In this document: piece after piece, positions 1 through 64,000 of the stretch | Position numbering within the stretch: the stretch's first letter is position 1 | Layout of the letters: every line of letters begins with the position of its first letter | Assembly (NCBI GenBank): GCA_016874295.1 | Contig: VGUH01000013.1 | Span: 1-64,000, forward strand | Source: Gammaproteobacteria bacterium | Lineage (GTDB): Bacteria > Pseudomonadota > Gammaproteobacteria > Steroidobacterales > Steroidobacteraceae | Direction: 5' to 3' | DNA length: 64,000 nt | Made by a program: the position numbers and the translations under genes | Notes under the pieces: model-generated | Database searches by the model: none | What the model saw: the letters and a program-made list of their open reading frames with translations, nothing else | Told to the model about the DNA's origin: nothing

Positions 1-113
1 TCAGTGAATACAACGAGGAGCGGCCCCGCGACAGCCTCGGCCGGGTGCCGCCGCTGATGTTCTTGCCGAGGCCACAACGACCGGCAGAGTCTAATTACGA
101 ACTGTGTGCTTGA
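1..113 (+). pseudogene. 3' end of an IS3-type transposase OrfB, cut by the window edge
   Basis: An open frame entering from the left edge ends at a TGA at 111-113. Its last residues include YNEERPRDSLGRVPP followed by MFLPRP, which is the C-terminal signature of DDE integrase-core transposases of the IS3 group (usually Y-N-x-x-R-P-H-x-S-L-G). Only about 36 residues are visible, so it is unknown whether the transposase is intact outside the window. The right end of the element must lie between about 114 and 139, because the flavoenzyme gene on the other strand has its stop codon at 140. The family assignment is from motif recognition only. Confidence 0.6.
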
Positions 114-139
114 CGGGGGAGCTTACGGGGCCGGCGCGT

Positions 140-1384
140 TCAGCCGAAGCGGGCGGCATTGAATGGACCGAGCACCTCCGGCGCACGCCCGGTCGTGATG
201 AGCTCAGCGACTGAGTCGCCGGTGCTTGCCGCGAGCGTCAGGCCGAGCATCGCGTGCCCGCTCGCGACGGCGAGGTTGCCGTATCCCTTGAGCATGCCGA
301 TGACGGGCAGGCCGTCGGGCGTCATTGGCCGCAGCCCGCTGTCGACCTTCGCCCGGCTCGGATCGGCCGGCCAGTCGCGCAAAACGCGCGACGCGCCGCG
401 TGCGATCGCCGCCACGCGCTCGGGCCGCACGATGTCATTGATACCGGAGAGTTCCATGGTCCCGGCGAGCCGCACCATCCCGTTCATCGGCGTGCAGGCG
501 AAGCGCGACTCGGCGAAATCGAGCGGCCGGCTGACGGGCACAGGCGGTGGCGCATAGTCGAGGCAACAGCCCTTGCCGCCCTGGATCGGGAGGCGCACTC
601 CAGCGCTCCTGGCGAGGGCGCCCGTCCGCGCACCGGCCGCAATCAACACGGCATCGGCAGGAATTCGGCCGGCGGTCGTCTGCACCGCGTTGACCTGCCC
701 ATTGACGACGTCGAAGCCGGTCACCCTCGTGTTCATCTTGAACTCGACCATCCGCTCGGACAGCCACTCGGTCAAACCGCTCATCAGCGTGTCGGGACGG
801 ACGCTGCGCTCGCCCTCGTACCAGAAACCGGCGTTGATCGTGTCGGCCAGCGCGGGCTCGAGCTCCCGCACCTCCCGGCCGTGTATCGGCCTGGTTGGCT
901 TTAGGCCGTAGCGCGCCAGCGGCTCGATCGCCTTCAGCTCGTGCTCCATCTTCAAGGCGGAGTTGAAGACGACCAGGATGCCGTCACGGTGCATCTCGAA
1001 CCGGACACCGGCCGCGGCCATTTCGTCGATCAACGGGAAGGTCGTCTTGTTCAGCGCGGACATCGCCTCGATCGCGTAGGTGTACTGCCGGTAATTGCAG
1101 GCCCGCCAGAATCCCAGTAGCCAGCGCAGGAAGTCGAAGTCGAGCGAGCGCTTGATGTAGAGCGGGCTGTCGGGATGGCGCATCCACTTCAGCGAGGTCA
1201 TGATCAGGCCCGGCGCGGGCACCGGCTCCGAGAGCGACGGGCAGATCCAGCCCGCATTGACCACCGACGCGCCGTGACTCCCGCCGTGCGACTCGATGAC
1301 CGTCACGACCGCGCCTCGCTTTTGCAGCGCGTAGGCCGCGCTCAACCCGATCACGCCACCGCCGACCACCACCACCCGCTTCAC
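140..1384 (-). CDS. FAD-dependent D-amino acid dehydrogenase-like oxidoreductase (DadA family)
   Basis: A 414-residue flavoprotein of the DAO fold. It opens with the dinucleotide-binding motif VVVVGGGVIGLSAAYAL at residues 4-20 and ends with the second FAD-contacting stretch GLRPMTPDGLPVIG, as in DadA and related D-amino acid or sarcosine-type dehydrogenases. The frame stays open much further upstream, but the Rossmann motif must be N-terminal. A GTG at 1384 preceded by GGGAG is the best start. Family members oxidise D-amino acids or N-alkyl amino acids to the oxo acid and pass electrons to quinone. The substrate cannot be told from sequence. The gene stands alone, with its 3' end abutting the transposase remnant. 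Confidence 0.8.
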   Translation of the reverse strand: MKRVVVVGGGVIGLSAAYALQKRGAVVTVIESHGGSHGASVVNAGWICPSLSEPVPAPGLIMTSLKWMRHPDSPLYIKRSLDFDFLRWLLGFWRACNYRQYTYAIEAMSALNKTTFPLIDEMAAAGVRFEMHRDGILVVFNSALKMEHELKAIEPLARYGLKPTRPIHGREVRELEPALADTINAGFWYEGERSVRPDTLMSGLTEWLSERMVEFKMNTRVTGFDVVNGQVNAVQTTAGRIPADAVLIAAGARTGALARSAGVRLPIQGGKGCCLDYAPPPVPVSRPLDFAESRFACTPMNGMVRLAGTMELSGINDIVRPERVAAIARGASRVLRDWPADPSRAKVDSGLRPMTPDGLPVIGMLKGYGNLAVASGHAMLGLTLAASTGDSVAELITTGRAPEVLGPFNAARFG

Positions 1385-1559
1385 GCTTGTCTCCCTCGCC
1401 GAAATGCGGAATGCAGGCCACGCTGGCCGGCAGCGTGTCCTTCGGGTTTCCGGACATTGAGCATCAAGAGACAATAGCAAATTGGAAAAGCGCGAGTCCG
1501 AATTCGAACTGTGGCGATGTCTCCAACCCAATTCGGTGTGCGGATGTCTCCATGAGTCG

Positions 1560-1766
1560 AGAGAGGTGTGCGCCATGGAGCCCGAAGACGCTCTCGCGTT
1601 CCAGGCAATGATCGTGCACGGCTCCCCGGGGAACACGAGCTCCAACCGCCGCCGGGCGGCAGAGGTCGCGATTCCGACCCGCGATCCCGGTTTTCCCGAC
1701 GGCGCGCCCCTGGATTGCGTTAGATTGCCCGTCGTCCGGACGGAAACCACAGGAGGTTCCCCATGA
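1560..1766 (+). pseudogene. Remnant of a phytanoyl-CoA dioxygenase (PhyH) family C-terminus
   Basis: In the 378-base gap before the cupin gene one frame reads EPEDALAFQAMIVHGSPGN and then an RRRA motif. This matches the C-terminal block of PhyH-type Fe(II)/2-oxoglutarate oxygenases: GDALxF, then the distal iron-ligand His in VHG, then the arginines that hold 2-oxoglutarate. Nothing resembling the first 200 or so residues precedes it. The frame closes at a TGA overlapping the cupin start codon. I read it as a decayed gene tail. The rest of the gap (1385-1560) shows nothing I can name except a 10-base direct repeat, GATGTCTCCA, near 1517 and 1544. Confidence 0.45.
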
Positions 1767-2134
1767 AAGTCGCCATCGCCATCGCAGGTCTCACGCTCGT
1801 CGCCGCGAGCCCCATCGCTGTGCAGCAGAGCTACCAGCAGCACTACCCCAACATTCCGGGCGAGGTGTTGTTCGAGAACGAGAAGGTGGTGGTGCAGAAG
1901 TACGTCGTTCAGCCGGGTGAGTGGGAGGGGGTGCACACCCACTCTGGAAACCAGCTCTACGTGCACCTCAAGGGCGGCGAGTGGACAGTGCGCTACGGGG
2001 ACAAGAAGCAGACGTCCGTCGCCAAGGACGGCTCCGTGGGTTGGATGGAGAAGGTCACTCTGGAGCAGGACCACGAGTCCGGCAACACCGGGACGGCGCC
2101 GATCGAGTTCCTGTGGATCACGCTCAAGCAGTAG
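1763..2134 (+). CDS. Small secreted cupin-domain protein
   Basis: 123 residues with a hydrophobic N-terminal signal (about residues 1-20) and a single small cupin barrel. Cupin motif 1 is visible as GVHTHSGNQLYVHLKGG (His-x-His near residue 58), with the usual downstream strand-rich half. The start is secure: AGGAGG lies at 1751-1756, seven bases before the ATG. Periplasmic single-cupin proteins bind a metal through these histidines, but functions vary widely and none can be assigned. A copy of a 69-bp dispersed repeat begins 8 bases after the stop codon. Confidence 0.75.
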   Translation: MKVAIAIAGLTLVAASPIAVQQSYQQHYPNIPGEVLFENEKVVVQKYVVQPGEWEGVHTHSGNQLYVHLKGGEWTVRYGDKKQTSVAKDGSVGWMEKVTLEQDHESGNTGTAPIEFLWITLKQ

Positions 2135-2141
2135 CGGCGGT

Positions 2142-2210
2142 CAGCGCGCTCCCGACATGAGGCCCATTCCACCAACCAGGCAGCGTTGCAGCGCGGTTTG
2201 AACTTCCTGT
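2142..2210. repeat. 69-bp dispersed repeat, copy 1
   Basis: Aligns without gaps to 13078-13146 with 55 of 69 identical bases by eye. Ten of the 14 differences fall in one codon phase. The minus-strand frame in that phase is open in both copies and its substitutions are mostly conservative (Cys/Ser, Met/Leu, Met/Ile). Both copies lie downstream of a small plus-strand gene. Confidence 0.6.
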
Positions 2211-2336
2211 TCCCACCGCTTCGTGGGCCGAACGTTCCGACCTGAGTAAGATGTTGTGGTGAGGAAGACGAATTAGCCGCTGTTACTCAGTCTTGACGAA
2301 GGCTGGGGCGCCCCCTTAAGAACGGGAGCAAGGCCA

Positions 2337-4325
2337 ATGAACAAAGACGATCGCAAGCTAGGCATGGATCGCAACATCACGCGCCGTGATTTTCTCAACG
2401 GCGCAAGTGTCGCGGTGACCGGCTCACTCCTTTCAACCCCATGGGTCGCGGCACTCGGAGAGGCCACAAACCAATCCGCTCAGATGGCGCCCGGATATTA
2501 CCCACCGACGCGGGACGGCATGCGTGGCAGTCACCCCGGCTCTTTCGAGATCGCGCACCTCATCCGCGACGGCAAACACTGGGGCGACCCGGTGGATTCC
2601 GTCGATACCGGTGAGATATACGACCTCATTGTCGTGGGCGGTGGCCTGAGCGGACTATCCGCAGCTTACTTCTACCGGCGGGAAAGCGGGCCCGATACCC
2701 GTATCTTGATCGTCGACAATCACGACGATTTTGGCGGCCACGCCAAGCGCAACGAATTTCACTACAAGGGCCACATGCTCGTCGACCTCGGCGGCACTGA
2801 GTACATCGAAGCGCCTGATCGATATCCAAAGCATGCCCGCGCTTTGATCGAGGGGCTTGGCATCGATGTCAGCCAGGCGAAAGAGGTTTTCGACCATGAC
2901 CTCTATCCCTCGCTGGGCTTACGCGGCGGCGTCTTCTTCGACAAGGAAACGTTCGGCAAAGACAGACTCGTCGCCGGTCGGGAGGGTCTCGTGCCCGGTG
3001 ACAGGCAGACAGCGTACGTGACGCTGCCCGCCGAGTTGGAAAACGGCGTGGGCGACAAGTCTGCTGTTGCCGATTTTCTCGAGAAGACACCGCTGTCCGA
3101 GCGTGCACGTGCGGAAATCCTCGAGCTGTTCTGCGGCGACAAGGACTACCTGGCGGGCAAATCGACGGCCGAAAAGATCGTCGAGCTCGAGTCGATCAGC
3201 TACATCGAATTCCTCTCCGGGGCCGTCGACGCCAGCCGGGAAACGATCGACTTTTTCCGCATGTGGCGGGCCAGCTACATGGGCAACGGAACGGACCTGG
3301 CGCCGGCCATCGATGCGATGCGTTACGGTCTGCCCGGTGCAAAGGGACTCGGGCTGGTCGAGACTTTGCGCACCACCGGATACCAGCCGCACAGCTACAA
3401 GGATGACTTCCACTTCCCCGATGGCAATGCGTCCATAGCGCGATTGCTGGTAAGAAGCCTGATTCCGGGCGTCGCGCCTGGTAACTCGATGAACGACATC
3501 ATCTCGGCGAAGTTCGACTACAGCAAGCTCGACCAGCCTGACTCACGGGTGAAGCTGCGGCTGAATTCCACCGCTGTCCACGTTCGTCACGTCAATGACC
3601 GGACGGTCGAGATGACCTATGTCGAGGGCGACCAAGCCAGGCGTGTTCGGGCAAAGCATTGTGTCATGGCGTGTTACCACTCAATAGTGCCCCACATCTG
3701 CCCTGAGTTACCGGAGGGCCAGAAGTATGCGCTCGCCAACACCATTCGCATGCCGCTGGTTTCGATCAATGTGCTCGTCGACAATTGGAAGGCGTTCCAG
3801 AGGCTCGGCATCTTCGCAGCCTATTGTCCGGGGAGCTATTGCAGCGATATCCGGCTGACCTATCCGCTGAGATTCGGTGACTACGCGTCCGCACGATCGC
3901 CTGAAGAACCCATGACGGTGCACATGTACCGGATTCCCCTGCCCGGAGGCGATACCACGGTCCGCGAGCAGTTCTGGCGCGGCCGCTATGAGCTCCTATC
4001 GACCACGTTCGAGACCTTCGAACGTCAGGTCCGGGATCAACTTGGGCGGCTCCTGAAAGACGGCGGTTTCAATGCGGCGCGCGATATCAAAGCCATTACC
4101 GTGAATCGCTGGCCACACGGTTATGCCGTGGGATACGACACGGAAACCGAGACCATGAATTACTCGTCCGGCGAATGGCCGGACGAGAAGAAGCTCTGGC
4201 TCACCGGGCGTCGGCGACACGGTCGCATCGCATTCGCGAACACGGACGCTGGCGCAATGGCGATGACCGAGGAGGCCATCGAACAAGCGCATCGCGCGAC
4301 GCAAGAACTATTGCACGAGGGGTAA
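2337..4325 (+). CDS. Tat-exported FAD flavoprotein resembling spermidine dehydrogenase (SpdH)
   Basis: 662 residues. The N-terminus carries a twin-arginine signal (ITRRDFLNGASVAV, residues 16-29), so a folded cofactor-loaded protein is probably exported to the periplasm. From about residue 94 it has the FAD motif DLIVVGGGLSGLSAAY, and the glycine-rich C-terminal stretch ends in a helix as in amine-oxidase-fold proteins. The N-terminal pattern L-G-M-D-R-x-I-T-R-R-D-F-L-N-G is what I recall for the SpdH family of periplasmic polyamine dehydrogenases in Pseudomonas. That name is tentative: the safe call is a Tat-dependent NAD(P)/FAD-binding oxidoreductase. It is a single gene, convergent with the livK-like gene. 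Confidence 0.65.
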   Translation: MNKDDRKLGMDRNITRRDFLNGASVAVTGSLLSTPWVAALGEATNQSAQMAPGYYPPTRDGMRGSHPGSFEIAHLIRDGKHWGDPVDSVDTGEIYDLIVVGGGLSGLSAAYFYRRESGPDTRILIVDNHDDFGGHAKRNEFHYKGHMLVDLGGTEYIEAPDRYPKHARALIEGLGIDVSQAKEVFDHDLYPSLGLRGGVFFDKETFGKDRLVAGREGLVPGDRQTAYVTLPAELENGVGDKSAVADFLEKTPLSERARAEILELFCGDKDYLAGKSTAEKIVELESISYIEFLSGAVDASRETIDFFRMWRASYMGNGTDLAPAIDAMRYGLPGAKGLGLVETLRTTGYQPHSYKDDFHFPDGNASIARLLVRSLIPGVAPGNSMNDIISAKFDYSKLDQPDSRVKLRLNSTAVHVRHVNDRTVEMTYVEGDQARRVRAKHCVMACYHSIVPHICPELPEGQKYALANTIRMPLVSINVLVDNWKAFQRLGIFAAYCPGSYCSDIRLTYPLRFGDYASARSPEEPMTVHMYRIPLPGGDTTVREQFWRGRYELLSTTFETFERQVRDQLGRLLKDGGFNAARDIKAITVNRWPHGYAVGYDTETETMNYSSGEWPDEKKLWLTGRRRHGRIAFANTDAGAMAMTEEAIEQAHRATQELLHEG

Positions 4326-4410
4326 TCTGACAGGAACGTGTAATGTTCGACGCGTTCACTGCAGCGGGCGGACAGCGGCGCCCCGGCAATCTGGTAACGC
4401 CTGGCGGTCT

Positions 4411-5592
4411 CTAGTGTGTAATCCCCTGGTCCAGCTTCACCCAACGCTTGTTCCGCACTTGCGACAGAACAGCCTCCTTGGTTCCAGAGTGCTGACTGGG
4501 GCTGAACTTCACCCGATAACCGAAGATATCGGTGTAGTCCGTGATTCCTTCCAGCGCCGCGATCAGCGAACCGGTCGTTAGTTCCCGCCCAGCCCTTTCC
4601 ATCGCGAGAACCATCAGGTCCGCTGCCCGGTAACCTTCCATTGCCGCGATGTCAGGCTCAACTTTGAAAGTCGCGATGTAGGCGTCCCACCACGCCTGCA
4701 CTGCTGGCGATTTCGGGTCATCGGCATAGATGCTGGCCATGGCCGCAAATGCATAGTAACCCTCGCCGGCTTCGTGATCGGCAACCACTTGTGCGTAGGA
4801 TGCGTTGTTACCGACCCACGTTACTTCGTCCCAGCCCATCTTTCGTGCTGCTTCGAGCACGAGAATGGTGTCGCGATGCACGGTACCCATCATGATGAGG
4901 TCACACTTCGCTTCACGTAGCCTGAGAATCGCCGCAGTGAATTCCGTTTCCGTGGGCTTGTGAGCGGACGTGGCCGCCATCGTAAGATCCATTGCCTTGA
5001 GCTGATCTTCCGTGCCCGCGAGGATTTCCTTCCCGTAGTCGGTGTCCTGGTAGACGGCGCAGACCTGCTTGGATCCCTTTTGTTCGACGAAGTACTTCAC
5101 CGCTGCGCGCATTTCATCGTAGTAAATGCCCCGCTGCGTGAACTTAAATTTGTGCAAGGGCTCATTGACCGAACGCGCGCCGGTCATCGGGAAGAGATTG
5201 GGCACACCGGCTGCAAACTGCTGCGGCATGATGGCGTTGTTCATCGGCGTACCCAATGCGAGCAACATCGCAAAGATGTTGTCACGATGCAGGAGCTTGT
5301 TGGCCGCCTGGATTGCGCGGGGCACTTGGTACTGGGCATCCTCGACAACGAAGCGGATTTGCCGTCCGTGAACCCCCCCTTTGGCGTTTTGAGCATCGAT
5401 CCGCATACGCGCGCCATTGATGGTGCCGACACCCCAGATCGCAGTTGGGCCGGAGAAATCGGTGTGGGAGCCGATGACGATCTCCTTATCGGTAACGCCC
5501 CGCTGCACGACGGCGGGCGGCGCCGAGTCGCCGCTACAACCAACCAAACCCAGGAGCAATGACGCCCCGAGCCATCCGGTGCTTTTGTCCAT
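4411..5592 (-). CDS. Branched-chain amino acid-type ABC transporter substrate-binding lipoprotein (LivK-like)
   Basis: 393 residues of the Peripla_BP_6 family. The signal peptide ends in a lipobox (LLLGLVGC, Cys at about residue 19), so the protein should be a lipoprotein facing the periplasm. The mature part begins with VTDKEIVIGSHTDFSGP, the typical first strand of amino-acid or amide-binding receptors. It is the last gene of a six-gene operon, 14 bases after the acyl-CoA ligase. The ligase in the operon suggests that the ligand is a carboxylic acid activated to CoA after import rather than a branched-chain amino acid. That is inference. Confidence 0.85.
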   Translation of the reverse strand: MDKSTGWLGASLLLGLVGCSGDSAPPAVVQRGVTDKEIVIGSHTDFSGPTAIWGVGTINGARMRIDAQNAKGGVHGRQIRFVVEDAQYQVPRAIQAANKLLHRDNIFAMLLALGTPMNNAIMPQQFAAGVPNLFPMTGARSVNEPLHKFKFTQRGIYYDEMRAAVKYFVEQKGSKQVCAVYQDTDYGKEILAGTEDQLKAMDLTMAATSAHKPTETEFTAAILRLREAKCDLIMMGTVHRDTILVLEAARKMGWDEVTWVGNNASYAQVVADHEAGEGYYAFAAMASIYADDPKSPAVQAWWDAYIATFKVEPDIAAMEGYRAADLMVLAMERAGRELTTGSLIAALEGITDYTDIFGYRVKFSPSQHSGTKEAVLSQVRNKRWVKLDQGITH

Positions 5593-5606
5593 ATTTGTCC
5601 TGCTCT

Positions 5607-7442
5607 CTATTTTCCGTCGTAAAGGGTTGCAATCAATTCCTTGTATTTCTCATTCACCACCCTGCGCTTGAGCTTCATGGTCGGCGTGAGTTCTTCGTCT
5701 TCCGCATCGAGCAACTGATCGATCAACGCAAACCGCTTGATGGTTTCAACCCGCGCGAACCGCGCGTTCACCTTTTCTATCTCGGCGCCAATCAGGTCAC
5801 GCACCTCTCTCGTGTGGCAGAGGCTCGTGTAATTTGTGAACACGACGTTCAGGTCCTGCGCGTACTTGCTGACATTGTCAAGATCGATCATGACCAGGCA
5901 CGTCAGGTAGGGGCGACGGTCGCCGACCACCACCGCATCTGAAATGAACGGCGAGAACTTGAGCTGGTTTTCGATCTCGCTCGGTGTGATGTTCTTGCCG
6001 CCCGCCGTAATGATGATGTCCTTCATCCGATCGACGATATAGAGGAAGCCATCATCGTCCACACGCCCGACGTCGCCCGTGTGCAGCCAGCCGCCGACGA
6101 TCGTCTCGGCGGACTTCTCCGGCTTATTCCAATAGCCAGATATCACACCGGGACCCCGGATGAGGATTTCATTCTGTGGAGATAACAAGACTTCAGTCTC
6201 GACACAAGCCTTGCCAATAGATCCTACTCTCGTGTTGCCGGGCCGATTAGCGGTGGCGAGGCCTGTGCACTCCGTCTGCCCATAGACTTCGTACATCTCC
6301 TGGCCGAGCGCCCAGAACCAGTTGATCAGGTCCGGCGCGATGGGCGCTGCGGCGGTGGAGAGCCACCGGCACTTCTGGATGCCAAGCAAAGTCTTGATGT
6401 TGCGCAGGACCACTACGTCGGCGATCCGGAACAGCAGCTCCGTCAACAGGGGGGCCTGCTCTCCCTTGATGCGATATTCGGCGCGACGATAACCAATCGC
6501 CAGCGCCTTCTCGTAAGCCCACTGGCCAATGCGGGTCGCATCCTTCATGCGGATGGTAATCTGGGAAAACTGCTTCTCCCAGACACGGGGCACGGCGAAA
6601 TGCACCGTCGGCGCGATCTCCTGTTGGTCTTGCTGAAATGTCTCCATGTCTTCGATCAGGTTGATCACGCAACCGGACTCGATGGTGGCTGACGTATAGA
6701 GCATCCGTCCCGCGATATGCGCAAGAGGCAGAAAACCCACCTGCTCATCGTCGCAACGTATGCCGTAGATGTCCTGCAGGTTTCGCATCATGAAGAGCAT
6801 GTTGCGATGACTGATCATGGCGCCTTTCGGTGCGCCAGTGGTACCGGAGGTATAGGTGAGCACCATCAGATCGCCGGGCTTGACGGCTGCAATCGCCGCT
6901 TCCCAATCGCCAGGGTGCCGCTCATGCCAGTGATTGCCAAGATCAACCAGCTCATCGAATGACATCACCTGTGCATCGCGAAACGTACGCAGTCCCTCCA
7001 TGTCAAAGACGATGATCTTCACGAGATTCGTCAGCCGCTCGCGTACGTCGAGAACTTTGTCGAGTTGCTCCTCGTCCTCCGCGAAATAAAAGCGAGTGCC
7101 ACTGTCAGCGACGAGGTATTCCACCTGCGCCGCTGCGTCGGTCGGATAGACCCCGTTAGTCACTCCGCCGATGCCGAGCACACCGAGATCAGCGAACAGC
7201 CATTCACGACACACTTCGGATGCGATCGAAACGCAGTCACCGGGCCGCATGCCCAGGGCCTTGAGACCGAGCCCGACGGCTCGTGACATCCTGCCCCAAT
7301 CGTTCCAGGTGTATTCATTCCAGATGCCGAAGTCCTTTTCGCGCAGCGCCACACGATCCTTCCAACGCCGCACGCGGTCGGCGAACAATGCCGCGACCGT
7401 GCTGCAGCCATCGATGAGCTGGGGTTGCGCTGCAGAACTCAT
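5607..7442 (-). CDS. Long-chain fatty acid-CoA ligase / AMP-binding enzyme (FadD15-like)
   Basis: About 611 residues of the ANL adenylating superfamily. The P-loop-like A3 motif TYTSGTTGAPKGAM lies near residue 200. Later come the A5 motif YGQTE, the A7 motif HTGDVGRVDDDG and the hinge DRMKDIIITAGGKNI. The enzyme makes an acyl-adenylate and then the CoA thioester. An ATG at 7442 overlaps the TGA of the upstream livF gene in the 4-base ATGA arrangement typical of translational coupling. An ATG 24 bases further upstream (7466) is the alternative. It sits between the ABC ATPase and the substrate-binding gene, so uptake and CoA activation of the same substrate are probably coupled. Confidence 0.88.
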   Translation of the reverse strand: MSSAAQPQLIDGCSTVAALFADRVRRWKDRVALREKDFGIWNEYTWNDWGRMSRAVGLGLKALGMRPGDCVSIASEVCREWLFADLGVLGIGGVTNGVYPTDAAAQVEYLVADSGTRFYFAEDEEQLDKVLDVRERLTNLVKIIVFDMEGLRTFRDAQVMSFDELVDLGNHWHERHPGDWEAAIAAVKPGDLMVLTYTSGTTGAPKGAMISHRNMLFMMRNLQDIYGIRCDDEQVGFLPLAHIAGRMLYTSATIESGCVINLIEDMETFQQDQQEIAPTVHFAVPRVWEKQFSQITIRMKDATRIGQWAYEKALAIGYRRAEYRIKGEQAPLLTELLFRIADVVVLRNIKTLLGIQKCRWLSTAAAPIAPDLINWFWALGQEMYEVYGQTECTGLATANRPGNTRVGSIGKACVETEVLLSPQNEILIRGPGVISGYWNKPEKSAETIVGGWLHTGDVGRVDDDGFLYIVDRMKDIIITAGGKNITPSEIENQLKFSPFISDAVVVGDRRPYLTCLVMIDLDNVSKYAQDLNVVFTNYTSLCHTREVRDLIGAEIEKVNARFARVETIKRFALIDQLLDAEDEELTPTMKLKRRVVNEKYKELIATLYDGK

Positions 7443-8284
7443 CGCCAGGTTTTGCGCTGTTTCCATCGGCGTCGACCGCGCACGCCCTGGTCTTTCATGC
7501 CGAGATAGAACTCCCTGATATCGGTGGCGGCCTTGAGTCGCTCCGTCGTGTCCTCCATGACGATGCGGCCATTTTCGAGCACATAGCCAAAGTCAGCGAC
7601 ATCGAGCGCCATCTTCGCGTTCTGTTCGATCAGGAGAATCGTCACGCCCTGTTCGCGATTGAGTCGCACGATGATCTGGGCGATTTCGGCGACGAGTTTG
7701 GGCGCCAGCCCGAGGGAAGGCTCATCCAGCAGCATCACATCGGGCCTTGCCATGAGTGCGCGGCCGATGGCGAGCATTTGCTGCTGTCCGCCCGACAGAT
7801 ACTCCGCTTGCCGCCGTGCGAATTCCCTGAGCATCGGGAAGTAGCCATATACCAGTTCAAGATCCTGCGCTGGATCACCTTCGCGTCTCGCCCATGAACC
7901 GACGTGCAGATTCTCGGCCACGGTGAGGAAGGGAAACAGTTCGCGACCCTCCGGCACGTGCGCGATACCTTGCCGCGCGATCCAGTCGGGATCGCGATTC
8001 GTCAAGTCACGCCCAGCGAGCCAGACGCAGCCTTTCTGCGGCTCCATCGCCCCGGAGATTGTCTTGAGGATCGTGGTCTTGCCGGCGCCATTGCCACCCA
8101 ACAGCGTGACGACGCGGCCTTTCTGCACCTTCATCGACACGCCACGCACCGCCATCACCGGACCGTAGTAGGTCTCGATGTTGCGCACCTCAAGCAGAGG
8201 TTGTGTGACGGCGTCGCTCAGATCAGTCTCCGAGATAGGCGCGGACCACTTCAGGATGGCCTTGCACTTCGGCTGGAGAACCAA
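7439..8284 (-). CDS. livF: ABC transporter ATP-binding protein, LivF type
   Basis: ATPase of a branched-chain amino acid-type (HAAT) importer. Walker A is LLGGNGAGKTTILK, the signature is YLSGGQQQML and Walker B is VMLLDEPSLGLAP. The conserved domain begins at LLEVRNIETYYGP. The ATG at 8284 would overlap livG by 62 bases and add about 21 residues unlike the family. A CTG at 8221, just after the livG stop, is a plausible real start, but no ATG, GTG or TTG lies between. It ends inside the ATGA overlap with the acyl-CoA ligase gene and pairs with LivG in the importer. Confidence 0.85.
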   Translation of the reverse strand: MVLQPKCKAILKWSAPISETDLSDAVTQPLLEVRNIETYYGPVMAVRGVSMKVQKGRVVTLLGGNGAGKTTILKTISGAMEPQKGCVWLAGRDLTNRDPDWIARQGIAHVPEGRELFPFLTVAENLHVGSWARREGDPAQDLELVYGYFPMLREFARRQAEYLSGGQQQMLAIGRALMARPDVMLLDEPSLGLAPKLVAEIAQIIVRLNREQGVTILLIEQNAKMALDVADFGYVLENGRIVMEDTTERLKAATDIREFYLGMKDQGVRGRRRWKQRKTWR

Positions 8285-8981
8285 TGGTGAGTACCTGCCC
8301 GTCAGCCATCGCCATCACCCGATCGGAGGCCTGCGCCACGAGATTCATGTCATGCTCCACCATGACGATGGTTATACCGAGTTCTTCATTGATATCCTCG
8401 AGCCAGAAACTCAGGTCTTCCGTTTCTTCCGGGTTCAGTCCGGAACTCGGTTCATCGAGTAACAGCAACTTCGGGCGCACACAGAGCGCACGACCGACTT
8501 CAACCAGCTTGCGTACGCCATAAGGCAAGTTCGCGATCACCTGGTCGCGCCAGGCTGCGAGTTCGAGCAGGTCGATGACCTCTTCGGCGGCTTTGCGAAA
8601 GCCGAGCTCATGGCGCCGCACCGGCGGCAGGAACAACAGATCAGAGAGGATGTTGGATCGGCGATGCACATGACAGCCGATCAGGAGGTTCTGCAGCACG
8701 GTTTCGTGTTCGAACAACTCGATGTTCTGGAACGTACGCGCGATACCCAGCTCGGCGATACGCCAGGTCGGCACTTTCGAGAAGTCCAGCCCGTCCAGTT
8801 TCAGCGCGCCCTGGTCAAGATCGTAGAAACGGCTGATGAGATTGAACACCGTGGTCTTGCCGGCGCCATTCGGGCCAATGATGGCAAACACTTCACCTTT
8901 CTCGACCGCGAACGACACATCGTCTACGGCTTTCACGCCGCCGAAGTGAACCGCAAGATGTTCCGCCGTCAGCAAGCTCAC
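8223..8981 (-). CDS. livG: ABC transporter ATP-binding protein, LivG type
   Basis: 252 residues with Walker A (IGPNGAGKTTVFN), signature (LPYGVRKLVEVGRAL) and Walker B (LLLLDEPSSGLNP). The degenerate signature without a Gln and the C-terminal segment ending in VRAYLGD are both typical of LivG. The start is a GTG at 8981 that overlaps the TGA of the permease gene by four bases (GTGA). It would form the heterodimeric ATPase of the importer with the LivF product. Confidence 0.87.
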   Translation of the reverse strand: MSLLTAEHLAVHFGGVKAVDDVSFAVEKGEVFAIIGPNGAGKTTVFNLISRFYDLDQGALKLDGLDFSKVPTWRIAELGIARTFQNIELFEHETVLQNLLIGCHVHRRSNILSDLLFLPPVRRHELGFRKAAEEVIDLLELAAWRDQVIANLPYGVRKLVEVGRALCVRPKLLLLDEPSSGLNPEETEDLSFWLEDINEELGITIVMVEHDMNLVAQASDRVMAMADGQVLTIGSPAEVQGHPEVVRAYLGD

Positions 8982-10054
8982 TTCAGTCTCTCAGTACGCA
9001 GGAACCGCCGCTGCCGCTTGTAGGTCGCCTTGCGGTACAGCGGAAAATCCTCGAAGTAACGGCGAATCTTGAGCCAGCGACCGTAGAGCCCGTCGGGTTC
9101 GAATATCAGGAAGAGGATCAAGAGCAAGCCGAAGACTCCGGGCTCAAGTCCCGGGATTGACCCGATGGCGGCCGGCAGGTTGTCGCGCAAGATCGCGAGG
9201 CCCTGCGGCAACAGGACGATGAAGATCGCTCCGAATAACACGCCGTGCAATGATCCAAGACCGCCGACCACGACCATCAGGAGCAACTGAATCGACGTGT
9301 TCAGCGTAAAGGCGTCCGGCGCGAGATAACCGATGCGGTGCGAGAACAGCGCACCCGCAAGACCGGCGAACGCGGCCGAGACGGCAAACGCCAGCGTCTT
9401 GGTGCGCGCAATATTCACACCCATGCTCTGCGCCGACGTTTCCGAGTCCCGCACGGCCACCATGCTGCGGCCGGTGGGTGTGCGCAGCAGGTTTCTGGCA
9501 GCGAGGATCGACAACAGCAGTGCCGCGGCGCAGGTGAAATAGAAAGTCATGGGCGATTCCAGCTGCAGTCCAGCGAATGTGGCCTGGGGAACCGCCATGC
9601 CGCCGAATCCACCGGTCACGGACTCCCAGTGGACGATGACCTGCTCGACGATCACGGCGAAGGCAAGTGTGGCCACAGCGAGATAGAGGCCTGTCATGCG
9701 CAGCGCAGGCAGGCCGATGAGCGCACCGATCACCGCGCTGAACACGGTCGCGCCACTGATTGCCACCAACCACGGCACGCCTTGTCCCAAGAGCCACGCA
9801 TGCACGTAGGCGCCGATCGCGAGGAACGCTGCGTGCCCCAGACTGACGAGACCGGTATATCCCACCAGCAACATCAAACCTACGCCGGCGATCGCGTAGA
9901 TGAAAAGCTGCGAGAACTCACCGAGCAGAAAGCGATTGACCCAGAGTGGCGCCGTCAGCACAAGCAGCGCGAGCAGCGAGTACCAGAATACCTGGCCGCC
10001 ATGCGCGAACATGTTGATGTCCTGGCTGTAGTGGGTCTTGCGGATGAAACGCAT
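8978..10054 (-). CDS. livM: ABC transporter inner-membrane permease, LivM type
   Basis: 358 residues with about nine hydrophobic segments and the LivM hallmark near residue 70 (YTGLVSLGHAAFLAIGAY). The C-terminus is basic and cytosolic (about the last 40 residues). Its ATG shares one base with the TGA of livH (TGATG), which implies translational coupling. It is one of the two transmembrane subunits of the importer. Confidence 0.87.
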   Translation of the reverse strand: MRFIRKTHYSQDINMFAHGGQVFWYSLLALLVLTAPLWVNRFLLGEFSQLFIYAIAGVGLMLLVGYTGLVSLGHAAFLAIGAYVHAWLLGQGVPWLVAISGATVFSAVIGALIGLPALRMTGLYLAVATLAFAVIVEQVIVHWESVTGGFGGMAVPQATFAGLQLESPMTFYFTCAAALLLSILAARNLLRTPTGRSMVAVRDSETSAQSMGVNIARTKTLAFAVSAAFAGLAGALFSHRIGYLAPDAFTLNTSIQLLLMVVVGGLGSLHGVLFGAIFIVLLPQGLAILRDNLPAAIGSIPGLEPGVFGLLLILFLIFEPDGLYGRWLKIRRYFEDFPLYRKATYKRQRRFLRTERLK

Positions 10055-10932
10055 CAGACCTTCTTGCGCTGCATCGTGGCGAAAAGTCCTTCCGGCCGCA
10101 GAATCAATACGACCAGCAGAAGTACGTAGGCGCTCATGTCTCCAAGACCCGGCATCAGGTAACGTCCGGCGAACTGTTCGACGAGGCCAACCAGCAGCCC
10201 GCCCAGGAGCGCGCCGGGCAGGGAACCAAAACCACCGACGATGGAAGCCGCAAACGCCTTGACGCCGATCAAGCCCATGAGTGGATCAATGAGCGTGATG
10301 GGCGCGGTGAGAACACCGGCAATGGTCGCGATGACCGCAGCAATGGCCCAAACCAGGCTGTAGATACGCTTGACCGGAATGCCCGCGTAATACGCGGCAA
10401 GCTGGTTTTGCGACGCAGCCTGCATGGCGATGCCGAGTCGTGTGTAGCGAAAGAAGATAAACAGCAGGAGACACAAGAGGCTCGTGCCAACGATGATGGC
10501 AACATTCTCATAACCGATTACTGCGCCGTGGAGGTCGATGACCTGGCCACCCCAAGGCGTGGGTAAAGGCCTCGTGCCACTCCCCCAAACGGCGCCTGCC
10601 ACAGCGCGCAGCACGAATCCAAGACCAATGGTCAACATGAGAACCGCAAAATGCGGCTCCCCAATCATTGGCCGGAGGAAGATTCGTTCGATCAGAATGC
10701 TGATAACTGCCATGGCCAGTATGGCGACCAGCACGGCCCAGCCAAAGGGCCAGCCCCACAAATGACTGAATGTCAGGGCCATGAACGCGCCCAACATCAT
10801 CAAGTCGCCTTGGGCGAAGTTGACCATCTCGGTCGCTTTGTAGATCAGCACAAAACCGAGTGCAATCAGGCCATAGACGCAGCCTTGTGACACGCCGCTG
10901 ACGATGAGCTGAACGACATCCACCTCAGGCAT
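10054..10932 (-). CDS. livH: ABC transporter inner-membrane permease, LivH type
   Basis: 292 residues, with about eight membrane segments. The opening block GVSQGCVYGLIALGFVLIY and the motif MVNFAQGDLMMLGAF are both diagnostic of LivH permeases. The start is well supported by AAGGAGA just upstream of the ATG. It is the first gene of the operon livH-livM-livG-livF-acyl-CoA ligase-livK, all on the minus strand with overlaps or short gaps. The 287-base gap to the divergent hydratase gene (10933-11219) should hold promoters for both directions, but I could not pick a convincing one. Confidence 0.87.
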   Translation of the reverse strand: MPEVDVVQLIVSGVSQGCVYGLIALGFVLIYKATEMVNFAQGDLMMLGAFMALTFSHLWGWPFGWAVLVAILAMAVISILIERIFLRPMIGEPHFAVLMLTIGLGFVLRAVAGAVWGSGTRPLPTPWGGQVIDLHGAVIGYENVAIIVGTSLLCLLLFIFFRYTRLGIAMQAASQNQLAAYYAGIPVKRIYSLVWAIAAVIATIAGVLTAPITLIDPLMGLIGVKAFAASIVGGFGSLPGALLGGLLVGLVEQFAGRYLMPGLGDMSAYVLLLVVLILRPEGLFATMQRKKV

Positions 10933-11219
10933 TCTCCTTGGTTATTTTCCCGATGTCACCGCGAATTCCCAGGATCAAGTGCGCGCGGAGCCAGTCTGGG
11001 CATGCACGCGGAAAGAGCGAGCCGGTCGACGATCTCTGTGCAACCATTCTCACGCGCGCTGTCGACGAGAACCGAGTCTACGCCCGCTGGGCGCCTTAAG
11101 CAGACGGCGGGTGGCTTATCGCCCTGATCGCAGGCGCGGCTGGTGGATCGGGGGCACCGGGTCGCGCTATCTGTTGACTTGCTGAGTTGATATTCTCTGC
11201 TGGTCAGCAAGGAGTAACC

Positions 11220-12005
11220 ATGGCAGAGGCTTCGTACATATTACGTGCCAACAGCAGCGGTGTTCTGACTCTGACCTTGAACCGTCCGGAGTCGAGAAAC
11301 GCACTGTCGCTTGGCATGCTGCTAGCCATGTCGGGTGAGCTGCAGGATGCCGCGGCCGATCCGACGGTGCGCGTCGTGGTGTTGGCTGGCGCAGGACCGG
11401 GTTTCTGCGCAGGCCATGATCTCAAAGAGATGCGCGCTGAGAACTTCAGCCGGACTTATACGGAGCGACTGTTTGCCGAGTGCGCGACGGTCATGCTGGG
11501 CATCGTTCGACTCCCCAAGCCGGTCATTGCCCAGGTACACGGTGTTGCGACGGCCGCCGGCTGCCAACTGGTTGCAAGTTGTGACCTCGCAGTGGCTGCG
11601 GACACCGCTCGGTTCGCCACTCCGGGCGTCAACATCGGAGCCTTTTGCTCCACGCCCATGGTTGCCTTGTCCCGCAATGTCGGCAACAAGGCAGCGATGC
11701 AGATGCTGCTCACGGGCGAAATGATCAATGCGGACACCGCGCTGCGTTTTGGGCTGATCAATGAAGTGTCCCCCGAGGCTGAACTGGCTCAGCGGACAGC
11801 GGCGCTCGCCGCTAAAATCGCGTCGAAATCGCCGCTGACGCTGGCGATCGGCAAAGAGGCCTTCTATCGCCAGGCGGAACTGCCGCTCGCCGAGGCCTAT
11901 ACCTACGCTTCCGCAGTCATGGTGAGCAACCTCGCGAAGCGCGATGCGAAGGAAGGGATCGCGGCATTCATCGACAAGCGCCCACCGCAGTGGTGCGGAA
12001 TGTGA
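11220..12005 (+). CDS. Enoyl-CoA hydratase/isomerase family protein, ECHDC3-like
   Basis: 261 residues of the crotonase fold. Oxyanion-hole segments are visible as GFCAGHDLKEM (about residue 60) and VHGVATAAGCQLVASCD (about residue 110). The segment PGVNIGAFCSTPMVALSR is characteristic of the ECHDC3 branch and lacks the second catalytic Glu of classical hydratases, so the reaction may not be simple hydration. The ATG at 11220 has AAGGAG upstream; a TTG 33 bases earlier is less likely. It is divergent from the liv-ligase operon and may act on the CoA thioester made there. Confidence 0.8.
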   Translation: MAEASYILRANSSGVLTLTLNRPESRNALSLGMLLAMSGELQDAAADPTVRVVVLAGAGPGFCAGHDLKEMRAENFSRTYTERLFAECATVMLGIVRLPKPVIAQVHGVATAAGCQLVASCDLAVAADTARFATPGVNIGAFCSTPMVALSRNVGNKAAMQMLLTGEMINADTALRFGLINEVSPEAELAQRTAALAAKIASKSPLTLAIGKEAFYRQAELPLAEAYTYASAVMVSNLAKRDAKEGIAAFIDKRPPQWCGM

Positions 12006-12340
12006 CTACTGACTGCATGCGGAATCAAGCAACGACGCCAAGATCAACGTCCGCGGCGCGTACCCTAATCGATCTGGCCGCGGACGTGACCGCCTGCACC
12101 AACCTTTTGGCGTAACTCCAGACCGTCCCCTGCATTTTCGCAGGATTGATCGGAGTGGACCGAGGCTTTGATTTTCGGTGCGCGGATCACCATGCTGTGC
12201 TTATCCGTCTCCGCGACGTCGAAGCCCACGACCAACCGTTGCGACCCAAAAGTCTCCCCGCGCACGTGCTGGTTGCAGTGCGTTTGACGCCGAATAAGAT
12301 CGCGTATCACAGTCTCGCCGACCGAAAAGGAGTACTCAAG
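12006..12340. other. Gap of 335 bases without a recognised gene
   Basis: A minus-strand frame of 81 codons (12065-12310, GTG start) is open here and its translation is not obviously biased junk. It has no clear ribosome binding site and no motif I recognise. No hairpin terminator was seen after the hydratase gene. The last 20 bases carry the strong ribosome binding site (AAAAGGAG) of the next gene. Confidence 0.4.
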
Positions 12341-12709
12341 ATGATCGGATACGTCACCCTCGGCACCAATGACCTCCCGCGTGCAGCGGCCTTCTACGAC
12401 GCCCTGCTCGCGGAAATCGGTGCCAAGCGCTTGATGGACTTTGGCCGCGGCTACTCGTATGGCGAGTCGATGGACAGGCCAACCCTCGGCATCGTGATCC
12501 CTTATGACACCAAGCCGGCAACGGTCGGCAACGGTGTGATGGTCGCGCTAGGCGTCGACTCGCGCGCAACAGTGGACCGTGTGCACAAGAAGGCGCTTGA
12601 ACTGGGTGGTACCGACGAAGGCCCGGCAGGCCCGCGCGGCGATGATTTCTATGCCGGCTATTTTCGTGACCTGGACGGGAACAAGCTTAGCGTGTTCTGC
12701 ATGGGGTGA
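12341..12709 (+). CDS. VOC (glyoxalase/bleomycin-resistance) superfamily protein
   Basis: 122 residues forming a single-domain VOC protein of two beta-alpha-beta-beta-beta modules. It opens with GYVTLGTNDLPRAAAFYDAL and closes with FYAGYFRDLDGNKLSVF, the usual metal-ligand strand. Such proteins include lyases, dioxygenases and resistance proteins, and this one cannot be placed further. The ATG at 12341 follows AAAAGGAG. The frame is open about 195 bases further upstream, but no domain sequence is there. Confidence 0.8.
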   Translation: MIGYVTLGTNDLPRAAAFYDALLAEIGAKRLMDFGRGYSYGESMDRPTLGIVIPYDTKPATVGNGVMVALGVDSRATVDRVHKKALELGGTDEGPAGPRGDDFYAGYFRDLDGNKLSVFCMG

Positions 12710-13077
12710 GTGCCAACGTAGAGTCAACGGGGCGGCGACGCCCGCGCATCGAGGAACGGGTGCATCGAAGCAGCCTGCCATGGCAGGAGAATCGGCCAAG
12801 CCGCCGACACCCAGGCACGTGGCGATGAGTTGGGCGCGGCGGCAGAAGCGCGGGCGCCGCCGTCGCAGGCCAGCCTGCTTTGAATCCGCCGGTGCGGGGC
12901 GTCTGGGCTGACCGGTGAACCGGTCGGGCCGGGGCGGTGCGTGCCGGGATTGCGGTTGACGGCGGGCAGGGGGCGATGTGAAGCGGCAAGCAGCGGATCC
13001 ACGGCAGATTCGGGGACAGGGCGGACGTCCGGCCGGGTTGCGGGCCGCCGGACTGGAGTTTCCAGGCGGGCAGCGGC

Positions 13078-13146
13078 CAGCGCGCTCCCGAAATAAGCCC
13101 CAATCCGCGAACTAGACTGCGCTGGAGTGCGGGATGAACTTCCTGT
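13078..13146. repeat. 69-bp dispersed repeat, copy 2
   Basis: Ungapped partner of 2142-2210, with 55 of 69 bases identical. The shared 3' block TGAACTTCCTGT is exact. In the minus strand both copies can be read as a short open frame with the shared start QEV and the shared end SGAR. Copy 2 then continues open beyond the repeat, while copy 1 stops. Confidence 0.6.
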
Positions 13147-13370
13147 CCGCCCTACCCGCGATTCCGTCAGGGTTGGGCAGGGGCGGATTCCCGGCGGCTG
13201 AGTAGGGCGGACAGTGGGTTCATGGGTTGGCCGGTGGTCCGGCGGGCCATTCTGCCGGCAGCCTTGAGCTAACCAACCGCCGGGCCAGGGGAGGGTGGTC
13301 TGAAATTCCGATCCGCTGCCTACCCGCCCTGTGCGCCCTGGCACATCTGCCGTCGGGCTGATCACCTTGG

Positions 13371-13412
13371 CCATGTGCGTTGCGCTGTGGACCATGTGCG
13401 TTGCGCTGTGGA
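13371..13412. repeat. Perfect 21-bp tandem duplication
   Basis: Two adjacent identical 21-base units, each starting CCATGTGCGTTGCG, just upstream of the TonB receptor start. The unit length is a multiple of three, but the segment is probably not translated because the receptor starts at 13481. Confidence 0.85.
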
Positions 13413-13480
13413 TCAAGACGCCGGTCTCGCTGGGCGCTACTGCCCCCGCCAGGTACAAGAGCGGCAGCCAGGGGGGCGCT

Positions 13481-15868
13481 ATGCGTGCTAGCAACGGTGC
13501 GGTCGTCGGTTCTATTGGCATGTTCTCCTTCAGCTTGCTGTTGCCGGCAGGCGCGCAGGCACAGAATCCGCAGGCGACCGCGCTTGAGGAAATCACGGTA
13601 ACGGCCCGCAAGCGCGCCGAATCCGTCAGCGAGATCCCGGAATCCATCACCGCTTTGTCGGGCGACGACGTACAACAGGCCGGCATCGAGCGGATCGACG
13701 ACATCTCGGGGTTCGTGTCGAACCTGAATCTGTCGACAAGGGCGGATGGCAATCCGAACGTGACGATCCGCGGAATGGGCTCGCACGGCAACACGCAGGG
13801 TGTCGGATTCTATCTGGATGGTGTGCAGATCTATACGGACGCGTCGGCGCGATTCGGGGACATCGAGCGTCTTGAAGTGCTGAAAGGCCCGCAAGGCACC
13901 TTGTATGGTGGCAGCAACATCGGCGGAGCCGTTAAGCTGGTCACGGTGCGGCCTGACCTCACCGATGCTTTATTCGAAGCGGTCGCCACGTTCGGCGACG
14001 AGAGTACGCAGGACTATTCGGCGACGATCAATCTGCCGACCGGCAACGGTCGCGCTGCCCTGCGGCTTTTCGGCTACTACGTAGCCGACGACGGGTACCT
14101 TGTTTCGAACAATCCGATTCGCCTGAACGGTCTTTCCAATGCGGACATCGTTTTCTGGCCGTCCGTCGACGTCTGCGGCATCCCCTTCGATTTCGGGACT
14201 GAACCGCAGAACTCGCCTTGCGAGGAACTGCCGAACATCGCCGAACGCTGGCGCAGGCACCCGAATGAACGCGAGGAATACGGTGCCCGCTTGCAGTTCC
14301 TGGTCAACCTGACGGACGACGTGGAGCTCGTGCTCTCAGGGCGCATCTACGATTTTGACGGCGGAAACAATAACTGGCGCGTCGAGGACCCCGATGACCT
14401 GCAGTACAGCCGCGAGCGTGAGCTGACTTTCGCGGGTCGCCGGCGGCATGAAGTCTAGGCCGCGACCGCGGAACTGAACTGGGACGCAGGTCCGGGCACC
14501 GTCAGCTATCTGGGCTCCTACACGAACATGGATCGTGAGGATACGACAGATCTCGATGTTACCAATGAAGTCGGCTTCGACCTCTACAGGCCCGAGTGGA
14601 CGCAGTTCCAGACGCACGAGATTCGCATGACTTCGAGCGGCGCTGGCCCGTTTGAGTGGCTGGGCGGGCTCTACTACTCCTTGAAGAAGAATGACTGGAA
14701 CTCCTTCGCAAACTTCTACGAGACCACCAGCGTGCTCACCGGCGCTCCGTTCGGCCCCGGCGGGAGCATCCTTCAGCCGGGCCCCTTGGGAATTCTCGAC
14801 ACGATACTCGGAGACACGTCGCTGCCTCCGACGCTCGCGCAAGAACAGGCGGTCAGGATCTATTTTCCGTTCGAGAACAGGTATCGCGAGACGGAGCACG
14901 TGGCTGCCTTCCTGACGACGAGCTATCGATTCCAGACCGGATGGGAACTGGGTTTCGGGCTTCGAGTCGATGATTGGACCGCCAACACGCGCGACCGCAA
15001 TGCCACGCTCTACGGCACCAATACGCCGTTCCTGGAGCAGGGCGATACGGAAGTGCTGCCAAAGGCCTCGGTAAGCTACTTCTTCGGCGGCGGTGCCATG
15101 GCGTACGTGACATACGCACAGGGCTATGAACCCGGCGGGTACAACCTCTACAACCCGGTCGGCGTGCCGCTCCTGAACCCATTCTCCAAAGAGGAGGTCG
15201 AAAGCTACGAGGTAGGATTCAAGACGCTGATTGCGGAAAATTTCGAGTTGGGCGCCGCCGCGTTCTTCATCGACTATACTGCGCGACAGTTCGAGATCCA
15301 GCAGCAGATCGCAATCGGCGGTATCGTCGAGAATATCATTAATGTCGGAGACAGCGAGCAATACGGCGTCGAAGCCGACTTTCGCTGGCGCATCAACGAG
15401 TACCTGTCGCTGACCGGTTCCGCGGGCTGGCTGGATGCGGAGTTCAAACCGGGTGCGGTCATAGTGGACACGAACAGCAACCTCGCCTCAGTGGACGGAA
15501 ATTTCCCGCCCTGGATAAGCGATTACAGCTACAGCACTTCCATACGGTACGACAGGCCCGTGGGCAGCGCCATGGAGTTGCACGCCAGGATTGATTGGCT
15601 CGGGAAAAGTCCATTCTGGTTCAACATGGAGAATACGGCGCGTAACCCCGGCTACGATGTCTTCAATGTTCAAGTTGAACTCGACCTCAATGAACATTGG
15701 ACGGTCGGCATCCGCGCGGAGAACGTATTTGACGAGGATCACTACGTCGACGGCTCCATCTGGCCGGGGGATGCGGTTCCCGGTACGCCTGCGCCCGACT
15801 TCGACCCGGTGATAGGTACGCTCGGTCAGCCGCGAAAGGTTTTGGCTGAAGTTCGCGCCCGCTTCTGA
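13481..15868 (+). pseudogene. TonB-dependent outer-membrane receptor interrupted by one in-frame TAG
   Basis: The frame reads continuously as a receptor of about 795 codons except for a single TAG at 14456-14458. Before it are a signal peptide (LLLPAGAQA), a TonB-box-like EEITVTARKRAE and a plug domain (VTIRGMGS, LEVLKGPQGTLYGG). After it are beta-barrel strands with the C-terminal signatures ENVFDEDHYVDG and QPRKVLAEVRARF, ending in the aromatic Phe needed for outer-membrane insertion. Both halves are in the same frame with no gap, so the lesion is one base substitution. TAG is an ordinary stop codon elsewhere in this window. Receptors of this class import siderophores, vitamin B12 or plant and animal polymers; the ligand is unknown. 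The ATG at 13481 has a G-rich site upstream. Confidence 0.8.
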
Positions 15869-16221
15869 TTGGTGCAGGCGCTGTTGATTTGACGGCGCGG
15901 GCGCGCCTGGTCGATCGCTGCTTTGATCTTTGGCGGGGCCAAACCGGTGCCGCCCTTCAAAGGTCGGTGTACTGCGCATCACGGCAGAGTTCCTGCGAGA
16001 GCGTTCCGGCGATGCTCGGCATTCAGCTCGAAGTTGAATTTCGAGAGTTCCAGCACGACCTTGGGATCGCCGACCTCCGCGATGAACTCCGCGTTGCGCG
16101 GCGCGGGCAGCCGCCGGGCTGAAGGTCGAACGAGCGATTTCCTGTCCCAGGCAGTCCCCGTGACGTCGCTGCACTGACCGGATGGCGGATAGTACAGTCG
16201 GCCGGTCCCGCTGGCCCGGCC
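15869..16221 (-). other. Gap of 353 bases with a start-less open frame behind ilvH
   Basis: On the minus strand, right after the ilvH stop, a frame of about 80 codons is open to a TGA at 15979-15981. Its last 40 codons have high third-position GC and read like protein (AEFIAEVGDPKVVLELSKF). It has no ATG start and I do not recognise it. It may be the tail of a lost gene. The remainder shows nothing notable. Confidence 0.3.
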
Positions 16222-16743
16222 TCAGCCCGACAGGCGGTGAACCCGGGCGTAGGACGACAGGGTCACTTCGCCCTTGGAGACCGCGACGCTGCCGCTGCGG
16301 GCAACTGCCGCGAGCGTGCCGATCCTGGCCGCGTCACGGACGAATGCGTCGACCTTCGCGAGCCCGCCCGTCAGCTGAATGGTGCAGCTGTTCTCGGCGT
16401 CGTCGAGGATCTCGGCGCCGAAGTCCGCCGCCAGTCTGAGCACCTGTTCGTATCCGCCGGGCGCGAGCTTCAGTTTGACGATCGCGAGTTCGCGCTCGAA
16501 GTGTTCGCCGAGCGTCATGTCGTGGATATTGACCACGTCCACGAGCTTGGCGAGCTGCGTATTGAGCTGGGCGATCGCCGCGTCCGAACCTTCGATGACG
16601 AGTGTGACCCGCGAAACTGCCGGATCGTCGGTCGGCGCGACGTTGAGCGAATCGATGTTGTAGCCGCGGGTCGAGAAAAGACCCGTCATCCGGGTCAGGG
16701 CACCGACCTCGTTCTGCAGCAGGACCGCAATGACGTGACGCAT
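16222..16743 (-). CDS. ilvH: Acetolactate synthase regulatory (small) subunit
   Basis: 173 residues. The N-terminal ACT domain opens with RHVIAVLLQNEVGALTRMTG and contains the family motif FSTRGYNIDSLNV. The C-terminal ALS_ss_C domain begins around HDMTLGEHFERELAIVKLKL. It binds branched-chain amino acids and confers valine feedback on the catalytic subunit in the first common step of Val/Leu/Ile synthesis. Unusually it is not downstream of the catalytic gene: the two are divergent, with 149 bases between starts. Confidence 0.92.
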   Translation of the reverse strand: MRHVIAVLLQNEVGALTRMTGLFSTRGYNIDSLNVAPTDDPAVSRVTLVIEGSDAAIAQLNTQLAKLVDVVNIHDMTLGEHFERELAIVKLKLAPGGYEQVLRLAADFGAEILDDAENSCTIQLTGGLAKVDAFVRDAARIGTLAAVARSGSVAVSKGEVTLSSYARVHRLSG

Positions 16744-16892
16744 CTAGGAAATCATCCGTTTTCGAGTACGAACCTGGTTCCGGCCATCGCGCTGACTTCA
16801 ATGTTGGCTGGCTTGGCTGAGTATTGCAATGCAACAACGGTTGGTGAACACTGCCACAGCATCAAGGCCTGCGCACAATCCCGCTTCAAATC

Positions 16893-18743
16893 ATGACTAC
16901 GCAGCTGACGGCCGGCCGGACCGGTGAACACCCCCTCGCCGGCGCCCGGATGACCGGGGCCGACATCGTCGTGCAGGTGCTTGCCGACGAGGGTGTCGAC
17001 ACGATATTCGGCTACAGCGGCGGCGCGATCCTGCCGACCTACGATGCAGTTTTTCGCTACAACGATGCGAATCGCAGGCCCGACGGCACGCCGAGGATTC
17101 CGCTGATCGTCCCTGCGAACGAGCAGGGCGCCGGATTCATGGCGGCCGGCTATGCGAGGGCCAGCGGGAAGGTCGGCGTGGTCATGGTCACATCGGGCCC
17201 CGGTGCGACCAATACCGTCACGCCTGTGCGGGATTGCATGGCCGACTCGGTGCCGATTGTCGTCATCTGCGGCCAGGTGCCGAGGCACGCCATCGGCACC
17301 GACGCGTTCCAGGAAGCGCCCGTGTCGGCCATCATGGGCGCGGTCGCGAAGCATGTCTTCCTCGTCACCAATCCTTCGGCGCTCGAGGCGACGGTGCGCT
17401 CGGCATTCGAGCTCGCGCGGACGGGGCGGCCCGGGCCCGTGGTCATTGACATTCCCAAGGACGTGCAGAACTGGGAGGGCCGGTTCGCCGGCGCAGGCGC
17501 GTTGCCCCTGACTGGTTATCGCGCACGGCTCCGGGCCGTCATGGACAACCGCCTGACGGACGAGTCGTGCAGGCGGCTCTACGAAATGCTCGCCGGATCG
17601 GAGCGGCCGCTGATCTACGCGGGCGGCGGCGTCATCAACGGCAATGCCACCACGGCATTGCGGAACTTTGCGGACGCCTACGGCATCCCTGTCGCGACCA
17701 CCCTGATGGCGCTCGGCGCGAGCGACACGACGCATCCGCTGTCATTGCACATGCTCGGCATGCACGGCATGGCATTCGCCAACTATGCGGTCGAGGATTG
17801 CGACATGCTCATCGCTGTGGGCGCGCGGTTCGATGACCGCGTTGCCGGTGATCCCGCGCGCTTCGCGCCGAAGGTCAGGTACATCGCGCACTTCGACGTC
17901 GACGTGTCGGAAGTCGGCAAGGTCAAGGCCGTCACCTGGCACCACGTCGGGATCCTCAGTCGTGATCTGGACGACTTGCTGGCCTACGGGCGGCGCGTCG
18001 GCTTTCGCAAGCAGCTCGAGACCTGGCACCGCGAGATCGCCGGGCTGAAGGAAAGGCATCGCCTCAACTACGATCGCGAGAGCAGGCTGATCCAGCCCTG
18101 CGCCGTCATCGAGGAAATCAACCGCATCGCGAAAGGCGAAGCGATCATTGCGACCGGCGTCGGGCAGCATCAGATGTGGGCGGCCCAGTACTTCGATTTT
18201 CGCGAGCCGCGACTGTGGCTCACGTCCGGCAGCATGGGGACGATGGGCTTCGGACTGCCGGCCGCCATCGGCGCCCAGTTCGCGAGGCGTGACCGCGTGG
18301 TCATCGACATCGATGGCGACGGCAGCATGCGCATGAATCTCGGCGAGCTCGAGACGGCGACGACTTACGGACTGCCGGTGAAGGTGGTCGTGCTGAACAA
18401 CTTCGGCGACGGCATGGTTCGCCAGTGGCAGAAGCTCTATTACAAGGGCCGGTTGTCCGGCAGCGACAAGTCGCTGCATCGCAAGGATTTCGTGCGCGCT
18501 GCCGAGGCCGATGGTTTCGAGTTCGCGAAGCGGCTCGATCGCAAGGAAGACCTCGAACGAGTCATCGGCGAGTTCATGCGCTTCCCGGGCCCTGCGTTCC
18601 TGGAGGTGATCATCGATCCGGACGCCGGCGTCTACCCGATGGTCGGTCCCGGCCAGAGTTACGACAAGATGATCACCGGCGACTTCATCAGGAGTCGCGA
18701 ACGGCCGCCAGACGAGACACCGGGCCCGAGCCAGATGTTCTAG
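16893..18743 (+). CDS. ilvB: Acetolactate synthase catalytic (large) subunit
   Basis: 616 residues of a ThDP-dependent acetohydroxyacid synthase. The N-terminal Pyr domain has the catalytic Glu in VPANEQGAGFMAAGYARASG and then TSGPGATN. A central FAD-binding domain (GGGVINGNA, GARFDDRVAG) follows. The C-terminal PP domain has the ThDP/Mg motif from DIDGDGSMRMNLGEL to NNFGDGMV. It condenses two pyruvates, or pyruvate and 2-oxobutyrate. The C-terminus is slightly longer than usual. It is divergent from ilvH, and joint regulation through the shared 149-base region is likely but no attenuator is visible. Confidence 0.92.
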   Translation: MTTQLTAGRTGEHPLAGARMTGADIVVQVLADEGVDTIFGYSGGAILPTYDAVFRYNDANRRPDGTPRIPLIVPANEQGAGFMAAGYARASGKVGVVMVTSGPGATNTVTPVRDCMADSVPIVVICGQVPRHAIGTDAFQEAPVSAIMGAVAKHVFLVTNPSALEATVRSAFELARTGRPGPVVIDIPKDVQNWEGRFAGAGALPLTGYRARLRAVMDNRLTDESCRRLYEMLAGSERPLIYAGGGVINGNATTALRNFADAYGIPVATTLMALGASDTTHPLSLHMLGMHGMAFANYAVEDCDMLIAVGARFDDRVAGDPARFAPKVRYIAHFDVDVSEVGKVKAVTWHHVGILSRDLDDLLAYGRRVGFRKQLETWHREIAGLKERHRLNYDRESRLIQPCAVIEEINRIAKGEAIIATGVGQHQMWAAQYFDFREPRLWLTSGSMGTMGFGLPAAIGAQFARRDRVVIDIDGDGSMRMNLGELETATTYGLPVKVVVLNNFGDGMVRQWQKLYYKGRLSGSDKSLHRKDFVRAAEADGFEFAKRLDRKEDLERVIGEFMRFPGPAFLEVIIDPDAGVYPMVGPGQSYDKMITGDFIRSRERPPDETPGPSQMF

Positions 18744-19051
18744 TCGCGTGCATCCTCATGCGCATCGCCTTGCTGGTTCTCGCCCTGCAGTTCGCGGCAT
18801 CCGCCGTACCGCTGGATGCTACGCGCGACCTCAACGGCGCGCTGGCGGGAGAGTTTCCTCGCCAGCATGGTTGCCGTGTGCGTCCTGGGCTTTCCGGATT
18901 CGTTCCTGCGGCTGTGGGAGTTCTACCTCTGGGAGCATGCGGCCCATACCATTACTCTGCCAGCACGTCGCGCATGCACGCACGGCCTCGCATCGGTTCG
19001 GCCGGTTGGCTAGGGTCTTAGCGTCGCGGCAAGTTCAGGGGGTGCGAGCTG
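18744..19051 (+). pseudogene. Chimeric remnant: signal-peptide-like start and a possible cyclopropane-fatty-acid synthase tail
   Basis: This 308-base gap holds two gene-like pieces in different frames. At 18758 an ATG begins a short signal-peptide-like stretch (RIALLVLALQFAASAVP) with nothing coherent after it. At about 18880-18940 another frame reads LGFPDSFLRLWEFYL, resembling the near-C-terminal LGFxxxFxRxWEFYL pattern of cyclopropane-fatty-acyl-phospholipid synthases. Neither piece can make a full protein. The assignment rests on about 15 residues and is weak. Confidence 0.3.
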
Positions 19052-19885
19052 ATGGACAACGCCGGCCCGATCACGTCGCTTGCTGAACTCGAGGACCGCG
19101 TCGATCCGGCCACGCGCGCGGTCCTGCGGCTGCGCGAGGCACCCCAGAGCCAGAACCTCGCATTGCTCGCGGTGCCCGGCTTTGATTCCCTGGTTCGGCT
19201 GCTGAAGTCGGTCGACCGCGGGCTCGGCGGCACCCTGAGCGCCTTCGAAGTCATGTGGCCGGAGTTTTACGAGCTGGTCACTGCCCCGTCAGGCCGGCAC
19301 GCTGCGCCGTTGCGGCATGGTGCGCCGCTCTATTGCCTCGTCGAGTCACTCGGCGGGCACGAGCAGCGCGACCGGTCGCATTTCGACGACGTGCTCTCGG
19401 CGCTGCTCGAAGCGGGCGTTGCGTCCGACGCCATGATTGCGCAATCCAGCGCACAGGTGCAGTCGCTGTGGGCGCTGCGCGACGACGTGGAGCAGATTCT
19501 CAAGATCGGCCCCGTATTCATGTTCGACATCGGCCTGCCCATCACCCGCATGCCCGCTTACCTGGACAGGCTACGCCGCCAGCTCGCCAGCCGCTGGCCG
19601 GACATGCGCTGCGTCGTCTGGGGCCATGTCGGCGACAGCAATCTGCATATCTGGATTACGGTGCACGACGAGTCCGTGCAGTCGCGGCGCGCGGTTGAGG
19701 AAATCGTCTACGGCGGGCTGGCGCAGGTCGGCACCGTCTCGGCTGAGCACGGGATCGGCCTCGAAAAGCTCGATTACCTGCGTCTTTGCCGCAGCGCCGC
19801 CGAAATCGAAACCATGCGCAGCCTGAAGCACGCGCTCGACCCGCTGGGAATCCTCAACCCGGGCCGCGTGTTCGCGCTGCGCTGA
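19052..19885 (+). pseudogene. C-terminal half of an FAD-linked oxidase (D-2-hydroxyacid dehydrogenase type), 5'-truncated
   Basis: 277 codons matching only the FAD-oxidase_C domain of GlcD/D-lactate dehydrogenase-type enzymes: TRAVLRLREAPQSQNLALL, FEVMWPEFYELV, VWGHVGDSNLHIW and VSAEHGIGLEK, ending LNPGRVF. Full members have about 460-470 residues with an N-terminal PCMH FAD-binding domain, which is absent. The first 20 residues (up to DPA before TRAVLRL) do not belong to the family, so the breakpoint lies near 19110. An ATG with a G-rich site could still allow translation, but without the FAD domain activity is not expected. It is flanked by other gene tails. Confidence 0.75.
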
Positions 19886-19905
19886 CTTAGGCGTCGCCTA
19901 CACTC

Positions 19906-20013
19906 TATGGACGCATCCGCTTCGCGCACTCGGAGCTGGAGGGCGCCCAGATGTGGGAAACGGCAGTCGCCGAAGGCGAGCGCGCCGTCAAACAGCTGAT
20001 GGAGGTGGCCTGA
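19906..20013 (+). pseudogene. C-terminal tail of a flavin amine oxidase-like protein
   Basis: A frame ending at TGA 20011-20013 reads YGRIRFAHSELEGAQ and then AVAEGERAVKQLMEVA. This is the usual last block of FAD amine-oxidase-fold proteins: GRIxFAxSE, followed by the helix with A-x-E-x-G-x-R-A that contacts FAD. About 35 residues remain of a protein normally 450-550 long. It lies in the 250-base gap before the iminopeptidase gene. Confidence 0.5.
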
Positions 20014-20135
20014 TAATGATTTTTCTCGCCTCGCGGATCGTGCCGGCACACCAAGTGGGTCCAGGTCATGGTGCTGGAGGGCTGCATGTCACACAGGGTG
20101 AGGACAGGAAAGGCTGGTTGCAGAGCCGGTAACTC

Positions 20136-21104
20136 GTGAACAACGCACGACTTCCTTGGCTTTGCTTCCTGTTGCTTGGCTACCTCTCCTGCGCAGTGGC
20201 AGGCGATGGCCCGGCACCGGGACAGGGTTTCATCGCGGTGCCGGGTGGGCCGGTCTGGTACAAGGTGACGGGCAACGGGGACGGCATCCCGCTGCTGACG
20301 CTGCACGGCGGCCCGGGTGGAACCTCCTGCCATTTCGCCCTGCTGGACGCACTCGGCGAACGGCGCCCGGTAGTCCGCTACGATCAGCTCGGCACGGGGC
20401 GTTCGGGTCGCCCTGACGATGCTTCGCTGTGGACTGTCGAGCACTACGTCGAGGAACTGGACGTCCTGCGGCACGCGCTCGGACTCGAGCGCATGCATTT
20501 GCTCGGTCACTCCTGGGGCGGGTCGCTGGCAGCAGCGTATGTCCTGGCAAGAGGCACGGACGGGATCGAGTCCGTCATCTTTTCCTCTCCCTTGTTGAGC
20601 ACGCCCTTGTGGGTGCGGGATGCCAATCTCCAGCGCAGCCAGTTGCCCGAAGACGTACAGCGCACGCTGGCAGTGCACGAAAAGGCGGGGACCACGGATT
20701 CTCCGGAATACCAGGCGGCCTCGGAGGTCTACTACGAGCGCCACATGTACGCGGGCAAGAAGCCGCCGGACACCGCGGAGTGCCAGGGCGCGCCCTGGAG
20801 CCAGGTCATCTACGAATACATGTGGGGCCCGCAGGAGTTTTTCGCGACCGGGACCCTGATCGATTTCGACGTCACGCCGCGGCTGCACGAAATCGACGTG
20901 CCGGTCCTGTTCCTGACCGGTGAGTTCGACGAGGCAAGGCCGGAGACCGTGGCCGGTTTCCACAAACTCATTCCCGGCTCGCAGTTCCGCGTGATCATGG
21001 ACGCGGGCCACGCAACGCTATCCAAAAAGCCGGAGGAGTACCGGGCGATCATCGAGGAGTTCCTCGGGCAGGTCGAGGGCCGTAGACAAGGCAAGCGGCA
21101 ATGA
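20136..21104 (+). CDS. Secreted alpha/beta hydrolase, proline iminopeptidase family
   Basis: 322 residues with an N-terminal signal peptide (LCFLLLGYLSCAVAGDG). The oxyanion block LLTLHGGPGGTS, the nucleophile elbow GHSWGGS (Ser about residue 130) and YDQLGTGRSGRP are hallmarks of the S33 proline iminopeptidases. The acid is expected in LTGEFDEARPE and the catalytic His in DAGHATL. It probably cleaves N-terminal residues from small peptides or amides in the periplasm. The start is a GTG at 20136 with only a weak ribosome binding site. Its TGA overlaps the ATG of the next gene, another predicted peptidase. Confidence 0.82.
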   Translation: MNNARLPWLCFLLLGYLSCAVAGDGPAPGQGFIAVPGGPVWYKVTGNGDGIPLLTLHGGPGGTSCHFALLDALGERRPVVRYDQLGTGRSGRPDDASLWTVEHYVEELDVLRHALGLERMHLLGHSWGGSLAAAYVLARGTDGIESVIFSSPLLSTPLWVRDANLQRSQLPEDVQRTLAVHEKAGTTDSPEYQAASEVYYERHMYAGKKPPDTAECQGAPWSQVIYEYMWGPQEFFATGTLIDFDVTPRLHEIDVPVLFLTGEFDEARPETVAGFHKLIPGSQFRVIMDAGHATLSKKPEEYRAIIEEFLGQVEGRRQGKRQ

Positions 21105-22585
21105 GTCGTGCGTGTCAACTCCTGGTCGCCGCGATGTTGCTGGTATCGGCGCACGCCCATGCGAGCTACGCCATCTACGTCGGCAAGAACCTCACGGCGG
21201 ACGGCGGCGTGCTGACCGGCGGTTCGGGTGACGAGGTATCGAGTCACTGGCTCGAAATCGTGCCGGCCCGGGATCACGCCGCCGGCGCCATGATCACGGT
21301 CGGGGTCACGGAAGAAGCGGTCATGCCCGGGCGCCTGACGCAGATACCCCAGGTGCCACACACGTTCCGTTACCTGACGATGAGCTACTCCGAATACCAG
21401 GGTATGCCGCCGCCGCTCACGAATGGCGGCCTGAACGAGCACAACGTGGCGGCGCGCGACGTCTGGTCGCCTTCCCGGCCCGAACTCGTCGCCATGACAC
21501 CCACCGACCAGACCGGCCCGCAATACAGCGACCTGTCGCGGATCGTGATGGAACGTGCGCGTACCGCGCGCGAGGCCGTCGAAATCGTCGGCGGGCTGAT
21601 CGACCGGTACGGCTACTCGACCTACGGCGGCAATTCGCACATGTTCGCCGACGAGAACGAAGGCTGGGTGCTGATCGACTTCGCCGGAGGCAAGGGGCTG
21701 TGGATCGCTGAGCGCCTCGGCCCCGATGACGTGCGCATGTCCTACCCGGGCTACATCCACGAGATCCCGCTCGACTTCCGCGAGCGCGACGACTTCATGG
21801 GCTCGGCGAACTTCGTGAGTTTCGCGATCGAGCAGGGCTGGTACGACCTGGGCAGCGGCGAACCGTTCAACGTGACGAAGGTGTACGGCGTGGACGAGGA
21901 GCGCTATCCGCGCAGCGCGATGGAGCAGGAACTTCGCCGTGCGGCACCCGTCAGCCTGCGCCGCATGATGGATGCCGTGCGCGACCCGCGCATCTCCAAG
22001 GACTCGACCGGCTACGGTCAGGTCGCCGACCTCCGGGACAACGGCCGGCCCGAGATGAACCTGCTGTGGATCGCGGCGACGGGCTCGGTCACGGCGCCAT
22101 TCATTCCCTACCGGATTGGCGTCACGGAGATCGCGCCGCAGTTCGGCAAGCACCGTTACCTCACGAGCGGTGAGGCAACCCGCTTCATCACGCGCGACTG
22201 GGCAATCCAGGAGGCGACCGAGTTCGCCGGGCAGACATTCAAGCGGCTCATGTACTACACCTGCGATCGCCCCGAGCAGTTCCTGCCGGAGGTGACCCAG
22301 GCCCTGACGGCCTTCGAGAATCGGCTGATCGCCGAGCAGCCGGCGGTCGTCGACACCACGAACGTGTTGCACGGCGCGAGGCGTGCGGACCTCGCGGCCC
22401 GCTATCTCACGGACTACAGCCGTGAAGCGGGCCTCGAGGGTCTCAGGCTTGGCAACAAGCTGCTGGCGAGCATCGAGGCACGCACGGAACTCCTGTATGG
22501 CCTGAGACGGCCCGAAGGCGAGGAGATGAGCCGGCTGAGTTATAACCGGGTCGATTGCCTGCCGCACTCGCAGCCGAATCCCTGA
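21101..22585 (+). CDS. Secreted C69 (U34) dipeptidase-like Ntn hydrolase with Ser in place of the catalytic Cys
   Basis: 494 residues with a signal peptide predicted to end at AHA|SYAIYVG. In peptidase family C69 the mature protein begins with Cys-Thr-Thr and a strand ending VGK, then DGS. Here the corresponding stretch is SYAIYVGKNLTADGG, so the N-terminal nucleophile would be Ser. The downstream family blocks are present: NEHNVA, the S-x-Y-G-G-N-S-H segment and the long C-terminal helical part. The gene overlaps the iminopeptidase gene by four bases (ATGA). The two may work together on peptides or amides outside the cytoplasm. The substitution could be a lineage trait or could change the reaction. 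Confidence 0.75.
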   Translation: MSRACQLLVAAMLLVSAHAHASYAIYVGKNLTADGGVLTGGSGDEVSSHWLEIVPARDHAAGAMITVGVTEEAVMPGRLTQIPQVPHTFRYLTMSYSEYQGMPPPLTNGGLNEHNVAARDVWSPSRPELVAMTPTDQTGPQYSDLSRIVMERARTAREAVEIVGGLIDRYGYSTYGGNSHMFADENEGWVLIDFAGGKGLWIAERLGPDDVRMSYPGYIHEIPLDFRERDDFMGSANFVSFAIEQGWYDLGSGEPFNVTKVYGVDEERYPRSAMEQELRRAAPVSLRRMMDAVRDPRISKDSTGYGQVADLRDNGRPEMNLLWIAATGSVTAPFIPYRIGVTEIAPQFGKHRYLTSGEATRFITRDWAIQEATEFAGQTFKRLMYYTCDRPEQFLPEVTQALTAFENRLIAEQPAVVDTTNVLHGARRADLAARYLTDYSREAGLEGLRLGNKLLASIEARTELLYGLRRPEGEEMSRLSYNRVDCLPHSQPNP

Positions 22586-22601
22586 TGAACCGGGAATCGT
22601 C

Positions 22602-22994
22602 ATGAGACCAACGGCAGCAGTTCTCTGGATCGCCCTTGCAATGGCGGCATTCACAACGCCGGTCGCCGCGAACGACTTCGAGCATGTCTGGTACTGCGAG
22701 TTGAAGCCGGGCAAGACCCTCGACGACGCGCGGCAGGTGGCAAGTGCCTGGCTTGCGGCCGCGCGCTCGATGAAGCACGGCGAACAGCTGCAAGCGACCA
22801 TCCGCTACCCCATCATCGTGGGTGACAGCGAGAACCGCTTCGATTTCGTGGTGCGCGCGCCATCCCTCGCCGTGTGGGGCGCCTTCTACGACACGTACAG
22901 CGATGGCACGCCGGTCGCCGATGCGGACCTGAAATTCGCCGAGGTGGCGGGTTGCTCGGGCAGCACGCTGTGGGAGTCGATCGCCGTTCAATAG
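22602..22994 (+). CDS. Small secreted protein of unknown function
   Basis: 130 residues with a clear signal peptide (VLWIALAMAAFTTPVAAN). The mature part is about 105 residues with the pattern FEHVWYCELKPGKTLDDAR, then a long helix and a second similar strand-helix unit. This suggests a dimeric ferredoxin-like (dabb) fold, but I do not recognise the family. Two Cys (in WYCELK and GCSGS) could form a disulfide. It lies 16 bases after the C69-like gene and probably belongs to the same transcript. Confidence 0.65.
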   Translation: MRPTAAVLWIALAMAAFTTPVAANDFEHVWYCELKPGKTLDDARQVASAWLAAARSMKHGEQLQATIRYPIIVGDSENRFDFVVRAPSLAVWGAFYDTYSDGTPVADADLKFAEVAGCSGSTLWESIAVQ

Positions 22995-23018
22995 CCTCGC
23001 CGCGGCGGGCGCGGGAAA

Positions 23019-24485
23019 TCAGGGGCTGATCGCCTCGCGTAGCAGTGACAGGGCGCGCAGCAAGCCGGGTTCCGCCACGTGCTCGCCGCCAAAGTGACCC
23101 AGGCGCACGATCACCAGCTCCAGCGAGGGGACGATGATCGTGTACTGGTGGCCCACGCCGGACATGTAGTACGCATCTTCCGGCAGGGGAAGACCCCGGT
23201 CGGTATTCAGCCAGAAAAAACCGCCGTAGATGGGATTGCCGTCGGCCACCCAGGCCGGCGCTGGCGTGCTGACGAACTTCACGAAGCCCTCCGGCAGGAT
23301 TCGCTCGCCATTGCAGACGCCATCCTGGAGGTACAGGTTACCGAGGCGCGCCCAGTCGCGGGCTGATCCAAGTTGATAGCCCTGGGTCAGGAAATTCCCC
23401 CAGGCATCGGTCTCCATGACGAGGTTGCGCACCCCGATGCGGTCGAACAACGCGCGCCGCGGGAATGACAGGTACTCCTCGCCGCGCTTCTCCAGCGCCA
23501 GTCGCACCAGGTAGTTGACCAGCACCGGATCGGTGTTGCGATACCGGCCCACGGTGGCGGGCGGCCACTGCAAGGGTCGTGTCGCGGCGTAGTGAAAGAT
23601 GTTCTCGCCACCCGTGTAGAGATAGAGGTGATCCGGATAGGGACCTGCCGGATCGAAGTCCGGGTCGAGCGGCGCGCGGATGCGCAGGCCGCTCGACATG
23701 CTGAGCAGGTCGCGGATACGGATGGTGGCGCGCGGATCGCCGGGGGATTGCCATTCCGGGATCGGCGCCGGCTGGTCCAATGTGTAGATGCCCTGCTGGA
23801 TCAGCACGCCCATGAGCGTGGCCGTGAGGCTCTTGCCCATGGACCAGCTCTCCAGCGGGGTGGCCGCCGTCACGCCCGGACCGTAGCGTTCCGCGATGAT
23901 TCGGCCGCGCCAGGTGACGACCAGTGCCGCGGTCATGCTCTCTGCGGGTGCGAAGGCCGCGTCCATGGCCTGACGCAGTTTGTCCGCGTTGATGGCCGCG
24001 GGCAGCGGCTCGTCGGACAGCACATCGCCCGTGGGCCAGGGCTGTCGCGCCGGATCCGGCAACAGGCTTCGTAGCGTAATCGGCGCAAAGTGAAGCCCGC
24101 TGTCTCCGGCAGGTACCGAAACGCAGCCTTGGTCGCCGGTGTAGCGCGCGATTCGCTCTCCGCCGTCCGGCAGGCGAATCCGCACTTCCCTGCGATCACG
24201 GTCGACTGTGGGATTGCCCAGGCGGCTGCGCTCCGCGAGCGGCGCGGTGAAATAGCCGACGTTCCGGGCGGCAAATTCCGGCGTCACACCGGTGATGAAC
24301 ACCGCGGAACACATCACCTTGGCGAAACCTGCGGCGTGATGACTCAGCGGATCACCGGGCGGCGGCGCATAGGTTGTCGGCAATTCCAGTGCTTTGGCCC
24401 GGGCAAGGTCCGTGGCGCCGGCCGGTGTGCCGCCAATCGCCAGGATCGCCAGCATCATCGCAGGGAAGAGCACAGGAATCTTCAT
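23019..24485 (-). CDS. Secreted serine hydrolase, class C beta-lactamase/penicillin-binding fold
   Basis: 488 residues with a signal peptide (residues 1-24). After an extension of about 160 residues comes the beta-lactamase domain. The nucleophile S-x-x-K is in WSMGKSLTATL, and the Tyr/Asn motif is probably in the RYRNTDP segment. The C-terminal VGHQYTIIVPS replaces the KTG box with H-x-x. Proteins of this group are esterases, amidases or peptidases rather than true beta-lactamases. It is convergent with the hydrolase cluster to its left. Confidence 0.78.
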   Translation of the reverse strand: MKIPVLFPAMMLAILAIGGTPAGATDLARAKALELPTTYAPPPGDPLSHHAAGFAKVMCSAVFITGVTPEFAARNVGYFTAPLAERSRLGNPTVDRDRREVRIRLPDGGERIARYTGDQGCVSVPAGDSGLHFAPITLRSLLPDPARQPWPTGDVLSDEPLPAAINADKLRQAMDAAFAPAESMTAALVVTWRGRIIAERYGPGVTAATPLESWSMGKSLTATLMGVLIQQGIYTLDQPAPIPEWQSPGDPRATIRIRDLLSMSSGLRIRAPLDPDFDPAGPYPDHLYLYTGGENIFHYAATRPLQWPPATVGRYRNTDPVLVNYLVRLALEKRGEEYLSFPRRALFDRIGVRNLVMETDAWGNFLTQGYQLGSARDWARLGNLYLQDGVCNGERILPEGFVKFVSTPAPAWVADGNPIYGGFFWLNTDRGLPLPEDAYYMSGVGHQYTIIVPSLELVIVRLGHFGGEHVAEPGLLRALSLLREAISP

Positions 24486-24535
24486 GGCCGAGCGACTCCC
24501 AACAGAACGCGTGACCTACTATTGACGTGCGGGTC

Positions 24536-25126
24536 TCAGGCGCCGTGCTTACCGGCGGACCAGCCACCCGTGCCGAGGGTCCGGGCCGCGACTTTCTGCG
24601 GGCGTTCCTCGAGATCGGTCGCCATCGTGTCGTTCCAGCGGTTGAGATAACCGAACAGGGCGATGGTGGCCACGATCTCGACGATCTGGCCGTCATCGAA
24701 ATGCCGGCGCAGTTCGGTGAAGTCTGCAGCCGACGCCTCGTTGGGCACTACCGCCGCCTTGCATGCCAGCCGCAAAGCGGCGCGTTCGGCATCGCTGAAC
24801 AATCCGGACGCCTCGAATTCCCACACTGCCGCGATCTTTTCATCGGAGCTGCGATAGATGCTCGACAGGTTGGCCATGTGCGCCTGGCAGTAGCGGCAGC
24901 CGGCGGCCTGGCTGGCGATCAGGCTGACGAGCATCTTCAGATCTTCGGGCACGGTGCCCTCGTACAGCACTGCCTGATTGAGGGCCATGAAGGCGGCGGC
25001 GATCGCCGGCCGCCGTGCCATCGTCCGGATGCTGTTCGGGACGAAACCGCGCGTGCGCGCGTAATGCGCGAAACGCTCGGCGAACTCCGGCACGGCCTCG
25101 GGTGCCAGCGGCGTCACGTGGGCCAT
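24536..25126 (-). CDS. Carboxymuconolactone decarboxylase (AhpD-like) family protein
   Basis: 196 residues, all helical. The redox-type motif CRYCQAHM near residue 85 is the C-x-x-C-x-x-x-H centre of AhpD-like CMD proteins. They act as disulfide or peroxidase partners or as lactone decarboxylases. The ATG at 25126 has GAGG at the right distance; the frame is open 36 bases further upstream. It is a lone gene with a short gap to the serine hydrolase. Confidence 0.8.
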   Translation of the reverse strand: MAHVTPLAPEAVPEFAERFAHYARTRGFVPNSIRTMARRPAIAAAFMALNQAVLYEGTVPEDLKMLVSLIASQAAGCRYCQAHMANLSSIYRSSDEKIAAVWEFEASGLFSDAERAALRLACKAAVVPNEASAADFTELRRHFDDGQIVEIVATIALFGYLNRWNDTMATDLEERPQKVAARTLGTGGWSAGKHGA

Positions 25127-25257
25127 CGCATCCTCACATCGATTACCGTGGACGCCGTGCATCGTAGCTCAAGCCGTACGCGGGCGCCTCGGGCGCATCT
25201 TGCGGCCCTGCGAGCCGAACTCGCAGGAATCTGCCAGCACAACCTAGGAGCACATCC

Positions 25258-25734
25258 ATGAAAAGGCAAGCTCGTACATTCCATTCGATACTGGTCACGG
25301 CCACGGGCATCGCATTGTCTTGCGCCGCAACGGCCTCGCTCGCCGACGTGCCGCAGGCGGTCACGATCACAACGCAGGTCGTCTTCAATCCGGACGCCAA
25401 CGGAACCTTTGTCGCTACCGGTCCCATCTGTTCCACGGGAACCCTCAGCACCGTGAGAGCGGTCATCGGTCCAGGACCCAACGTGAACGCCCTGGCCAGT
25501 TTCACGTGCGACGACAATAGCGGCAGCTTCATTCTCCGTTTGCACCCGCAGTTCAACGCCCGCCCCAAGGAGGACGGATTTGACGCCAACGGCCCTTGGT
25601 CGGTCTGGGGCAAGGGAGGGACGGGCAAGTTCAAGGGCCTGACCGGGCACGGGGATTTCGGCGTCGTAGTCGACGAGCACGAAGACCCGCTGGCGGCGAC
25701 GGAGACTTACGTCGGTTTTGTCACGCTCAAGTAG
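25258..25734 (+). CDS. Secreted hypothetical protein, probable beta-barrel
   Basis: 158 residues with a signal peptide (about residues 1-29, ending ASLA). The mature part is strand-rich with two Cys (in GPICSTG and FTCDDNSG). A glycine motif, GTGKFKGLTGHG, resembles the closing strand of allene-oxide-cyclase-like or DUF3224-type barrels. I cannot name the family with confidence. The start is well defined by AGGAG at 25246-25250. A perfect 9-bp hairpin follows 26 bases after the stop. Confidence 0.7.
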   Translation: MKRQARTFHSILVTATGIALSCAATASLADVPQAVTITTQVVFNPDANGTFVATGPICSTGTLSTVRAVIGPGPNVNALASFTCDDNSGSFILRLHPQFNARPKEDGFDANGPWSVWGKGGTGKFKGLTGHGDFGVVVDEHEDPLAATETYVGFVTLK

Positions 25735-25760
25735 CGCTGCTGCCCGCATCGAATCGACCA

Positions 25761-25781
25761 GTCCGGGCCTGAGGCCCGGAC
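25761..25781. terminator. Hairpin between convergent genes
   Basis: GTCCGGGCC, a 3-base loop TGA, and GGCCCGGAC form a perfect 9-bp stem in the 69-base space between two convergent genes. There is no T-run on either side, so a Rho-independent terminator is possible but not typical. Confidence 0.4.
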
Positions 25782-25803
25782 CGGTTCGCTTGCAAATCAG
25801 TCG

Positions 25804-26895
25804 CTACTGCTTCGGCGCGGCGATGAAGGCGAACGGCGCAGCCGCCTCTGCCGTGAACGTGCCCGGGTCGCCGCCCAGTGCCACGACGATGCTCTTGGCG
25901 ATCTGTGCCTGCGCAACGCACCGCCCGCTGCGATAGCTGTCGCGGCCGCCGCTCGTCACCGCCGGCCCCAGCGCGGCAACCCAGATCTCGTCCGAGCCCA
26001 CCACGCCGATGCCGTTGTACTGCGGCTGATATTCCGGATTCAGCGCGTGATAGCGCGGGCTGGAATGATCGTGCCAGGCTTCACGCGGCTCATGCCCGCG
26101 GCCGTGGTCGGTGGTGACGATCAGCGTGGTCTGCCCGCGATAGTACGGGTCGTCCTGCAGCTGCTGCCATAGCTGGCGCAGATACTCGTCACCGCGTTCC
26201 ATCGACGCGAGATAGGACTCGTAATTGCCAACATGTGCGTACTTGTCGGTGTCGTCGAACGAGATGTGAATTAGCCGCGGCTTGCGGCTCGCCAGCAGCT
26301 CGAGGCCGGCGCGCCCGGTGCGCGCATCGGTGCCTTCCTGGCCATTGAGGGCCGCGTTGACCGGCACGCCGCTGCGCCCGGCATTGACGATGTACGGGAA
26401 CAGGTTCCAGGTGCCGACCATCTCGACCTTGCCGGCAAATTCCGCGCGCTTGTTCGCCCATTCCAGCACGGTGACATCCGGATTCTGGATCGGATCGTTT
26501 TCCACGATCTCCGGGTTCGGCTTGCCGGCGAGCATCTCGGTATAGCCGGGGTACGAGAACCACATGTCATTCTGTACCTCGGCGCATTCCCCCACGTCGC
26601 GATTGCCGAGCAGCACGCCTTGCCTGGCGATCACGCCGTGCAGGAACGGCATCACCGAACTGCCGCTGCCGAAGGCACTGCTGACGTACTTGTGCAGATC
26701 CTCGTGCACGTCGGCCTTGACCAGCGCCGGATCGGCGCCGCGGAACACGTCCTGCCAGCGCACGCCATCGAATGTGATCAATACGACCTTGGGTTCGAAA
26801 CCGCTTGTTTCAGGCGGTGCGGTGTCGTCCGCGATGCCGGTGGCAATGCAGGCAATGGATAACGCCGCCGCTGCGGCGATGCGACCCAGGATCAT
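25804..26895 (-). CDS. Secreted alkaline phosphatase-superfamily phosphodiesterase
   Basis: 363 residues from the ATG at 26895, which gives a clean signal peptide (LGRIAAAAALSIACIATGIA). Metal ligands of the superfamily are visible: the first Asp in VVLITFDGVRWQD, the Thr nucleophile probably in SYPGYTEML, and Asp/His in HISFDDTDKYAHVG and TTDHGRGHEP. This pattern fits type I phosphodiesterase/nucleotide pyrophosphatases and related sulfatase-like enzymes. Upstream in-frame starts exist (ATG 26937, TTG 26979) but would place Cys-rich basic residues before the signal. It follows a lipoprotein gene with 73 bases between. Confidence 0.75.
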   Translation of the reverse strand: MILGRIAAAAALSIACIATGIADDTAPPETSGFEPKVVLITFDGVRWQDVFRGADPALVKADVHEDLHKYVSSAFGSGSSVMPFLHGVIARQGVLLGNRDVGECAEVQNDMWFSYPGYTEMLAGKPNPEIVENDPIQNPDVTVLEWANKRAEFAGKVEMVGTWNLFPYIVNAGRSGVPVNAALNGQEGTDARTGRAGLELLASRKPRLIHISFDDTDKYAHVGNYESYLASMERGDEYLRQLWQQLQDDPYYRGQTTLIVTTDHGRGHEPREAWHDHSSPRYHALNPEYQPQYNGIGVVGSDEIWVAALGPAVTSGGRDSYRSGRCVAQAQIAKSIVVALGGDPGTFTAEAAAPFAFIAAPKQ

Positions 26896-26968
26896 CCGTG
26901 AACCGCCGCAGCGCACATCCGCTCTGCATCGCGTCATGACCGCCCCACGCCCGGTGCTGGCGAAAATC

Positions 26969-27403
26969 TCAATCGGCAACCGGCACCATCACGTGGGCAT
27001 AGGGCGTGCCCTTCCACATGACGTACGGTCCGCCATTGTGCGGGTCCGTCGAGTTGCTGGCGCCGCCGTCGCCGGCCAGCATGTACGACACGCCCACCGC
27101 ACGCGCCGTGAACGGCTCGCGCTTCTCCCAGGCATGCGCCCATTCCATCCAGACCACGTCCATGCACATGGGCGCCTTGATGCCGGCCTCGGCCATGTGC
27201 GGCGGGGTGCGCATGCAGGTATAGGGTCCGCTGCCGGCCAGTCCTGGATAGGCGGCCGACAAGGCATCGGCGATCCTGGCCTCGCGCGCTGCCGCTGCCG
27301 CTTCCGCCGCCGCGGCGGCCTCATCTGCTTCCTTCTTGCCGCAGCCGGACGAGGTCGTGACAAGCGCAATGGCAATCGCGAGGATGAACGAGTTATGCGT
27401 CAT
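26969..27403 (-). CDS. Small lipoprotein of unknown function
   Basis: 144 residues. The signal peptide ends in a lipobox, TTSSGC, so it should be a lipoprotein. After KKEADE comes an Ala/Glu-rich helix (about residues 26-45), then a compact domain with Cys in TCMRTP and MCMDVV that may form a disulfide. The start at 27403 is supported by GGGAGGAG. The frame continues open upstream without sense. I do not recognise the domain. It precedes and is probably co-transcribed with the phosphodiesterase gene. Confidence 0.65.
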   Translation of the reverse strand: MTHNSFILAIAIALVTTSSGCGKKEADEAAAAAEAAAAAREARIADALSAAYPGLAGSGPYTCMRTPPHMAEAGIKAPMCMDVVWMEWAHAWEKREPFTARAVGVSYMLAGDGGASNSTDPHNGGPYVMWKGTPYAHVMVPVAD

Positions 27404-27535
27404 TTCGACTCCTCCCTGCTGCTGCGTCGCGCGCGTAATATACGTCGCCACGCCGGCGATTACGACATCGACTTCGGAAGCCGGATCCGTTCCGCGATCG
27501 ACATGAACGGTCGCGCGACAACGCGCCAAGGTTGA

Positions 27536-28987
27536 ATGATGACGAGAGAGCAAGGGCAGGACATGAGCGGAAATCCGGCGCAGCCACAGCTTCGCCACGC
27601 GTTGGGCACCCGCGATGTGACCCTGCTCATGGTCACGGCCTGCTGCTCGCCGCAGTGGGCCGCGCTCGCAGCGGCTGCGGGGCCCAGCTCACTCGCGGTG
27701 TGGGTGGTCGGTGGCCTGACGATGTTCGTGCCGATCGCCGTGTGCGTGGTATTCCTGTCTTCGCGCCATCCGGACGAGGGCGGGTTGTACGTGTGGAGCA
27801 AGCTGGCATTCGGTCCGGCGGCGGGATTCATGACCGGGTGGCTGTACTGGATCGGTGCCACTCCGTTCATCACCGGCCTGCTGTATTTCGCGGCCGGCAG
27901 CACGCTCTATCTCGCGGGCAGTCCGGACTCCGACATGGCGAGCTCGCCGGCCTGGTTCATCGGATTTTCGCTGGTGACGCTGGCGCTCGTGCTCTGGCTG
28001 AACATCCGCGGCCTCGGCGTCGGCAAGTGGTTGCACAACGCGGGCGCGGTCGCACGCTGGCTCGAGACGCTGCTGCTGGTCGTGCTCGGGATCGCGATTT
28101 TCACGCACTTCGGACCCAGTGTGCCGCTCACCGGCGAGACGATGACACCGGGATTCCGCCTGCAGGACTGGATCTTCTGGGGCACGATCGCCTTTGCGTG
28201 GACCGGCGCGGAGGCGGCGTCATTCATGGGCGGCGAAATCCGCGATGCGCAGCGCACCATACCGCGCGCGCTGGCGCTGGCCGCGCCGATGATCGCTGCC
28301 GTCTACCTGCTCAGCACCGCCAGCATCGTGGTGTCGGTCGATCCCGCGAGCATGAACGCGCTGTTCGGCGTGATGGAGGCGATCCGCATCAGCGCCGAGC
28401 GCCTGGGTCTCGCGTGGCTGATACCGGTGGGCGCCGTGCTGGTCATCGTCGATCGCATCGGCGGCGTCGGGCTCTGGATCGGCGCCGGGGCGCGCATACC
28501 CTTTGTCGCGGGACTCGACCGGTTCCTGCCGGCCGGTTTCGGGCGTGTGCACCCGCGCTACGGCTCACCGGTGTTCTCGCTGTGCACGCTGTGCGGCGTG
28601 ATCGCGCTGCTGGCCGTGATCGGGCAGGCCGGCACGACGGTGCGCGGTGCCTACAACGTGCTGGTCGACATGATGGTCATCGGCACCATGCTGCCGTTCC
28701 TCGCGCTGTTCGGCTCCGCGATACGGCTGTCGGGCGGTCCGCCCGTCGCAGGGGAGGCGCGCATACCCGGCGGTCGCGCGACGATCGTGACCATGGCGCT
28801 GGTCGGTCTCGCGACCACGGTCGCGGCGATTGGATTCGCGTTCCTGCCCAAGCCCGGCGAGACGCACCCGGTGCTGGCGATGACCAAGCTGGTGGTCGGG
28901 ACGGCGGCGCTGATCGGGATCGGGGCGCTGATCTACGTGGTCGGCAGCGCACGCGCGAGGCGAAGCCCGCCCGCGGCACCCGCATAA
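27536..28987 (+). CDS. APC-superfamily amino acid permease
   Basis: 483 residues with about 12 membrane helices. The first helix region (VTLLMVTACCSPQWAALA), HPDEGGLYVWSKLAFGP after TM2, and FAWTGAEAASFMGGEI around TM6 are typical of amino acid/polyamine/organocation transporters. The helix-1 sequence lacks the common G-S-G-I-F motif, so the substrate may not be a standard amino acid. ATG at 27536 and ATG at 27563 are both possible starts; each has a partial ribosome binding site. The gene is divergent from the lipoprotein gene. Confidence 0.82.
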   Translation: MMTREQGQDMSGNPAQPQLRHALGTRDVTLLMVTACCSPQWAALAAAAGPSSLAVWVVGGLTMFVPIAVCVVFLSSRHPDEGGLYVWSKLAFGPAAGFMTGWLYWIGATPFITGLLYFAAGSTLYLAGSPDSDMASSPAWFIGFSLVTLALVLWLNIRGLGVGKWLHNAGAVARWLETLLLVVLGIAIFTHFGPSVPLTGETMTPGFRLQDWIFWGTIAFAWTGAEAASFMGGEIRDAQRTIPRALALAAPMIAAVYLLSTASIVVSVDPASMNALFGVMEAIRISAERLGLAWLIPVGAVLVIVDRIGGVGLWIGAGARIPFVAGLDRFLPAGFGRVHPRYGSPVFSLCTLCGVIALLAVIGQAGTTVRGAYNVLVDMMVIGTMLPFLALFGSAIRLSGGPPVAGEARIPGGRATIVTMALVGLATTVAAIGFAFLPKPGETHPVLAMTKLVVGTAALIGIGALIYVVGSARARRSPPAAPA

Positions 28988-29012
28988 AAAAGCCGGCGCG
29001 TGCGGCGCGTCC
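28986..29012 (-). terminator. Probable Rho-independent terminator of the PQQ dehydrogenase-cytochrome c operon
   Basis: Read on the minus strand, GGACGCG, a short loop and CGCGCC form a GC-rich stem with one bulge, followed by GGC and TTTTTT. It lies 24 bases beyond the cytochrome c stop and overlaps the stop codon of the convergent permease gene. Confidence 0.5.
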
Positions 29013-29035
29013 GCCCGGTCAGAAGCGCGAATGGA

Positions 29036-29440
29036 TCAGGGTGTCGCCTGCCACGCGGCGGTCGGGACCTCGCGCGGCACCGGGCGGGTCGTCACGTAGG
29101 TGACCAGCATCCACACGGCATCGGCCGGGAGGATGGCGCCGTAGGCGGGCATGCCGTGCGGGCGACCATGGAAGATCGAGTGAAACACGGCGCCATCGTC
29201 GCCGCCAAAGCGCCAGCGGCCGTCCGCGAGGCTGGGCGCGGTAAATCCCAGCGCTCCACCACCGTGGCAGCCGTCGCAGTTCATGGACGCGAACAACTTC
29301 TCGCCTGCCACAGCCGCATTCGCGTCGCCGGTGTAGGGATTCGACAGGCTCGCGGCGCCGGATGGCACATCAGTCTCCCCGTGCACGAATCCCGCAGGTA
29401 CGAGCAGCGCGGCGATCAGCAGCCCTTTGCAGCACCTCAT
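29036..29440 (-). CDS. Periplasmic c-type cytochrome partner of the PQQ dehydrogenase
   Basis: 134 residues with a signal peptide (CCKGLLIAALLVPAGFVHG) and one heme-binding motif, CDGCH, near residue 52. A Met in the later segment HGMPAYG is the probable sixth ligand. The ATG at 29440 overlaps the TGA of the dehydrogenase gene in an ATGA arrangement, which argues for a 1:1 functional link: it should accept electrons from PQQH2 and pass them to the respiratory chain. It is shorter than MxaG/XoxG (about 170 residues). Confidence 0.82.
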   Translation of the reverse strand: MRCCKGLLIAALLVPAGFVHGETDVPSGAASLSNPYTGDANAAVAGEKLFASMNCDGCHGGGALGFTAPSLADGRWRFGGDDGAVFHSIFHGRPHGMPAYGAILPADAVWMLVTYVTTRPVPREVPTAAWQATP

Positions 29441-31209
29441 AGCGCGAACACCCACACCATTCCGCCCTGGCTCGTGTAGCGCGCGAGGTCGGGCGCGAAA
29501 TCGTTCGTCGGGCGCACGTCGGCCGGGTCCGCCGCGATGATGTCGCCCGCGATCAGCGCCCAGTCACCGCCTATCCCAGAGTAGACGGCGATGTACTGCT
29601 TGCCGTCCGGGCCGCGGTAGCTGATCGGCGCGCCCACGACGCCGGAGCCCACCTTGAACTTCCACAGCGGCTTGCCGTCGCGCGCGTCGACCGCCTTGAA
29701 CCAGCCGTCCAGCGTGCCGTAGAAGGCGACGTCGCCCGCGGTCGCGAGCCCGCCGCTCCACAAGGGGAATTTCTCCCGCACCTCCCAGACCTTGCGGCCG
29801 GTCGCCGCATCCCAGGCGATGAAGGCGCCCAGGTAGCCGCCTGCGCCCGGGTGATAGGGCACGGTCGCGCTGACGAACGGCGTGCCGGGGATGTAGGCGG
29901 CGTCCTCCGACTGCCAGTCCATGCAGAGATTGACCGTGGGCACGTAGAACAGCCGCGTCCGCGCAGAATAGGCTGCCGGCGAGGCCGGGGATTTTCCGCC
30001 TTCCAGGCTGGGGCAGATGTCTTTCACCGGGCCGCGCGACTTGCCGGTGAGCTTGGCTTCGTTCACCACTGGCCGGCCGGTCTTGCGGTCCAAGCCCTTC
30101 GCCCAGTTGAGATGCACGTAGGGCTCCGCGACCAGCACTTCGCCGGTGCGTCGATCCAGCGTGTACGCAAAACCGTTCTTGTCGAAGTGGACCAGCGCCT
30201 TGCGTTCGCGGCCGCCGATCTCCAGGTCCACCAGGATGTTCTCGGCGTTCGCGTCGTAGTCCCAGTTGTCGGCCGGCGTGAACTGGTACGCCCAGACCAG
30301 CGAGCCGTCGCCCGGACGTCGCGCGAGGATGCTCGAGGTCCACTTGTTGTCGCCGATGCGCTGGTCGGCGTTGTACGGCCCCGGGTTGCCGGTGCCGTAA
30401 TACACGAGGTCGAGCTCCGGGTCGTAGGAGAGCCAGCCCCATACCGGGGCGCCGCCGCGCTGCCAGGTGTCGCCCGCCCAGCTCGCCTGGCCGAGATTCT
30501 CGCCGCGGTCGTAGAAGGCCTTGAAGGTGCCGGGCCGCGCCAGGAGCGCGTCGTCTGGCCCGATGTTGCGCGCGCGCCAGGCGATGGCGCCCGTTGCGAG
30601 ATCGAGCCCGATGAACCAGCCGTAGATGCCGAACTCGCCGCCCGATGGCCCGACCAGTACGCGCTCGCCGACTACCAGCGGTGCCATGGTGATCGTCTCG
30701 CCGCGCGCGAGGTCTGCCACCGTGGTCTTCCAGAGCTCCTTGCCGGTGTTCGCATCGATGGCGACGGTGCGCCCGTCCAGCAGGTTGTACACGATGCGGC
30801 CCTGCGCAAATGCGGCCCCGCGGTTTACGGCGTCACAGCAGGCCACGCCGACCGCGGCGCGGTTGGCGTCCGGCCGGTACTTGAAACGCAGCGGGTAATC
30901 TTCTGTCTTGAGGTCGAAGGCATAAAGTACGTTGGGCCAGGGCGTGACCACGTACAGCGTGTCGTTCGCGACCAGGGGTTGGCCCTCGTGGCCGCCCAGC
31001 ACGCCGGTGGAAAAGGACCAGACAGGGCGCAACGCGCCGACGTTGTCGGCGTTGATCTGGTCGAGGGCGCTGTAGCGGGTGGCGGCCAGGTCCTTGCCGG
31101 GGAGGGTCCATTGCCCGTCGTCCGCGGCGCAGGCCGCGCCGGCGAGCAGCGCGAGGCCGAGCGCAGCTGCGCTGTGGAGAGACCGCGTGATCGCGTGTCT
31201 GGTGCTCAC
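29437..31209 (-). CDS. PQQ-dependent alcohol dehydrogenase with lanthanide-type active-site motif
   Basis: 590 residues from a GTG at 31209 (GGGGA upstream), which places the signal peptide SAAALGLALLAGAACA at the N-terminus. It has the beta-propeller W-motifs, the adjacent-cysteine PQQ clamp in VACCDAVNRG, and the catalytic Asp in NWDYDANAEN. The second Asp, two residues after the catalytic one (D-Y-D), is the feature that separates lanthanide-dependent XoxF/PedH enzymes from calcium enzymes with Ala or Ser there. No heme domain is fused; a separate cytochrome c gene follows. The substrate is probably an alcohol or aldehyde. No pqq biosynthesis genes are in the window. Confidence 0.85.
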   Translation of the reverse strand: MSTRHAITRSLHSAAALGLALLAGAACAADDGQWTLPGKDLAATRYSALDQINADNVGALRPVWSFSTGVLGGHEGQPLVANDTLYVVTPWPNVLYAFDLKTEDYPLRFKYRPDANRAAVGVACCDAVNRGAAFAQGRIVYNLLDGRTVAIDANTGKELWKTTVADLARGETITMAPLVVGERVLVGPSGGEFGIYGWFIGLDLATGAIAWRARNIGPDDALLARPGTFKAFYDRGENLGQASWAGDTWQRGGAPVWGWLSYDPELDLVYYGTGNPGPYNADQRIGDNKWTSSILARRPGDGSLVWAYQFTPADNWDYDANAENILVDLEIGGRERKALVHFDKNGFAYTLDRRTGEVLVAEPYVHLNWAKGLDRKTGRPVVNEAKLTGKSRGPVKDICPSLEGGKSPASPAAYSARTRLFYVPTVNLCMDWQSEDAAYIPGTPFVSATVPYHPGAGGYLGAFIAWDAATGRKVWEVREKFPLWSGGLATAGDVAFYGTLDGWFKAVDARDGKPLWKFKVGSGVVGAPISYRGPDGKQYIAVYSGIGGDWALIAGDIIAADPADVRPTNDFAPDLARYTSQGGMVWVFAL

Positions 31210-31376
31210 CGGAATCCCCGCTTCGAACTCGCGTGGGCCGAACATAGCACCGCAGCTGGCGAAGGCGCCATCGAGACCGTGATTCAGGACTCCCGCCAGG
31301 GCCGGGCTTGCGATCCGAGGCCTCTCGTCGGTAGGTTCCCGTGGCAGGCGTGACAATCAGGCAACATAGGTCGGAA

Positions 31377-32117
31377 ATGCCCGTTCAGCACCGCATTACC
31401 CGCGCGAGCGAAAGACAGCTGCGCGAAGACCTCGCCGCCGCATTTCGCCTGGCGGCGAAGTTCGGCTGGCATGAATCGGTCGGCAATCATTTCAGCGCCG
31501 CCGTGTCGGAAGACGGGCTGCATTTCCTCCTGAACCGCAAGTGGCAGCACTTCGCCTCGATCCGCCCCGACGACCTGCTGCTGCTCGATGCCGGGGATCC
31601 GGAGGTCATGAACGGCCCCGATGCGCCCGACGCGTCAGCCTGGACGATCCACGGCACGATCCACCGCCTTTGCCCGGCGGCGCGCGTGGTGCTGCATTGC
31701 CACCCGATCCATGCGACGGCACTCGCGATGCTCGCCGATCCGGAACTGAAGCCGCTCGACAACAATACGGCACGATTCTTCAAGCGCGTTGCCTATGACC
31801 GCTCGTTCGGCGGGATAGTCGACGCAGCGGAGGAGGGCGTGCGACTGGCGCGAGCGCTGGGCGACAACAGGACGATGCTGATGGGCAATCACGGCTTGCT
31901 GTGCACCGGGGAGACGGTCGCGCACGCCTTTGAGGACATGTATTTCTTCGAGCGCGCAGCGCAGACGCAGCTGCTCGCTTATGCAAGCAGCCAGCAGCTT
32001 GCGGTCCTCTGCGACGCGACGGCAGAAAAGACCGCTCGCGGCTGGGAACCCTATCGGGGCATGGCGGACGCTCACTTCGCCTATCTGAAATCGACGCTAG
32101 AACCGCTGGATGGCTGA
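31377..32117 (+). CDS. Class II aldolase/adducin domain protein
   Basis: 246 residues of the L-fuculose-1-phosphate aldolase/adducin fold. The zinc site is visible in VVLHCHPIHATALAM (His-x-His near residue 107), with a later His in MGNHGLLCTG. N-terminal GWHESVGNHFSAAV corresponds to the phosphate- or acid-binding loop. Family members are aldolases, epimerases or decarboxylases, so the reaction is open. The ATG at 31377 has AGG seven bases upstream; a GTG at 31341 is the alternative. It is convergent with the caiD-like operon. Confidence 0.78.
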   Translation: MPVQHRITRASERQLREDLAAAFRLAAKFGWHESVGNHFSAAVSEDGLHFLLNRKWQHFASIRPDDLLLLDAGDPEVMNGPDAPDASAWTIHGTIHRLCPAARVVLHCHPIHATALAMLADPELKPLDNNTARFFKRVAYDRSFGGIVDAAEEGVRLARALGDNRTMLMGNHGLLCTGETVAHAFEDMYFFERAAQTQLLAYASSQQLAVLCDATAEKTARGWEPYRGMADAHFAYLKSTLEPLDG

Positions 32118-32200
32118 GTGTCTGCCCGAAACGATGCGGTTGGCGCTGAAACGCCGGGGGCGGCAACATGCTGTCCGCCGTCGCTTCCGAACTGCGCTGA

Positions 32201-32983
32201 TCAGCGGCCGCGCCAGACCGGCTTGCGCTTCTCGGCAAAGGCGCGGGCGCCTTCCTTCTGGTCCTCGCTCTCGTACAGGGTGTCGACGGTCGGCAGGCTG
32301 CGCCGGGTCACAAGGTTGAAGGCTTGCTGGATCGGCAAGTGCGCCGTTTCGCGCACGATCTCCTTGATCGCGGCAAACACCAGCGGTGGCCCGTTCGCCA
32401 GCTGGTCCGCAAGTGCGCGCGCCTGGTCCAGCAGCCTGGCGGCGGGGACGATCTCCCTGACGATTCCCCAGCGCATCGCTTCGTGCGCGTCGATCGGCCG
32501 TCCCGTCAGCAACAGGTCCATCGCGACGTGGTAGGGGATGTGGCGCGGCAGCTTGATCGACGCGGCGTCGGCAACGGTCCCTGAGTTGATCTCCGGCAGC
32601 GCGAATGTCGCGTGCTCCGCGGCGACGATCAGGTCGCAGGAAAGCGCAATCTCGAATCCGCCGCCGTAGGCGAGGCCGTTGACCGCGCAGATGACCGGCT
32701 TGTTGAGGCCCGGCAATTCCTGCAGTCCGCCGAAACCGCCCACGCCATAGTCGGCGTCGGGCGGCTCGCCGGCGGCGGCGGCCTTGAGGTCCCAGCCCGG
32801 GCAGAAGAACCGCTCGCCGGCGGCGGTCAGGATGGCGACGCGTAGAACCGGGTCGTCACGGAATTCCGCGAACACGCGACCCATGATGCGGCTCGTCGCC
32901 GCGTCTATCGCGTTGACCTTCGGGCGATCGATCGTGACTTCAAGTATTGCGCCGCGGCGCTCGGTCCGTATGGGTTCGGTCAT
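32201..32983 (-). CDS. caiD: Carnitinyl-CoA dehydratase-like enoyl-CoA hydratase
   Basis: 260 residues very like E. coli CaiD as I recall it. Shared stretches are ILEVTIDRP, NAIDAATS, FRDDPVLRVAILT, GWDLKAAA, PDADYGVGGFGGL, and the end AFAEKRKPVW. The two acidic residues expected in the active site are kept (GGGFEIA and FALPEINSG). The reaction would be reversible hydration of crotonobetainyl-CoA to L-carnitinyl-CoA. It is the last gene of a three-gene operon, and its ATG overlaps the TGA of the acyl-CoA synthetase by four bases. With the carnitine dehydrogenase fusion 4 kb away this fits a gamma-butyrobetaine/carnitine route. A role on another enoyl-CoA cannot be excluded. Confidence 0.8.
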   Translation of the reverse strand: MTEPIRTERRGAILEVTIDRPKVNAIDAATSRIMGRVFAEFRDDPVLRVAILTAAGERFFCPGWDLKAAAAGEPPDADYGVGGFGGLQELPGLNKPVICAVNGLAYGGGFEIALSCDLIVAAEHATFALPEINSGTVADAASIKLPRHIPYHVAMDLLLTGRPIDAHEAMRWGIVREIVPAARLLDQARALADQLANGPPLVFAAIKEIVRETAHLPIQQAFNLVTRRSLPTVDTLYESEDQKEGARAFAEKRKPVWRGR

Positions 32984-35016
32984 GTGGGCCTCATCCTGAC
33001 CAGCGCATCGACGGCGATTGCGCGATCCGGCAATACTAGCAAGGGATTGACGTCGAGCTCCTCGAGACGATCGCGGTGGGCCGCGGCCAGCGCGATTACG
33101 GCCTCGACCGCCTGCACGACAGCCGCGCCATCAGCCCGGCGGCCGCGGAAGCCCTCGACCAGCCGCCAGACCCGGAGTCGCCGCAACGACCGCTCGATGT
33201 CCTGCCGCGTCGCGGGCAGCAGCAGCGTGACGGTGTCCGACAGCATCTCGGCGAGCACGCCCCCCGCGCCGATCACCAGCGCCATGCCAAATTGGGGATC
33301 GCGGGTGACACCCACGATCAATTCGGCGACGGCGCCCTCGGCCATGCGTTCCACCAGCACCCGATCACCGAGCGCGACCATCCGGCGGGTTGCCGCGGTC
33401 ACTTCTTCCGGCGACCTGAGCGACAGCGCGACGCCGCCCACGTCACTCTTGTGCGCAATCGCGGCACTGGAGATCTTGACGGCCACCGGGAAGCCCAGGC
33501 GTTCCGCGGCTTGCGGGGCCTCCTCGAGCGCGCACTCGACGGCATCGGGCACGGCAACGCCGAACGAGCGCAGCACCTGCTTGGCCTCGAATTCGCTCAT
33601 TGCCGCCGCCGCCGTGCCATCGCCCGCTCGATGCGGCGGCCAGGGCAGCGCCACCGGCGTGCGCCGGTCGTGGGCGCCGATCCCGGCAGCCGCGGAGAAG
33701 GCGCGCAGCGCGTCGTCGATTCCAATCAGCGGGGCGACTCCCGCCTGGCCGAGTTCACGGGCAAGGTCGGGCGGCATGCCTTCGGGCAGGCTCGCAACGA
33801 CAGCGGCGCGTGTCGCGGTCTCTCGTCGTGCCGCGACGAAGGCCCTTGCGGTCAGCAGCCAGCGGTCCGGTTCCATGGCCGGGTGCGACGGCGTATCTAG
33901 GATCAGCATCGCCGCATCAAACCCGCCGCCGAGCGCGGCGGCGAAAGTGCGAGTGAGCTTCTCGGACTGGCCCCAGATGAACGTGTGGTAGTCGAACGGA
34001 TTGTCCACGTTGACGAGGCCATTCAGCGTAGCGGCGACGCGCTCGGCGGCGGCTGGCGGGAACGGCGGAAACGACAGGCCGAGGTCGAGCGCCAGGTCGG
34101 CCGCGAGCGCCGCTTCGCCGCCCGAGCAGCTTAAGGAAAGCAGGCGGCCGCCGGGCATCGGTCCGCCAAAGTGGAGGAGTTTCAGCGTTTCGACGAGGCT
34201 GGTCAGCGTCGGGACGCGCGCAATGCCGTAGCGCTCGAACAGTGCATCGCAAAGCCGATCCTCTCCGGCCAGGGATGCCGTATGACTCAGCGCGATCCGC
34301 GCGCCCTGCGGCGAACGGCCGGTCTTGAGGGCCACCAGCGGCTTGCCGCGTTCCCGCGCGACGGCGGCTGCCCGGGCAAAGGCCGCAATGTCCCGCAGGC
34401 CCTCGATGTGCATGCCGATGGCGGTGACGCGGGGGTCCTCGGCGAGCGCCTCGACCGCCGCCGCCATGTCGACGTCGGCCTGGTTGCCGAGCGTCAGCAG
34501 CAGAGCGAGCGGCAGGCCCCGCTGCAGCATGGTCAGATTGCAGGCGATATTGCCCGACTGGGTGACGACTGCGACGCCCGAATCGAGCGGCGCCAGGCCG
34601 TGCTCATCGGGCCACAGCGCCACGCGGGCCGCGGCGTTGATGAAGCCGTAGCAGTTCGGGCCTAGCAAGGGCATGCCGGCAGCCGCCGTGAGCAGCGACT
34701 GCTGCAGCTCGCGTTCGCCGCTCTCCGCGAAGCCGGCTGCATAGACCACGGCGCCACCGCAGTCCAGGGCGCGCAACGCCTTCAGCACCTCCGGCGTGGC
34801 GGCGCGGGGCAGCGCGACGAAAGCCGCGTCCGGCGAGCCATCCACATGCCCGGCCGACGGAATGGTTGCAATGCCGCCCAGCCGCGGCCGCCGCGGATTG
34901 ACCGCCCAGATCCGACCCTCGAAGCCCAGCGCCCGGGTCCGTTCGATGGCGATCGCGCACTCGGCGCCGCCGATGAACGCGATCGAGCGCGGATTGAGGA
35001 AGCGTTGCAGCCCCAT
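32980..35016 (-). CDS. ADP-forming acyl-CoA synthetase (acetate-CoA ligase type)
   Basis: 678 residues joining the alpha and beta parts of nucleoside-diphosphate-forming acyl-CoA synthetases. Residues 1-120 are a CoA-binding Rossmann domain (FIGGAE, GPNCYGFIN). Next are two succinyl-CoA ligase-like domains (VVTQSGNIACNL, SHTASLAGEDRLCDALF with the phosphohistidine region). From about residue 460 comes an ATP-grasp domain (PVAVKISSAAIAHKSDVGGV). It could activate a carboxylate, for example gamma-butyrobetaine, in place of the AMP-forming CaiC. Its ATG follows the acyl-CoA dehydrogenase TGA with no spacing. Confidence 0.85.
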   Translation of the reverse strand: MGLQRFLNPRSIAFIGGAECAIAIERTRALGFEGRIWAVNPRRPRLGGIATIPSAGHVDGSPDAAFVALPRAATPEVLKALRALDCGGAVVYAAGFAESGERELQQSLLTAAAGMPLLGPNCYGFINAAARVALWPDEHGLAPLDSGVAVVTQSGNIACNLTMLQRGLPLALLLTLGNQADVDMAAAVEALAEDPRVTAIGMHIEGLRDIAAFARAAAVARERGKPLVALKTGRSPQGARIALSHTASLAGEDRLCDALFERYGIARVPTLTSLVETLKLLHFGGPMPGGRLLSLSCSGGEAALAADLALDLGLSFPPFPPAAAERVAATLNGLVNVDNPFDYHTFIWGQSEKLTRTFAAALGGGFDAAMLILDTPSHPAMEPDRWLLTARAFVAARRETATRAAVVASLPEGMPPDLARELGQAGVAPLIGIDDALRAFSAAAGIGAHDRRTPVALPWPPHRAGDGTAAAAMSEFEAKQVLRSFGVAVPDAVECALEEAPQAAERLGFPVAVKISSAAIAHKSDVGGVALSLRSPEEVTAATRRMVALGDRVLVERMAEGAVAELIVGVTRDPQFGMALVIGAGGVLAEMLSDTVTLLLPATRQDIERSLRRLRVWRLVEGFRGRRADGAAVVQAVEAVIALAAAHRDRLEELDVNPLLVLPDRAIAVDALVRMRPT

Positions 35017-36180
35017 TCAGGCGCCGAGCGGACGCAGCAGCGCGCGCGAGATGATGTGTCGCTGGATTTCCGACGTGCCTTCCCAGATGCGTTCGACCCG
35101 GGCGTCGCGCCAGATTCGCTCCAGCGGCAGGTCGGCCATCAGGCCCATGCCGCCGTGGATCTGGATCGCTTCGTCCGCGACGAAGGCCAGGACCTCGGTC
35201 GCCTTCAGCTTGGCCATCGCCATGTCCGCGTCGGTCACGGTGCCCTGGTCGGCTTTCCAGGCCGCTTCCAGGGTCAGCAGTTCCGCGGCCTTGAGCTCCA
35301 TCGCCATGTCGGCGAGCTTGAAGGAGACGCCCTGGAACTTGCCGATCTGCTGGCCGAACTGCCTGCGTTCGGCGGCCCAGCGGATGGCGAGATCCAGGGC
35401 GCGGTCGGCGCGACCGAGACAGGTTGCGGCGACCTGCAGGCGCGTGGCGCCGAGCCACTGGTTGGCGACGTCAAAGCCGCGATGCAACTCACCGAGAATC
35501 TGCGACTTGTGAATGCGGCAATTGTCGAACCGCAGGATGCTGTTGTGATAACCGCGGTGCGAGACGCTGCGGTATCCGTCATCGATCGACAACCCGGGAG
35601 TGTCGCGGTCGATCAGGAAGGCCGTGATCAGGCTGCGCGGCCCGCGCGCCGTCGGTTCCTCGCCGCTCGCGGCGAACAGCACGATGAAGCTCGCTTCGTC
35701 CGCGTGGCTGATGAAGTGCTTGGTGCCGTTGATCACGAAATCGTCGCCGTCGGGCAACGCCCGGGTCTTCATGCTGCGCAGATCGGAGCCGACGTCGGGT
35801 TCCGACATCGCGAGGCAATCGGACCTCTCGCCGCGGATGGCCGGCAGCAGATACCGCTCGCGCTGGGCACCTTGGCAGGCGAGCAGGATGTTCGAGGGCC
35901 GGGCGACGCAGGTCCAGTGCAGGGCATAGTTCGCGCGCCCCAGCTCCTTCTCGTAGAGAATCCAGGTCAGCGTGTCGAGCCCGGCGCCGCCTTCCGCGAC
36001 GGGCATGTTGGCCGCGTACAGGCCGGCCGCCTGCGCCCTGCGCTTCAGCTCGTCGCGCAATTCGGGCCGCAGCCTGCCGGTCGCCTCGATTTCGGCTTCG
36101 TGCGGGTAGAGCTCGCGGACCACGAAGGATCTCGTCGTCTCGACGATCAGGCGCTGCTCATCGGTCAGGGCAAAGTGCAT
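35017..36180 (-). CDS. Acyl-CoA dehydrogenase
   Basis: 387 residues with the full ACAD fold. N-terminal FALTDEQRLIVETTRSF is followed by the FAD/substrate segment CLAMSEPDVGSDLRSMKTRA, INGTKHFISHAD, and the C-terminal RIWRDARVERIWEGTSEIQR. That last block carries the Glu catalytic base in the W-E-G-T-S-E-I-Q pattern of short-chain enzymes. The ATG at 36180 fits the family start; upstream codons are non-homologous. It is first in the operon with the CoA ligase and CaiD-like hydratase, so it may oxidise gamma-butyrobetainyl-CoA to crotonobetainyl-CoA. A divergent promoter region (36181-36263) separates it from the carnitine genes. Confidence 0.87.
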   Translation of the reverse strand: MHFALTDEQRLIVETTRSFVVRELYPHEAEIEATGRLRPELRDELKRRAQAAGLYAANMPVAEGGAGLDTLTWILYEKELGRANYALHWTCVARPSNILLACQGAQRERYLLPAIRGERSDCLAMSEPDVGSDLRSMKTRALPDGDDFVINGTKHFISHADEASFIVLFAASGEEPTARGPRSLITAFLIDRDTPGLSIDDGYRSVSHRGYHNSILRFDNCRIHKSQILGELHRGFDVANQWLGATRLQVAATCLGRADRALDLAIRWAAERRQFGQQIGKFQGVSFKLADMAMELKAAELLTLEAAWKADQGTVTDADMAMAKLKATEVLAFVADEAIQIHGGMGLMADLPLERIWRDARVERIWEGTSEIQRHIISRALLRPLGA

Positions 36181-36263
36181 GATACCCGCTCGTTCGCCGG
36201 TCTCCCGGGATGCGTGGCATGATTGTGCCCTACAAATCGGATTTCGACGACAGACGAGCCTCC

Positions 36264-37184
36264 ATGCCATTACAAATGAATCGCGAGGTCTTCATCACCT
36301 GCGCCCTGACCGGTTCCGGCGCGACGCAGGAACGTTCCGCGCATGTGCCCCGTGCGCCGCGGGACATCGCCGCCAGCGCGATCGCCGCGGCGAAGGCCGG
36401 CGCCGCCGTCGTGCATTGCCATGTCCGCGATCCGGTGTCCGGCAAGCCGAGTCGCGACCCGAAACTGTATCGCGAGGTGACGGACCGCATCCGCGACTCG
36501 GATACCGACGTCGTGATCAACCTGACCGCCGGCATGGGCGGCGACCTGGTGCTCGGGCCGCCCGAGGCGCCGCTGCCCGTGAACCCGGTGGGAACCGACA
36601 TGGGCAGCGCAACGAGCCGCATGGAGCCGATCGCCGACTGCCTGCCCGAAATCTGCACGCTGGATTGCGGCACGATGAATTTCGCCGAGGCGGACTACGT
36701 GATGACCAATACGCCCGCCATGTTGCGGACCATGGGCGGCATGATGAATGCGCTCGGCGTGCGACCGGAGGTCGAGGCCTTCGATACGGGGCACTTGTGG
36801 TTCGCGAAACGCCTGTTCGAGGAGGGCGTGCTGCAGGGTCCGGCACTGGTCCAGCTCTGCATGGGCGTGCCGTGGGGAGCGCCCAACGACCTCAACACCT
36901 TGCTGGCCATGGTCAACAACGTGCCGGCCGACTGGACGTGGTCCGCATTCACCCTGGGGCGTGAGCAGATGGCCTATGTCGCGGCCGCCGTGCTCGCCGG
37001 GGGCAATGTCCGCGTCGGCCTGGAAGACAACCTGTGGCTCAACAAGGGCGTGCTGGCGCGCAACGAGCAGCTCGTGGAACGCGCCGTCGGGATCATCGAG
37101 CGCATGGGCTCCCGCGTGCTGACGCCTGCCGAGGTGCGCCGCAAGCTCGGTTTGACCAAGCGTGCTCCGGTCGCGCGCGCATGA
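36264..37184 (+). CDS. BKACE family beta-keto acid cleavage enzyme (DUF849), CdhC-like
   Basis: 306 residues. The zinc-binding pair is in VVHCHVRDPVSGKPS near residue 50. NLTAGMGG, the segment ending in MNFA, and the C-terminal VRVGLEDNLWLNKG are standard for the family. BKACE enzymes transfer the acyl part of a beta-keto acid to acetyl-CoA, giving acetoacetate and a new CoA thioester. CdhC of the carnitine pathway converts 3-dehydrocarnitine to glycine betainyl-CoA. That role is supported here by the overlapping carnitine dehydrogenase gene. The start could also be the ATG at 36276. Confidence 0.82.
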   Translation: MPLQMNREVFITCALTGSGATQERSAHVPRAPRDIAASAIAAAKAGAAVVHCHVRDPVSGKPSRDPKLYREVTDRIRDSDTDVVINLTAGMGGDLVLGPPEAPLPVNPVGTDMGSATSRMEPIADCLPEICTLDCGTMNFAEADYVMTNTPAMLRTMGGMMNALGVRPEVEAFDTGHLWFAKRLFEEGVLQGPALVQLCMGVPWGAPNDLNTLLAMVNNVPADWTWSAFTLGREQMAYVAAAVLAGGNVRVGLEDNLWLNKGVLARNEQLVERAVGIIERMGSRVLTPAEVRRKLGLTKRAPVARA

Positions 37185-38641
37185 GTCGGCAGGCGGCAAT
37201 CATCGGCGGCGGCGTCATCGGGGGTGGCTGGCTGGCGAGGTTTCTGCTCAATGGCTGGGATGTCGCCATCTTCGATCCCGACCCCGAGGCCGAGCGCAAG
37301 ATTTCCGAAGTGCTGGCGAACGCACGGCGCTCGCTGCCGGGACTCTACGATGCCGCCCTGCCGCCTGAAGGGCAGCTGCGCTATAGCCGCACGATCGAGG
37401 ACGCCGTCCGCGACGCGCAGTGGATCCAGGAGTCCGTTCCCGAGCGGCTCGAGCTGAAGCACGATGCGCTGAGGAAGATCCAGGCCGCCGCGAGCGCCGG
37501 CGCGGTCGTCGGTTCCTCGACCTCGGGCTTCAAACCCTCGGATCTGGGCGCCCGCCTGCAGCGGCCCGGGCAGGTGCTGGTGGCGCACCCGTTCAATCCG
37601 GTCTACCTGCTGCCGCTGGTCGAAGTCGTGCCGCACGCCGGTGCGGAGCCCGCCTTCGTCGAGCGGGCGATGGAGACGCTGCGCTCGATTGGCATGATGC
37701 CGCTGCATCTGCGCCGCGAAATCGACGCGCACGTGGCCGATCGCCTGCTCGAGTCCGTCTGGCGCGAGGCGCTCTGGCTCGTCAAGGACGACGTCGCCAC
37801 CACCTCCGACATCGACGATGCGATCCGCTTCGGCTTCGGCATCCGCTGGGCGCAGATGGGTCTGTTCGAGACCTATCGCATTGCGGGGGGTGAGGCGGGG
37901 ATGGCGCATTTTCTGGCGCAGTTCGGCCCCTGCCTGCAATGGCCCTGGACCCGGCTGACCGACGTTCCCGACCTGGATGCGACCCTGATCGGAAAGATCT
38001 CGAGCCAGTCCGATACCCAGTCGGGCGCGCGCAGCATCCGTGAGCTCGAGCGCCTGCGCGACGACAACCTCGTGGCGATGATGCGCGCGCTGAAGGGCCG
38101 CGACTGGGCGTCCGGCCGTACGCATCGCGAGCATGATGCACGGCTGCGCGGTCGGGTTGCCGCACCCGACTGGTCGCAGCCGGTCGAGACCGCAGCGCGT
38201 ACCGTGCCGGTGGACTGGACCGACCCTGACGGACACATGAACGAGGCGCGCTACTGCGAATTGTTCAGCGATGCGGCGGACCGTTTGCTTGAACTGATCG
38301 GTTGCGATTCCGGCGTCCCGGCCCGTGGTGGCCGCTACGTCACGGCCGAATCACATCTGCAGCGCCTCGCAGAGGCGCGGTTGGCCGACCGCGTGCGTGT
38401 AACGACCCAGTTGCTCGCCAGCGCCGGGGACAGGCTGCACCTTTTCAGCAGGATGCACGCCGCGGGCGGGCGGTTGCTTGCCACGGCGGAACAGCTGCTG
38501 GTCCACGTCACGCTGGCCACGCGGCGTGCATCGCCGCCCGCCGAGGCCCTGCAAGCGAGACTGCGCGAGATCCAGTCGCTGCACGCCGCATTGCCGCGGC
38601 CCGAAGCCCTGTATTGTGGACGGAAGACGCCGGGCGGCTGA
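37181..38641 (+). CDS. L-carnitine 3-dehydrogenase fused to a betainyl-CoA thioesterase (CdhA-CdhB type)
   Basis: 486 residues in two parts. Residues 1-320 are a 3-hydroxyacyl-CoA dehydrogenase-type NAD enzyme (AAIIGGGVIGGGWLARF; the active-site His in VAHPFNPVYLLPLVEVV). Residues 340-480 are a hotdog thioesterase (VPVDWTDPDGHMNEARY). This two-domain architecture is known for L-carnitine dehydrogenases (EC 1.1.1.108). The first part oxidises carnitine to 3-dehydrocarnitine and the second hydrolyses betainyl-CoA to betaine. The ATG overlaps the TGA of the BKACE gene (ATGA), so all three activities are translationally coupled. Confidence 0.85.
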   Translation: MSRQAAIIGGGVIGGGWLARFLLNGWDVAIFDPDPEAERKISEVLANARRSLPGLYDAALPPEGQLRYSRTIEDAVRDAQWIQESVPERLELKHDALRKIQAAASAGAVVGSSTSGFKPSDLGARLQRPGQVLVAHPFNPVYLLPLVEVVPHAGAEPAFVERAMETLRSIGMMPLHLRREIDAHVADRLLESVWREALWLVKDDVATTSDIDDAIRFGFGIRWAQMGLFETYRIAGGEAGMAHFLAQFGPCLQWPWTRLTDVPDLDATLIGKISSQSDTQSGARSIRELERLRDDNLVAMMRALKGRDWASGRTHREHDARLRGRVAAPDWSQPVETAARTVPVDWTDPDGHMNEARYCELFSDAADRLLELIGCDSGVPARGGRYVTAESHLQRLAEARLADRVRVTTQLLASAGDRLHLFSRMHAAGGRLLATAEQLLVHVTLATRRASPPAEALQARLREIQSLHAALPRPEALYCGRKTPGG

Positions 38642-38661
38642 ATCGTCCCGCAGGGTGGCGC

Positions 38662-39111
38662 ATGAGCCGTGACGAGGCCTGGATGACGGAGGCGATCGCG
38701 CTCGCGAAGCGCGCCGAAGGAATGGGCGAGGTCCCGGTCGGCGCGCTGGTCGTGCGCGACGGCAAGCTGCTCGGCGAGGGCTGGAACCAGCCGATCGCAG
38801 CGCATGACCCGACCGCCCATGCCGAGATCCTCGCGCTTCGCGCGGCGGCCGCGGCGGTGGCGGACTACCGCCTGGGCGGTGCGACGCTCTACGTGACGCT
38901 CGAACCGTGCCCGATGTGCGCGGCGGCGATCGTGCACGCGCGCATCGCGCGGCTGGTATTCGGCGCCTGGGACCCGCGCCAGGGCGCCGCTGGCAGTGCG
39001 TTCAATCTGATTGCCTCGGACGCGTTGAACCACCGCGTCGACGTGCTCGGTGGCGTCCTGTCACAGGAGTGCGGTGCCTTACTTCGCGGGTTCTTTGCCG
39101 GGCGCCGCTGA
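38662..39111 (+). CDS. tadA: tRNA-specific adenosine deaminase
   Basis: 149 residues with the zinc-deaminase signatures THAEI-type (DPTAHAEILAL, catalytic Glu) and EPCPMCAAAIVHARI (two zinc Cys). TadA converts A34 to inosine in tRNA-Arg(ACG) and is usually essential. The start at 38662 lies 20 bases after the carnitine gene stop. The frame open further upstream is unrelated. The 3' end overlaps the convergent mltF gene by 33 bases; tadA and mltF are neighbours in many gammaproteobacteria. Confidence 0.93.
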   Translation: MSRDEAWMTEAIALAKRAEGMGEVPVGALVVRDGKLLGEGWNQPIAAHDPTAHAEILALRAAAAAVADYRLGGATLYVTLEPCPMCAAAIVHARIARLVFGAWDPRQGAAGSAFNLIASDALNHRVDVLGGVLSQECGALLRGFFAGRR

Positions 39112-40506
39112 GGGCGTCTCATCGGGCACCATCCAGCGCAGCAACTCTGCGTAGGTCTGGACGTTGCGGACGAAGCCGACCGGTTCCCAGCCGCGCGCGT
39201 AGCCGCGTTTCAGCGTCTCGTAGTGACGCTCCTGGGCAAGCAGGGGCAAGTTGTCGCGTACGTCCGGCCAGCGGTCGGGATCCTGGCCGCGGCGCTGCGT
39301 CAGGATGCGTGCGTCCTCGAGGTGGCCGTAGCCGACGTTGTAGGCCGCGAGCGTCAGCCAGGTGCGGTCCGGATCTGGAATCCGTTCCGGGATCGTCCGC
39401 TCGACGATCTGCAGGTAGCGCGCGCCGCCGAAAATGCTCTCGCGCGGATCGGCGCGGTCAGTGATGCCGACGCGCCTGGCCGTTTCCGCGGTCAGCATCA
39501 TGAGCCCCTGGACGCCGGTCGGAGAAACCGAAGCCGCATCCCAGCGCGATTCCTGGTAGCCGACGGCCGCGAGCAATCGCCAGTCGATCCCGGTCTCGGC
39601 GGCCGCTTCCTGGAACCAGGCCTGGAAACGGGGCAGCCGCTCGCGGACGCCGGCCACGAAATTGGCCGCATCGACGCGATCCAAGCGCACCAACGCGCGG
39701 CGGTTGCGTTCGAGAATGTCCCCAAGCCTGCCGGCCGCCGCCATGCCGGCGAAGAAGCGCTCGAGTTCAGGCAGCAGGTCCTTGCCGTGTGGCGACACGG
39801 CCCATGCCACCGCCTCCGCCTCCGCGACGCGGAATGCCGGCCGCAGGTCGGGAAAGAAGTGCCGGCCCAGCGAGAACTCGACGGAGTCCGCGATCGTGAG
39901 ATCCGCATCGCCGCGCGCGACGCGGCCAAGCACGTCCAGGGCATCGGCGTCGCGAACCTCGGTCCAGGCCAGGTCGTGTACCTGCGTCGCGAGCTGCGCC
40001 AGCGCCGTCGCATGGGCGGAGTCGTGCGGCACGACCACGCGCCGGCCAACCAGGTCGGCCGCTGCCCTGGGCAAGGGGTCCTGCACACGGTAGATGACAT
40101 ACTGGTCGATGCGCTGGAAAACCGGCCCGAAGCGTACGCGAGGCGGACGCCCGCCACTCGTCACGATCCCGGCGGCGGCGACCTGCGCGAGATTTCTGGC
40201 GACGGCGTCCAGCGCGGCTGCGGACGAGCGGACGACTCGCAGCTCGAGGCGCACCTTCAGGTGCTCGGCGAATGCGCGCGCGAGCTCGTACTCCGGGCCC
40301 TCGGGCCCGGCAGCGCCCTCGTAGTAGGCCATCGGGCTGCTGCGGGTCACCGCTTGGATCGCACCCTGAGCGAGTATCTGCTCGAGGGCGCCGGGCATCC
40401 GCGAACAGGTGCCGATCATGAACGAGGCCAGAATGATCGCCGGGATGCCAAACCGGCTGCGGAGTCGCCACCGGGGCGACGCGGCGGGCGCGGTTTCCGG
40501 GTGCAT
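39079..40506 (-). CDS. mltF: Membrane-bound lytic murein transglycosylase F
   Basis: 475 residues. An N-terminal hydrophobic segment (IPAIILASFMIGTC) anchors or exports the protein. Residues 50-270 form an SBP_bac_3-type regulatory domain. From about residue 290 there is an SLT domain with the catalytic Glu in GYQESRWDAASVSPTGVQGLMML. MltF cleaves peptidoglycan between MurNAc and GlcNAc to give 1,6-anhydro ends. The length and domain order match E. coli MltF. Confidence 0.92.
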   Translation of the reverse strand: MHPETAPAASPRWRLRSRFGIPAIILASFMIGTCSRMPGALEQILAQGAIQAVTRSSPMAYYEGAAGPEGPEYELARAFAEHLKVRLELRVVRSSAAALDAVARNLAQVAAAGIVTSGGRPPRVRFGPVFQRIDQYVIYRVQDPLPRAAADLVGRRVVVPHDSAHATALAQLATQVHDLAWTEVRDADALDVLGRVARGDADLTIADSVEFSLGRHFFPDLRPAFRVAEAEAVAWAVSPHGKDLLPELERFFAGMAAAGRLGDILERNRRALVRLDRVDAANFVAGVRERLPRFQAWFQEAAAETGIDWRLLAAVGYQESRWDAASVSPTGVQGLMMLTAETARRVGITDRADPRESIFGGARYLQIVERTIPERIPDPDRTWLTLAAYNVGYGHLEDARILTQRRGQDPDRWPDVRDNLPLLAQERHYETLKRGYARGWEPVGFVRNVQTYAELLRWMVPDETPSAAPGKEPAK

Positions 40507-40563
40507 TGATGTAGAATAGCGCTTCCGGATCAGCCCGCTATGACGGGTGCCGGAATCCCGGAC

Positions 40564-40740
<177 letters not shown>

Positions 40741-41407
40741 CCAAAACTGGCTGTCCCGGATTTCCGGGCCGGACGAACGACGCCATCCGACACGTCGAAA
40801 AGCACGGCCACACGGAGGGAGACGCGCCAGCCTTTCCGACCGGCGTTGCAGGCTTTTAGCGAGTGCCGGCCGACTCTGGGGGTTCGAGCTCATTCCAATC
40901 TCGCTCAGCGGGTCGAAGCCGGGCGGCAGCTCGGCCGTTCCCTCCGGGAAGCCGTTTCGCTCCAGGATATAGGCCAGTATATCGGCGTACGTGTTGGCAG
41001 TCAGATTGCGCCGGTCCTTGCGCTTTGGCGGCATCTCGGTCTGCATGAAGTCGAACAGGTCGCCCAGCGTCCAGTTGACCCAGTTGGACAGAAACTCCTC
41101 ACCCACCAGCGCGGGCGCATCCTCACCAAAATCCCCGGACAGGTCTCGCAGGTGACAACGCTTGCAATGTTCGAGGTACTGCGCCTCGCCGCGCCGGCTT
41201 TGCTCGTTGGAATAGACGCCGTCCCGAACCGAGGTGCTCGTCGCCAGGAGGCTGGCGGACGGAACCGTATCCGGCAGCAATGGCCGGCCTGTTACCTGCG
41301 CGCAGGCAGAAAAGACCAGCACGGCGGTAACGACGCAGATCGACGCGATACCCCCCGGCGCCCTTCTGGCAGCGGATAATCCGACCACGGCGCTGCGCAT
41401 TGGGCGC

Positions 41408-42831
41408 TCAAGCCTTCGCGATCTCTCGCATGTACCACGCGGCAAAGCCTGACGGCTCTTCCTCGTGAACGGAGTAACGGCCGGACCGGTAACCGCCCGA
41501 TTTGGTGCCAACGTGATTGTTCTCGACGATCCAGGCGTCTTCCTTGATGGTGATATCCCACAGCGCCATTAGCCTATCCGGATGGTAGTCCCTGCCTGCT
41601 TCAGCTTCAGGATGCACTAACCAGAGTATTTCGCTGTCCGTCAGCTCGGGGCCTCGCGGCGTGAACCGAACGACTGCCACGTGGTCGTCGTAAGCCTGCC
41701 AGTAGCCGGTCGAATAACCGGTTATGCCGATCGCTGTGTCGTGTGTCCAGTCCTTGATGCCCGGAAGCAAGGGCGCCAGTGGTTTGCCGTCCAGCGATCC
41801 GGTTAGGAATCCCGGATTCAGCGCGCCGTCATACGGCCCTCCGGAACCCGTTCCCTTGTCCGCGGCGAGCTCCGGCCCGAGCCAGTCGGCGACTCGGCTG
41901 TCGTGACGCTGCTGGCGCGCATCCGACAGGCTGTAGTCCCAGTTATGGGTGGTCACCAGGTTCTGGTGCGCGGGACCGCAGTGATAGCACTCGAGAAAAT
42001 TCTCGAGCGCCAGTTTCCAGTTGGCCCTGATGGGATACTGCTGTCGGGCGCCGACCTTCAGATCCGCCAGCCCATACCGTGCAGCGACGTTCCTGAAGCC
42101 GTATGCAGTGATCGCATCGAAGTCCGGCGGCGTCTCGCTGCGGGAGAAGTTCAGAAATATATGGCCTTCTTCCACGCGCATATGGCACGGAACCAGGCCG
42201 TTGGCGTTCATGTCGAAATCTTCGTGGACATCGTATGCTTCGATGAGGCTGCCGCCCAGATCGTACATCCAGGCGTGATATGGGCAGCGATCACCTGGGC
42301 GTTGCCACTCTCCCCTAGTTGGCGGACCGACAGCCGCTCGTCCTCCGGTCGGGGATCTCCGTCGTGCCGGCACAGGCGTGATCCGCGATGACGGCAGACG
42401 TTGTTGAATGCCCGGATGTTTCCTGACTCGTCGCGCAGGACGATGACACTCTCGCCGAGGCCGAACTTGAACACGAAGTAATCGCCGGTGTCCGGAATCC
42501 GGCTCGCGTGGTCGGCGAGGAGCCAGAAGTTTTCGGCGATATAGCGCTCGTCCTTCTTGTAATGCTCGTCGTCGTAATAGTATTCGGCCGGTATCGTGCG
42601 GCCCGCCCGCCATTCCTTTGAAGTTTCACTGTTGGCAGCGGCGGCTCGAGCCGGCTTCACGTCGGCTGACCGGGATGCGGCGTAACCGGCGTCGGGCATC
42701 GCAAATGCGGCTGCGGCGCCGGCGGCGACAGTCGTCTTGGCGAAATCGCGGCGACTCAATACCCGCCTGGCGCGCTTCACGCCGCTCGCCCCCGGAAACC
42801 GCGAATTTTCTTCGTCCTTCTTCATGGTCAT
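41408..42831 (-). pseudogene. Tat-signal Rieske oxygenase alpha subunit with a frameshift
   Basis: Two overlapping frames join into one protein of about 474 residues. The first (from the ATG at 42831, with GAGG upstream) has a twin-arginine signal LSRRDFAKTTVAAG, then NNVCRHRGSRLC, the first Rieske half. The second frame resumes with CPYHAWMYDLGG, the second Rieske half, and continues with the mononuclear iron site ENFLECYHCGPAHQN to the end. One base is missing near 42286 (between GATCGC and TGCCC on the minus strand). Choline, betaine and carnitine-type monooxygenases share this E-C-Y-H-C site, but the substrate is unknown. A Tat signal is unusual because ring-hydroxylating oxygenases are normally cytosolic. 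Confidence 0.75.
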
Positions 42832-42909
42832 CGCCGCCTCGCTTATTGCTGCCGTTATCAGGTAGCTCGGTATGGATCGGCTGGATCCGTATAAAGCCCT
42901 CCAGACTGC

Positions 42910-43026
42910 CTATTCGAATTCGGTCCAGGTAGTTTTGAGTTCGGTGTAATCGTCGAATGCATGCATCGACTTGTCGCGCCCGTTGCCGCTCTGCTTGAAG
43001 CCGCCGAACGGCAAGGGATAGGACAT
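42910..43026 (-). pseudogene. C-terminal tail of an aldehyde dehydrogenase
   Basis: The minus-strand frame reads LPFGGFKQSGNGRDKS, then HAFDDYTELKTTW, and stops at TAG 42910-42912. This is the last block of PuuC/BetB-type NAD aldehyde dehydrogenases. Only about 38 of roughly 490 residues remain; the match stops at about 43026. It lies 78 bases upstream of the Rieske start on the same strand. Confidence 0.75.
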
Positions 43027-43487
43027 TCAAACGCCTATTTCTGTCAAGGGGAGGGCGTGAGCCCGCGTGTGTTGGTTGCGCACCGGAGGCGACCGGGGCC
43101 TGTGTGCGGTGGTGGGGGCGACGGAAAGGAGCGCGACCGGGGTGGGCAGCGACTGAGGGCGGGTTGACGACGGCGACGGAGCGGTCCTCGAGGCACGAAC
43201 TTCGCCGCTGCCGGTGTCGTGGCGCAAAGGGAGGAGCACCCGCGGCGCAGCAGCGACGCGGATTTGCGAGCCGGGTGATCAGTTCAGCGTCCGATCGAAG
43301 TGGTAGCCGGGGTCGGGCGGTGCTGCGGCCGGGTCCCACGCCGGGGACTGATCGAACGCGAAGGCGGCGGTGCCGATCCCTTCAGCCGCGAGTTCGGGCG
43401 GGTCGCGGGCGCGCGGGGCGCCCACGAGATTGCGCGGCGCGGTACAACGCCGCGATGCAGGGGCGATGCGGCCCGCAATGAGCGCCG
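43027..43487. other. Unassigned GC-rich stretch with one protein-like tail
   Basis: Most of this stretch is low-information GC-rich sequence. On the minus strand a frame ending at TGA 43279-43281 reads AAEGIGTAAFAFDQSPAWDP and ends YHFDRTLN. It has protein-like composition but no start, and I do not recognise it. It fits the pattern of retained gene tails around it. Confidence 0.35.
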
Positions 43488-43645
43488 TACTACCTGCGAG
43501 TGCGGGAACGTGGAATGAGCAGTACCACCGCCCTCGTGGCGCTGAGCCGCAAGCTGGCCAAGGTCAGCTTCGCTCTGCTGCGGACAGATACCCGGTTCGT
43601 TCCCTCGACAACCGAAACAGCTTGCGCGGTGACATCGAATCTATT
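43488..43645 (+). pseudogene. IS110-family transposase C-terminal remnant
   Basis: The plus frame reads YYLRVRERGMSSTTALVAL, then SRKLAKVSFALLRTDTRF. In IS110/IS1111 transposases the C-terminal helix region has R-x-R-x-x-G-K-x-x-x-x-A-L-V-A-L-x-R-K-L. The catalytic N-terminus and the rest of the gene are absent. The frame runs on to a TGA at 43674, past the point where the next remnant begins. Confidence 0.45.
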
Positions 43646-43647
43646 CA

Positions 43648-43779
43648 CAGAAGCTCCACGGCGTCGTCTCGTCTGAGCTCTCCTGGATGTTCGAAATCAA
43701 CAAGGACATGCTGACCATGCTCACCAACATGGGCGGCGAGATCTACAAGAAGTACCGGATTTATGAGCGGGGGCTTTAA
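43648..43779 (+). pseudogene. C-terminal tail of a GNAT-like N-acetyltransferase
   Basis: The plus frame KLHGVVSSELSWMFEINKDM followed by NMGGEIYKKYRIYERGL ends at TAA 43777-43779. ELSWxxExN..M....GG..YK.YRIYE is the usual end of a group of GNAT acetyltransferases of about 370 residues. Its stop codon shares the sequence TTAA with the stop of the remnant on the opposite strand. Confidence 0.5.
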
Positions 43780-43962
43780 CGGTGCGCTTTGTTCGAAGCG
43801 ATCATGCGTCCGAGATCGCTCGCGGACCCAACCGCAGACGCATCGTCAAATGCAAATGGAAGGCTTTGAGAGTTAAGCGGGTTGGCCCGGCGTTCACCTG
43901 AAAATGCAGGTGCGGATCGATGAACTCGCCGGTGTCGCCGAGCCGGGCGATGATAGCGCACC
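43776..43962 (-). pseudogene. C-terminal fragment of an M23-type peptidase, frameshifted
   Basis: The minus frame IIARLGDTGEFIDPHLHFQV carries the GDTG....PHLHF zinc/active-site block of M23 (LytM) endopeptidases. After VNAG the family sequence resumes in another frame (NPLNSQSLPFAFD), so one base has been lost near 43893. The expected N-terminal part is absent. It ends at TAA 43776-43778, tail-to-tail with the GNAT remnant. Confidence 0.55.
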
Positions 43963-44031
43963 GGCGGCTGATTGCTCTAGCGCTACCCACGCTGCGGTAC
44001 GATATAGCGACTTCCCGCCTAAGGAATTTCC

Positions 44032-44553
44032 GTGACAGGGCATCAAGCTGTTTCTGACTGGCATCTCGCACAGATCAATGTCGGCAAACTCCTAGCTCCG
44101 CAAGGTGATCCGCGTGTGGCGCCGTTCTTTGATGCGCTGGATCGTGTCAACGCACTCGCGGATCAGTCGCCCGGTTTCGTTTGGCGTCTACAAAGCGAAA
44201 TTGGTAACGCTACCGACATACAGCCGACTGCCGATCCGTTGTTTTTTGTGAACATGTCGATTTGGACCGACGCCGAGTCATTGTTCGATTTCGTCTATCG
44301 GAGCGCGCACACAGCGGTGATGACGAAGCGCAGAGATTTCTTTGAGCGATTTGATGGTGCCTACCAGGCGCTTTGGTGGGTCCAGACAGGACACATTCCC
44401 ACAGTTGACGAAGGTCTTTCGCGGCTCTGGCGACTGGATCGATACGGACCGACGCGCGAGGCCTTTACGTTCAAAACGCGATTTCCAGCTCCGGGAGTGC
44501 CAGGGCTGCCGACGGACTTGAAGCCCGGTCCGTGGTGCGTAGGTCGCGCCTAA
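44032..44553 (+). CDS. DUF3291 family protein
   Basis: 173 residues. The start is a GTG at 44032 with AAGGA six bases upstream. The family blocks WHLAQINVGKL at the N-terminus, DQSPGFVWRLQ near residue 40, and MSIWTDAESLFDFVYRSAH are present. The fold is a ferredoxin-like alpha/beta barrel related to heme-degrading or monooxygenase-like proteins, but no activity is established to my knowledge. It is a lone gene between the remnant cluster and the hairpin element. Confidence 0.8.
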   Translation: MTGHQAVSDWHLAQINVGKLLAPQGDPRVAPFFDALDRVNALADQSPGFVWRLQSEIGNATDIQPTADPLFFVNMSIWTDAESLFDFVYRSAHTAVMTKRRDFFERFDGAYQALWWVQTGHIPTVDEGLSRLWRLDRYGPTREAFTFKTRFPAPGVPGLPTDLKPGPWCVGRA

Positions 44554-44681
44554 CACCTACGACGTTAGGTGGCGCGTTCGTGTCCCCGAATCGGTCGCCT
44601 GAACGTCCGCTTTGGAGCAAATTGGAAGGCCGCCCTTGACGGCCGCTCCTGGCCGAAAACGGCCAACGCAAGGCGCGTCTC

Positions 44682-44750
44682 ACGGTGCCGGGTCGCACTT
44701 ATCGCACTTATTGCTTTGCAATAAGTGCGATAAGTGCGACCCGGCACCGT
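44682..44750. repeat. Perfect 33-bp inverted repeat with a 3-base loop
   Basis: Arms 44682-44714 and 44718-44750 are exact reverse complements around TTT. Within an arm the hexamer-like unit TCGCACTTA recurs (TCGCACTTATCGCACTTA). It is a stable hairpin in either strand, lying 86 bases before the SRP RNA gene. No T-run follows, so it is not a standard terminator. It resembles a solitary palindromic mobile element. Confidence 0.85.
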
Positions 44751-44835
44751 CACGCGAGGTGTGGGTGGACGCGTGCGCCGCGCGGTTGACGCTGCAGGGG
44801 GCCGACTTTACGATGCCGGGCCCGGCGATTTCCAT

Positions 44836-44947
44836 GGTGGCTCGCGCCGGTTCCTCCGCGACGATCAGTCGTGAACCCCGCCAGGTCCGGAAGGAAGCAA
44901 CGGTAGCGGCGGCATCGGGTGCCGGAGGGGTGCTGGCGCGGGCCGCC
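44836..44947 (+). ncRNA. ffs: Signal recognition particle 4.5S RNA
   Basis: The universally conserved loop sequence CAGGTCCGGAAGGAAGCA (44882-44899, with the GGAA tetraloop) is present. The flanks fold into one long hairpin: GGCTCGCGCCGG pairs with the CTGGCGCGGGCC region, and TTCCTCCG pairs with CGGAGGGG. ffs precedes dnaX in many gammaproteobacteria. The ends are set by pairing and are accurate to a few bases. Confidence 0.9.
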
Positions 44948-44999
44948 TCCCGCCGGCCTCTGAATGGGCGATGATGGCGGCCTGGAGGCTGGGCACCGG

Positions 45000-46553
45000 A
45001 TGAGCTACCTGGTACTCGCGCGCAAGTGGCGCCCGCGGAACTTCTCCGAGCTGGTCGGCCAGGAGCACGTGCGCCAGGCGCTGGTCAACGCCCTCGACTC
45101 TGGACGCGTGCACCACGCTTTCCTGTTCACCGGCACGCGCGGAGTCGGCAAGACCACGATCGCCCGCATCCTCGCCCGGGCGCTCAACTGCGAACGCGGC
45201 GTCGGCGCCTCGCCCTGCGGCGAGTGCGCGGCCTGCCGAGAGATCGACGAGGGGCGCTTCGTGGACCTGATCGAAGTCGACGCCGCCTCGCGCACCAAGG
45301 TCGAGGATACGCGCGAGCTGCTGGACAACGTCCAGTACCTGCCCACCCGCGGGCGCTACAAGGTGTACCTGATCGACGAAGTGCACATGCTGTCGCCGCA
45401 TTCCTTCAATGCGCTGCTGAAGACCCTCGAGGAGCCGCCGCCGCACGTGAAGTTCCTGCTGGCGACCACCGACCCGCAGAAGCTGCCGGCGACCGTCCTG
45501 TCGCGCTGCCTGCAGTTCAACCTGAAGCGGCTGCCGGCGTCGCTGATCGCCGGGCGCCTGCAGCAGATCCTCGCGGCCGAGGGCATCGCGTCCGAACCTT
45601 CCGCCGTCGCGCTGCTCGCGCGCGCTGCGGATGGGAGCCTGCGCGATGCGCTCTCGTTGCTCGACCAGATGCTCGCCTACGGCGCCGGCCGCGTCACTGA
45701 GGACGACGCGCGCGCGATGCTCGGCACGGTCGACCGCCAGCAGGTGCTTTGGCTGGTCGCGGGCCTCGCGGACCGCGACGCGAAGGCGCTGTGCACGATC
45801 ATCGCCGCGATCGACGAGTTCGCGCCGGATTACGGGCAGCTCCTCGAAGAGATCGCCGCCGTGCTGCAGCGCGTGGCCCTCAGGCAGGCGGTGCCGGACC
45901 TCGCGGACGACGAGATCTGGCCTTCGGAGTCGCTGGCCGCGCTCGCCGCGCGCCTGCCGGCGGAAGACGTGCAGCTCGCCTACCAGCTCGCCATCGTCGG
46001 ACGACGCGACCTAGAGCTCGCGCCGGACCCGCGCACCGGCTTCGAGATGACGCTGCTCAGGATCCTCGCGTTCCGACCGGCCGACGCGGCGGGCGGTGCG
46101 CGCCAGCGAGCCGAGGAGCGCGCTGCCACGCCTGCGACGGCGCCCGCGACGCGGCCTGATCCGCCGCCGGCGGACGCCGGCAGCGACTGGTCCGCGCTGC
46201 TTGCGAAGCTGGAACTCCGCGGCCCTGCCCGCCAGCTCGCCGGCCATTGCCAGCTGCTGGCGCGCGAGGGCGACAAGTTCCGGTTCCTGCTGGACGCGCG
46301 CGCCGGGAGCCTGCACACGCGCCAGCTGGAGGAACGATTCCTTCAGGCGCTGCGCAACCTGGTGGGTGATGCGGCGACGCTCGAAATCGAGCAGGGCGGC
46401 GCCGGCGACACGCCCGCGCGGCGTGATGAGATGGCGCGCGACGAGCGCCTCGAGGCCGCGCGCGCCTCGCTCGAGCGCGACCCGAACGTGCAGGCCCTGC
46501 GCGACCGTTTCGGCGCGGTCCTGCAGCCGGACTCCATCAAGCCCGTGGGTTAA
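45000..46553 (+). CDS. dnaX: DNA polymerase III subunit gamma/tau
   Basis: 517 residues. The AAA+ clamp-loader core has Walker A in GTRGVGKTTIAR, a zinc module with Cys in NCERGVGASPCGECAAC, Walker B DEVHM in YLIDEVHMLSPHSFNALLKTLEEPP, and the SRC motif in TVLSRCLQF. The C-terminal part is short: after about residue 380 an Ala/Pro-rich linker leads to a domain IV/V-like end. I see no A6G-type slippery site for a frameshifted gamma form. The ATG at 45000 fits the family start (MSYLVLARKWRP); the ATG at 44964 is less likely. Confidence 0.93.
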   Translation: MSYLVLARKWRPRNFSELVGQEHVRQALVNALDSGRVHHAFLFTGTRGVGKTTIARILARALNCERGVGASPCGECAACREIDEGRFVDLIEVDAASRTKVEDTRELLDNVQYLPTRGRYKVYLIDEVHMLSPHSFNALLKTLEEPPPHVKFLLATTDPQKLPATVLSRCLQFNLKRLPASLIAGRLQQILAAEGIASEPSAVALLARAADGSLRDALSLLDQMLAYGAGRVTEDDARAMLGTVDRQQVLWLVAGLADRDAKALCTIIAAIDEFAPDYGQLLEEIAAVLQRVALRQAVPDLADDEIWPSESLAALAARLPAEDVQLAYQLAIVGRRDLELAPDPRTGFEMTLLRILAFRPADAAGGARQRAEERAATPATAPATRPDPPPADAGSDWSALLAKLELRGPARQLAGHCQLLAREGDKFRFLLDARAGSLHTRQLEERFLQALRNLVGDAATLEIEQGGAGDTPARRDEMARDERLEAARASLERDPNVQALRDRFGAVLQPDSIKPVG

Positions 46554-46562
46554 AATGCAGGC

Positions 46563-46886
46563 ATGAAACCGAATCTCGGACAGCTCATGCGCCAGGCGCA
46601 GCAACTCCAGGCCAACATGCAGAAAGCCCAGGAGCAGCTCGGAAGCATCGAAGTCACCGGCGAGTCCGGTGGCGGTATGGTCAAGGTCACCATGAACGGG
46701 CGCCACGAGGTGCGGCGCGTCGTGATCGACCCGGCGGCTGCGGGATCCGATCGTGAGATGCTCGAGGATCTCGTGGCCGCGGCCTGCAATGACGCCGCGC
46801 GGCGCGTGGGCGAGGCGGCACAGCAGCACATGGCGGGGGCGATGGGCGGGATGCAGCTGCCGCCCGGCATGAAGCTGCCGTTCTGA
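46563..46886 (+). CDS. ybaB: YbaB/EbfC nucleoid-associated protein
   Basis: 107 residues with the family pattern [19 protein letters not shown], then [20 protein letters not shown] and a helix with [10 protein letters not shown]. It is a small dimeric DNA-binding protein. The gene lies 9 bases after dnaX and 8 bases before recR, the conserved dnaX-ybaB-recR operon. Confidence 0.93.
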
Positions 46887-46894
46887 CGGTCGCG

Positions 46895-47494
46895 ATGAAG
46901 TACTCCCCCGGACTCGCCCGCCTCATCGAGGCCCTGCGCGTGCTGCCGGGCGTCGGCCCGAAGTCCGCCCAGCGCATGGCCTTCCACCTGCTCGAGCGCA
47001 ACCGCGAAGGCGGCCGCGCGCTCGCGCGTGCGCTGGAGGAGGCGGTGGCCAATGTCGTTCACTGCCGGCGCTGCCGCATGCTGACCGACGGCGAGTTGTG
47101 CGAGATCTGCGCCGCGCCGCGCCGCGACGCGGCGTCTCTGTGCATCGTCGAGTCGCCGGCCGATGTCGTCGCCGTCGAGCAGTCCGGGGGATACGCCGGC
47201 CGCTATTTCGTGCTGATGGGCCACCTGTCGCCACTCGACGGGATCGGACCGGACCAGCTCGGATTCGACCGGCTCGAGGCGCTGCTCGACGAGGGCGAGA
47301 TCCGCGAAGTCATCCTCGCCACCAACCCGACCGTCGAGGGGGAGGCCACGGCGCACTATATCGGCGAGCTGGTCACGCGCCGCGGGATTCGCGCGTCGCG
47401 CATCGCCCACGGCGTGCCGGTCGGCGGCGAGCTCGAGTACGTCGACGGCGGCACGCTCGCGCACGCGCTGGCCGGCCGCCAGGTCATCGCCTGA
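46895..47494 (+). CDS. recR: Recombination mediator protein RecR
   Basis: 199 residues. A helix-hairpin-helix ([14 protein letters not shown]) is followed by a four-Cys zinc finger ([16 protein letters not shown]) and a Toprim domain ([29 protein letters not shown]). It acts with RecF/RecO in loading RecA at gaps. The last 11 bases overlap the convergent rsgA gene. Confidence 0.95.
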
Positions 47495-48416
47495 TCCGCG
47501 CCGCCAATTCTTCCGCGAGCGCGAGCAGGCGCCGGTAGCTTTCCAGCCGGCGCGTCGCGAGACCGCCCTCCCGAGCGGCGGCCGCCACGCGACAGCCCGG
47601 CTCGCGCCGGTGCAAACAGTCCCGGAACCGGCAGTCCGCGGCCAGCGCCGCGATCTCGCGATAGCCCCCGGCCACGTCGCGCGGCGCGGGCAGGGGCGGC
47701 GAGAAGTCGCGCGCGCCCGGAGAGTCGATCAGCTCGCCACCCGCTGGCAGCCTGTAAAGAGAGGCGGTCGTCGTCGTATGGCGCCCGCTTTCGCTTGCAC
47801 GAGAGACCTCCTCCACGGCGGCCTCGACGCCGGGCACCAGCGCATTGGTGAGCGAGCTTTTTCCGACCCCCGACTGGCCGACCAGCACGCTCACGCGGCC
47901 CGCGAGTCGCGCGCGCAGCGCATCCACGCCGCCCGCGAGCCGCTTGCTGGCGCGCAGCACCGGGTAGCCGATGCGCGCGTAGTCCACCAGCGGCGCCTCG
48001 AGCGCGGTGTCGGCGCCGTCCAGATCGCACTTGTTTGCGACCACGCAGGCGTCGAGCCCACTCCACTCAGCGGCGGCGAGGTAACGATCGCAGAGCCCGA
48101 AGTCCGGGGCCGGCAGCGGCGCGACGATGGCGACGAGCTGCGTGAGGTTGGCGGCCACCGGCTCCGGGTCGCCGCGCGCGGAAATGCGCGCGAGCACCCG
48201 CGCCTGCGGCAGCACCTCGACGATCACGCCGGCTCCGCCTTCCGTGCGCGCGGCGCGCCAGCGCACCTGATCACCGCACACGACCACGAGCCGCCGGCCG
48301 TGCAGGCGGCAATGGATGCGCTCGCCGCGCTCGCCGACCACGAGCGCATCGCGGCCGTGGCTTGCGACCACGCGGCCGGCGTGCAGCAACTGGGGATCGA
48401 TCGTGGGAGAACGCAT
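47484..48416 (-). CDS. rsgA: Ribosome small-subunit-dependent GTPase A
   Basis: 310 residues: an N-terminal OB domain and a circularly permuted GTPase with motifs in the order G4 (VVANKCDL), G1 ([16 protein letters not shown]) and G3 (DSPGARDF). A C-terminal zinc domain ([14 protein letters not shown]) completes it. RsgA assists late 30S maturation. It is divergent from orn, a pairing common in gammaproteobacteria. Confidence 0.94.
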
Positions 48417-48464
48417 GGCGGGCGGGCGAGGGGCACTCTAGCCTCTGGTAAGATCAGCGGCAAC

Positions 48465-49028
48465 ATGGCTCAGGACGACCGGCTGATCTGGATCGATCTC
48501 GAGATGACCGGCCTCGTCCCCGAGCGCGACCGGATCATCGAGGTCGCGACGATCGTGACCGATGCCGACCTCGCGGTGATCGCCGAGGGCCCGGTCATCG
48601 CCGTGCGCCAGTCGGAGGCGACGCTCGCATCGATGGACGAGTGGAACACGCGCACGCACGGTGTGAGCGGGCTCACCGCGCGTGTGCTCGCGAGCCTGGA
48701 TGACGAGACCGCGGCCGAGCGAATGACACTCGGTTTCCTGGCGCAGCACGTCGCCGCGGGCCGCTCCCCGATGTGCGGCAACAGCGTCTGCCAGGACCGG
48801 CGGTTCCTGGCACGCTGGATGCCGGAACTCGAGCGCTACTTTCACTATCGGAACCTGGACGTGAGCACCGTCAAGGAACTGGCGCGCCGCTGGGCGCCGG
48901 AGGTCGCGGCCGGCGTCGAGAAGGAGTCGCGACACACCGCGCTCGCCGACGTGCACGAGTCGATCGCCGAGCTGCGCCATTACCGGTCGGCGCTATTCGC
49001 CGCGCCCTGGAACACGCCGCGCGAATGA
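48465..49028 (+). CDS. orn: Oligoribonuclease
   Basis: 187 residues of the DEDDh exonuclease family. The metal-binding residues sit in [11 protein letters not shown], the [14 protein letters not shown] region, and [12 protein letters not shown]. Orn degrades 2-5 nt RNA and pGpG. The ATG at 48465 gives the standard length; upstream frame sequence is antisense to rsgA. It overlaps the next gene by four bases. Confidence 0.94.
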
Positions 49029-49447
49029 CGGCACCGGCGCCATCCTGGCACGCGGGCGGTTGCCACTGCGGCCGCGTGCGCTTCGCAGCCCGGGCGCCGG
49101 CTCACCTCGAGGCGCGCGAGTGCAACTGCTCAGTCTGCTCGCGCTCCGGCTACCTGCACCTCATCGTCGCGGCGGACGACTTCAGGCTGCTGTCCGGGGC
49201 CGGCGACCTCACCGAGTATTGCTTCGGCACCGGCGTCGCGAAGCACCGCTTCTGCCGCCACTGCGGCGTGAAGTCCTTCTACGTCCCGCGCTCGCACCCG
49301 GACGGCTACAGCGTCAATGTCCGCTGCCTCGATCCCGCCACGATCGCCTCGCTGACGATCCGCCCCTACGACGGCCGCAACTGGGAAACCGCGCGCAACG
49401 GCCTGGACGCGCGCCAGGGGCGGGCGGGGTCCCGAGTGAGCGACTGA
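49025..49447 (+). CDS. GFA/CENP-V family zinc protein
   Basis: 140 residues with the Mss4-like zinc sites [17 protein letters not shown] and [11 protein letters not shown] typical of the GFA (glutathione-dependent formaldehyde-activating) family. The actual substrate is rarely known. The ATG overlaps the orn TGA (ATGA). The last ten or so residues (RAGSRVSD) are encoded by the left half of a REP-like palindrome, in which the stop codon lies, so the natural C-terminus was probably different. Confidence 0.85.
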
Positions 49448-49480
49448 AGTTCCGGCGGAGCGAACGAGGGAACCCCGCCC
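49422..49480. repeat. REP-like palindromic element, copy A
   Basis: Arms GGGCGGGGTCCC (49422-49433) and its near-complement (49468-49480) flank a core, GAAGTTCCGGCGGAGCGAACG. The same core, as the reverse complement and slightly diverged, occurs at 54294-54359. It sits between the convergent ends of the GFA-family gene and ppsA. Confidence 0.7.
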
Positions 49481-49496
49481 GGCCCTGGGACGCGCC

Positions 49497-51860
<2,364 letters not shown>

Positions 51861-51944
51861 GCGTGATCCCCGCTTGTTTCCCACCTGTTACGATCAGCCG
51901 CGGGCAGGGCCCGCGTGGCCGCGACGGCAAACGGATCAACCGCC

Positions 51945-52772
51945 ATGACGCAACGACGAACCGTCTTCTTCGTTTCCGACCAGACCGGCGTCACTGCCGA
52001 GACGATGGGGCACAGCCTGCTGACGCAGTTCGACGGCATGGATTTCAGGCCGGTCACTTTGCCATTCATCTCCACGGTTGACAAGGCGCGCGAGGCGGTC
52101 GCGAAGATCGACCAGGCGGGCCGCGACGAGGGTGCGCGGCCAATCGTGTTCGCGACGCTGGTCAACAACGAGGTGCGCGACGCGCTGCGCGAGGCGCGTT
52201 GCCTGTTCCTCGATTTCTTCGACGCATTTCTCGGCCCACTGGAGCAGGAGCTCGGCCAGCCGTCGGCGCACGTGCTGGGACGCACGCACGGCATGACTGA
52301 CCTGACGGCCTACACGATGCGCATCAATGCGACGAACTTCGCGCTTGCCAATGACGACGGCGCGCAGACGCGTGACTACGAACGCGCGGATGTGATCCTC
52401 ATCGGGGTTTCGCGCTCCGGCAAGACCCCGACCTGCGTCTACATGGCGCTCCAGTATGGCGCCTACGCCGCAAACTATCCTCTGACCGAGGAGGACCTCG
52501 ACGGCGGCAGGTTGCCGGCGGTCGTCGTGCCCTGGCGCCGCAAGCTGTTCGGCCTGACGATCGAGCCGGGACGGCTGCAGCAGATCCGCCAGGAGCGCCG
52601 TCCCGACAGTCGCTACGCGTCCGCCCAGCAGTGCGCATACGAGGTGCGCGCGGCGGAGCAGCTGTTCGAGCGCCACGGTGTCCCGTACCTCGAAACCACC
52701 GACACTTCCATCGAGGAGATCGCGAGCCGCGTGCTCGAGCGGCTGGCGATACCGCGGCGCGTCCGCCCGTGA
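51945..52772 (+). CDS. ppsR: PEP synthetase regulatory kinase/pyrophosphorylase
   Basis: 275 residues of the DUF299 family. N-terminal RTVFFVSDQTGVTAETMGHS and the P-loop ILIGVSRSGKTPT (near residue 150) are diagnostic. The enzyme inactivates PpsA by ADP-dependent phosphorylation of a Thr next to the catalytic His, and reactivates it by Pi-dependent dephosphorylation. The ATG at 51945 starts the conserved sequence. Confidence 0.94.
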   Translation: MTQRRTVFFVSDQTGVTAETMGHSLLTQFDGMDFRPVTLPFISTVDKAREAVAKIDQAGRDEGARPIVFATLVNNEVRDALREARCLFLDFFDAFLGPLEQELGQPSAHVLGRTHGMTDLTAYTMRINATNFALANDDGAQTRDYERADVILIGVSRSGKTPTCVYMALQYGAYAANYPLTEEDLDGGRLPAVVVPWRRKLFGLTIEPGRLQQIRQERRPDSRYASAQQCAYEVRAAEQLFERHGVPYLETTDTSIEEIASRVLERLAIPRRVRP

Positions 52773-52774
52773 CG

Positions 52775-52798
52775 GAATCGTGACCAGGCGCACGATTC
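52775..52798 (+). terminator. Hairpin after ppsR
   Basis: GAATCGTG and CACGATTC form an 8-bp stem with an 8-base loop, starting two bases after the ppsR stop. A TTTT occurs only 19 bases further on, so termination would be weak. Confidence 0.35.
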
Positions 52799-52824
52799 GC
52801 GCGGGATTTGCGCCGATTTTCCTG

Positions 52825-52833
52825 TGATATAGT
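52825..52833 (+). promoter_or_regulatory. Extended -10 promoter candidate for a leaderless transcript
   Basis: TGATATAGT is an extended -10 element (TGn plus TATAGT). Transcription would begin about seven bases downstream, at or next to the ATG at 52841. No ribosome binding site precedes that ATG. No good -35 is present, as is usual for extended -10 promoters. Confidence 0.4.
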
Positions 52834-52840
52834 CAAATCC

Positions 52841-53302
52841 ATGGTGTCAGACCACCTGTGCACGATCTCCTGGCGCGCAAGGCCGAGATCGTTCGTGAGC
52901 CTGATGACGCTCTACGAGAGCAACTTCATCCGGCTGGGCTGGCTCGCGCCTGACCTGCGCCGGCTGCGCGGCTCGGCGATTTCCGAGGTGCCGGGCGAAC
53001 CCGCGCTCGAGCTCGCGGTCGTCGAGCAGTGCCGTTACACCACGGCCTTTCGGCTGAGCTACCTGTTCGCCGACGGCGGCGCGATTTCGCGCGAGCCCGG
53101 GCTCGAGGTCCGCGTCTACCACGACGCGCGGCTCGCGGAGGCCTGCGGCGCCGGCGCTGCCGTGGCGCACTCGCGGCTGCGCAGTCTTGCGGCCGCCGTA
53201 CCGGCGAGCCGCGGCGAGCGCTGGTCGTGTAACATGCTGCTCAACAAGTGGATCGAGTACTGCGTCGAGAGCGGCCACCGCTTCGCGGTGCACGTCGCCT
53301 GA
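52841..53302 (+). CDS. DUF1249 family protein (YqiB-like)
   Basis: 153 residues. N-terminal LMTLYESNFIRLGWLAPDL and the segment LAVVEQCRYTTAFRLSYLF are the DUF1249 hallmarks; the C-terminus NMLLNKWIEYCVESGHRF is also conserved. The role is unknown. In E. coli the family member lies in the tolC-yqiC region. The ATG at 52841 has no ribosome binding site but an extended -10 directly upstream. Confidence 0.82.
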   Translation: MVSDHLCTISWRARPRSFVSLMTLYESNFIRLGWLAPDLRRLRGSAISEVPGEPALELAVVEQCRYTTAFRLSYLFADGGAISREPGLEVRVYHDARLAEACGAGAAVAHSRLRSLAAAVPASRGERWSCNMLLNKWIEYCVESGHRFAVHVA

Positions 53303-53311
53303 ACAGGGCCC

Positions 53312-54226
53312 ATGGCCGTCATGCTTCCCGACAAGTGGTCGCAGCTCAAGCTGTCGTCGATCGGCAAGGCGGATCCGGCCGAGCAGGAGCGCCTGCTCAA
53401 GCTGTTCTGGAACCGCGCGGAACTCAAGAAGGAACTGCAGGACCTCGACGACCAGCTGCACAACCTGCGCAACAAGCTGAAGCAGCAGGAGAATGCGAAC
53501 TCGCGCCTGCAGCAGCAGCTCGAGCAGCTCGAGGTGCTGCTGCTTGGCAATCCCGAGCGTGGCCTCGATGCGCTGGTGCATTTCGGTCTCAAGGCGCTGT
53601 GGCGCGCCTGCCGCGAGCAGCTGGAGAATTTCTCCGGCGAGCTCAAGCGCGAGCGGCAGGACACGGAACGCAAGCATCAGCTCGCGGAGTTCCAGGCCGA
53701 TCGCGCCGACCGGCTGAAGATCGCCGACGACCGCCTGCGCCAGTCCCAGGAGGTCGTGGCCGCGGAGCGCCACCTCGGTGACATGCAGGAGGCGCACCGC
53801 ACGATCGAGAAGGAGCCCTGGCCGGAGTTCCCGGGCATCTCGATCGCCGGACGCCGCATGGTCAATCTCGCGGTGATCGCCTGCGCGCAGCACCTGTTCA
53901 TGCGGCTCGCGGTGTCCGGCCTTGCGATGGACGCGAGACTCGCCAACAACCGCAGCGTGGAGAGCGCCAAGCACGGCAGTCTCGACGCCTGCCTCGCGCG
54001 GCTGCGCGAGATTTCTCAGGCGCTCGCCATGGTGCGCGCGCAGGACGGGCTTGCCGCCGAGATCAAGAAGCGTGGCGAGGCGCTCGCCCCGGCCGCGACC
54101 TGGCGCAACGCCAACGAAACCGTCCCGCAACCCGCCTCGCTGGCTCCCGCTGCATCCGGGAACGTCCCGGACGCGAACGTGCTGGTCGACGACTACTGGG
54201 ACGTCTACAAGGTCCTGCTGCGCTGA
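53312..54226 (+). CDS. Uncharacterised coiled-coil protein
   Basis: 304 residues, probably cytosolic: there is no signal or membrane segment. Residues 22-75 are a heptad-rich coiled coil (ELKKELQDLDDQLHNLRNK and on, many Gln/Glu/Leu). A second helical coil covers about 90-150. A mid-region with PGISIAGRRMVNLAVIACAQ may be a small globular part, and the end DDYWDVYKVLLR is hydrophobic. I do not recognise the family. It follows the DUF1249 gene by 9 bases and is probably in one transcript with it. Confidence 0.7.
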   Translation: MAVMLPDKWSQLKLSSIGKADPAEQERLLKLFWNRAELKKELQDLDDQLHNLRNKLKQQENANSRLQQQLEQLEVLLLGNPERGLDALVHFGLKALWRACREQLENFSGELKRERQDTERKHQLAEFQADRADRLKIADDRLRQSQEVVAAERHLGDMQEAHRTIEKEPWPEFPGISIAGRRMVNLAVIACAQHLFMRLAVSGLAMDARLANNRSVESAKHGSLDACLARLREISQALAMVRAQDGLAAEIKKRGEALAPAATWRNANETVPQPASLAPAASGNVPDANVLVDDYWDVYKVLLR

Positions 54227-54241
54227 GCAGACGCAGGGGCA

Positions 54242-54263
54242 AAGGGGGACGATGCGCCCCCCT
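54242..54263 (+). terminator. Hairpin after the coiled-coil gene
   Basis: AAGGGGG and CCCCCTT enclose a loop of about eight bases, 15 bases past the stop codon. It is G/C-strong but followed by TCATC rather than a T-run. Confidence 0.4.
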
Positions 54264-54293
54264 TCATCATTCACGGACTTGCCGCGCACCGGC

Positions 54294-54359
54294 GGCCGGG
54301 CGGGTGCCCTCGCTCGTTCCGCCGGAACTTAGTCACTTCGCTCGGGCACCCGCCCGGCC
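54294..54359. repeat. REP-like palindromic element, copy B
   Basis: Perfect 16-bp arms, GGCCGGGCGGGTGCCC at 54294-54309 and its complement at 54344-54359, flank a 34-base core. Read on the minus strand the core contains AAGTTCCGGCGGAACGAGCG, closely matching copy A at 49422-49480. Like copy A it lies between two convergent genes. Confidence 0.8.
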
Positions 54360-54380
54360 TGCGTGCGCGCCAGGTAAACG

Positions 54381-57300
54381 CTACTCTCGCTGAAGGGATG
54401 CGTCCCCTCCGGCACCGCCAAGCCGCGACCGCAGCTTGATGCGCTGGCGCCAGACATTCAGGTCGTCGAGCCAGACGTAGAACAGCGGCACGAAGAACAG
54501 CGAGGTCACCGAGCCGAACAGCAGGCCCGACATCAGCGCGCGCGCCATGGGGAAATACGAGGGCCCGTCACCGCCGATCTGCATGTCGCCCGCCGCGAGC
54601 GGCAGCATCGCGAGCAGCGTCACCACGGTCGTCATCAGAATCGGGCGCAGGCGGTGCCGCGCCGCCTCGACGATCGCCTCCTGCCGGCCCATGCCCTCCT
54701 TGCGCAGGTCGATGACGTGCGCGATCAGCACGATGCCGATGTTCACGATCACGCCGATCAGGATCATGATCCCGAGCATCGCCATGAATGACAACGGTGT
54801 CCCCGTGATGGCGAGTCCCCAGAACACGCCGACGATCGCGAACACGATCGAGGTGATGATTGAGACTGGATAAAGAAGGGACTCGAACAGCGACGCCATC
54901 ACCAGGAAAATCAGCGCGACCGCGAGCAGGATGTTGGTCTGCATTGTCTGCGCGGTATCGCCGCTGTCTTCGACGCTGCGCCCGTATTGCCAGCCGACGC
55001 CCGGCGGTAGCGGGAACTGCGCCATCACCGCCTCGACGCCCTTCTTGACCTCGTCGAGCGACGAGTCTTCGGCCACGATGCCCTCGATGGCGACCGAGGT
55101 GAGCCGGTCGACGCGCTCGATGGTTCGTGTCGTCTGGTCGATCCGAAAGCTCGCCACGGCGCCGAGCGTGCTGCGCGTGCCGTCCGGCAGGTAGAGCGGG
55201 GTGGCGGCGAGGTCCTCGAGGGTCTGGCGGTTGTCGGCGCGGAATGCGAGGCGCATCTGGATCTCGCGGTCGTCGGCGCGGAATTCCTTGAGCGGGTCGC
55301 CGCGCATCGCGACCGCGACCGTCTGCGCGACGGCCTGCGGCGAGAGCCCGAGGCGCGCGGCGCGTTCGCGGTCCACGATGATCTGCACCTCCTGCTCTCC
55401 GGCCCGGGCCGTGGTGCGTACCGTGTCGAGCCCCTCGACGTCGCGCAGCCGCCGCACGACGTCGTGCGCGATCGTGACCAGTTGTTCGGTCGACTCGCCC
55501 GTCAGCCGCATGGCGAAGGCGCCGGTGCCGTCCTGGTCCTCGTCGAAGCGGAAGCTCGGCTTGCCGATGATGATCTCGGGCAGGCCCTTCTCGATCTCCT
55601 GCATGAGTTCGCGCGGCGCCATCGGCAGCTCGTCGCGCGGCCTGAGACGAATCACGGACTGTGCCATGTTCGGCATGTAGAGGCTGTACACGAGATCGAT
55701 CCCGAAACGCTCCTTGTTCCCCAGCAGGTAACCCTCGACCCGGTTCACCGCCTCCTCGGTACGCGCGAGCGGGAAGGCTCCCTCGACGTGGTACGGCAGG
55801 AACAGCCGGTCGGATGCGTCCTGCGGGAACATGTCCATCTTGACGAACTCGAGCGCGAACAGCGGCACCGGTGACAGCACGGTCAAGCCCACCAGCAATG
55901 CGGCCCACCATTTGTGGCCGAACAGCCAGCGCAGGCGGACCAGGTACCACTCCTGGATGCGCGCGAAGAATGAGCCGGCGCGGATCGGCGGCGGCGGCGG
56001 GAAGCGCGCGGTCAGCGTCGGAATGATGGTCTGCGCGACCAGCAGCGAGGCAAGCATCGCGACCACGATCGGCACGGCCACGTGCACCATGAAGATCGAG
56101 ATCTTGCTCTCCTCGCCGAAGATGATCGGCAGGAAGACGATCACGGTCGACAGCGTGCCGGCCAGCACCGCGAGGCCCACTTCCGTGACGCCGGTCAGCG
56201 TCGACTCGAGCGGGTCCGCGCCCCTGGTCTGCCGGTGGCGGAAAATGCTCTCGGTCACGACGACCGCATTGTCGACCAGCAGGCCGATGGACAGCAGCAT
56301 GCCCATCATGGTCAGGATATTGAGCGAAAAGCCGAGGAAGAACATCGCCGCGACGGTGATCAGCAGCGAGAACGGCACCGCGAGACCGACGATCAGCGTG
56401 GTCGGCCAGTCGCGCAGAAACAGGAACAGCACGACGAGGGCGAGGCCGGCGCCGACCAGGCCGGCGTTCCGCAGCTCGGTCAGCGAACTCCTGATGCTCT
56501 CCGCCTGGTCCTGCAGCACGATGACGTCGATTCCCTGCAGCTGCGGCAGCTGGCGCTGCTCTTCGACCACCGCCATGACGCGCTCGGCGACATCGACAAT
56601 GTTGGCCCCGGTCGCCTTGAACACGTCGAGGCCGACGCCCGGTCGCCCGTTCAGGTGGCGGCCAACGGTCAGTTCCGGCGTGATCAGGCTCACGTCCGCA
56701 ATGTCGCGCAGCCGGACATTGCCGGTCACGATGAACGAGCGGACGTCCTCGATGGTGCGGAACTCGCCGATCGGGCGGACCAGGAAGCGCTGTGCGCCGC
56801 CCGTGACCTCGCCCGCGCTGACCGAGAAATTCGCGCCTTCGAGTGCGTCGCGCAACCGTGCGATGTCCACTCCGTGGGCGGCGAGGCGTACCGGGTCGAC
56901 CAGGATCCTGAGCTCGAGGGGCTCGACGCCTTCGAGCGAGACGCGCGCGACGCCGTCCAGCCGCTCGAGCGGCCGCTTGAGGTAGCGGTCGAGCGTGTCG
57001 TACTGGCGGGTCAAGTCCTCCTGGCTCGCGATGCGGATGGCGACGACCCGGTCGTCGCCCGCCGCGAACATCTCCGTCAGTATCCGGTTCGCGGTCGGCG
57101 GGAGTTCGTGGCGAATGGATTCCAGCCGCGTGCGCACCTCGAAGCCGACCGCGGACGGGTCGCGGTCCCACTGGAAGAACACGATCATCTCGGTACCGGT
57201 CTCGGACGACGTCGAGCGGATCTCCTTGATTCCGGACAGCGTCGCGATCGCCTCTTCGGCGGGCCGCGTGATCAGCTGCTCGACTTCCTCGGGCGTCGAA

Positions 57301-57458
57301 CCGGCGTATGGGATCGTGACCTGGATGCCCGGCAAGCGGATGTCCGGGAAAAGTTCGAGCGGCAGCAGCCGGGTCGCGATGATGCCGATCAGCGCGATGG
57401 CGATGAAGGTCATCAGCGTCGTGACGGGCCTGCGTAGCGCAAAGCGCGTGTGGATCAT
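54381..57458 (-). CDS. RND efflux transporter, second pump subunit of the operon
   Basis: 1025 residues of the AcrB/HAE1 RND family. It has an N-terminal membrane helix (RRPVTTLMTFIAIALIGIIA), a large periplasmic loop, TM2-6 with LSIGLLVDNAVVVTESIFRHR in TM4, a second periplasmic loop, and the C-terminal helices. In TM4 the usual Asp-Asp proton-relay pair is Asp-Asn. It follows the first pump gene by 9 bases. Two RND genes behind one adaptor recall heteromeric MdtBC-type pumps. No outer-membrane channel gene is present, so a separate TolC is needed. Confidence 0.88.
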   Translation of the reverse strand: MIHTRFALRRPVTTLMTFIAIALIGIIATRLLPLELFPDIRLPGIQVTIPYAGSTPEEVEQLITRPAEEAIATLSGIKEIRSTSSETGTEMIVFFQWDRDPSAVGFEVRTRLESIRHELPPTANRILTEMFAAGDDRVVAIRIASQEDLTRQYDTLDRYLKRPLERLDGVARVSLEGVEPLELRILVDPVRLAAHGVDIARLRDALEGANFSVSAGEVTGGAQRFLVRPIGEFRTIEDVRSFIVTGNVRLRDIADVSLITPELTVGRHLNGRPGVGLDVFKATGANIVDVAERVMAVVEEQRQLPQLQGIDVIVLQDQAESIRSSLTELRNAGLVGAGLALVVLFLFLRDWPTTLIVGLAVPFSLLITVAAMFFLGFSLNILTMMGMLLSIGLLVDNAVVVTESIFRHRQTRGADPLESTLTGVTEVGLAVLAGTLSTVIVFLPIIFGEESKISIFMVHVAVPIVVAMLASLLVAQTIIPTLTARFPPPPPIRAGSFFARIQEWYLVRLRWLFGHKWWAALLVGLTVLSPVPLFALEFVKMDMFPQDASDRLFLPYHVEGAFPLARTEEAVNRVEGYLLGNKERFGIDLVYSLYMPNMAQSVIRLRPRDELPMAPRELMQEIEKGLPEIIIGKPSFRFDEDQDGTGAFAMRLTGESTEQLVTIAHDVVRRLRDVEGLDTVRTTARAGEQEVQIIVDRERAARLGLSPQAVAQTVAVAMRGDPLKEFRADDREIQMRLAFRADNRQTLEDLAATPLYLPDGTRSTLGAVASFRIDQTTRTIERVDRLTSVAIEGIVAEDSSLDEVKKGVEAVMAQFPLPPGVGWQYGRSVEDSGDTAQTMQTNILLAVALIFLVMASLFESLLYPVSIITSIVFAIVGVFWGLAITGTPLSFMAMLGIMILIGVIVNIGIVLIAHVIDLRKEGMGRQEAIVEAARHRLRPILMTTVVTLLAMLPLAAGDMQIGGDGPSYFPMARALMSGLLFGSVTSLFFVPLFYVWLDDLNVWRQRIKLRSRLGGAGGDASLQRE

Positions 57459-57467
57459 CCGGCTCCC

Positions 57468-60400
57468 TCAGGCCCCGCCGTGCCCCGCGGCGACCTGCGC
57501 GCCCGGTGCGGCGGCAGCGGCGCGGAAGCGTTTCCGGTCGAGCAGCGAGTAGACCACCGGGATCACGAGCAGCGTGAAGAAGCTGGCGATGGCGACGCCG
57601 CCGATCACGGTGATCGCCATCGGCTTGCGAATCTCCGCGCCTTCGCCGAGACCGACCGCCATCGGCAGCAGGCCGAGGATGGTCGTGAGCTTCGTGATCA
57701 CGATCGGCCGCAGTCGCAGGCGTCCCGCCTCGACGATCGCGTCGTGCTTGGCCATGCCCTTCTCGCGCAGCTGGTTGACCGCGTCGATCAGCACGATCGA
57801 CTGGTTCACGACGATGCCGGCCAGCATGATGAGACCGATGTAGGCGACGACGTTGACGGTCGTGCCGGTCAGGAACATCGCCCAGACCGAGCCGGTCAGG
57901 GCGAGCGGGATGGTCAGCAGGATCACGAACGGATGCAGCAGCGACTCGAACTGCGAGGCCATCACCAGGTAGACCAGGAACACGGCGAGCAGCATCGTGA
58001 ACTGCAGCGAGCGGAATGAGTCCTTCATGTCGTCGCTCTGCCCGCTGACCGACGCGGCGACGCCTACCGGCATCGCGGCGTCTGCCACAATCCGTTCCAG
58101 CTCGGCGACCGCGGAACCGAGGTCGCCGCCCGAGAGATTGGCCGAGACGATGGCGACGCGCTGCTGGCGCGCGCGGCGGATCTCGGCCGGGCCGGTCGCG
58201 ACCGTGACTTCCGCCACGGCGGAGAGCGGCAGCGGGCGCTCGCTGCCCGGGTTCACGATCAGCGAGCGGATTTCGTCGACCGACGAGGCGCGGGGGTCCA
58301 CGCTGCGCACCAGGACGTCGATCTTCTTCTCGCGCATCTTGTACCGCGTGGCGATGTCGCCGCGCACGCTCGCGACCACGCGGTCGGCGAGTTCGCGCAC
58401 GGTGATGCCGAGCTGCGCGGCGCGCTCCTGGTCGAATACGATCCGGATCTCCGGGCTGCCGGCCTCGACCGTCGACTTGATGTCGCTGAATGTCGGGCTC
58501 GCCTGCATGGCCAGGCGGATCTGCTCGGCAGCCTCGCGTAGCCGGTCGAAATCGTAGCCGGTGACGGTCACTTCGAGCGGCGAGGCGAAGCTGAACAGGG
58601 CAGGGCGGCTGAACCGGTATTGGACACCGGCCAGCGAGTCGAAGCGGGCACGCAGCGCGTCGGTCGCGGCCTGCTCCGCGGCCGAACCGGTGCCCGGCAC
58701 CAGCGTTACCGACAGGCGGCCGGTGTTCTCGCCGGCGTCGGTCGGGCTCGCGTCAAGGCGGTTGCCGGTGCCGGTGACGGCATAGGAGAGGGCGATTCCC
58801 GGCAAGGTCATTGCCTGCTGCTGGGCGGCGGCCATCGCGCGGTCGGTCTGCTCGAGTGGCGTGCCGGGCGCGAGCCTGAGGTCGGCGATGAACTCGCCCT
58901 GCGCCAACTGCGGAATCAGCTCGGAGCCGAGCCGCGGCACCAGCGCCGCGGTCAGCAGCAGGATGCCCGCCGAGATCGCGACCACGCGGCCGCGGTGCCC
59001 GAGCGACCAGCGCAGGGCGGGCAGATAGGCGCGCTGGACGGCCGCGAAACCGGCCTGGGTCGGCCGCGCGGCGAAGCCAAGCAGCCAGGCCATGGCGTCG
59101 GAAACCCGGGCCGCGGCGCGCCGCTTCCACGCCAGCGCGCGTGCGATCACGTTACCCGCGCGGCCCGGGCTGCGCCCGGGGTCGGGCACGGGTTGCCCGG
59201 GCTTTCCGGCCGCGAGCATCGGCACCAGGGTCATGGCGACCACCAGCGAGAACAGCAGGGAAAAGCTCACGGTGAGCGCCTGGTCGCGGAACAGCTGACC
59301 GGCGATGCCGGTGATGAATACCATCGGAAAGAACACCGCGACCGAGGTCAGGGTCGCGGCCGTGATCGCGGTGCCCACCTCGCTGGTCCCGCGGGTCGCG
59401 GCCTCGAGCCGCGTGCGGCCCTCCTCGCGGTGGCGCACGATGTTCTCGAGCACGACGACTGCATTGTCCACCAGCATGCCGACCGCAAGCGCGATGCCGC
59501 CGAGCGACATGATGTTGAGCGACAGGTCGAACAGGTACATCAGCACGAAGGTGCCGATGACCGAGACCGGGATCGCGAGCCCGGTGATGAATGTCGCGCG
59601 CGCGTCGCGCAGGAACAGGTAGAGGACCAGGATGGCGAGCAGCCCGCCGAGCAGCGCCGCCTCGCGCACCTCGCCGATTGCCGAGGAGATGAACGTCGAC
59701 TGGTCGTAGACAAGCTTCAGCTCGCTGCCTGGCGGCAGCGACTTGCCGAGCTCTTCGACGCCCGCGCGGATCCGGGCGGCTAGCTGGACCGTGTTCGCAT
59801 CGCCCTCCTTGTACACCGCGAGCTCGACCGACTCGCGCCCATTGACCCGCGTGATCGCCTCGCGATCCTTGTAGCCGCTGGTGACGTTCGCGACGTCGCG
59901 CAGGTAGATGGGTCGCCCCTCGACACTGGCGATGATCGCATCCGCCATCTCCTGCACGGACGCGAACTCATTGAGCGTACGTACCAGGAAGCGCTGCGTG
60001 CCCTGCTCGAGCCGGCCGCCGGAGAGATTCACGTTCTCCTCCCGCAGCCGCTGCGCCACCATGTCGATCGACAGATTGAGCTGCGCCAGCTTCTGCTGGT
60101 CCACGAACACCTGTATCTCGTCCTCGAAGCCGCCGCTGACCTTGACCGCGGCGGAGCCGTCGACCGACTCGAGGTCGGGCTTCAGGCGGTCATCGGCGAA
60201 GCGCCGCAGGGCCTTCAGCCGCTCGACGGTGCCGCTCCCGGCGGTGTCCGATTGCGCGAATTCGTCGGTGTCTACGAAGGCGTAACGCATGACCGGCTCG
60301 GTCGAGGGATCGAAGCGCAGCAGGATCGGACGGCTCGCCTCGAGCGGCAGCTGCAGCAGGTCGATCTTCTCGCGCACGTCGATACCCGCGAGGTCCATGT

Positions 60401-60698
60401 CCGTGCCCCAGGCGAATTCGAGGATTACATCGGCCTGGCCGGCGCGGGAGACCGATCGCACCGAGCGGACATTGCGGATGATGCCGACCGATTCCTCGAT
60501 CGGGCGTGTGATCAGCGTCTCGAGCTCGAGCGGCGCGGCGCCCGGCAGGTCGGTGCGCACGGTCAATGTCGGGTACGACAGGTCTGGCAGCAGGTTGAGC
60601 TTCAGGCGGGCGAGCGATACGAAGCCGAACAGCACGATCGCCACCGCCACCATCAGCATCGTGACGCGGCGCCGCGTGGCGAACTCGACGATCTTCAT
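57468..60698 (-). CDS. RND efflux transporter, first pump subunit of the operon
   Basis: 1076 residues of the same family (KIVEFATRRRVTMLMVAVAI at the N-terminus). TM4 carries ALAVGMLVDNAVVVLENIVRHR, again Asp-Asn. The middle part between TM6 and TM7 has an extra basic cytosolic insertion of about 50 residues (around PGQPVPDPGRSPGRAG). The C-terminal helices include GIVVNQSIVLIDAVNQLR. It is 15 bases from the adaptor gene. The differing lengths and insertion suggest that the two pumps are not simple duplicates. Confidence 0.88.
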   Translation of the reverse strand: MKIVEFATRRRVTMLMVAVAIVLFGFVSLARLKLNLLPDLSYPTLTVRTDLPGAAPLELETLITRPIEESVGIIRNVRSVRSVSRAGQADVILEFAWGTDMDLAGIDVREKIDLLQLPLEASRPILLRFDPSTEPVMRYAFVDTDEFAQSDTAGSGTVERLKALRRFADDRLKPDLESVDGSAAVKVSGGFEDEIQVFVDQQKLAQLNLSIDMVAQRLREENVNLSGGRLEQGTQRFLVRTLNEFASVQEMADAIIASVEGRPIYLRDVANVTSGYKDREAITRVNGRESVELAVYKEGDANTVQLAARIRAGVEELGKSLPPGSELKLVYDQSTFISSAIGEVREAALLGGLLAILVLYLFLRDARATFITGLAIPVSVIGTFVLMYLFDLSLNIMSLGGIALAVGMLVDNAVVVLENIVRHREEGRTRLEAATRGTSEVGTAITAATLTSVAVFFPMVFITGIAGQLFRDQALTVSFSLLFSLVVAMTLVPMLAAGKPGQPVPDPGRSPGRAGNVIARALAWKRRAAARVSDAMAWLLGFAARPTQAGFAAVQRAYLPALRWSLGHRGRVVAISAGILLLTAALVPRLGSELIPQLAQGEFIADLRLAPGTPLEQTDRAMAAAQQQAMTLPGIALSYAVTGTGNRLDASPTDAGENTGRLSVTLVPGTGSAAEQAATDALRARFDSLAGVQYRFSRPALFSFASPLEVTVTGYDFDRLREAAEQIRLAMQASPTFSDIKSTVEAGSPEIRIVFDQERAAQLGITVRELADRVVASVRGDIATRYKMREKKIDVLVRSVDPRASSVDEIRSLIVNPGSERPLPLSAVAEVTVATGPAEIRRARQQRVAIVSANLSGGDLGSAVAELERIVADAAMPVGVAASVSGQSDDMKDSFRSLQFTMLLAVFLVYLVMASQFESLLHPFVILLTIPLALTGSVWAMFLTGTTVNVVAYIGLIMLAGIVVNQSIVLIDAVNQLREKGMAKHDAIVEAGRLRLRPIVITKLTTILGLLPMAVGLGEGAEIRKPMAITVIGGVAIASFFTLLVIPVVYSLLDRKRFRAAAAAPGAQVAAGHGGA

Positions 60699-60713
60699 GG
60701 CCAGGCGCCGCGC

Positions 60714-61874
60714 TCAGCCGGCATTCAGCGGGGCGAGCCTGGAGGCCGCGGGCCGCGCCGATGAATTCACCACGCGCACCGCTGCACCGGGTTTCACCGC
60801 GCCCTGACCGACGACCACGACCTGCTCGCCATCCTGGAGACCTGCGGTGACCTCGATCCAGGCGCCGTTCGAGAGCCCGAGCTGCACGGCTCGTTCCGCC
60901 GCCTTGCCGTCCTTGACCACGAACACTTTCGGCTGGCCGTCCGTGTCGAGCAGCGCGGTGCGCGGAATCTGCAGCGCATCCGGCTTGCGCTCGTAGACGA
61001 TCGCGACGCGGGCAAACATGCCGGGCCTGAGCAAGCCCGCGGTTTCGGTGACGCGGATGCGGGTCGAGAAGGTCGCGGTATCGGCATTGACGTACGGGCT
61101 GATCAGCGCGATCTCACCGCGGAAGATCCTGCCGGGCACGGCGTCGAAAGAGAGCTCCGCGGGCTGGCCGGCCGACAGCTTCGCCAGTTCGCGCTCCGGC
61201 ACGTTGACGCGCAGGATCAGCGTGTCGAGGTCCTCGACCACGAACAGCGCGCTGTCGGCGCTCTCGATCACGCCGCCGACCGGCGTCACCGTGTTGCCGA
61301 CTTTCACGACATCGAGGCGCTGCGTGACCGTGCCGTCGATCGGGGAGCGGATGTCGGTGTAGGAATGCTGCAGCCGTGCGAGCTCCCAGGCCGCCTTCGC
61401 GGCGTCGAGCTCGTACTTGAGATTGTCGAGCGCGGTGGCGCTGACCAGGCCTTTCTGCTGCAACTCGAGATTGCGGTTGTAGTCGCGCTCGAGCTTGCGC
61501 ATCGTCGCTTCGTTGAGGGCAACCTCGAGGCGCAGCCGGTCGCCGTCGAGGCGCGCCAGCACCTGGCCGGCTGTCACGCGCTGGCCCTCGTCCGCGAGCA
61601 CCTGGCGGATCTCGCCTTGGACCTTTGGCATCACGTAGGCCTTGCGCTCTGCCTCGACCGGTGCAGTGCCGGAATACAGGGCAGCCATTTCCGCGCGCTG
61701 CGTGGTGGCGACCTCCACGGGTACGGCGGGGACCGCCTCCTTGTCCTCCGTCGAATTGTCGCCGTCGGCTTGGCCGCAGGCTGCCAGGGCGGTGGCCCCC
61801 GCCAGCAGCAAGGTCAGGGCGAGGCAGCGAGCGGGCGCGAAAAACGGGTCATGAAAGGCAGATTCGGTGCGCAT
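60714..61874 (-). CDS. RND efflux periplasmic adaptor (membrane fusion) lipoprotein
   Basis: 386 residues. A signal peptide with a probable lipobox (TALAAC) is followed by the barrel-sandwich (lipoyl-like) half GEIRQVLADEGQRVTAGQVLARLDGDRL, a helical hairpin, the second lipoyl half, and beta-barrel and membrane-proximal domains (TTVTAGLQDGEQVVVVG-like C-terminus). The ATG at 61874 places the signal correctly; upstream codons are the regulatory region. It should link the RND pumps to an outer-membrane channel. Confidence 0.88.
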   Translation of the reverse strand: MRTESAFHDPFFAPARCLALTLLLAGATALAACGQADGDNSTEDKEAVPAVPVEVATTQRAEMAALYSGTAPVEAERKAYVMPKVQGEIRQVLADEGQRVTAGQVLARLDGDRLRLEVALNEATMRKLERDYNRNLELQQKGLVSATALDNLKYELDAAKAAWELARLQHSYTDIRSPIDGTVTQRLDVVKVGNTVTPVGGVIESADSALFVVEDLDTLILRVNVPERELAKLSAGQPAELSFDAVPGRIFRGEIALISPYVNADTATFSTRIRVTETAGLLRPGMFARVAIVYERKPDALQIPRTALLDTDGQPKVFVVKDGKAAERAVQLGLSNGAWIEVTAGLQDGEQVVVVGQGAVKPGAAVRVVNSSARPAASRLAPLNAG

Positions 61875-61905
61875 CACAGTCGGTTCAGGACGGTCAAGTG
61901 GGCCT

Positions 61906-61934
61906 ATGTTACGGTTCCTTAGTGTTGTAGTCAA
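61906..61934 (-). promoter_or_regulatory. Sigma70 promoter of the RND operon
   Basis: On the minus strand TTGACT, 17 bases, TAACAT match the consensus -35/-10 with ideal spacing. The predicted start of transcription is near 61899, about 25 bases before the adaptor ATG. The elements overlap the nested palindrome described separately. Confidence 0.65.
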
Positions 61935-61966
61935 GTATAACACTAAAGGCATAGAGGAACCGTAAC
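61908..61966. promoter_or_regulatory. Nested palindromic operator over the RND promoter
   Basis: Outer arms GTTACGGTTCCT (61908-61919) and AGGAACCGTAAC (61955-61966) are perfect complements. Inner arms TTAGTGTT (61919-61926) and AACACTAA (61939-61946) form a second palindrome with a 12-base centre that contains the -35. Such placement fits a TetR- or MarR-type repressor site. No regulator gene lies in the window. Confidence 0.6.
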
Positions 61967-62004
61967 CGACTGAGAGGGTAGGACAAATCAACGGGGGCCA
62001 AAGC

Positions 62005-64000
62005 TCAGTTCAGGCGCGCGTGATCTTTCGCTTTCGGCATTTCCGCGGCGTCAGCCGCGATCTCAACGGCCTCATCGAGCACCGCGTCGGGGGCGTCCGA
62101 ACCGTCGAGTGCGGCCACGTCCGCGAGCGGCTCGAGACCCCGGGCGGCGCGACGCGCATTCTCGCGCGCGAGCCGGTCCGTGTCGACGGCGTCACGCTTG
62201 ATTCGCCGCTTGTCGAGATTGAGCGACAGGTCGCGCTGGCTGCGCAGCTGCGCCAGCGCGTCCACGTCGCCCTGCAGCGCGACGAAGTCGGGATTCTGCG
62301 CAACGCGCTCCTCGTGGGCGCGGGAGATGGCCGCGACGACCGGCAATTCCGCGGACTCGGGCGTGTAGCGCGCGGCGTTGATGCGATCCCAGGGCAGCGC
62401 ACTCTCGCGCGTGCTCTCGCCGATGTCGGCGGTGTCGAGCAGCGACGGCAGCGCGATGTCGGGCTCGACGCCGCGGTGCTGGGTGCTGTCGCCCGTCACG
62501 CGGTAGTACTTGCCGATCGTGACCGTGAGCTGCCCGAAGCCCGCCTTCGGGCCGAGCGCATAGCGGTCGAGCGGGTAGAGGTTCTGCACCGAGCCCTTGC
62601 CATAGGTCTGCTGGCCGACGAGGAGGCCCCGCTGGTAATCCTGGATCGCGCCCGCGAAGATCTCCGACGCCGACGCGCTGGCGCGGTTCACAAGCACGAT
62701 CAGCGGTCCTTCCCAGGCGACGCCAGGTTCCGGGTCATCCAGCACCTCGATGCGGCCGCTGGTCTCGCGCAGCTGTACGATCGGCCCGCGTTCGACGAAC
62801 AATCCGACCAGCCCGGTCGCCTCCGACAGATGACCGCCGCCGTTGTCGCGCAAGTCGACGACCAGCGAGTCGATGCCCTCGGCTTTCAACTCGTCCACGA
62901 GGCGGTGGATGTCCCGCGTGGTGCTGCGGTAGTCCGGGTCGCCTTTCATGCGGGCCTGGAAATCCTGGTAGAAGCTCGGCACCGCGATGACCCCGACCCG
63001 CAACTCCTTGTCGCCGCGCTTGATCGTGTGCAGCTCCTTCTTGGCCGCCTGCGATTCGAGCGTGATCCTGGACCGCTTCAGCGAGAGCAGCGCTTCCTGG
63101 GTGCCCGGCGAAGCCGACGCGGGCAGGACCTGCAGGCGAACCACGCTGTTTTCCGGCCCGCGAATCAGCTGCACCACGTCGTCGAGGCGCCAACCGACCA
63201 CGTCGGTCAGTGCGCCGGCCTCGCCCTGGCCGACAGCGGTGATGCGGTCGCCGATCTTGATCTCGGTCGACGCGGCCGCGGAGCCGCCGGGCAGGATGTT
63301 CATGATGGTCACGTAGTCGTCGACCAGCTGCAGCGAGGCGCCAATGCCCTCGTAGGAGAGGCTCATCGCGATTTTGTATTCCTCGGAATTGCGCGACGAC
63401 AGGTAGTTCGAGTGCGGGTCATAGACGTGCGAGTAGGCGTTCATGAAGGTCTCGAACACGTCGTCGGCGGTGATCTGCTCGATGCGCTTCGCGACGCGCT
63501 CATAGCGCTTGCGCAGCACGTCGCGGGCCTCCGGCCAGGTCTTGCCCGCGAGAACCAGCGACAGGGCGTCATTCTTCACGCGCTTGCGCCACAGCTCGTG
63601 CAGCTCGTCCTCGGAGGCAGGCCAGCCGAGGTCGGCACGATCGAACCGGAATGACTCGTCGAGCGTGAAGTCCGGCTCCGTGTCGAGCAGGGCGAGCGCG
63701 TGATGCAGCGCCTCGCGATTGCGTTCCTGGAAGCGCGTGAAGATCGTGAACGCGGGGCCTGCGTCGGCACGCTCGATCGCATCGTCCAGCTGGTAGCGCA
63801 GCGGCTCGAATTCCGCGACGTCGGAGGCCAGGAGGTAGCTCCTGGCGCCGTCCAGGGACTCCAGGTAGCGCTCGAAGATCTGCGACGACATCGCATCGTC
63901 GAGCGGCGCCTGGCGGTAGTGCTGGCGCTCGACCACCTCGGACACGAGCCGCAGCACGCGGCGGTGGCGCTCGCTGGGGACGAGTTCACCGGACGAGGCC
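62005..64000 (-). CDS. prc: Tail-specific (carboxy-terminal processing) protease, 5' end beyond the window
   Basis: About 665 codons are visible and the frame runs open through the right edge, so the start is outside. The order is an N-terminal helical domain (VVERQHYRQAPLDDAMSSQI), a PDZ domain (GIGASLQLVDDYVTIMNILP; GDRITAVGQG) and the S41 protease domain. The Ser-Lys dyad is in NRASASASEIFAGA and QQTYGKGSVQN. The C-terminal DUF3340-type region and a lysine-containing tail follow. Prc degrades periplasmic proteins with non-polar C-termini. It lies just upstream of the RND operator on the same strand. Confidence 0.92.
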   Translation of the reverse strand, partial: ASSGELVPSERHRRVLRLVSEVVERQHYRQAPLDDAMSSQIFERYLESLDGARSYLLASDVAEFEPLRYQLDDAIERADAGPAFTIFTRFQERNREALHHALALLDTEPDFTLDESFRFDRADLGWPASEDELHELWRKRVKNDALSLVLAGKTWPEARDVLRKRYERVAKRIEQITADDVFETFMNAYSHVYDPHSNYLSSRNSEEYKIAMSLSYEGIGASLQLVDDYVTIMNILPGGSAAASTEIKIGDRITAVGQGEAGALTDVVGWRLDDVVQLIRGPENSVVRLQVLPASASPGTQEALLSLKRSRITLESQAAKKELHTIKRGDKELRVGVIAVPSFYQDFQARMKGDPDYRSTTRDIHRLVDELKAEGIDSLVVDLRDNGGGHLSEATGLVGLFVERGPIVQLRETSGRIEVLDDPEPGVAWEGPLIVLVNRASASASEIFAGAIQDYQRGLLVGQQTYGKGSVQNLYPLDRYALGPKAGFGQLTVTIGKYYRVTGDSTQHRGVEPDIALPSLLDTADIGESTRESALPWDRINAARYTPESAELPVVAAISRAHEERVAQNPDFVALQGDVDALAQLRSQRDLSLNLDKRRIKRDAVDTDRLARENARRAARGLEPLADVAALDGSDAPDAVLDEAVEIAADAAEMPKAKDHARLN

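Follow-up and report, generated by a model that had tools for sequence, protein, structure and literature searches.

The dehydrogenase and its cytochrome

The window analysed here, a stretch of 64,000 nucleotides from contig VGUH01000013.1 of a gammaproteobacterial genome placed in the Steroidobacteraceae, contains a gene for a PQQ-dependent dehydrogenase (P0001) and, directly downstream of it, a gene for a small cytochrome c (P0002). Both are listed in Table 1 together with the residues discussed below. The reading frame of P0001 is open upstream of 31209 as far as 31356, and the Sec-type leader favours the start at 31209. With 606.9 bits against a cut-off of 480.05, the protein belongs to the TIGR03075 family (PQQ-dependent dehydrogenase, methanol/ethanol family). 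It stays below the cut-off of the acido-empty-quinoprotein group A model (TIGR04528; 292.8 of 650 bits). The best PDB matches were all XoxF enzymes (4MAE, 617 bits; 7O6Z, 526; 6OC5, 520; 6DAM, 495), followed by the MxaF-type enzyme 4TQO (474 bits). An AF2 model, built from an input of 30 sequences of the clade described below and its relatives, reached a pLDDT of 85.1 and a pTM of 0.89, with a mean pLDDT of only 59 for residues 311-320, and its best fold matches 6FKW, 4MAE and 6OC5 were tied at a Z of about 55. By sequence and by predicted fold, P0001 is nearest to the XoxF methanol dehydrogenases (MDHs). The host genome (2.37 Mb, 98.83% complete) encodes one such dehydrogenase.

Table 1 Coordinates of the features considered in this study (positions in the window)
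Feature	Position	Strand	Basis or remark
PQQ-dependent dehydrogenase (P0001), XoxF/MDH ancestry, 590 aa	29437-31209	(-)	GTG start, Sec-type leader, TIGR03075
C124-C125 codons, adjacent-Cys motif	30835-30840	(-)	alignment
E192 codon, metal ligand (MxaF E177)	30634-30636	(-)	Glu in 142/142 rows
N275 codon, metal ligand (MxaF N261)	30385-30387	(-)	Asn in 141/142 rows
Y279 codon, replaces Trp of MxaF W265 (second shell)	30373-30375	(-)	alignment
D317 codon, catalytic Asp (MxaF D303)	30259-30261	(-)	Asp in 142/142 rows
D319 codon, lanthanide-ligand Asp position (MxaF position 305)	30253-30255	(-)	alignment
K344 codon, replaces Arg of MxaF R331 (second shell)	30178-30180	(-)	alignment
D549 codon, Asp inserted ahead of MxaF W540 or substituting for it	29563-29565	(-)	GGD motif
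Small mono-haem cytochrome c (P0002), 139 aa	29036-29455	(-)	PF13442, 49.2 bits
CDGCH haem-binding motif of P0002	29264-29278	(-)	translation
TonB-dependent receptor, about 845 codons	13331-15868	(+)	one in-frame stop near 14456-14458

The ORF of P0002 overlaps that of the dehydrogenase by 19 nt, which suggests that the two are probably translated together, and P0002 is likely to be the electron acceptor of P0001. A coupled small cytochrome c had been proposed when the window was read from its sequence alone, and the overlapping CDGCH ORF bears this out. On the curated model of cytochrome c(L) MoxG, P0002 reached only 38 of 147.8 bits, far below the cut-off, and the protein is therefore named here simply a small cytochrome c. 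It is a separate ORF; the fused C-terminal cytochrome c domain that marks quinohaemoprotein ADHs of type II is absent from P0001.

The pairing is a constant feature of the clade. A homologue of the cytochrome lies downstream of the dehydrogenase in all 35 clade loci, in 32 of them as a CxxCH ORF directly after it and in the other three as a tblastn match 0.15-0.67 kb downstream. Similarly, in the sister group the CxxCH ORF follows directly in eight of nine loci, and the ninth (L063) has a downstream tblastn match. The ORFs of 48 sequences were clustered: the window, 44 loci of the clade and its sister group, and three longer stretches from genomes that the set already contained. No third conserved neighbour was found across the clade, the next family occurring in only 9 of the 48 once the pair's shadow ORFs were set aside. 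This includes cox/ctaG and XoxJ genes, none of which were named among the adjacent window proteins scanned. In two loci a second PQQ-dehydrogenase-like ORF (L040:6736-8802 and L041:12751-14187, both on the minus strand) was seen beside the clade gene and on the strand opposite to it; that of L040 begins with a cytochrome c part at its N-terminus, and neither TIGR03075 nor the "empty quinoprotein" model scores it over the cut-off.

A carnitine-type catabolism cluster is located at 32201-38641 (a crotonobetainyl-CoA hydratase-like protein, an acyl-CoA ligase of the ADP-forming type, an acyl-CoA dehydrogenase, BKACE, and a carnitine 3-dehydrogenase with 713.8 bits, over the cut-off of 592). The Rieske oxygenase ORF at 41408-42613 (-) is related to glycine betaine monooxygenase GbcA, with a score far below the cut-off (134.5 of 670 bits), and adjoins a CxxCH ORF at 40678-41511. 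A cationic alcohol, suggested as substrate by these adjoining carnitine/betaine-type genes, was dropped because the clade does not share this neighbourhood. The window also contains a tRNA-Ser(CGA) at 40564-40655 (+) and a small SRP RNA at 44845-44941 (+).

Metal ligands and second shell of the active site

Homologues were taken from an order-wide survey, from the best 80 of 243 relatives among genome contigs and from further fetched stretches, 145 loci including one E. coli stretch. Proteins of 400 aa or longer numbered 134 and, together with P0001, were reduced to 127 distinct rows. A quick tree comprised 140 rows including references and a careful tree 51 rows, whereas residues were counted over 142 aligned rows, with the 15 references counted outside the clade. 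P0001 was found in a clade of 36 rows with a support of 100 in the quick tree; the 14 clade rows sampled for the careful tree were held together with 100/100. The members are Gemmatimonadota, Gammaproteobacteria (Steroidobacteraceae, Woeseiaceae) and one Bryobacteraceae-labelled MAG, and those drawn from the contigs of relatives' genomes are all titled as MAGs. Nine Gemmatimonadota rows form the sister group (100/99 jointly with the clade in the careful tree). P0001 was placed on the XoxF/MxaF side and not among the ADH rows in both trees (a 132-row side with support 100 and a 47-row side with 100/100, respectively). It lies outside the 11-row XoxF3-like group (100/100) which holds the Methylocella tundrae copy, and the wider group joining the two has a support of only 68/50.

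The sequence WDYDAN corresponds to residues 316-321 of P0001, with D317 opposite the catalytic D303 of MxaF and D319 opposite A305 (1W6S numbering). The sequence-only reading had put the second Asp of this motif at the lanthanide-ligand position, where calcium enzymes carry Ala or Ser, and the alignment which put this claim at risk left D319 in place. The column contains Asp in the XoxF structures 4MAE, 6OC5, 6DAM and 7O6Z and in PedH; the calcium enzymes have Ala in MxaF, which marks calcium MDHs, Ser in ExaA (1FLG) and also Thr in the quinohaemoprotein ADHs 1KV9 and 1KB0. P0001 has the complete ligand set of the four XoxF structures (E192, N275, D317 and D319), and the adjacent-Cys motif noted earlier is present. 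Since Asp occupies the position of D319 in 124 of the 127 homologues, its presence is not due to chance; the D-x-D motif is a real and conserved feature, but a routine one among the homologues found. PQQ alcohol dehydrogenases are described as the only known lanthanide enzymes (PMC11996626). The same paper records the D-x-D motif in membrane glucose dehydrogenase too, an enzyme able to hold Ca, Mg, Zn or Sr. With the motif nearly universal here and present there too, the position of D319 is confirmed as proposed but is no proof of lanthanide use.

What sets the clade apart lies around the ligands. These are all kept in the clade: Glu177 and Asp303 (MxaF numbering) are invariant over the aligned rows, Asn261 is lacking in only one, and position 305 is Asp in 36/36 clade rows and in 98/106 others. 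Position 265 is Tyr throughout the 36 clade rows, and each of the 106 remaining rows, those of the reference MDHs and ADHs included, has Trp. At position 308, where 99/106 other rows have Asn, the clade has Ala (14), Gly (14) or Gln (8). Position 331 is Lys in 36/36 clade rows, compared with 100 Arg and 6 Lys elsewhere, and GGD stands at the site of Trp540 in 36/36 clade and 9/9 sister rows; the clade list was drawn up with Lys331 and GGD, so that these two clade counts hold by definition, although the tree fork gives the same 36 rows, and only Tyr265, the loss of Asn308 and Asp305 are marks independent of this choice. The sister group keeps Trp265, Asn308 and Arg331 in addition to GGD. The clade motif is mostly GGDW, in which MAFFT sets Asp549 as an insertion followed by Trp (W550) in 34/36 rows; a replacement of Trp by Asp and an insertion of Asp before Trp look alike here, and the change of the cavity may be smaller than it appears. 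Further differences fixed in the clade are Leu295, Leu304 and Tyr452. The sequence-only reading had overlooked that active-site positions other than D319 differ from all reference MDHs.

Trp265 and Trp540 line the methanol cavity, and ADHs of type II oxidise larger alcohols. Table 6 of a density-functional study (PMC8028316) names Trp265 and Arg331 as the residues that partner Glu177 and Asp303 in the second shell of MxaF; in XoxF 6DAM the matching residues Trp289 and Arg354 partner Glu197, Asp327 and Asp329, the lanthanide Asp. The Trp265/Arg331 second shell, a criterion which we set from this table rather than a published membership rule, is common to all reference MDHs; P0001 has Tyr279 and Lys344 instead. 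Both second-shell contacts are thus altered with the ligands kept, and in Lys331 and the missing Asn308 P0001 resembles the ADHs of type II, for which reason we read the substrate as not, or not only, methanol. These two traits, which ADH-type relatives have as well, are also a point against the reading preferred below. A search confined to openly accessible papers found none on these residue changes.

On balance we lean slightly towards reading P0001 as a PQQ alcohol dehydrogenase that descends from XoxF and binds a lanthanide, with a remodelled pocket and a substrate that is probably not methanol, or not methanol alone. In the periplasmic enzyme, the metal chelating PQQ would be bound by E192, N275, D317 and D319, and with the extra Asp D319 its native identity would likely be a lanthanide. 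Once activated by the metal, PQQ would accept a hydride from its alcohol or aldehyde substrate, and the electrons would pass to the cytochrome c of the overlapping gene. Tyr279, Lys344, the lost Asn308 and Asp549 would alter the second shell and the cavity, and hence the natural substrate would probably differ from, or extend beyond, methanol.

A use of Ca2+ or of several metals, with D319 merely inherited and Lys344 relaxing the lanthanide site towards an ADH-type arrangement, seems quite improbable to us. The ADHs 1KV9 and 1KB0, which are Ca-dependent, share the Lys at 331, and the D-x-D of membrane glucose dehydrogenase points the same way; however, D319 is kept throughout the clade and the two ADHs have Thr at its place.

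An ordinary lanthanide MDH of a deep XoxF3-like lineage, in which the residue changes would be neutral or would adjust affinity, is a more serious alternative but still an unlikely one. The 13_1_20CM Gemmatimonadetes MAG (L046), whose name presumably follows the sampling style of Butterfield 2016, falls in the clade, and the weakly supported joint grouping with the XoxF3-like rows fits such a lineage. FrmA is encoded in the host genome (629 bits, over the cut-off), so that formaldehyde formed from methanol could be cleared, which counts against a non-methanol substrate. Moreover, XoxF proteins of soil Gemmatimonadota are described as MDHs and as abundant in soil proteomes (PMC5103831, PMC6784897), a Gemmatimonadetes MDH being reported as the most abundant protein of the soil proteome and one clade as joining Gemmatimonadetes and proteobacterial XoxF (Butterfield 2016, PMC5103831). 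Against this stand Tyr265, fixed in the clade and absent from all other rows, the finding that no C1 genes beside the dehydrogenase-cytochrome pair are conserved across the clade, and the lack of a Fae match in the host genome.

Supply of PQQ and history of the gene

The sequence-only reading had found no pqq genes in the window, with which our scan of part of the window ORFs agrees, as none was named among the proteins, and it had advised looking for them elsewhere in the genome. No PqqB, PqqC or PqqD was found in the 98.83% complete host genome, and the matches to PqqE were all weak, the highest reaching 56 of 381 bits. The same PqqC model exceeded its cut-off in 30 of the 296 genomes of the order. 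The dehydrogenase was detected at E <= 1e-100 in 46 of the 296, among which PqqC was over the cut-off in 26 and not in 20. The 12 clade-bearing genomes of this sample include five with PqqC and seven which lack it and yet keep the gene. In family f7 none of the nine dehydrogenase-bearing genomes had PqqC over the cut-off, so that PQQ scavenging may be general in this family. Judged by the titled MAGs beside which they are placed, f7 appears to be the Woeseiaceae and f1 the Steroidobacteraceae.

PqqU was not found over the cut-off in the host genome either. The best candidate (C2, L146) matches E. coli PqqU first among PDB entries (75 bits), scores 66 of 1200 bits on the PqqU model and lacks the aligned PqqU signature Y99/R304/R365, although the alignment is loose at 23% identity. 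The receptor remnant pointed out earlier in the window exists, its in-frame stop marking it as a pseudogene or an assembly error, but it is not a PqqU: its halves score 24 and 32 of 1200 bits and the aligned letters lack the signature. Its best NCBIfam matches are siderophore models, far below cut-off.

With neither PqqB/C/D/E nor PqqU over the cut-offs, either PQQ would be scavenged or the enzyme would be idle. P0001 may still be the working enzyme which the sequence-only reading took it for, but this claim is weakened by the missing biosynthesis genes and by the interruption of the window's receptor, which is not PqqU. That the protein is idle or cofactor-free in its host, a remnant on the way to loss, we regard as very improbable. 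Besides the missing genes for PQQ, two genus mates of the host lack the dehydrogenase in the order survey, and a relative's copy (G101; L008/L038), 78% identical to that of the host, has two in-frame TAG codons in a genome without PqqC, a case of possible gene decay in a PQQ non-producer. The host frame, however, is intact with all its ligands, and seven PqqC-lacking genomes retain the gene. PQQ is moreover reported to be small enough to cross the outer membrane by diffusion, and its scavenging to be common among quinoprotein bacteria (PMC12124388). In a study of weathered granite and soil, 16 of the 38 genomes with XoxF were reported as able to make PQQ (PMC10875860). Scavenging itself is thus not new, and under our preferred reading of an active lanthanide enzyme PQQ would come from outside the cell.

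The host copy is 76-78% identical to Woeseiaceae-type rows and 75-76% to two Gemmatimonadota rows, with which it groups, and only 64-68% to those of its own family f1, with which it does not. Horizontal transfer of this copy is likely, judging from these relationships. An empty-site comparison in the two genus mates gave no match for the flanking aldolase gene.

Comparison with known systems

We tentatively propose, at somewhat less than even confidence, that the clade, which is widespread and uncultured, is a separate group of lanthanide enzymes with its own second shell (Tyr/Lys/Asp), a non-methanol substrate and often scavenged PQQ, counted until now as XoxF MDHs in surveys of soil. If so, a part of the methanol oxidation ascribed to soil Gemmatimonadota would be something else. 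A clade which keeps the lanthanide ligands and swaps their hydrogen-bond partners offers a natural test of the role of the second shell in the choice of metal and substrate, and it links lanthanide enzymes to PQQ scavengers. It also calls for caution with soil metagenomes, as D-x-D and XoxF homology need not mean methanol oxidation. H4MPT genes lie beside the abundant MDH of Butterfield 2016 (PMC5103831), whereas the present clade has no conserved neighbours beyond the cytochrome.

The closest known enzyme, the XoxF2-type MDH of Methylacidiphilum fumariolicum SolV (4MAE), shares about 50% identity (Z 55.3) and the same metal ligands including D-x-D, but has Trp/Asn/Arg/GGW where P0001 has Tyr/Ala/Lys/GGDW. 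The XoxF3-like group (the Methylocella tundrae plasmid copy, labelled XoxF3 by analogy with PMC6778391, rhizobia and Acidobacteria), to which P0001 is weakly joined, also has D-x-D but keeps W265, R331, N308 and GGW in most rows; XoxF3 is called biochemically untested in a granite study (PMC10875860). The XoxF5 and XoxF3-like clusters taken for comparison contain XoxJ-type, pqq or cytochrome oxidase genes, and the substrate-binding (XoxJ-like), cytochrome oxidase and oxidase-assembly genes beside the XoxF3-like genes are absent as conserved neighbours in the clade. The lanthanide ethanol dehydrogenase PedH (6ZCV) has the D-x-D ligand pair in common with P0001 but is only 34-37% identical and keeps Trp265 and Arg331. 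The quinohaemoprotein ADHs of type IIB (1KV9, 1KB0) resemble P0001 in the Lys at 331, the absence of Asn at 308 and the lack of Trp at 540, but they differ from it in Thr at 305, Trp at 265 and an identity of about 33-35%.
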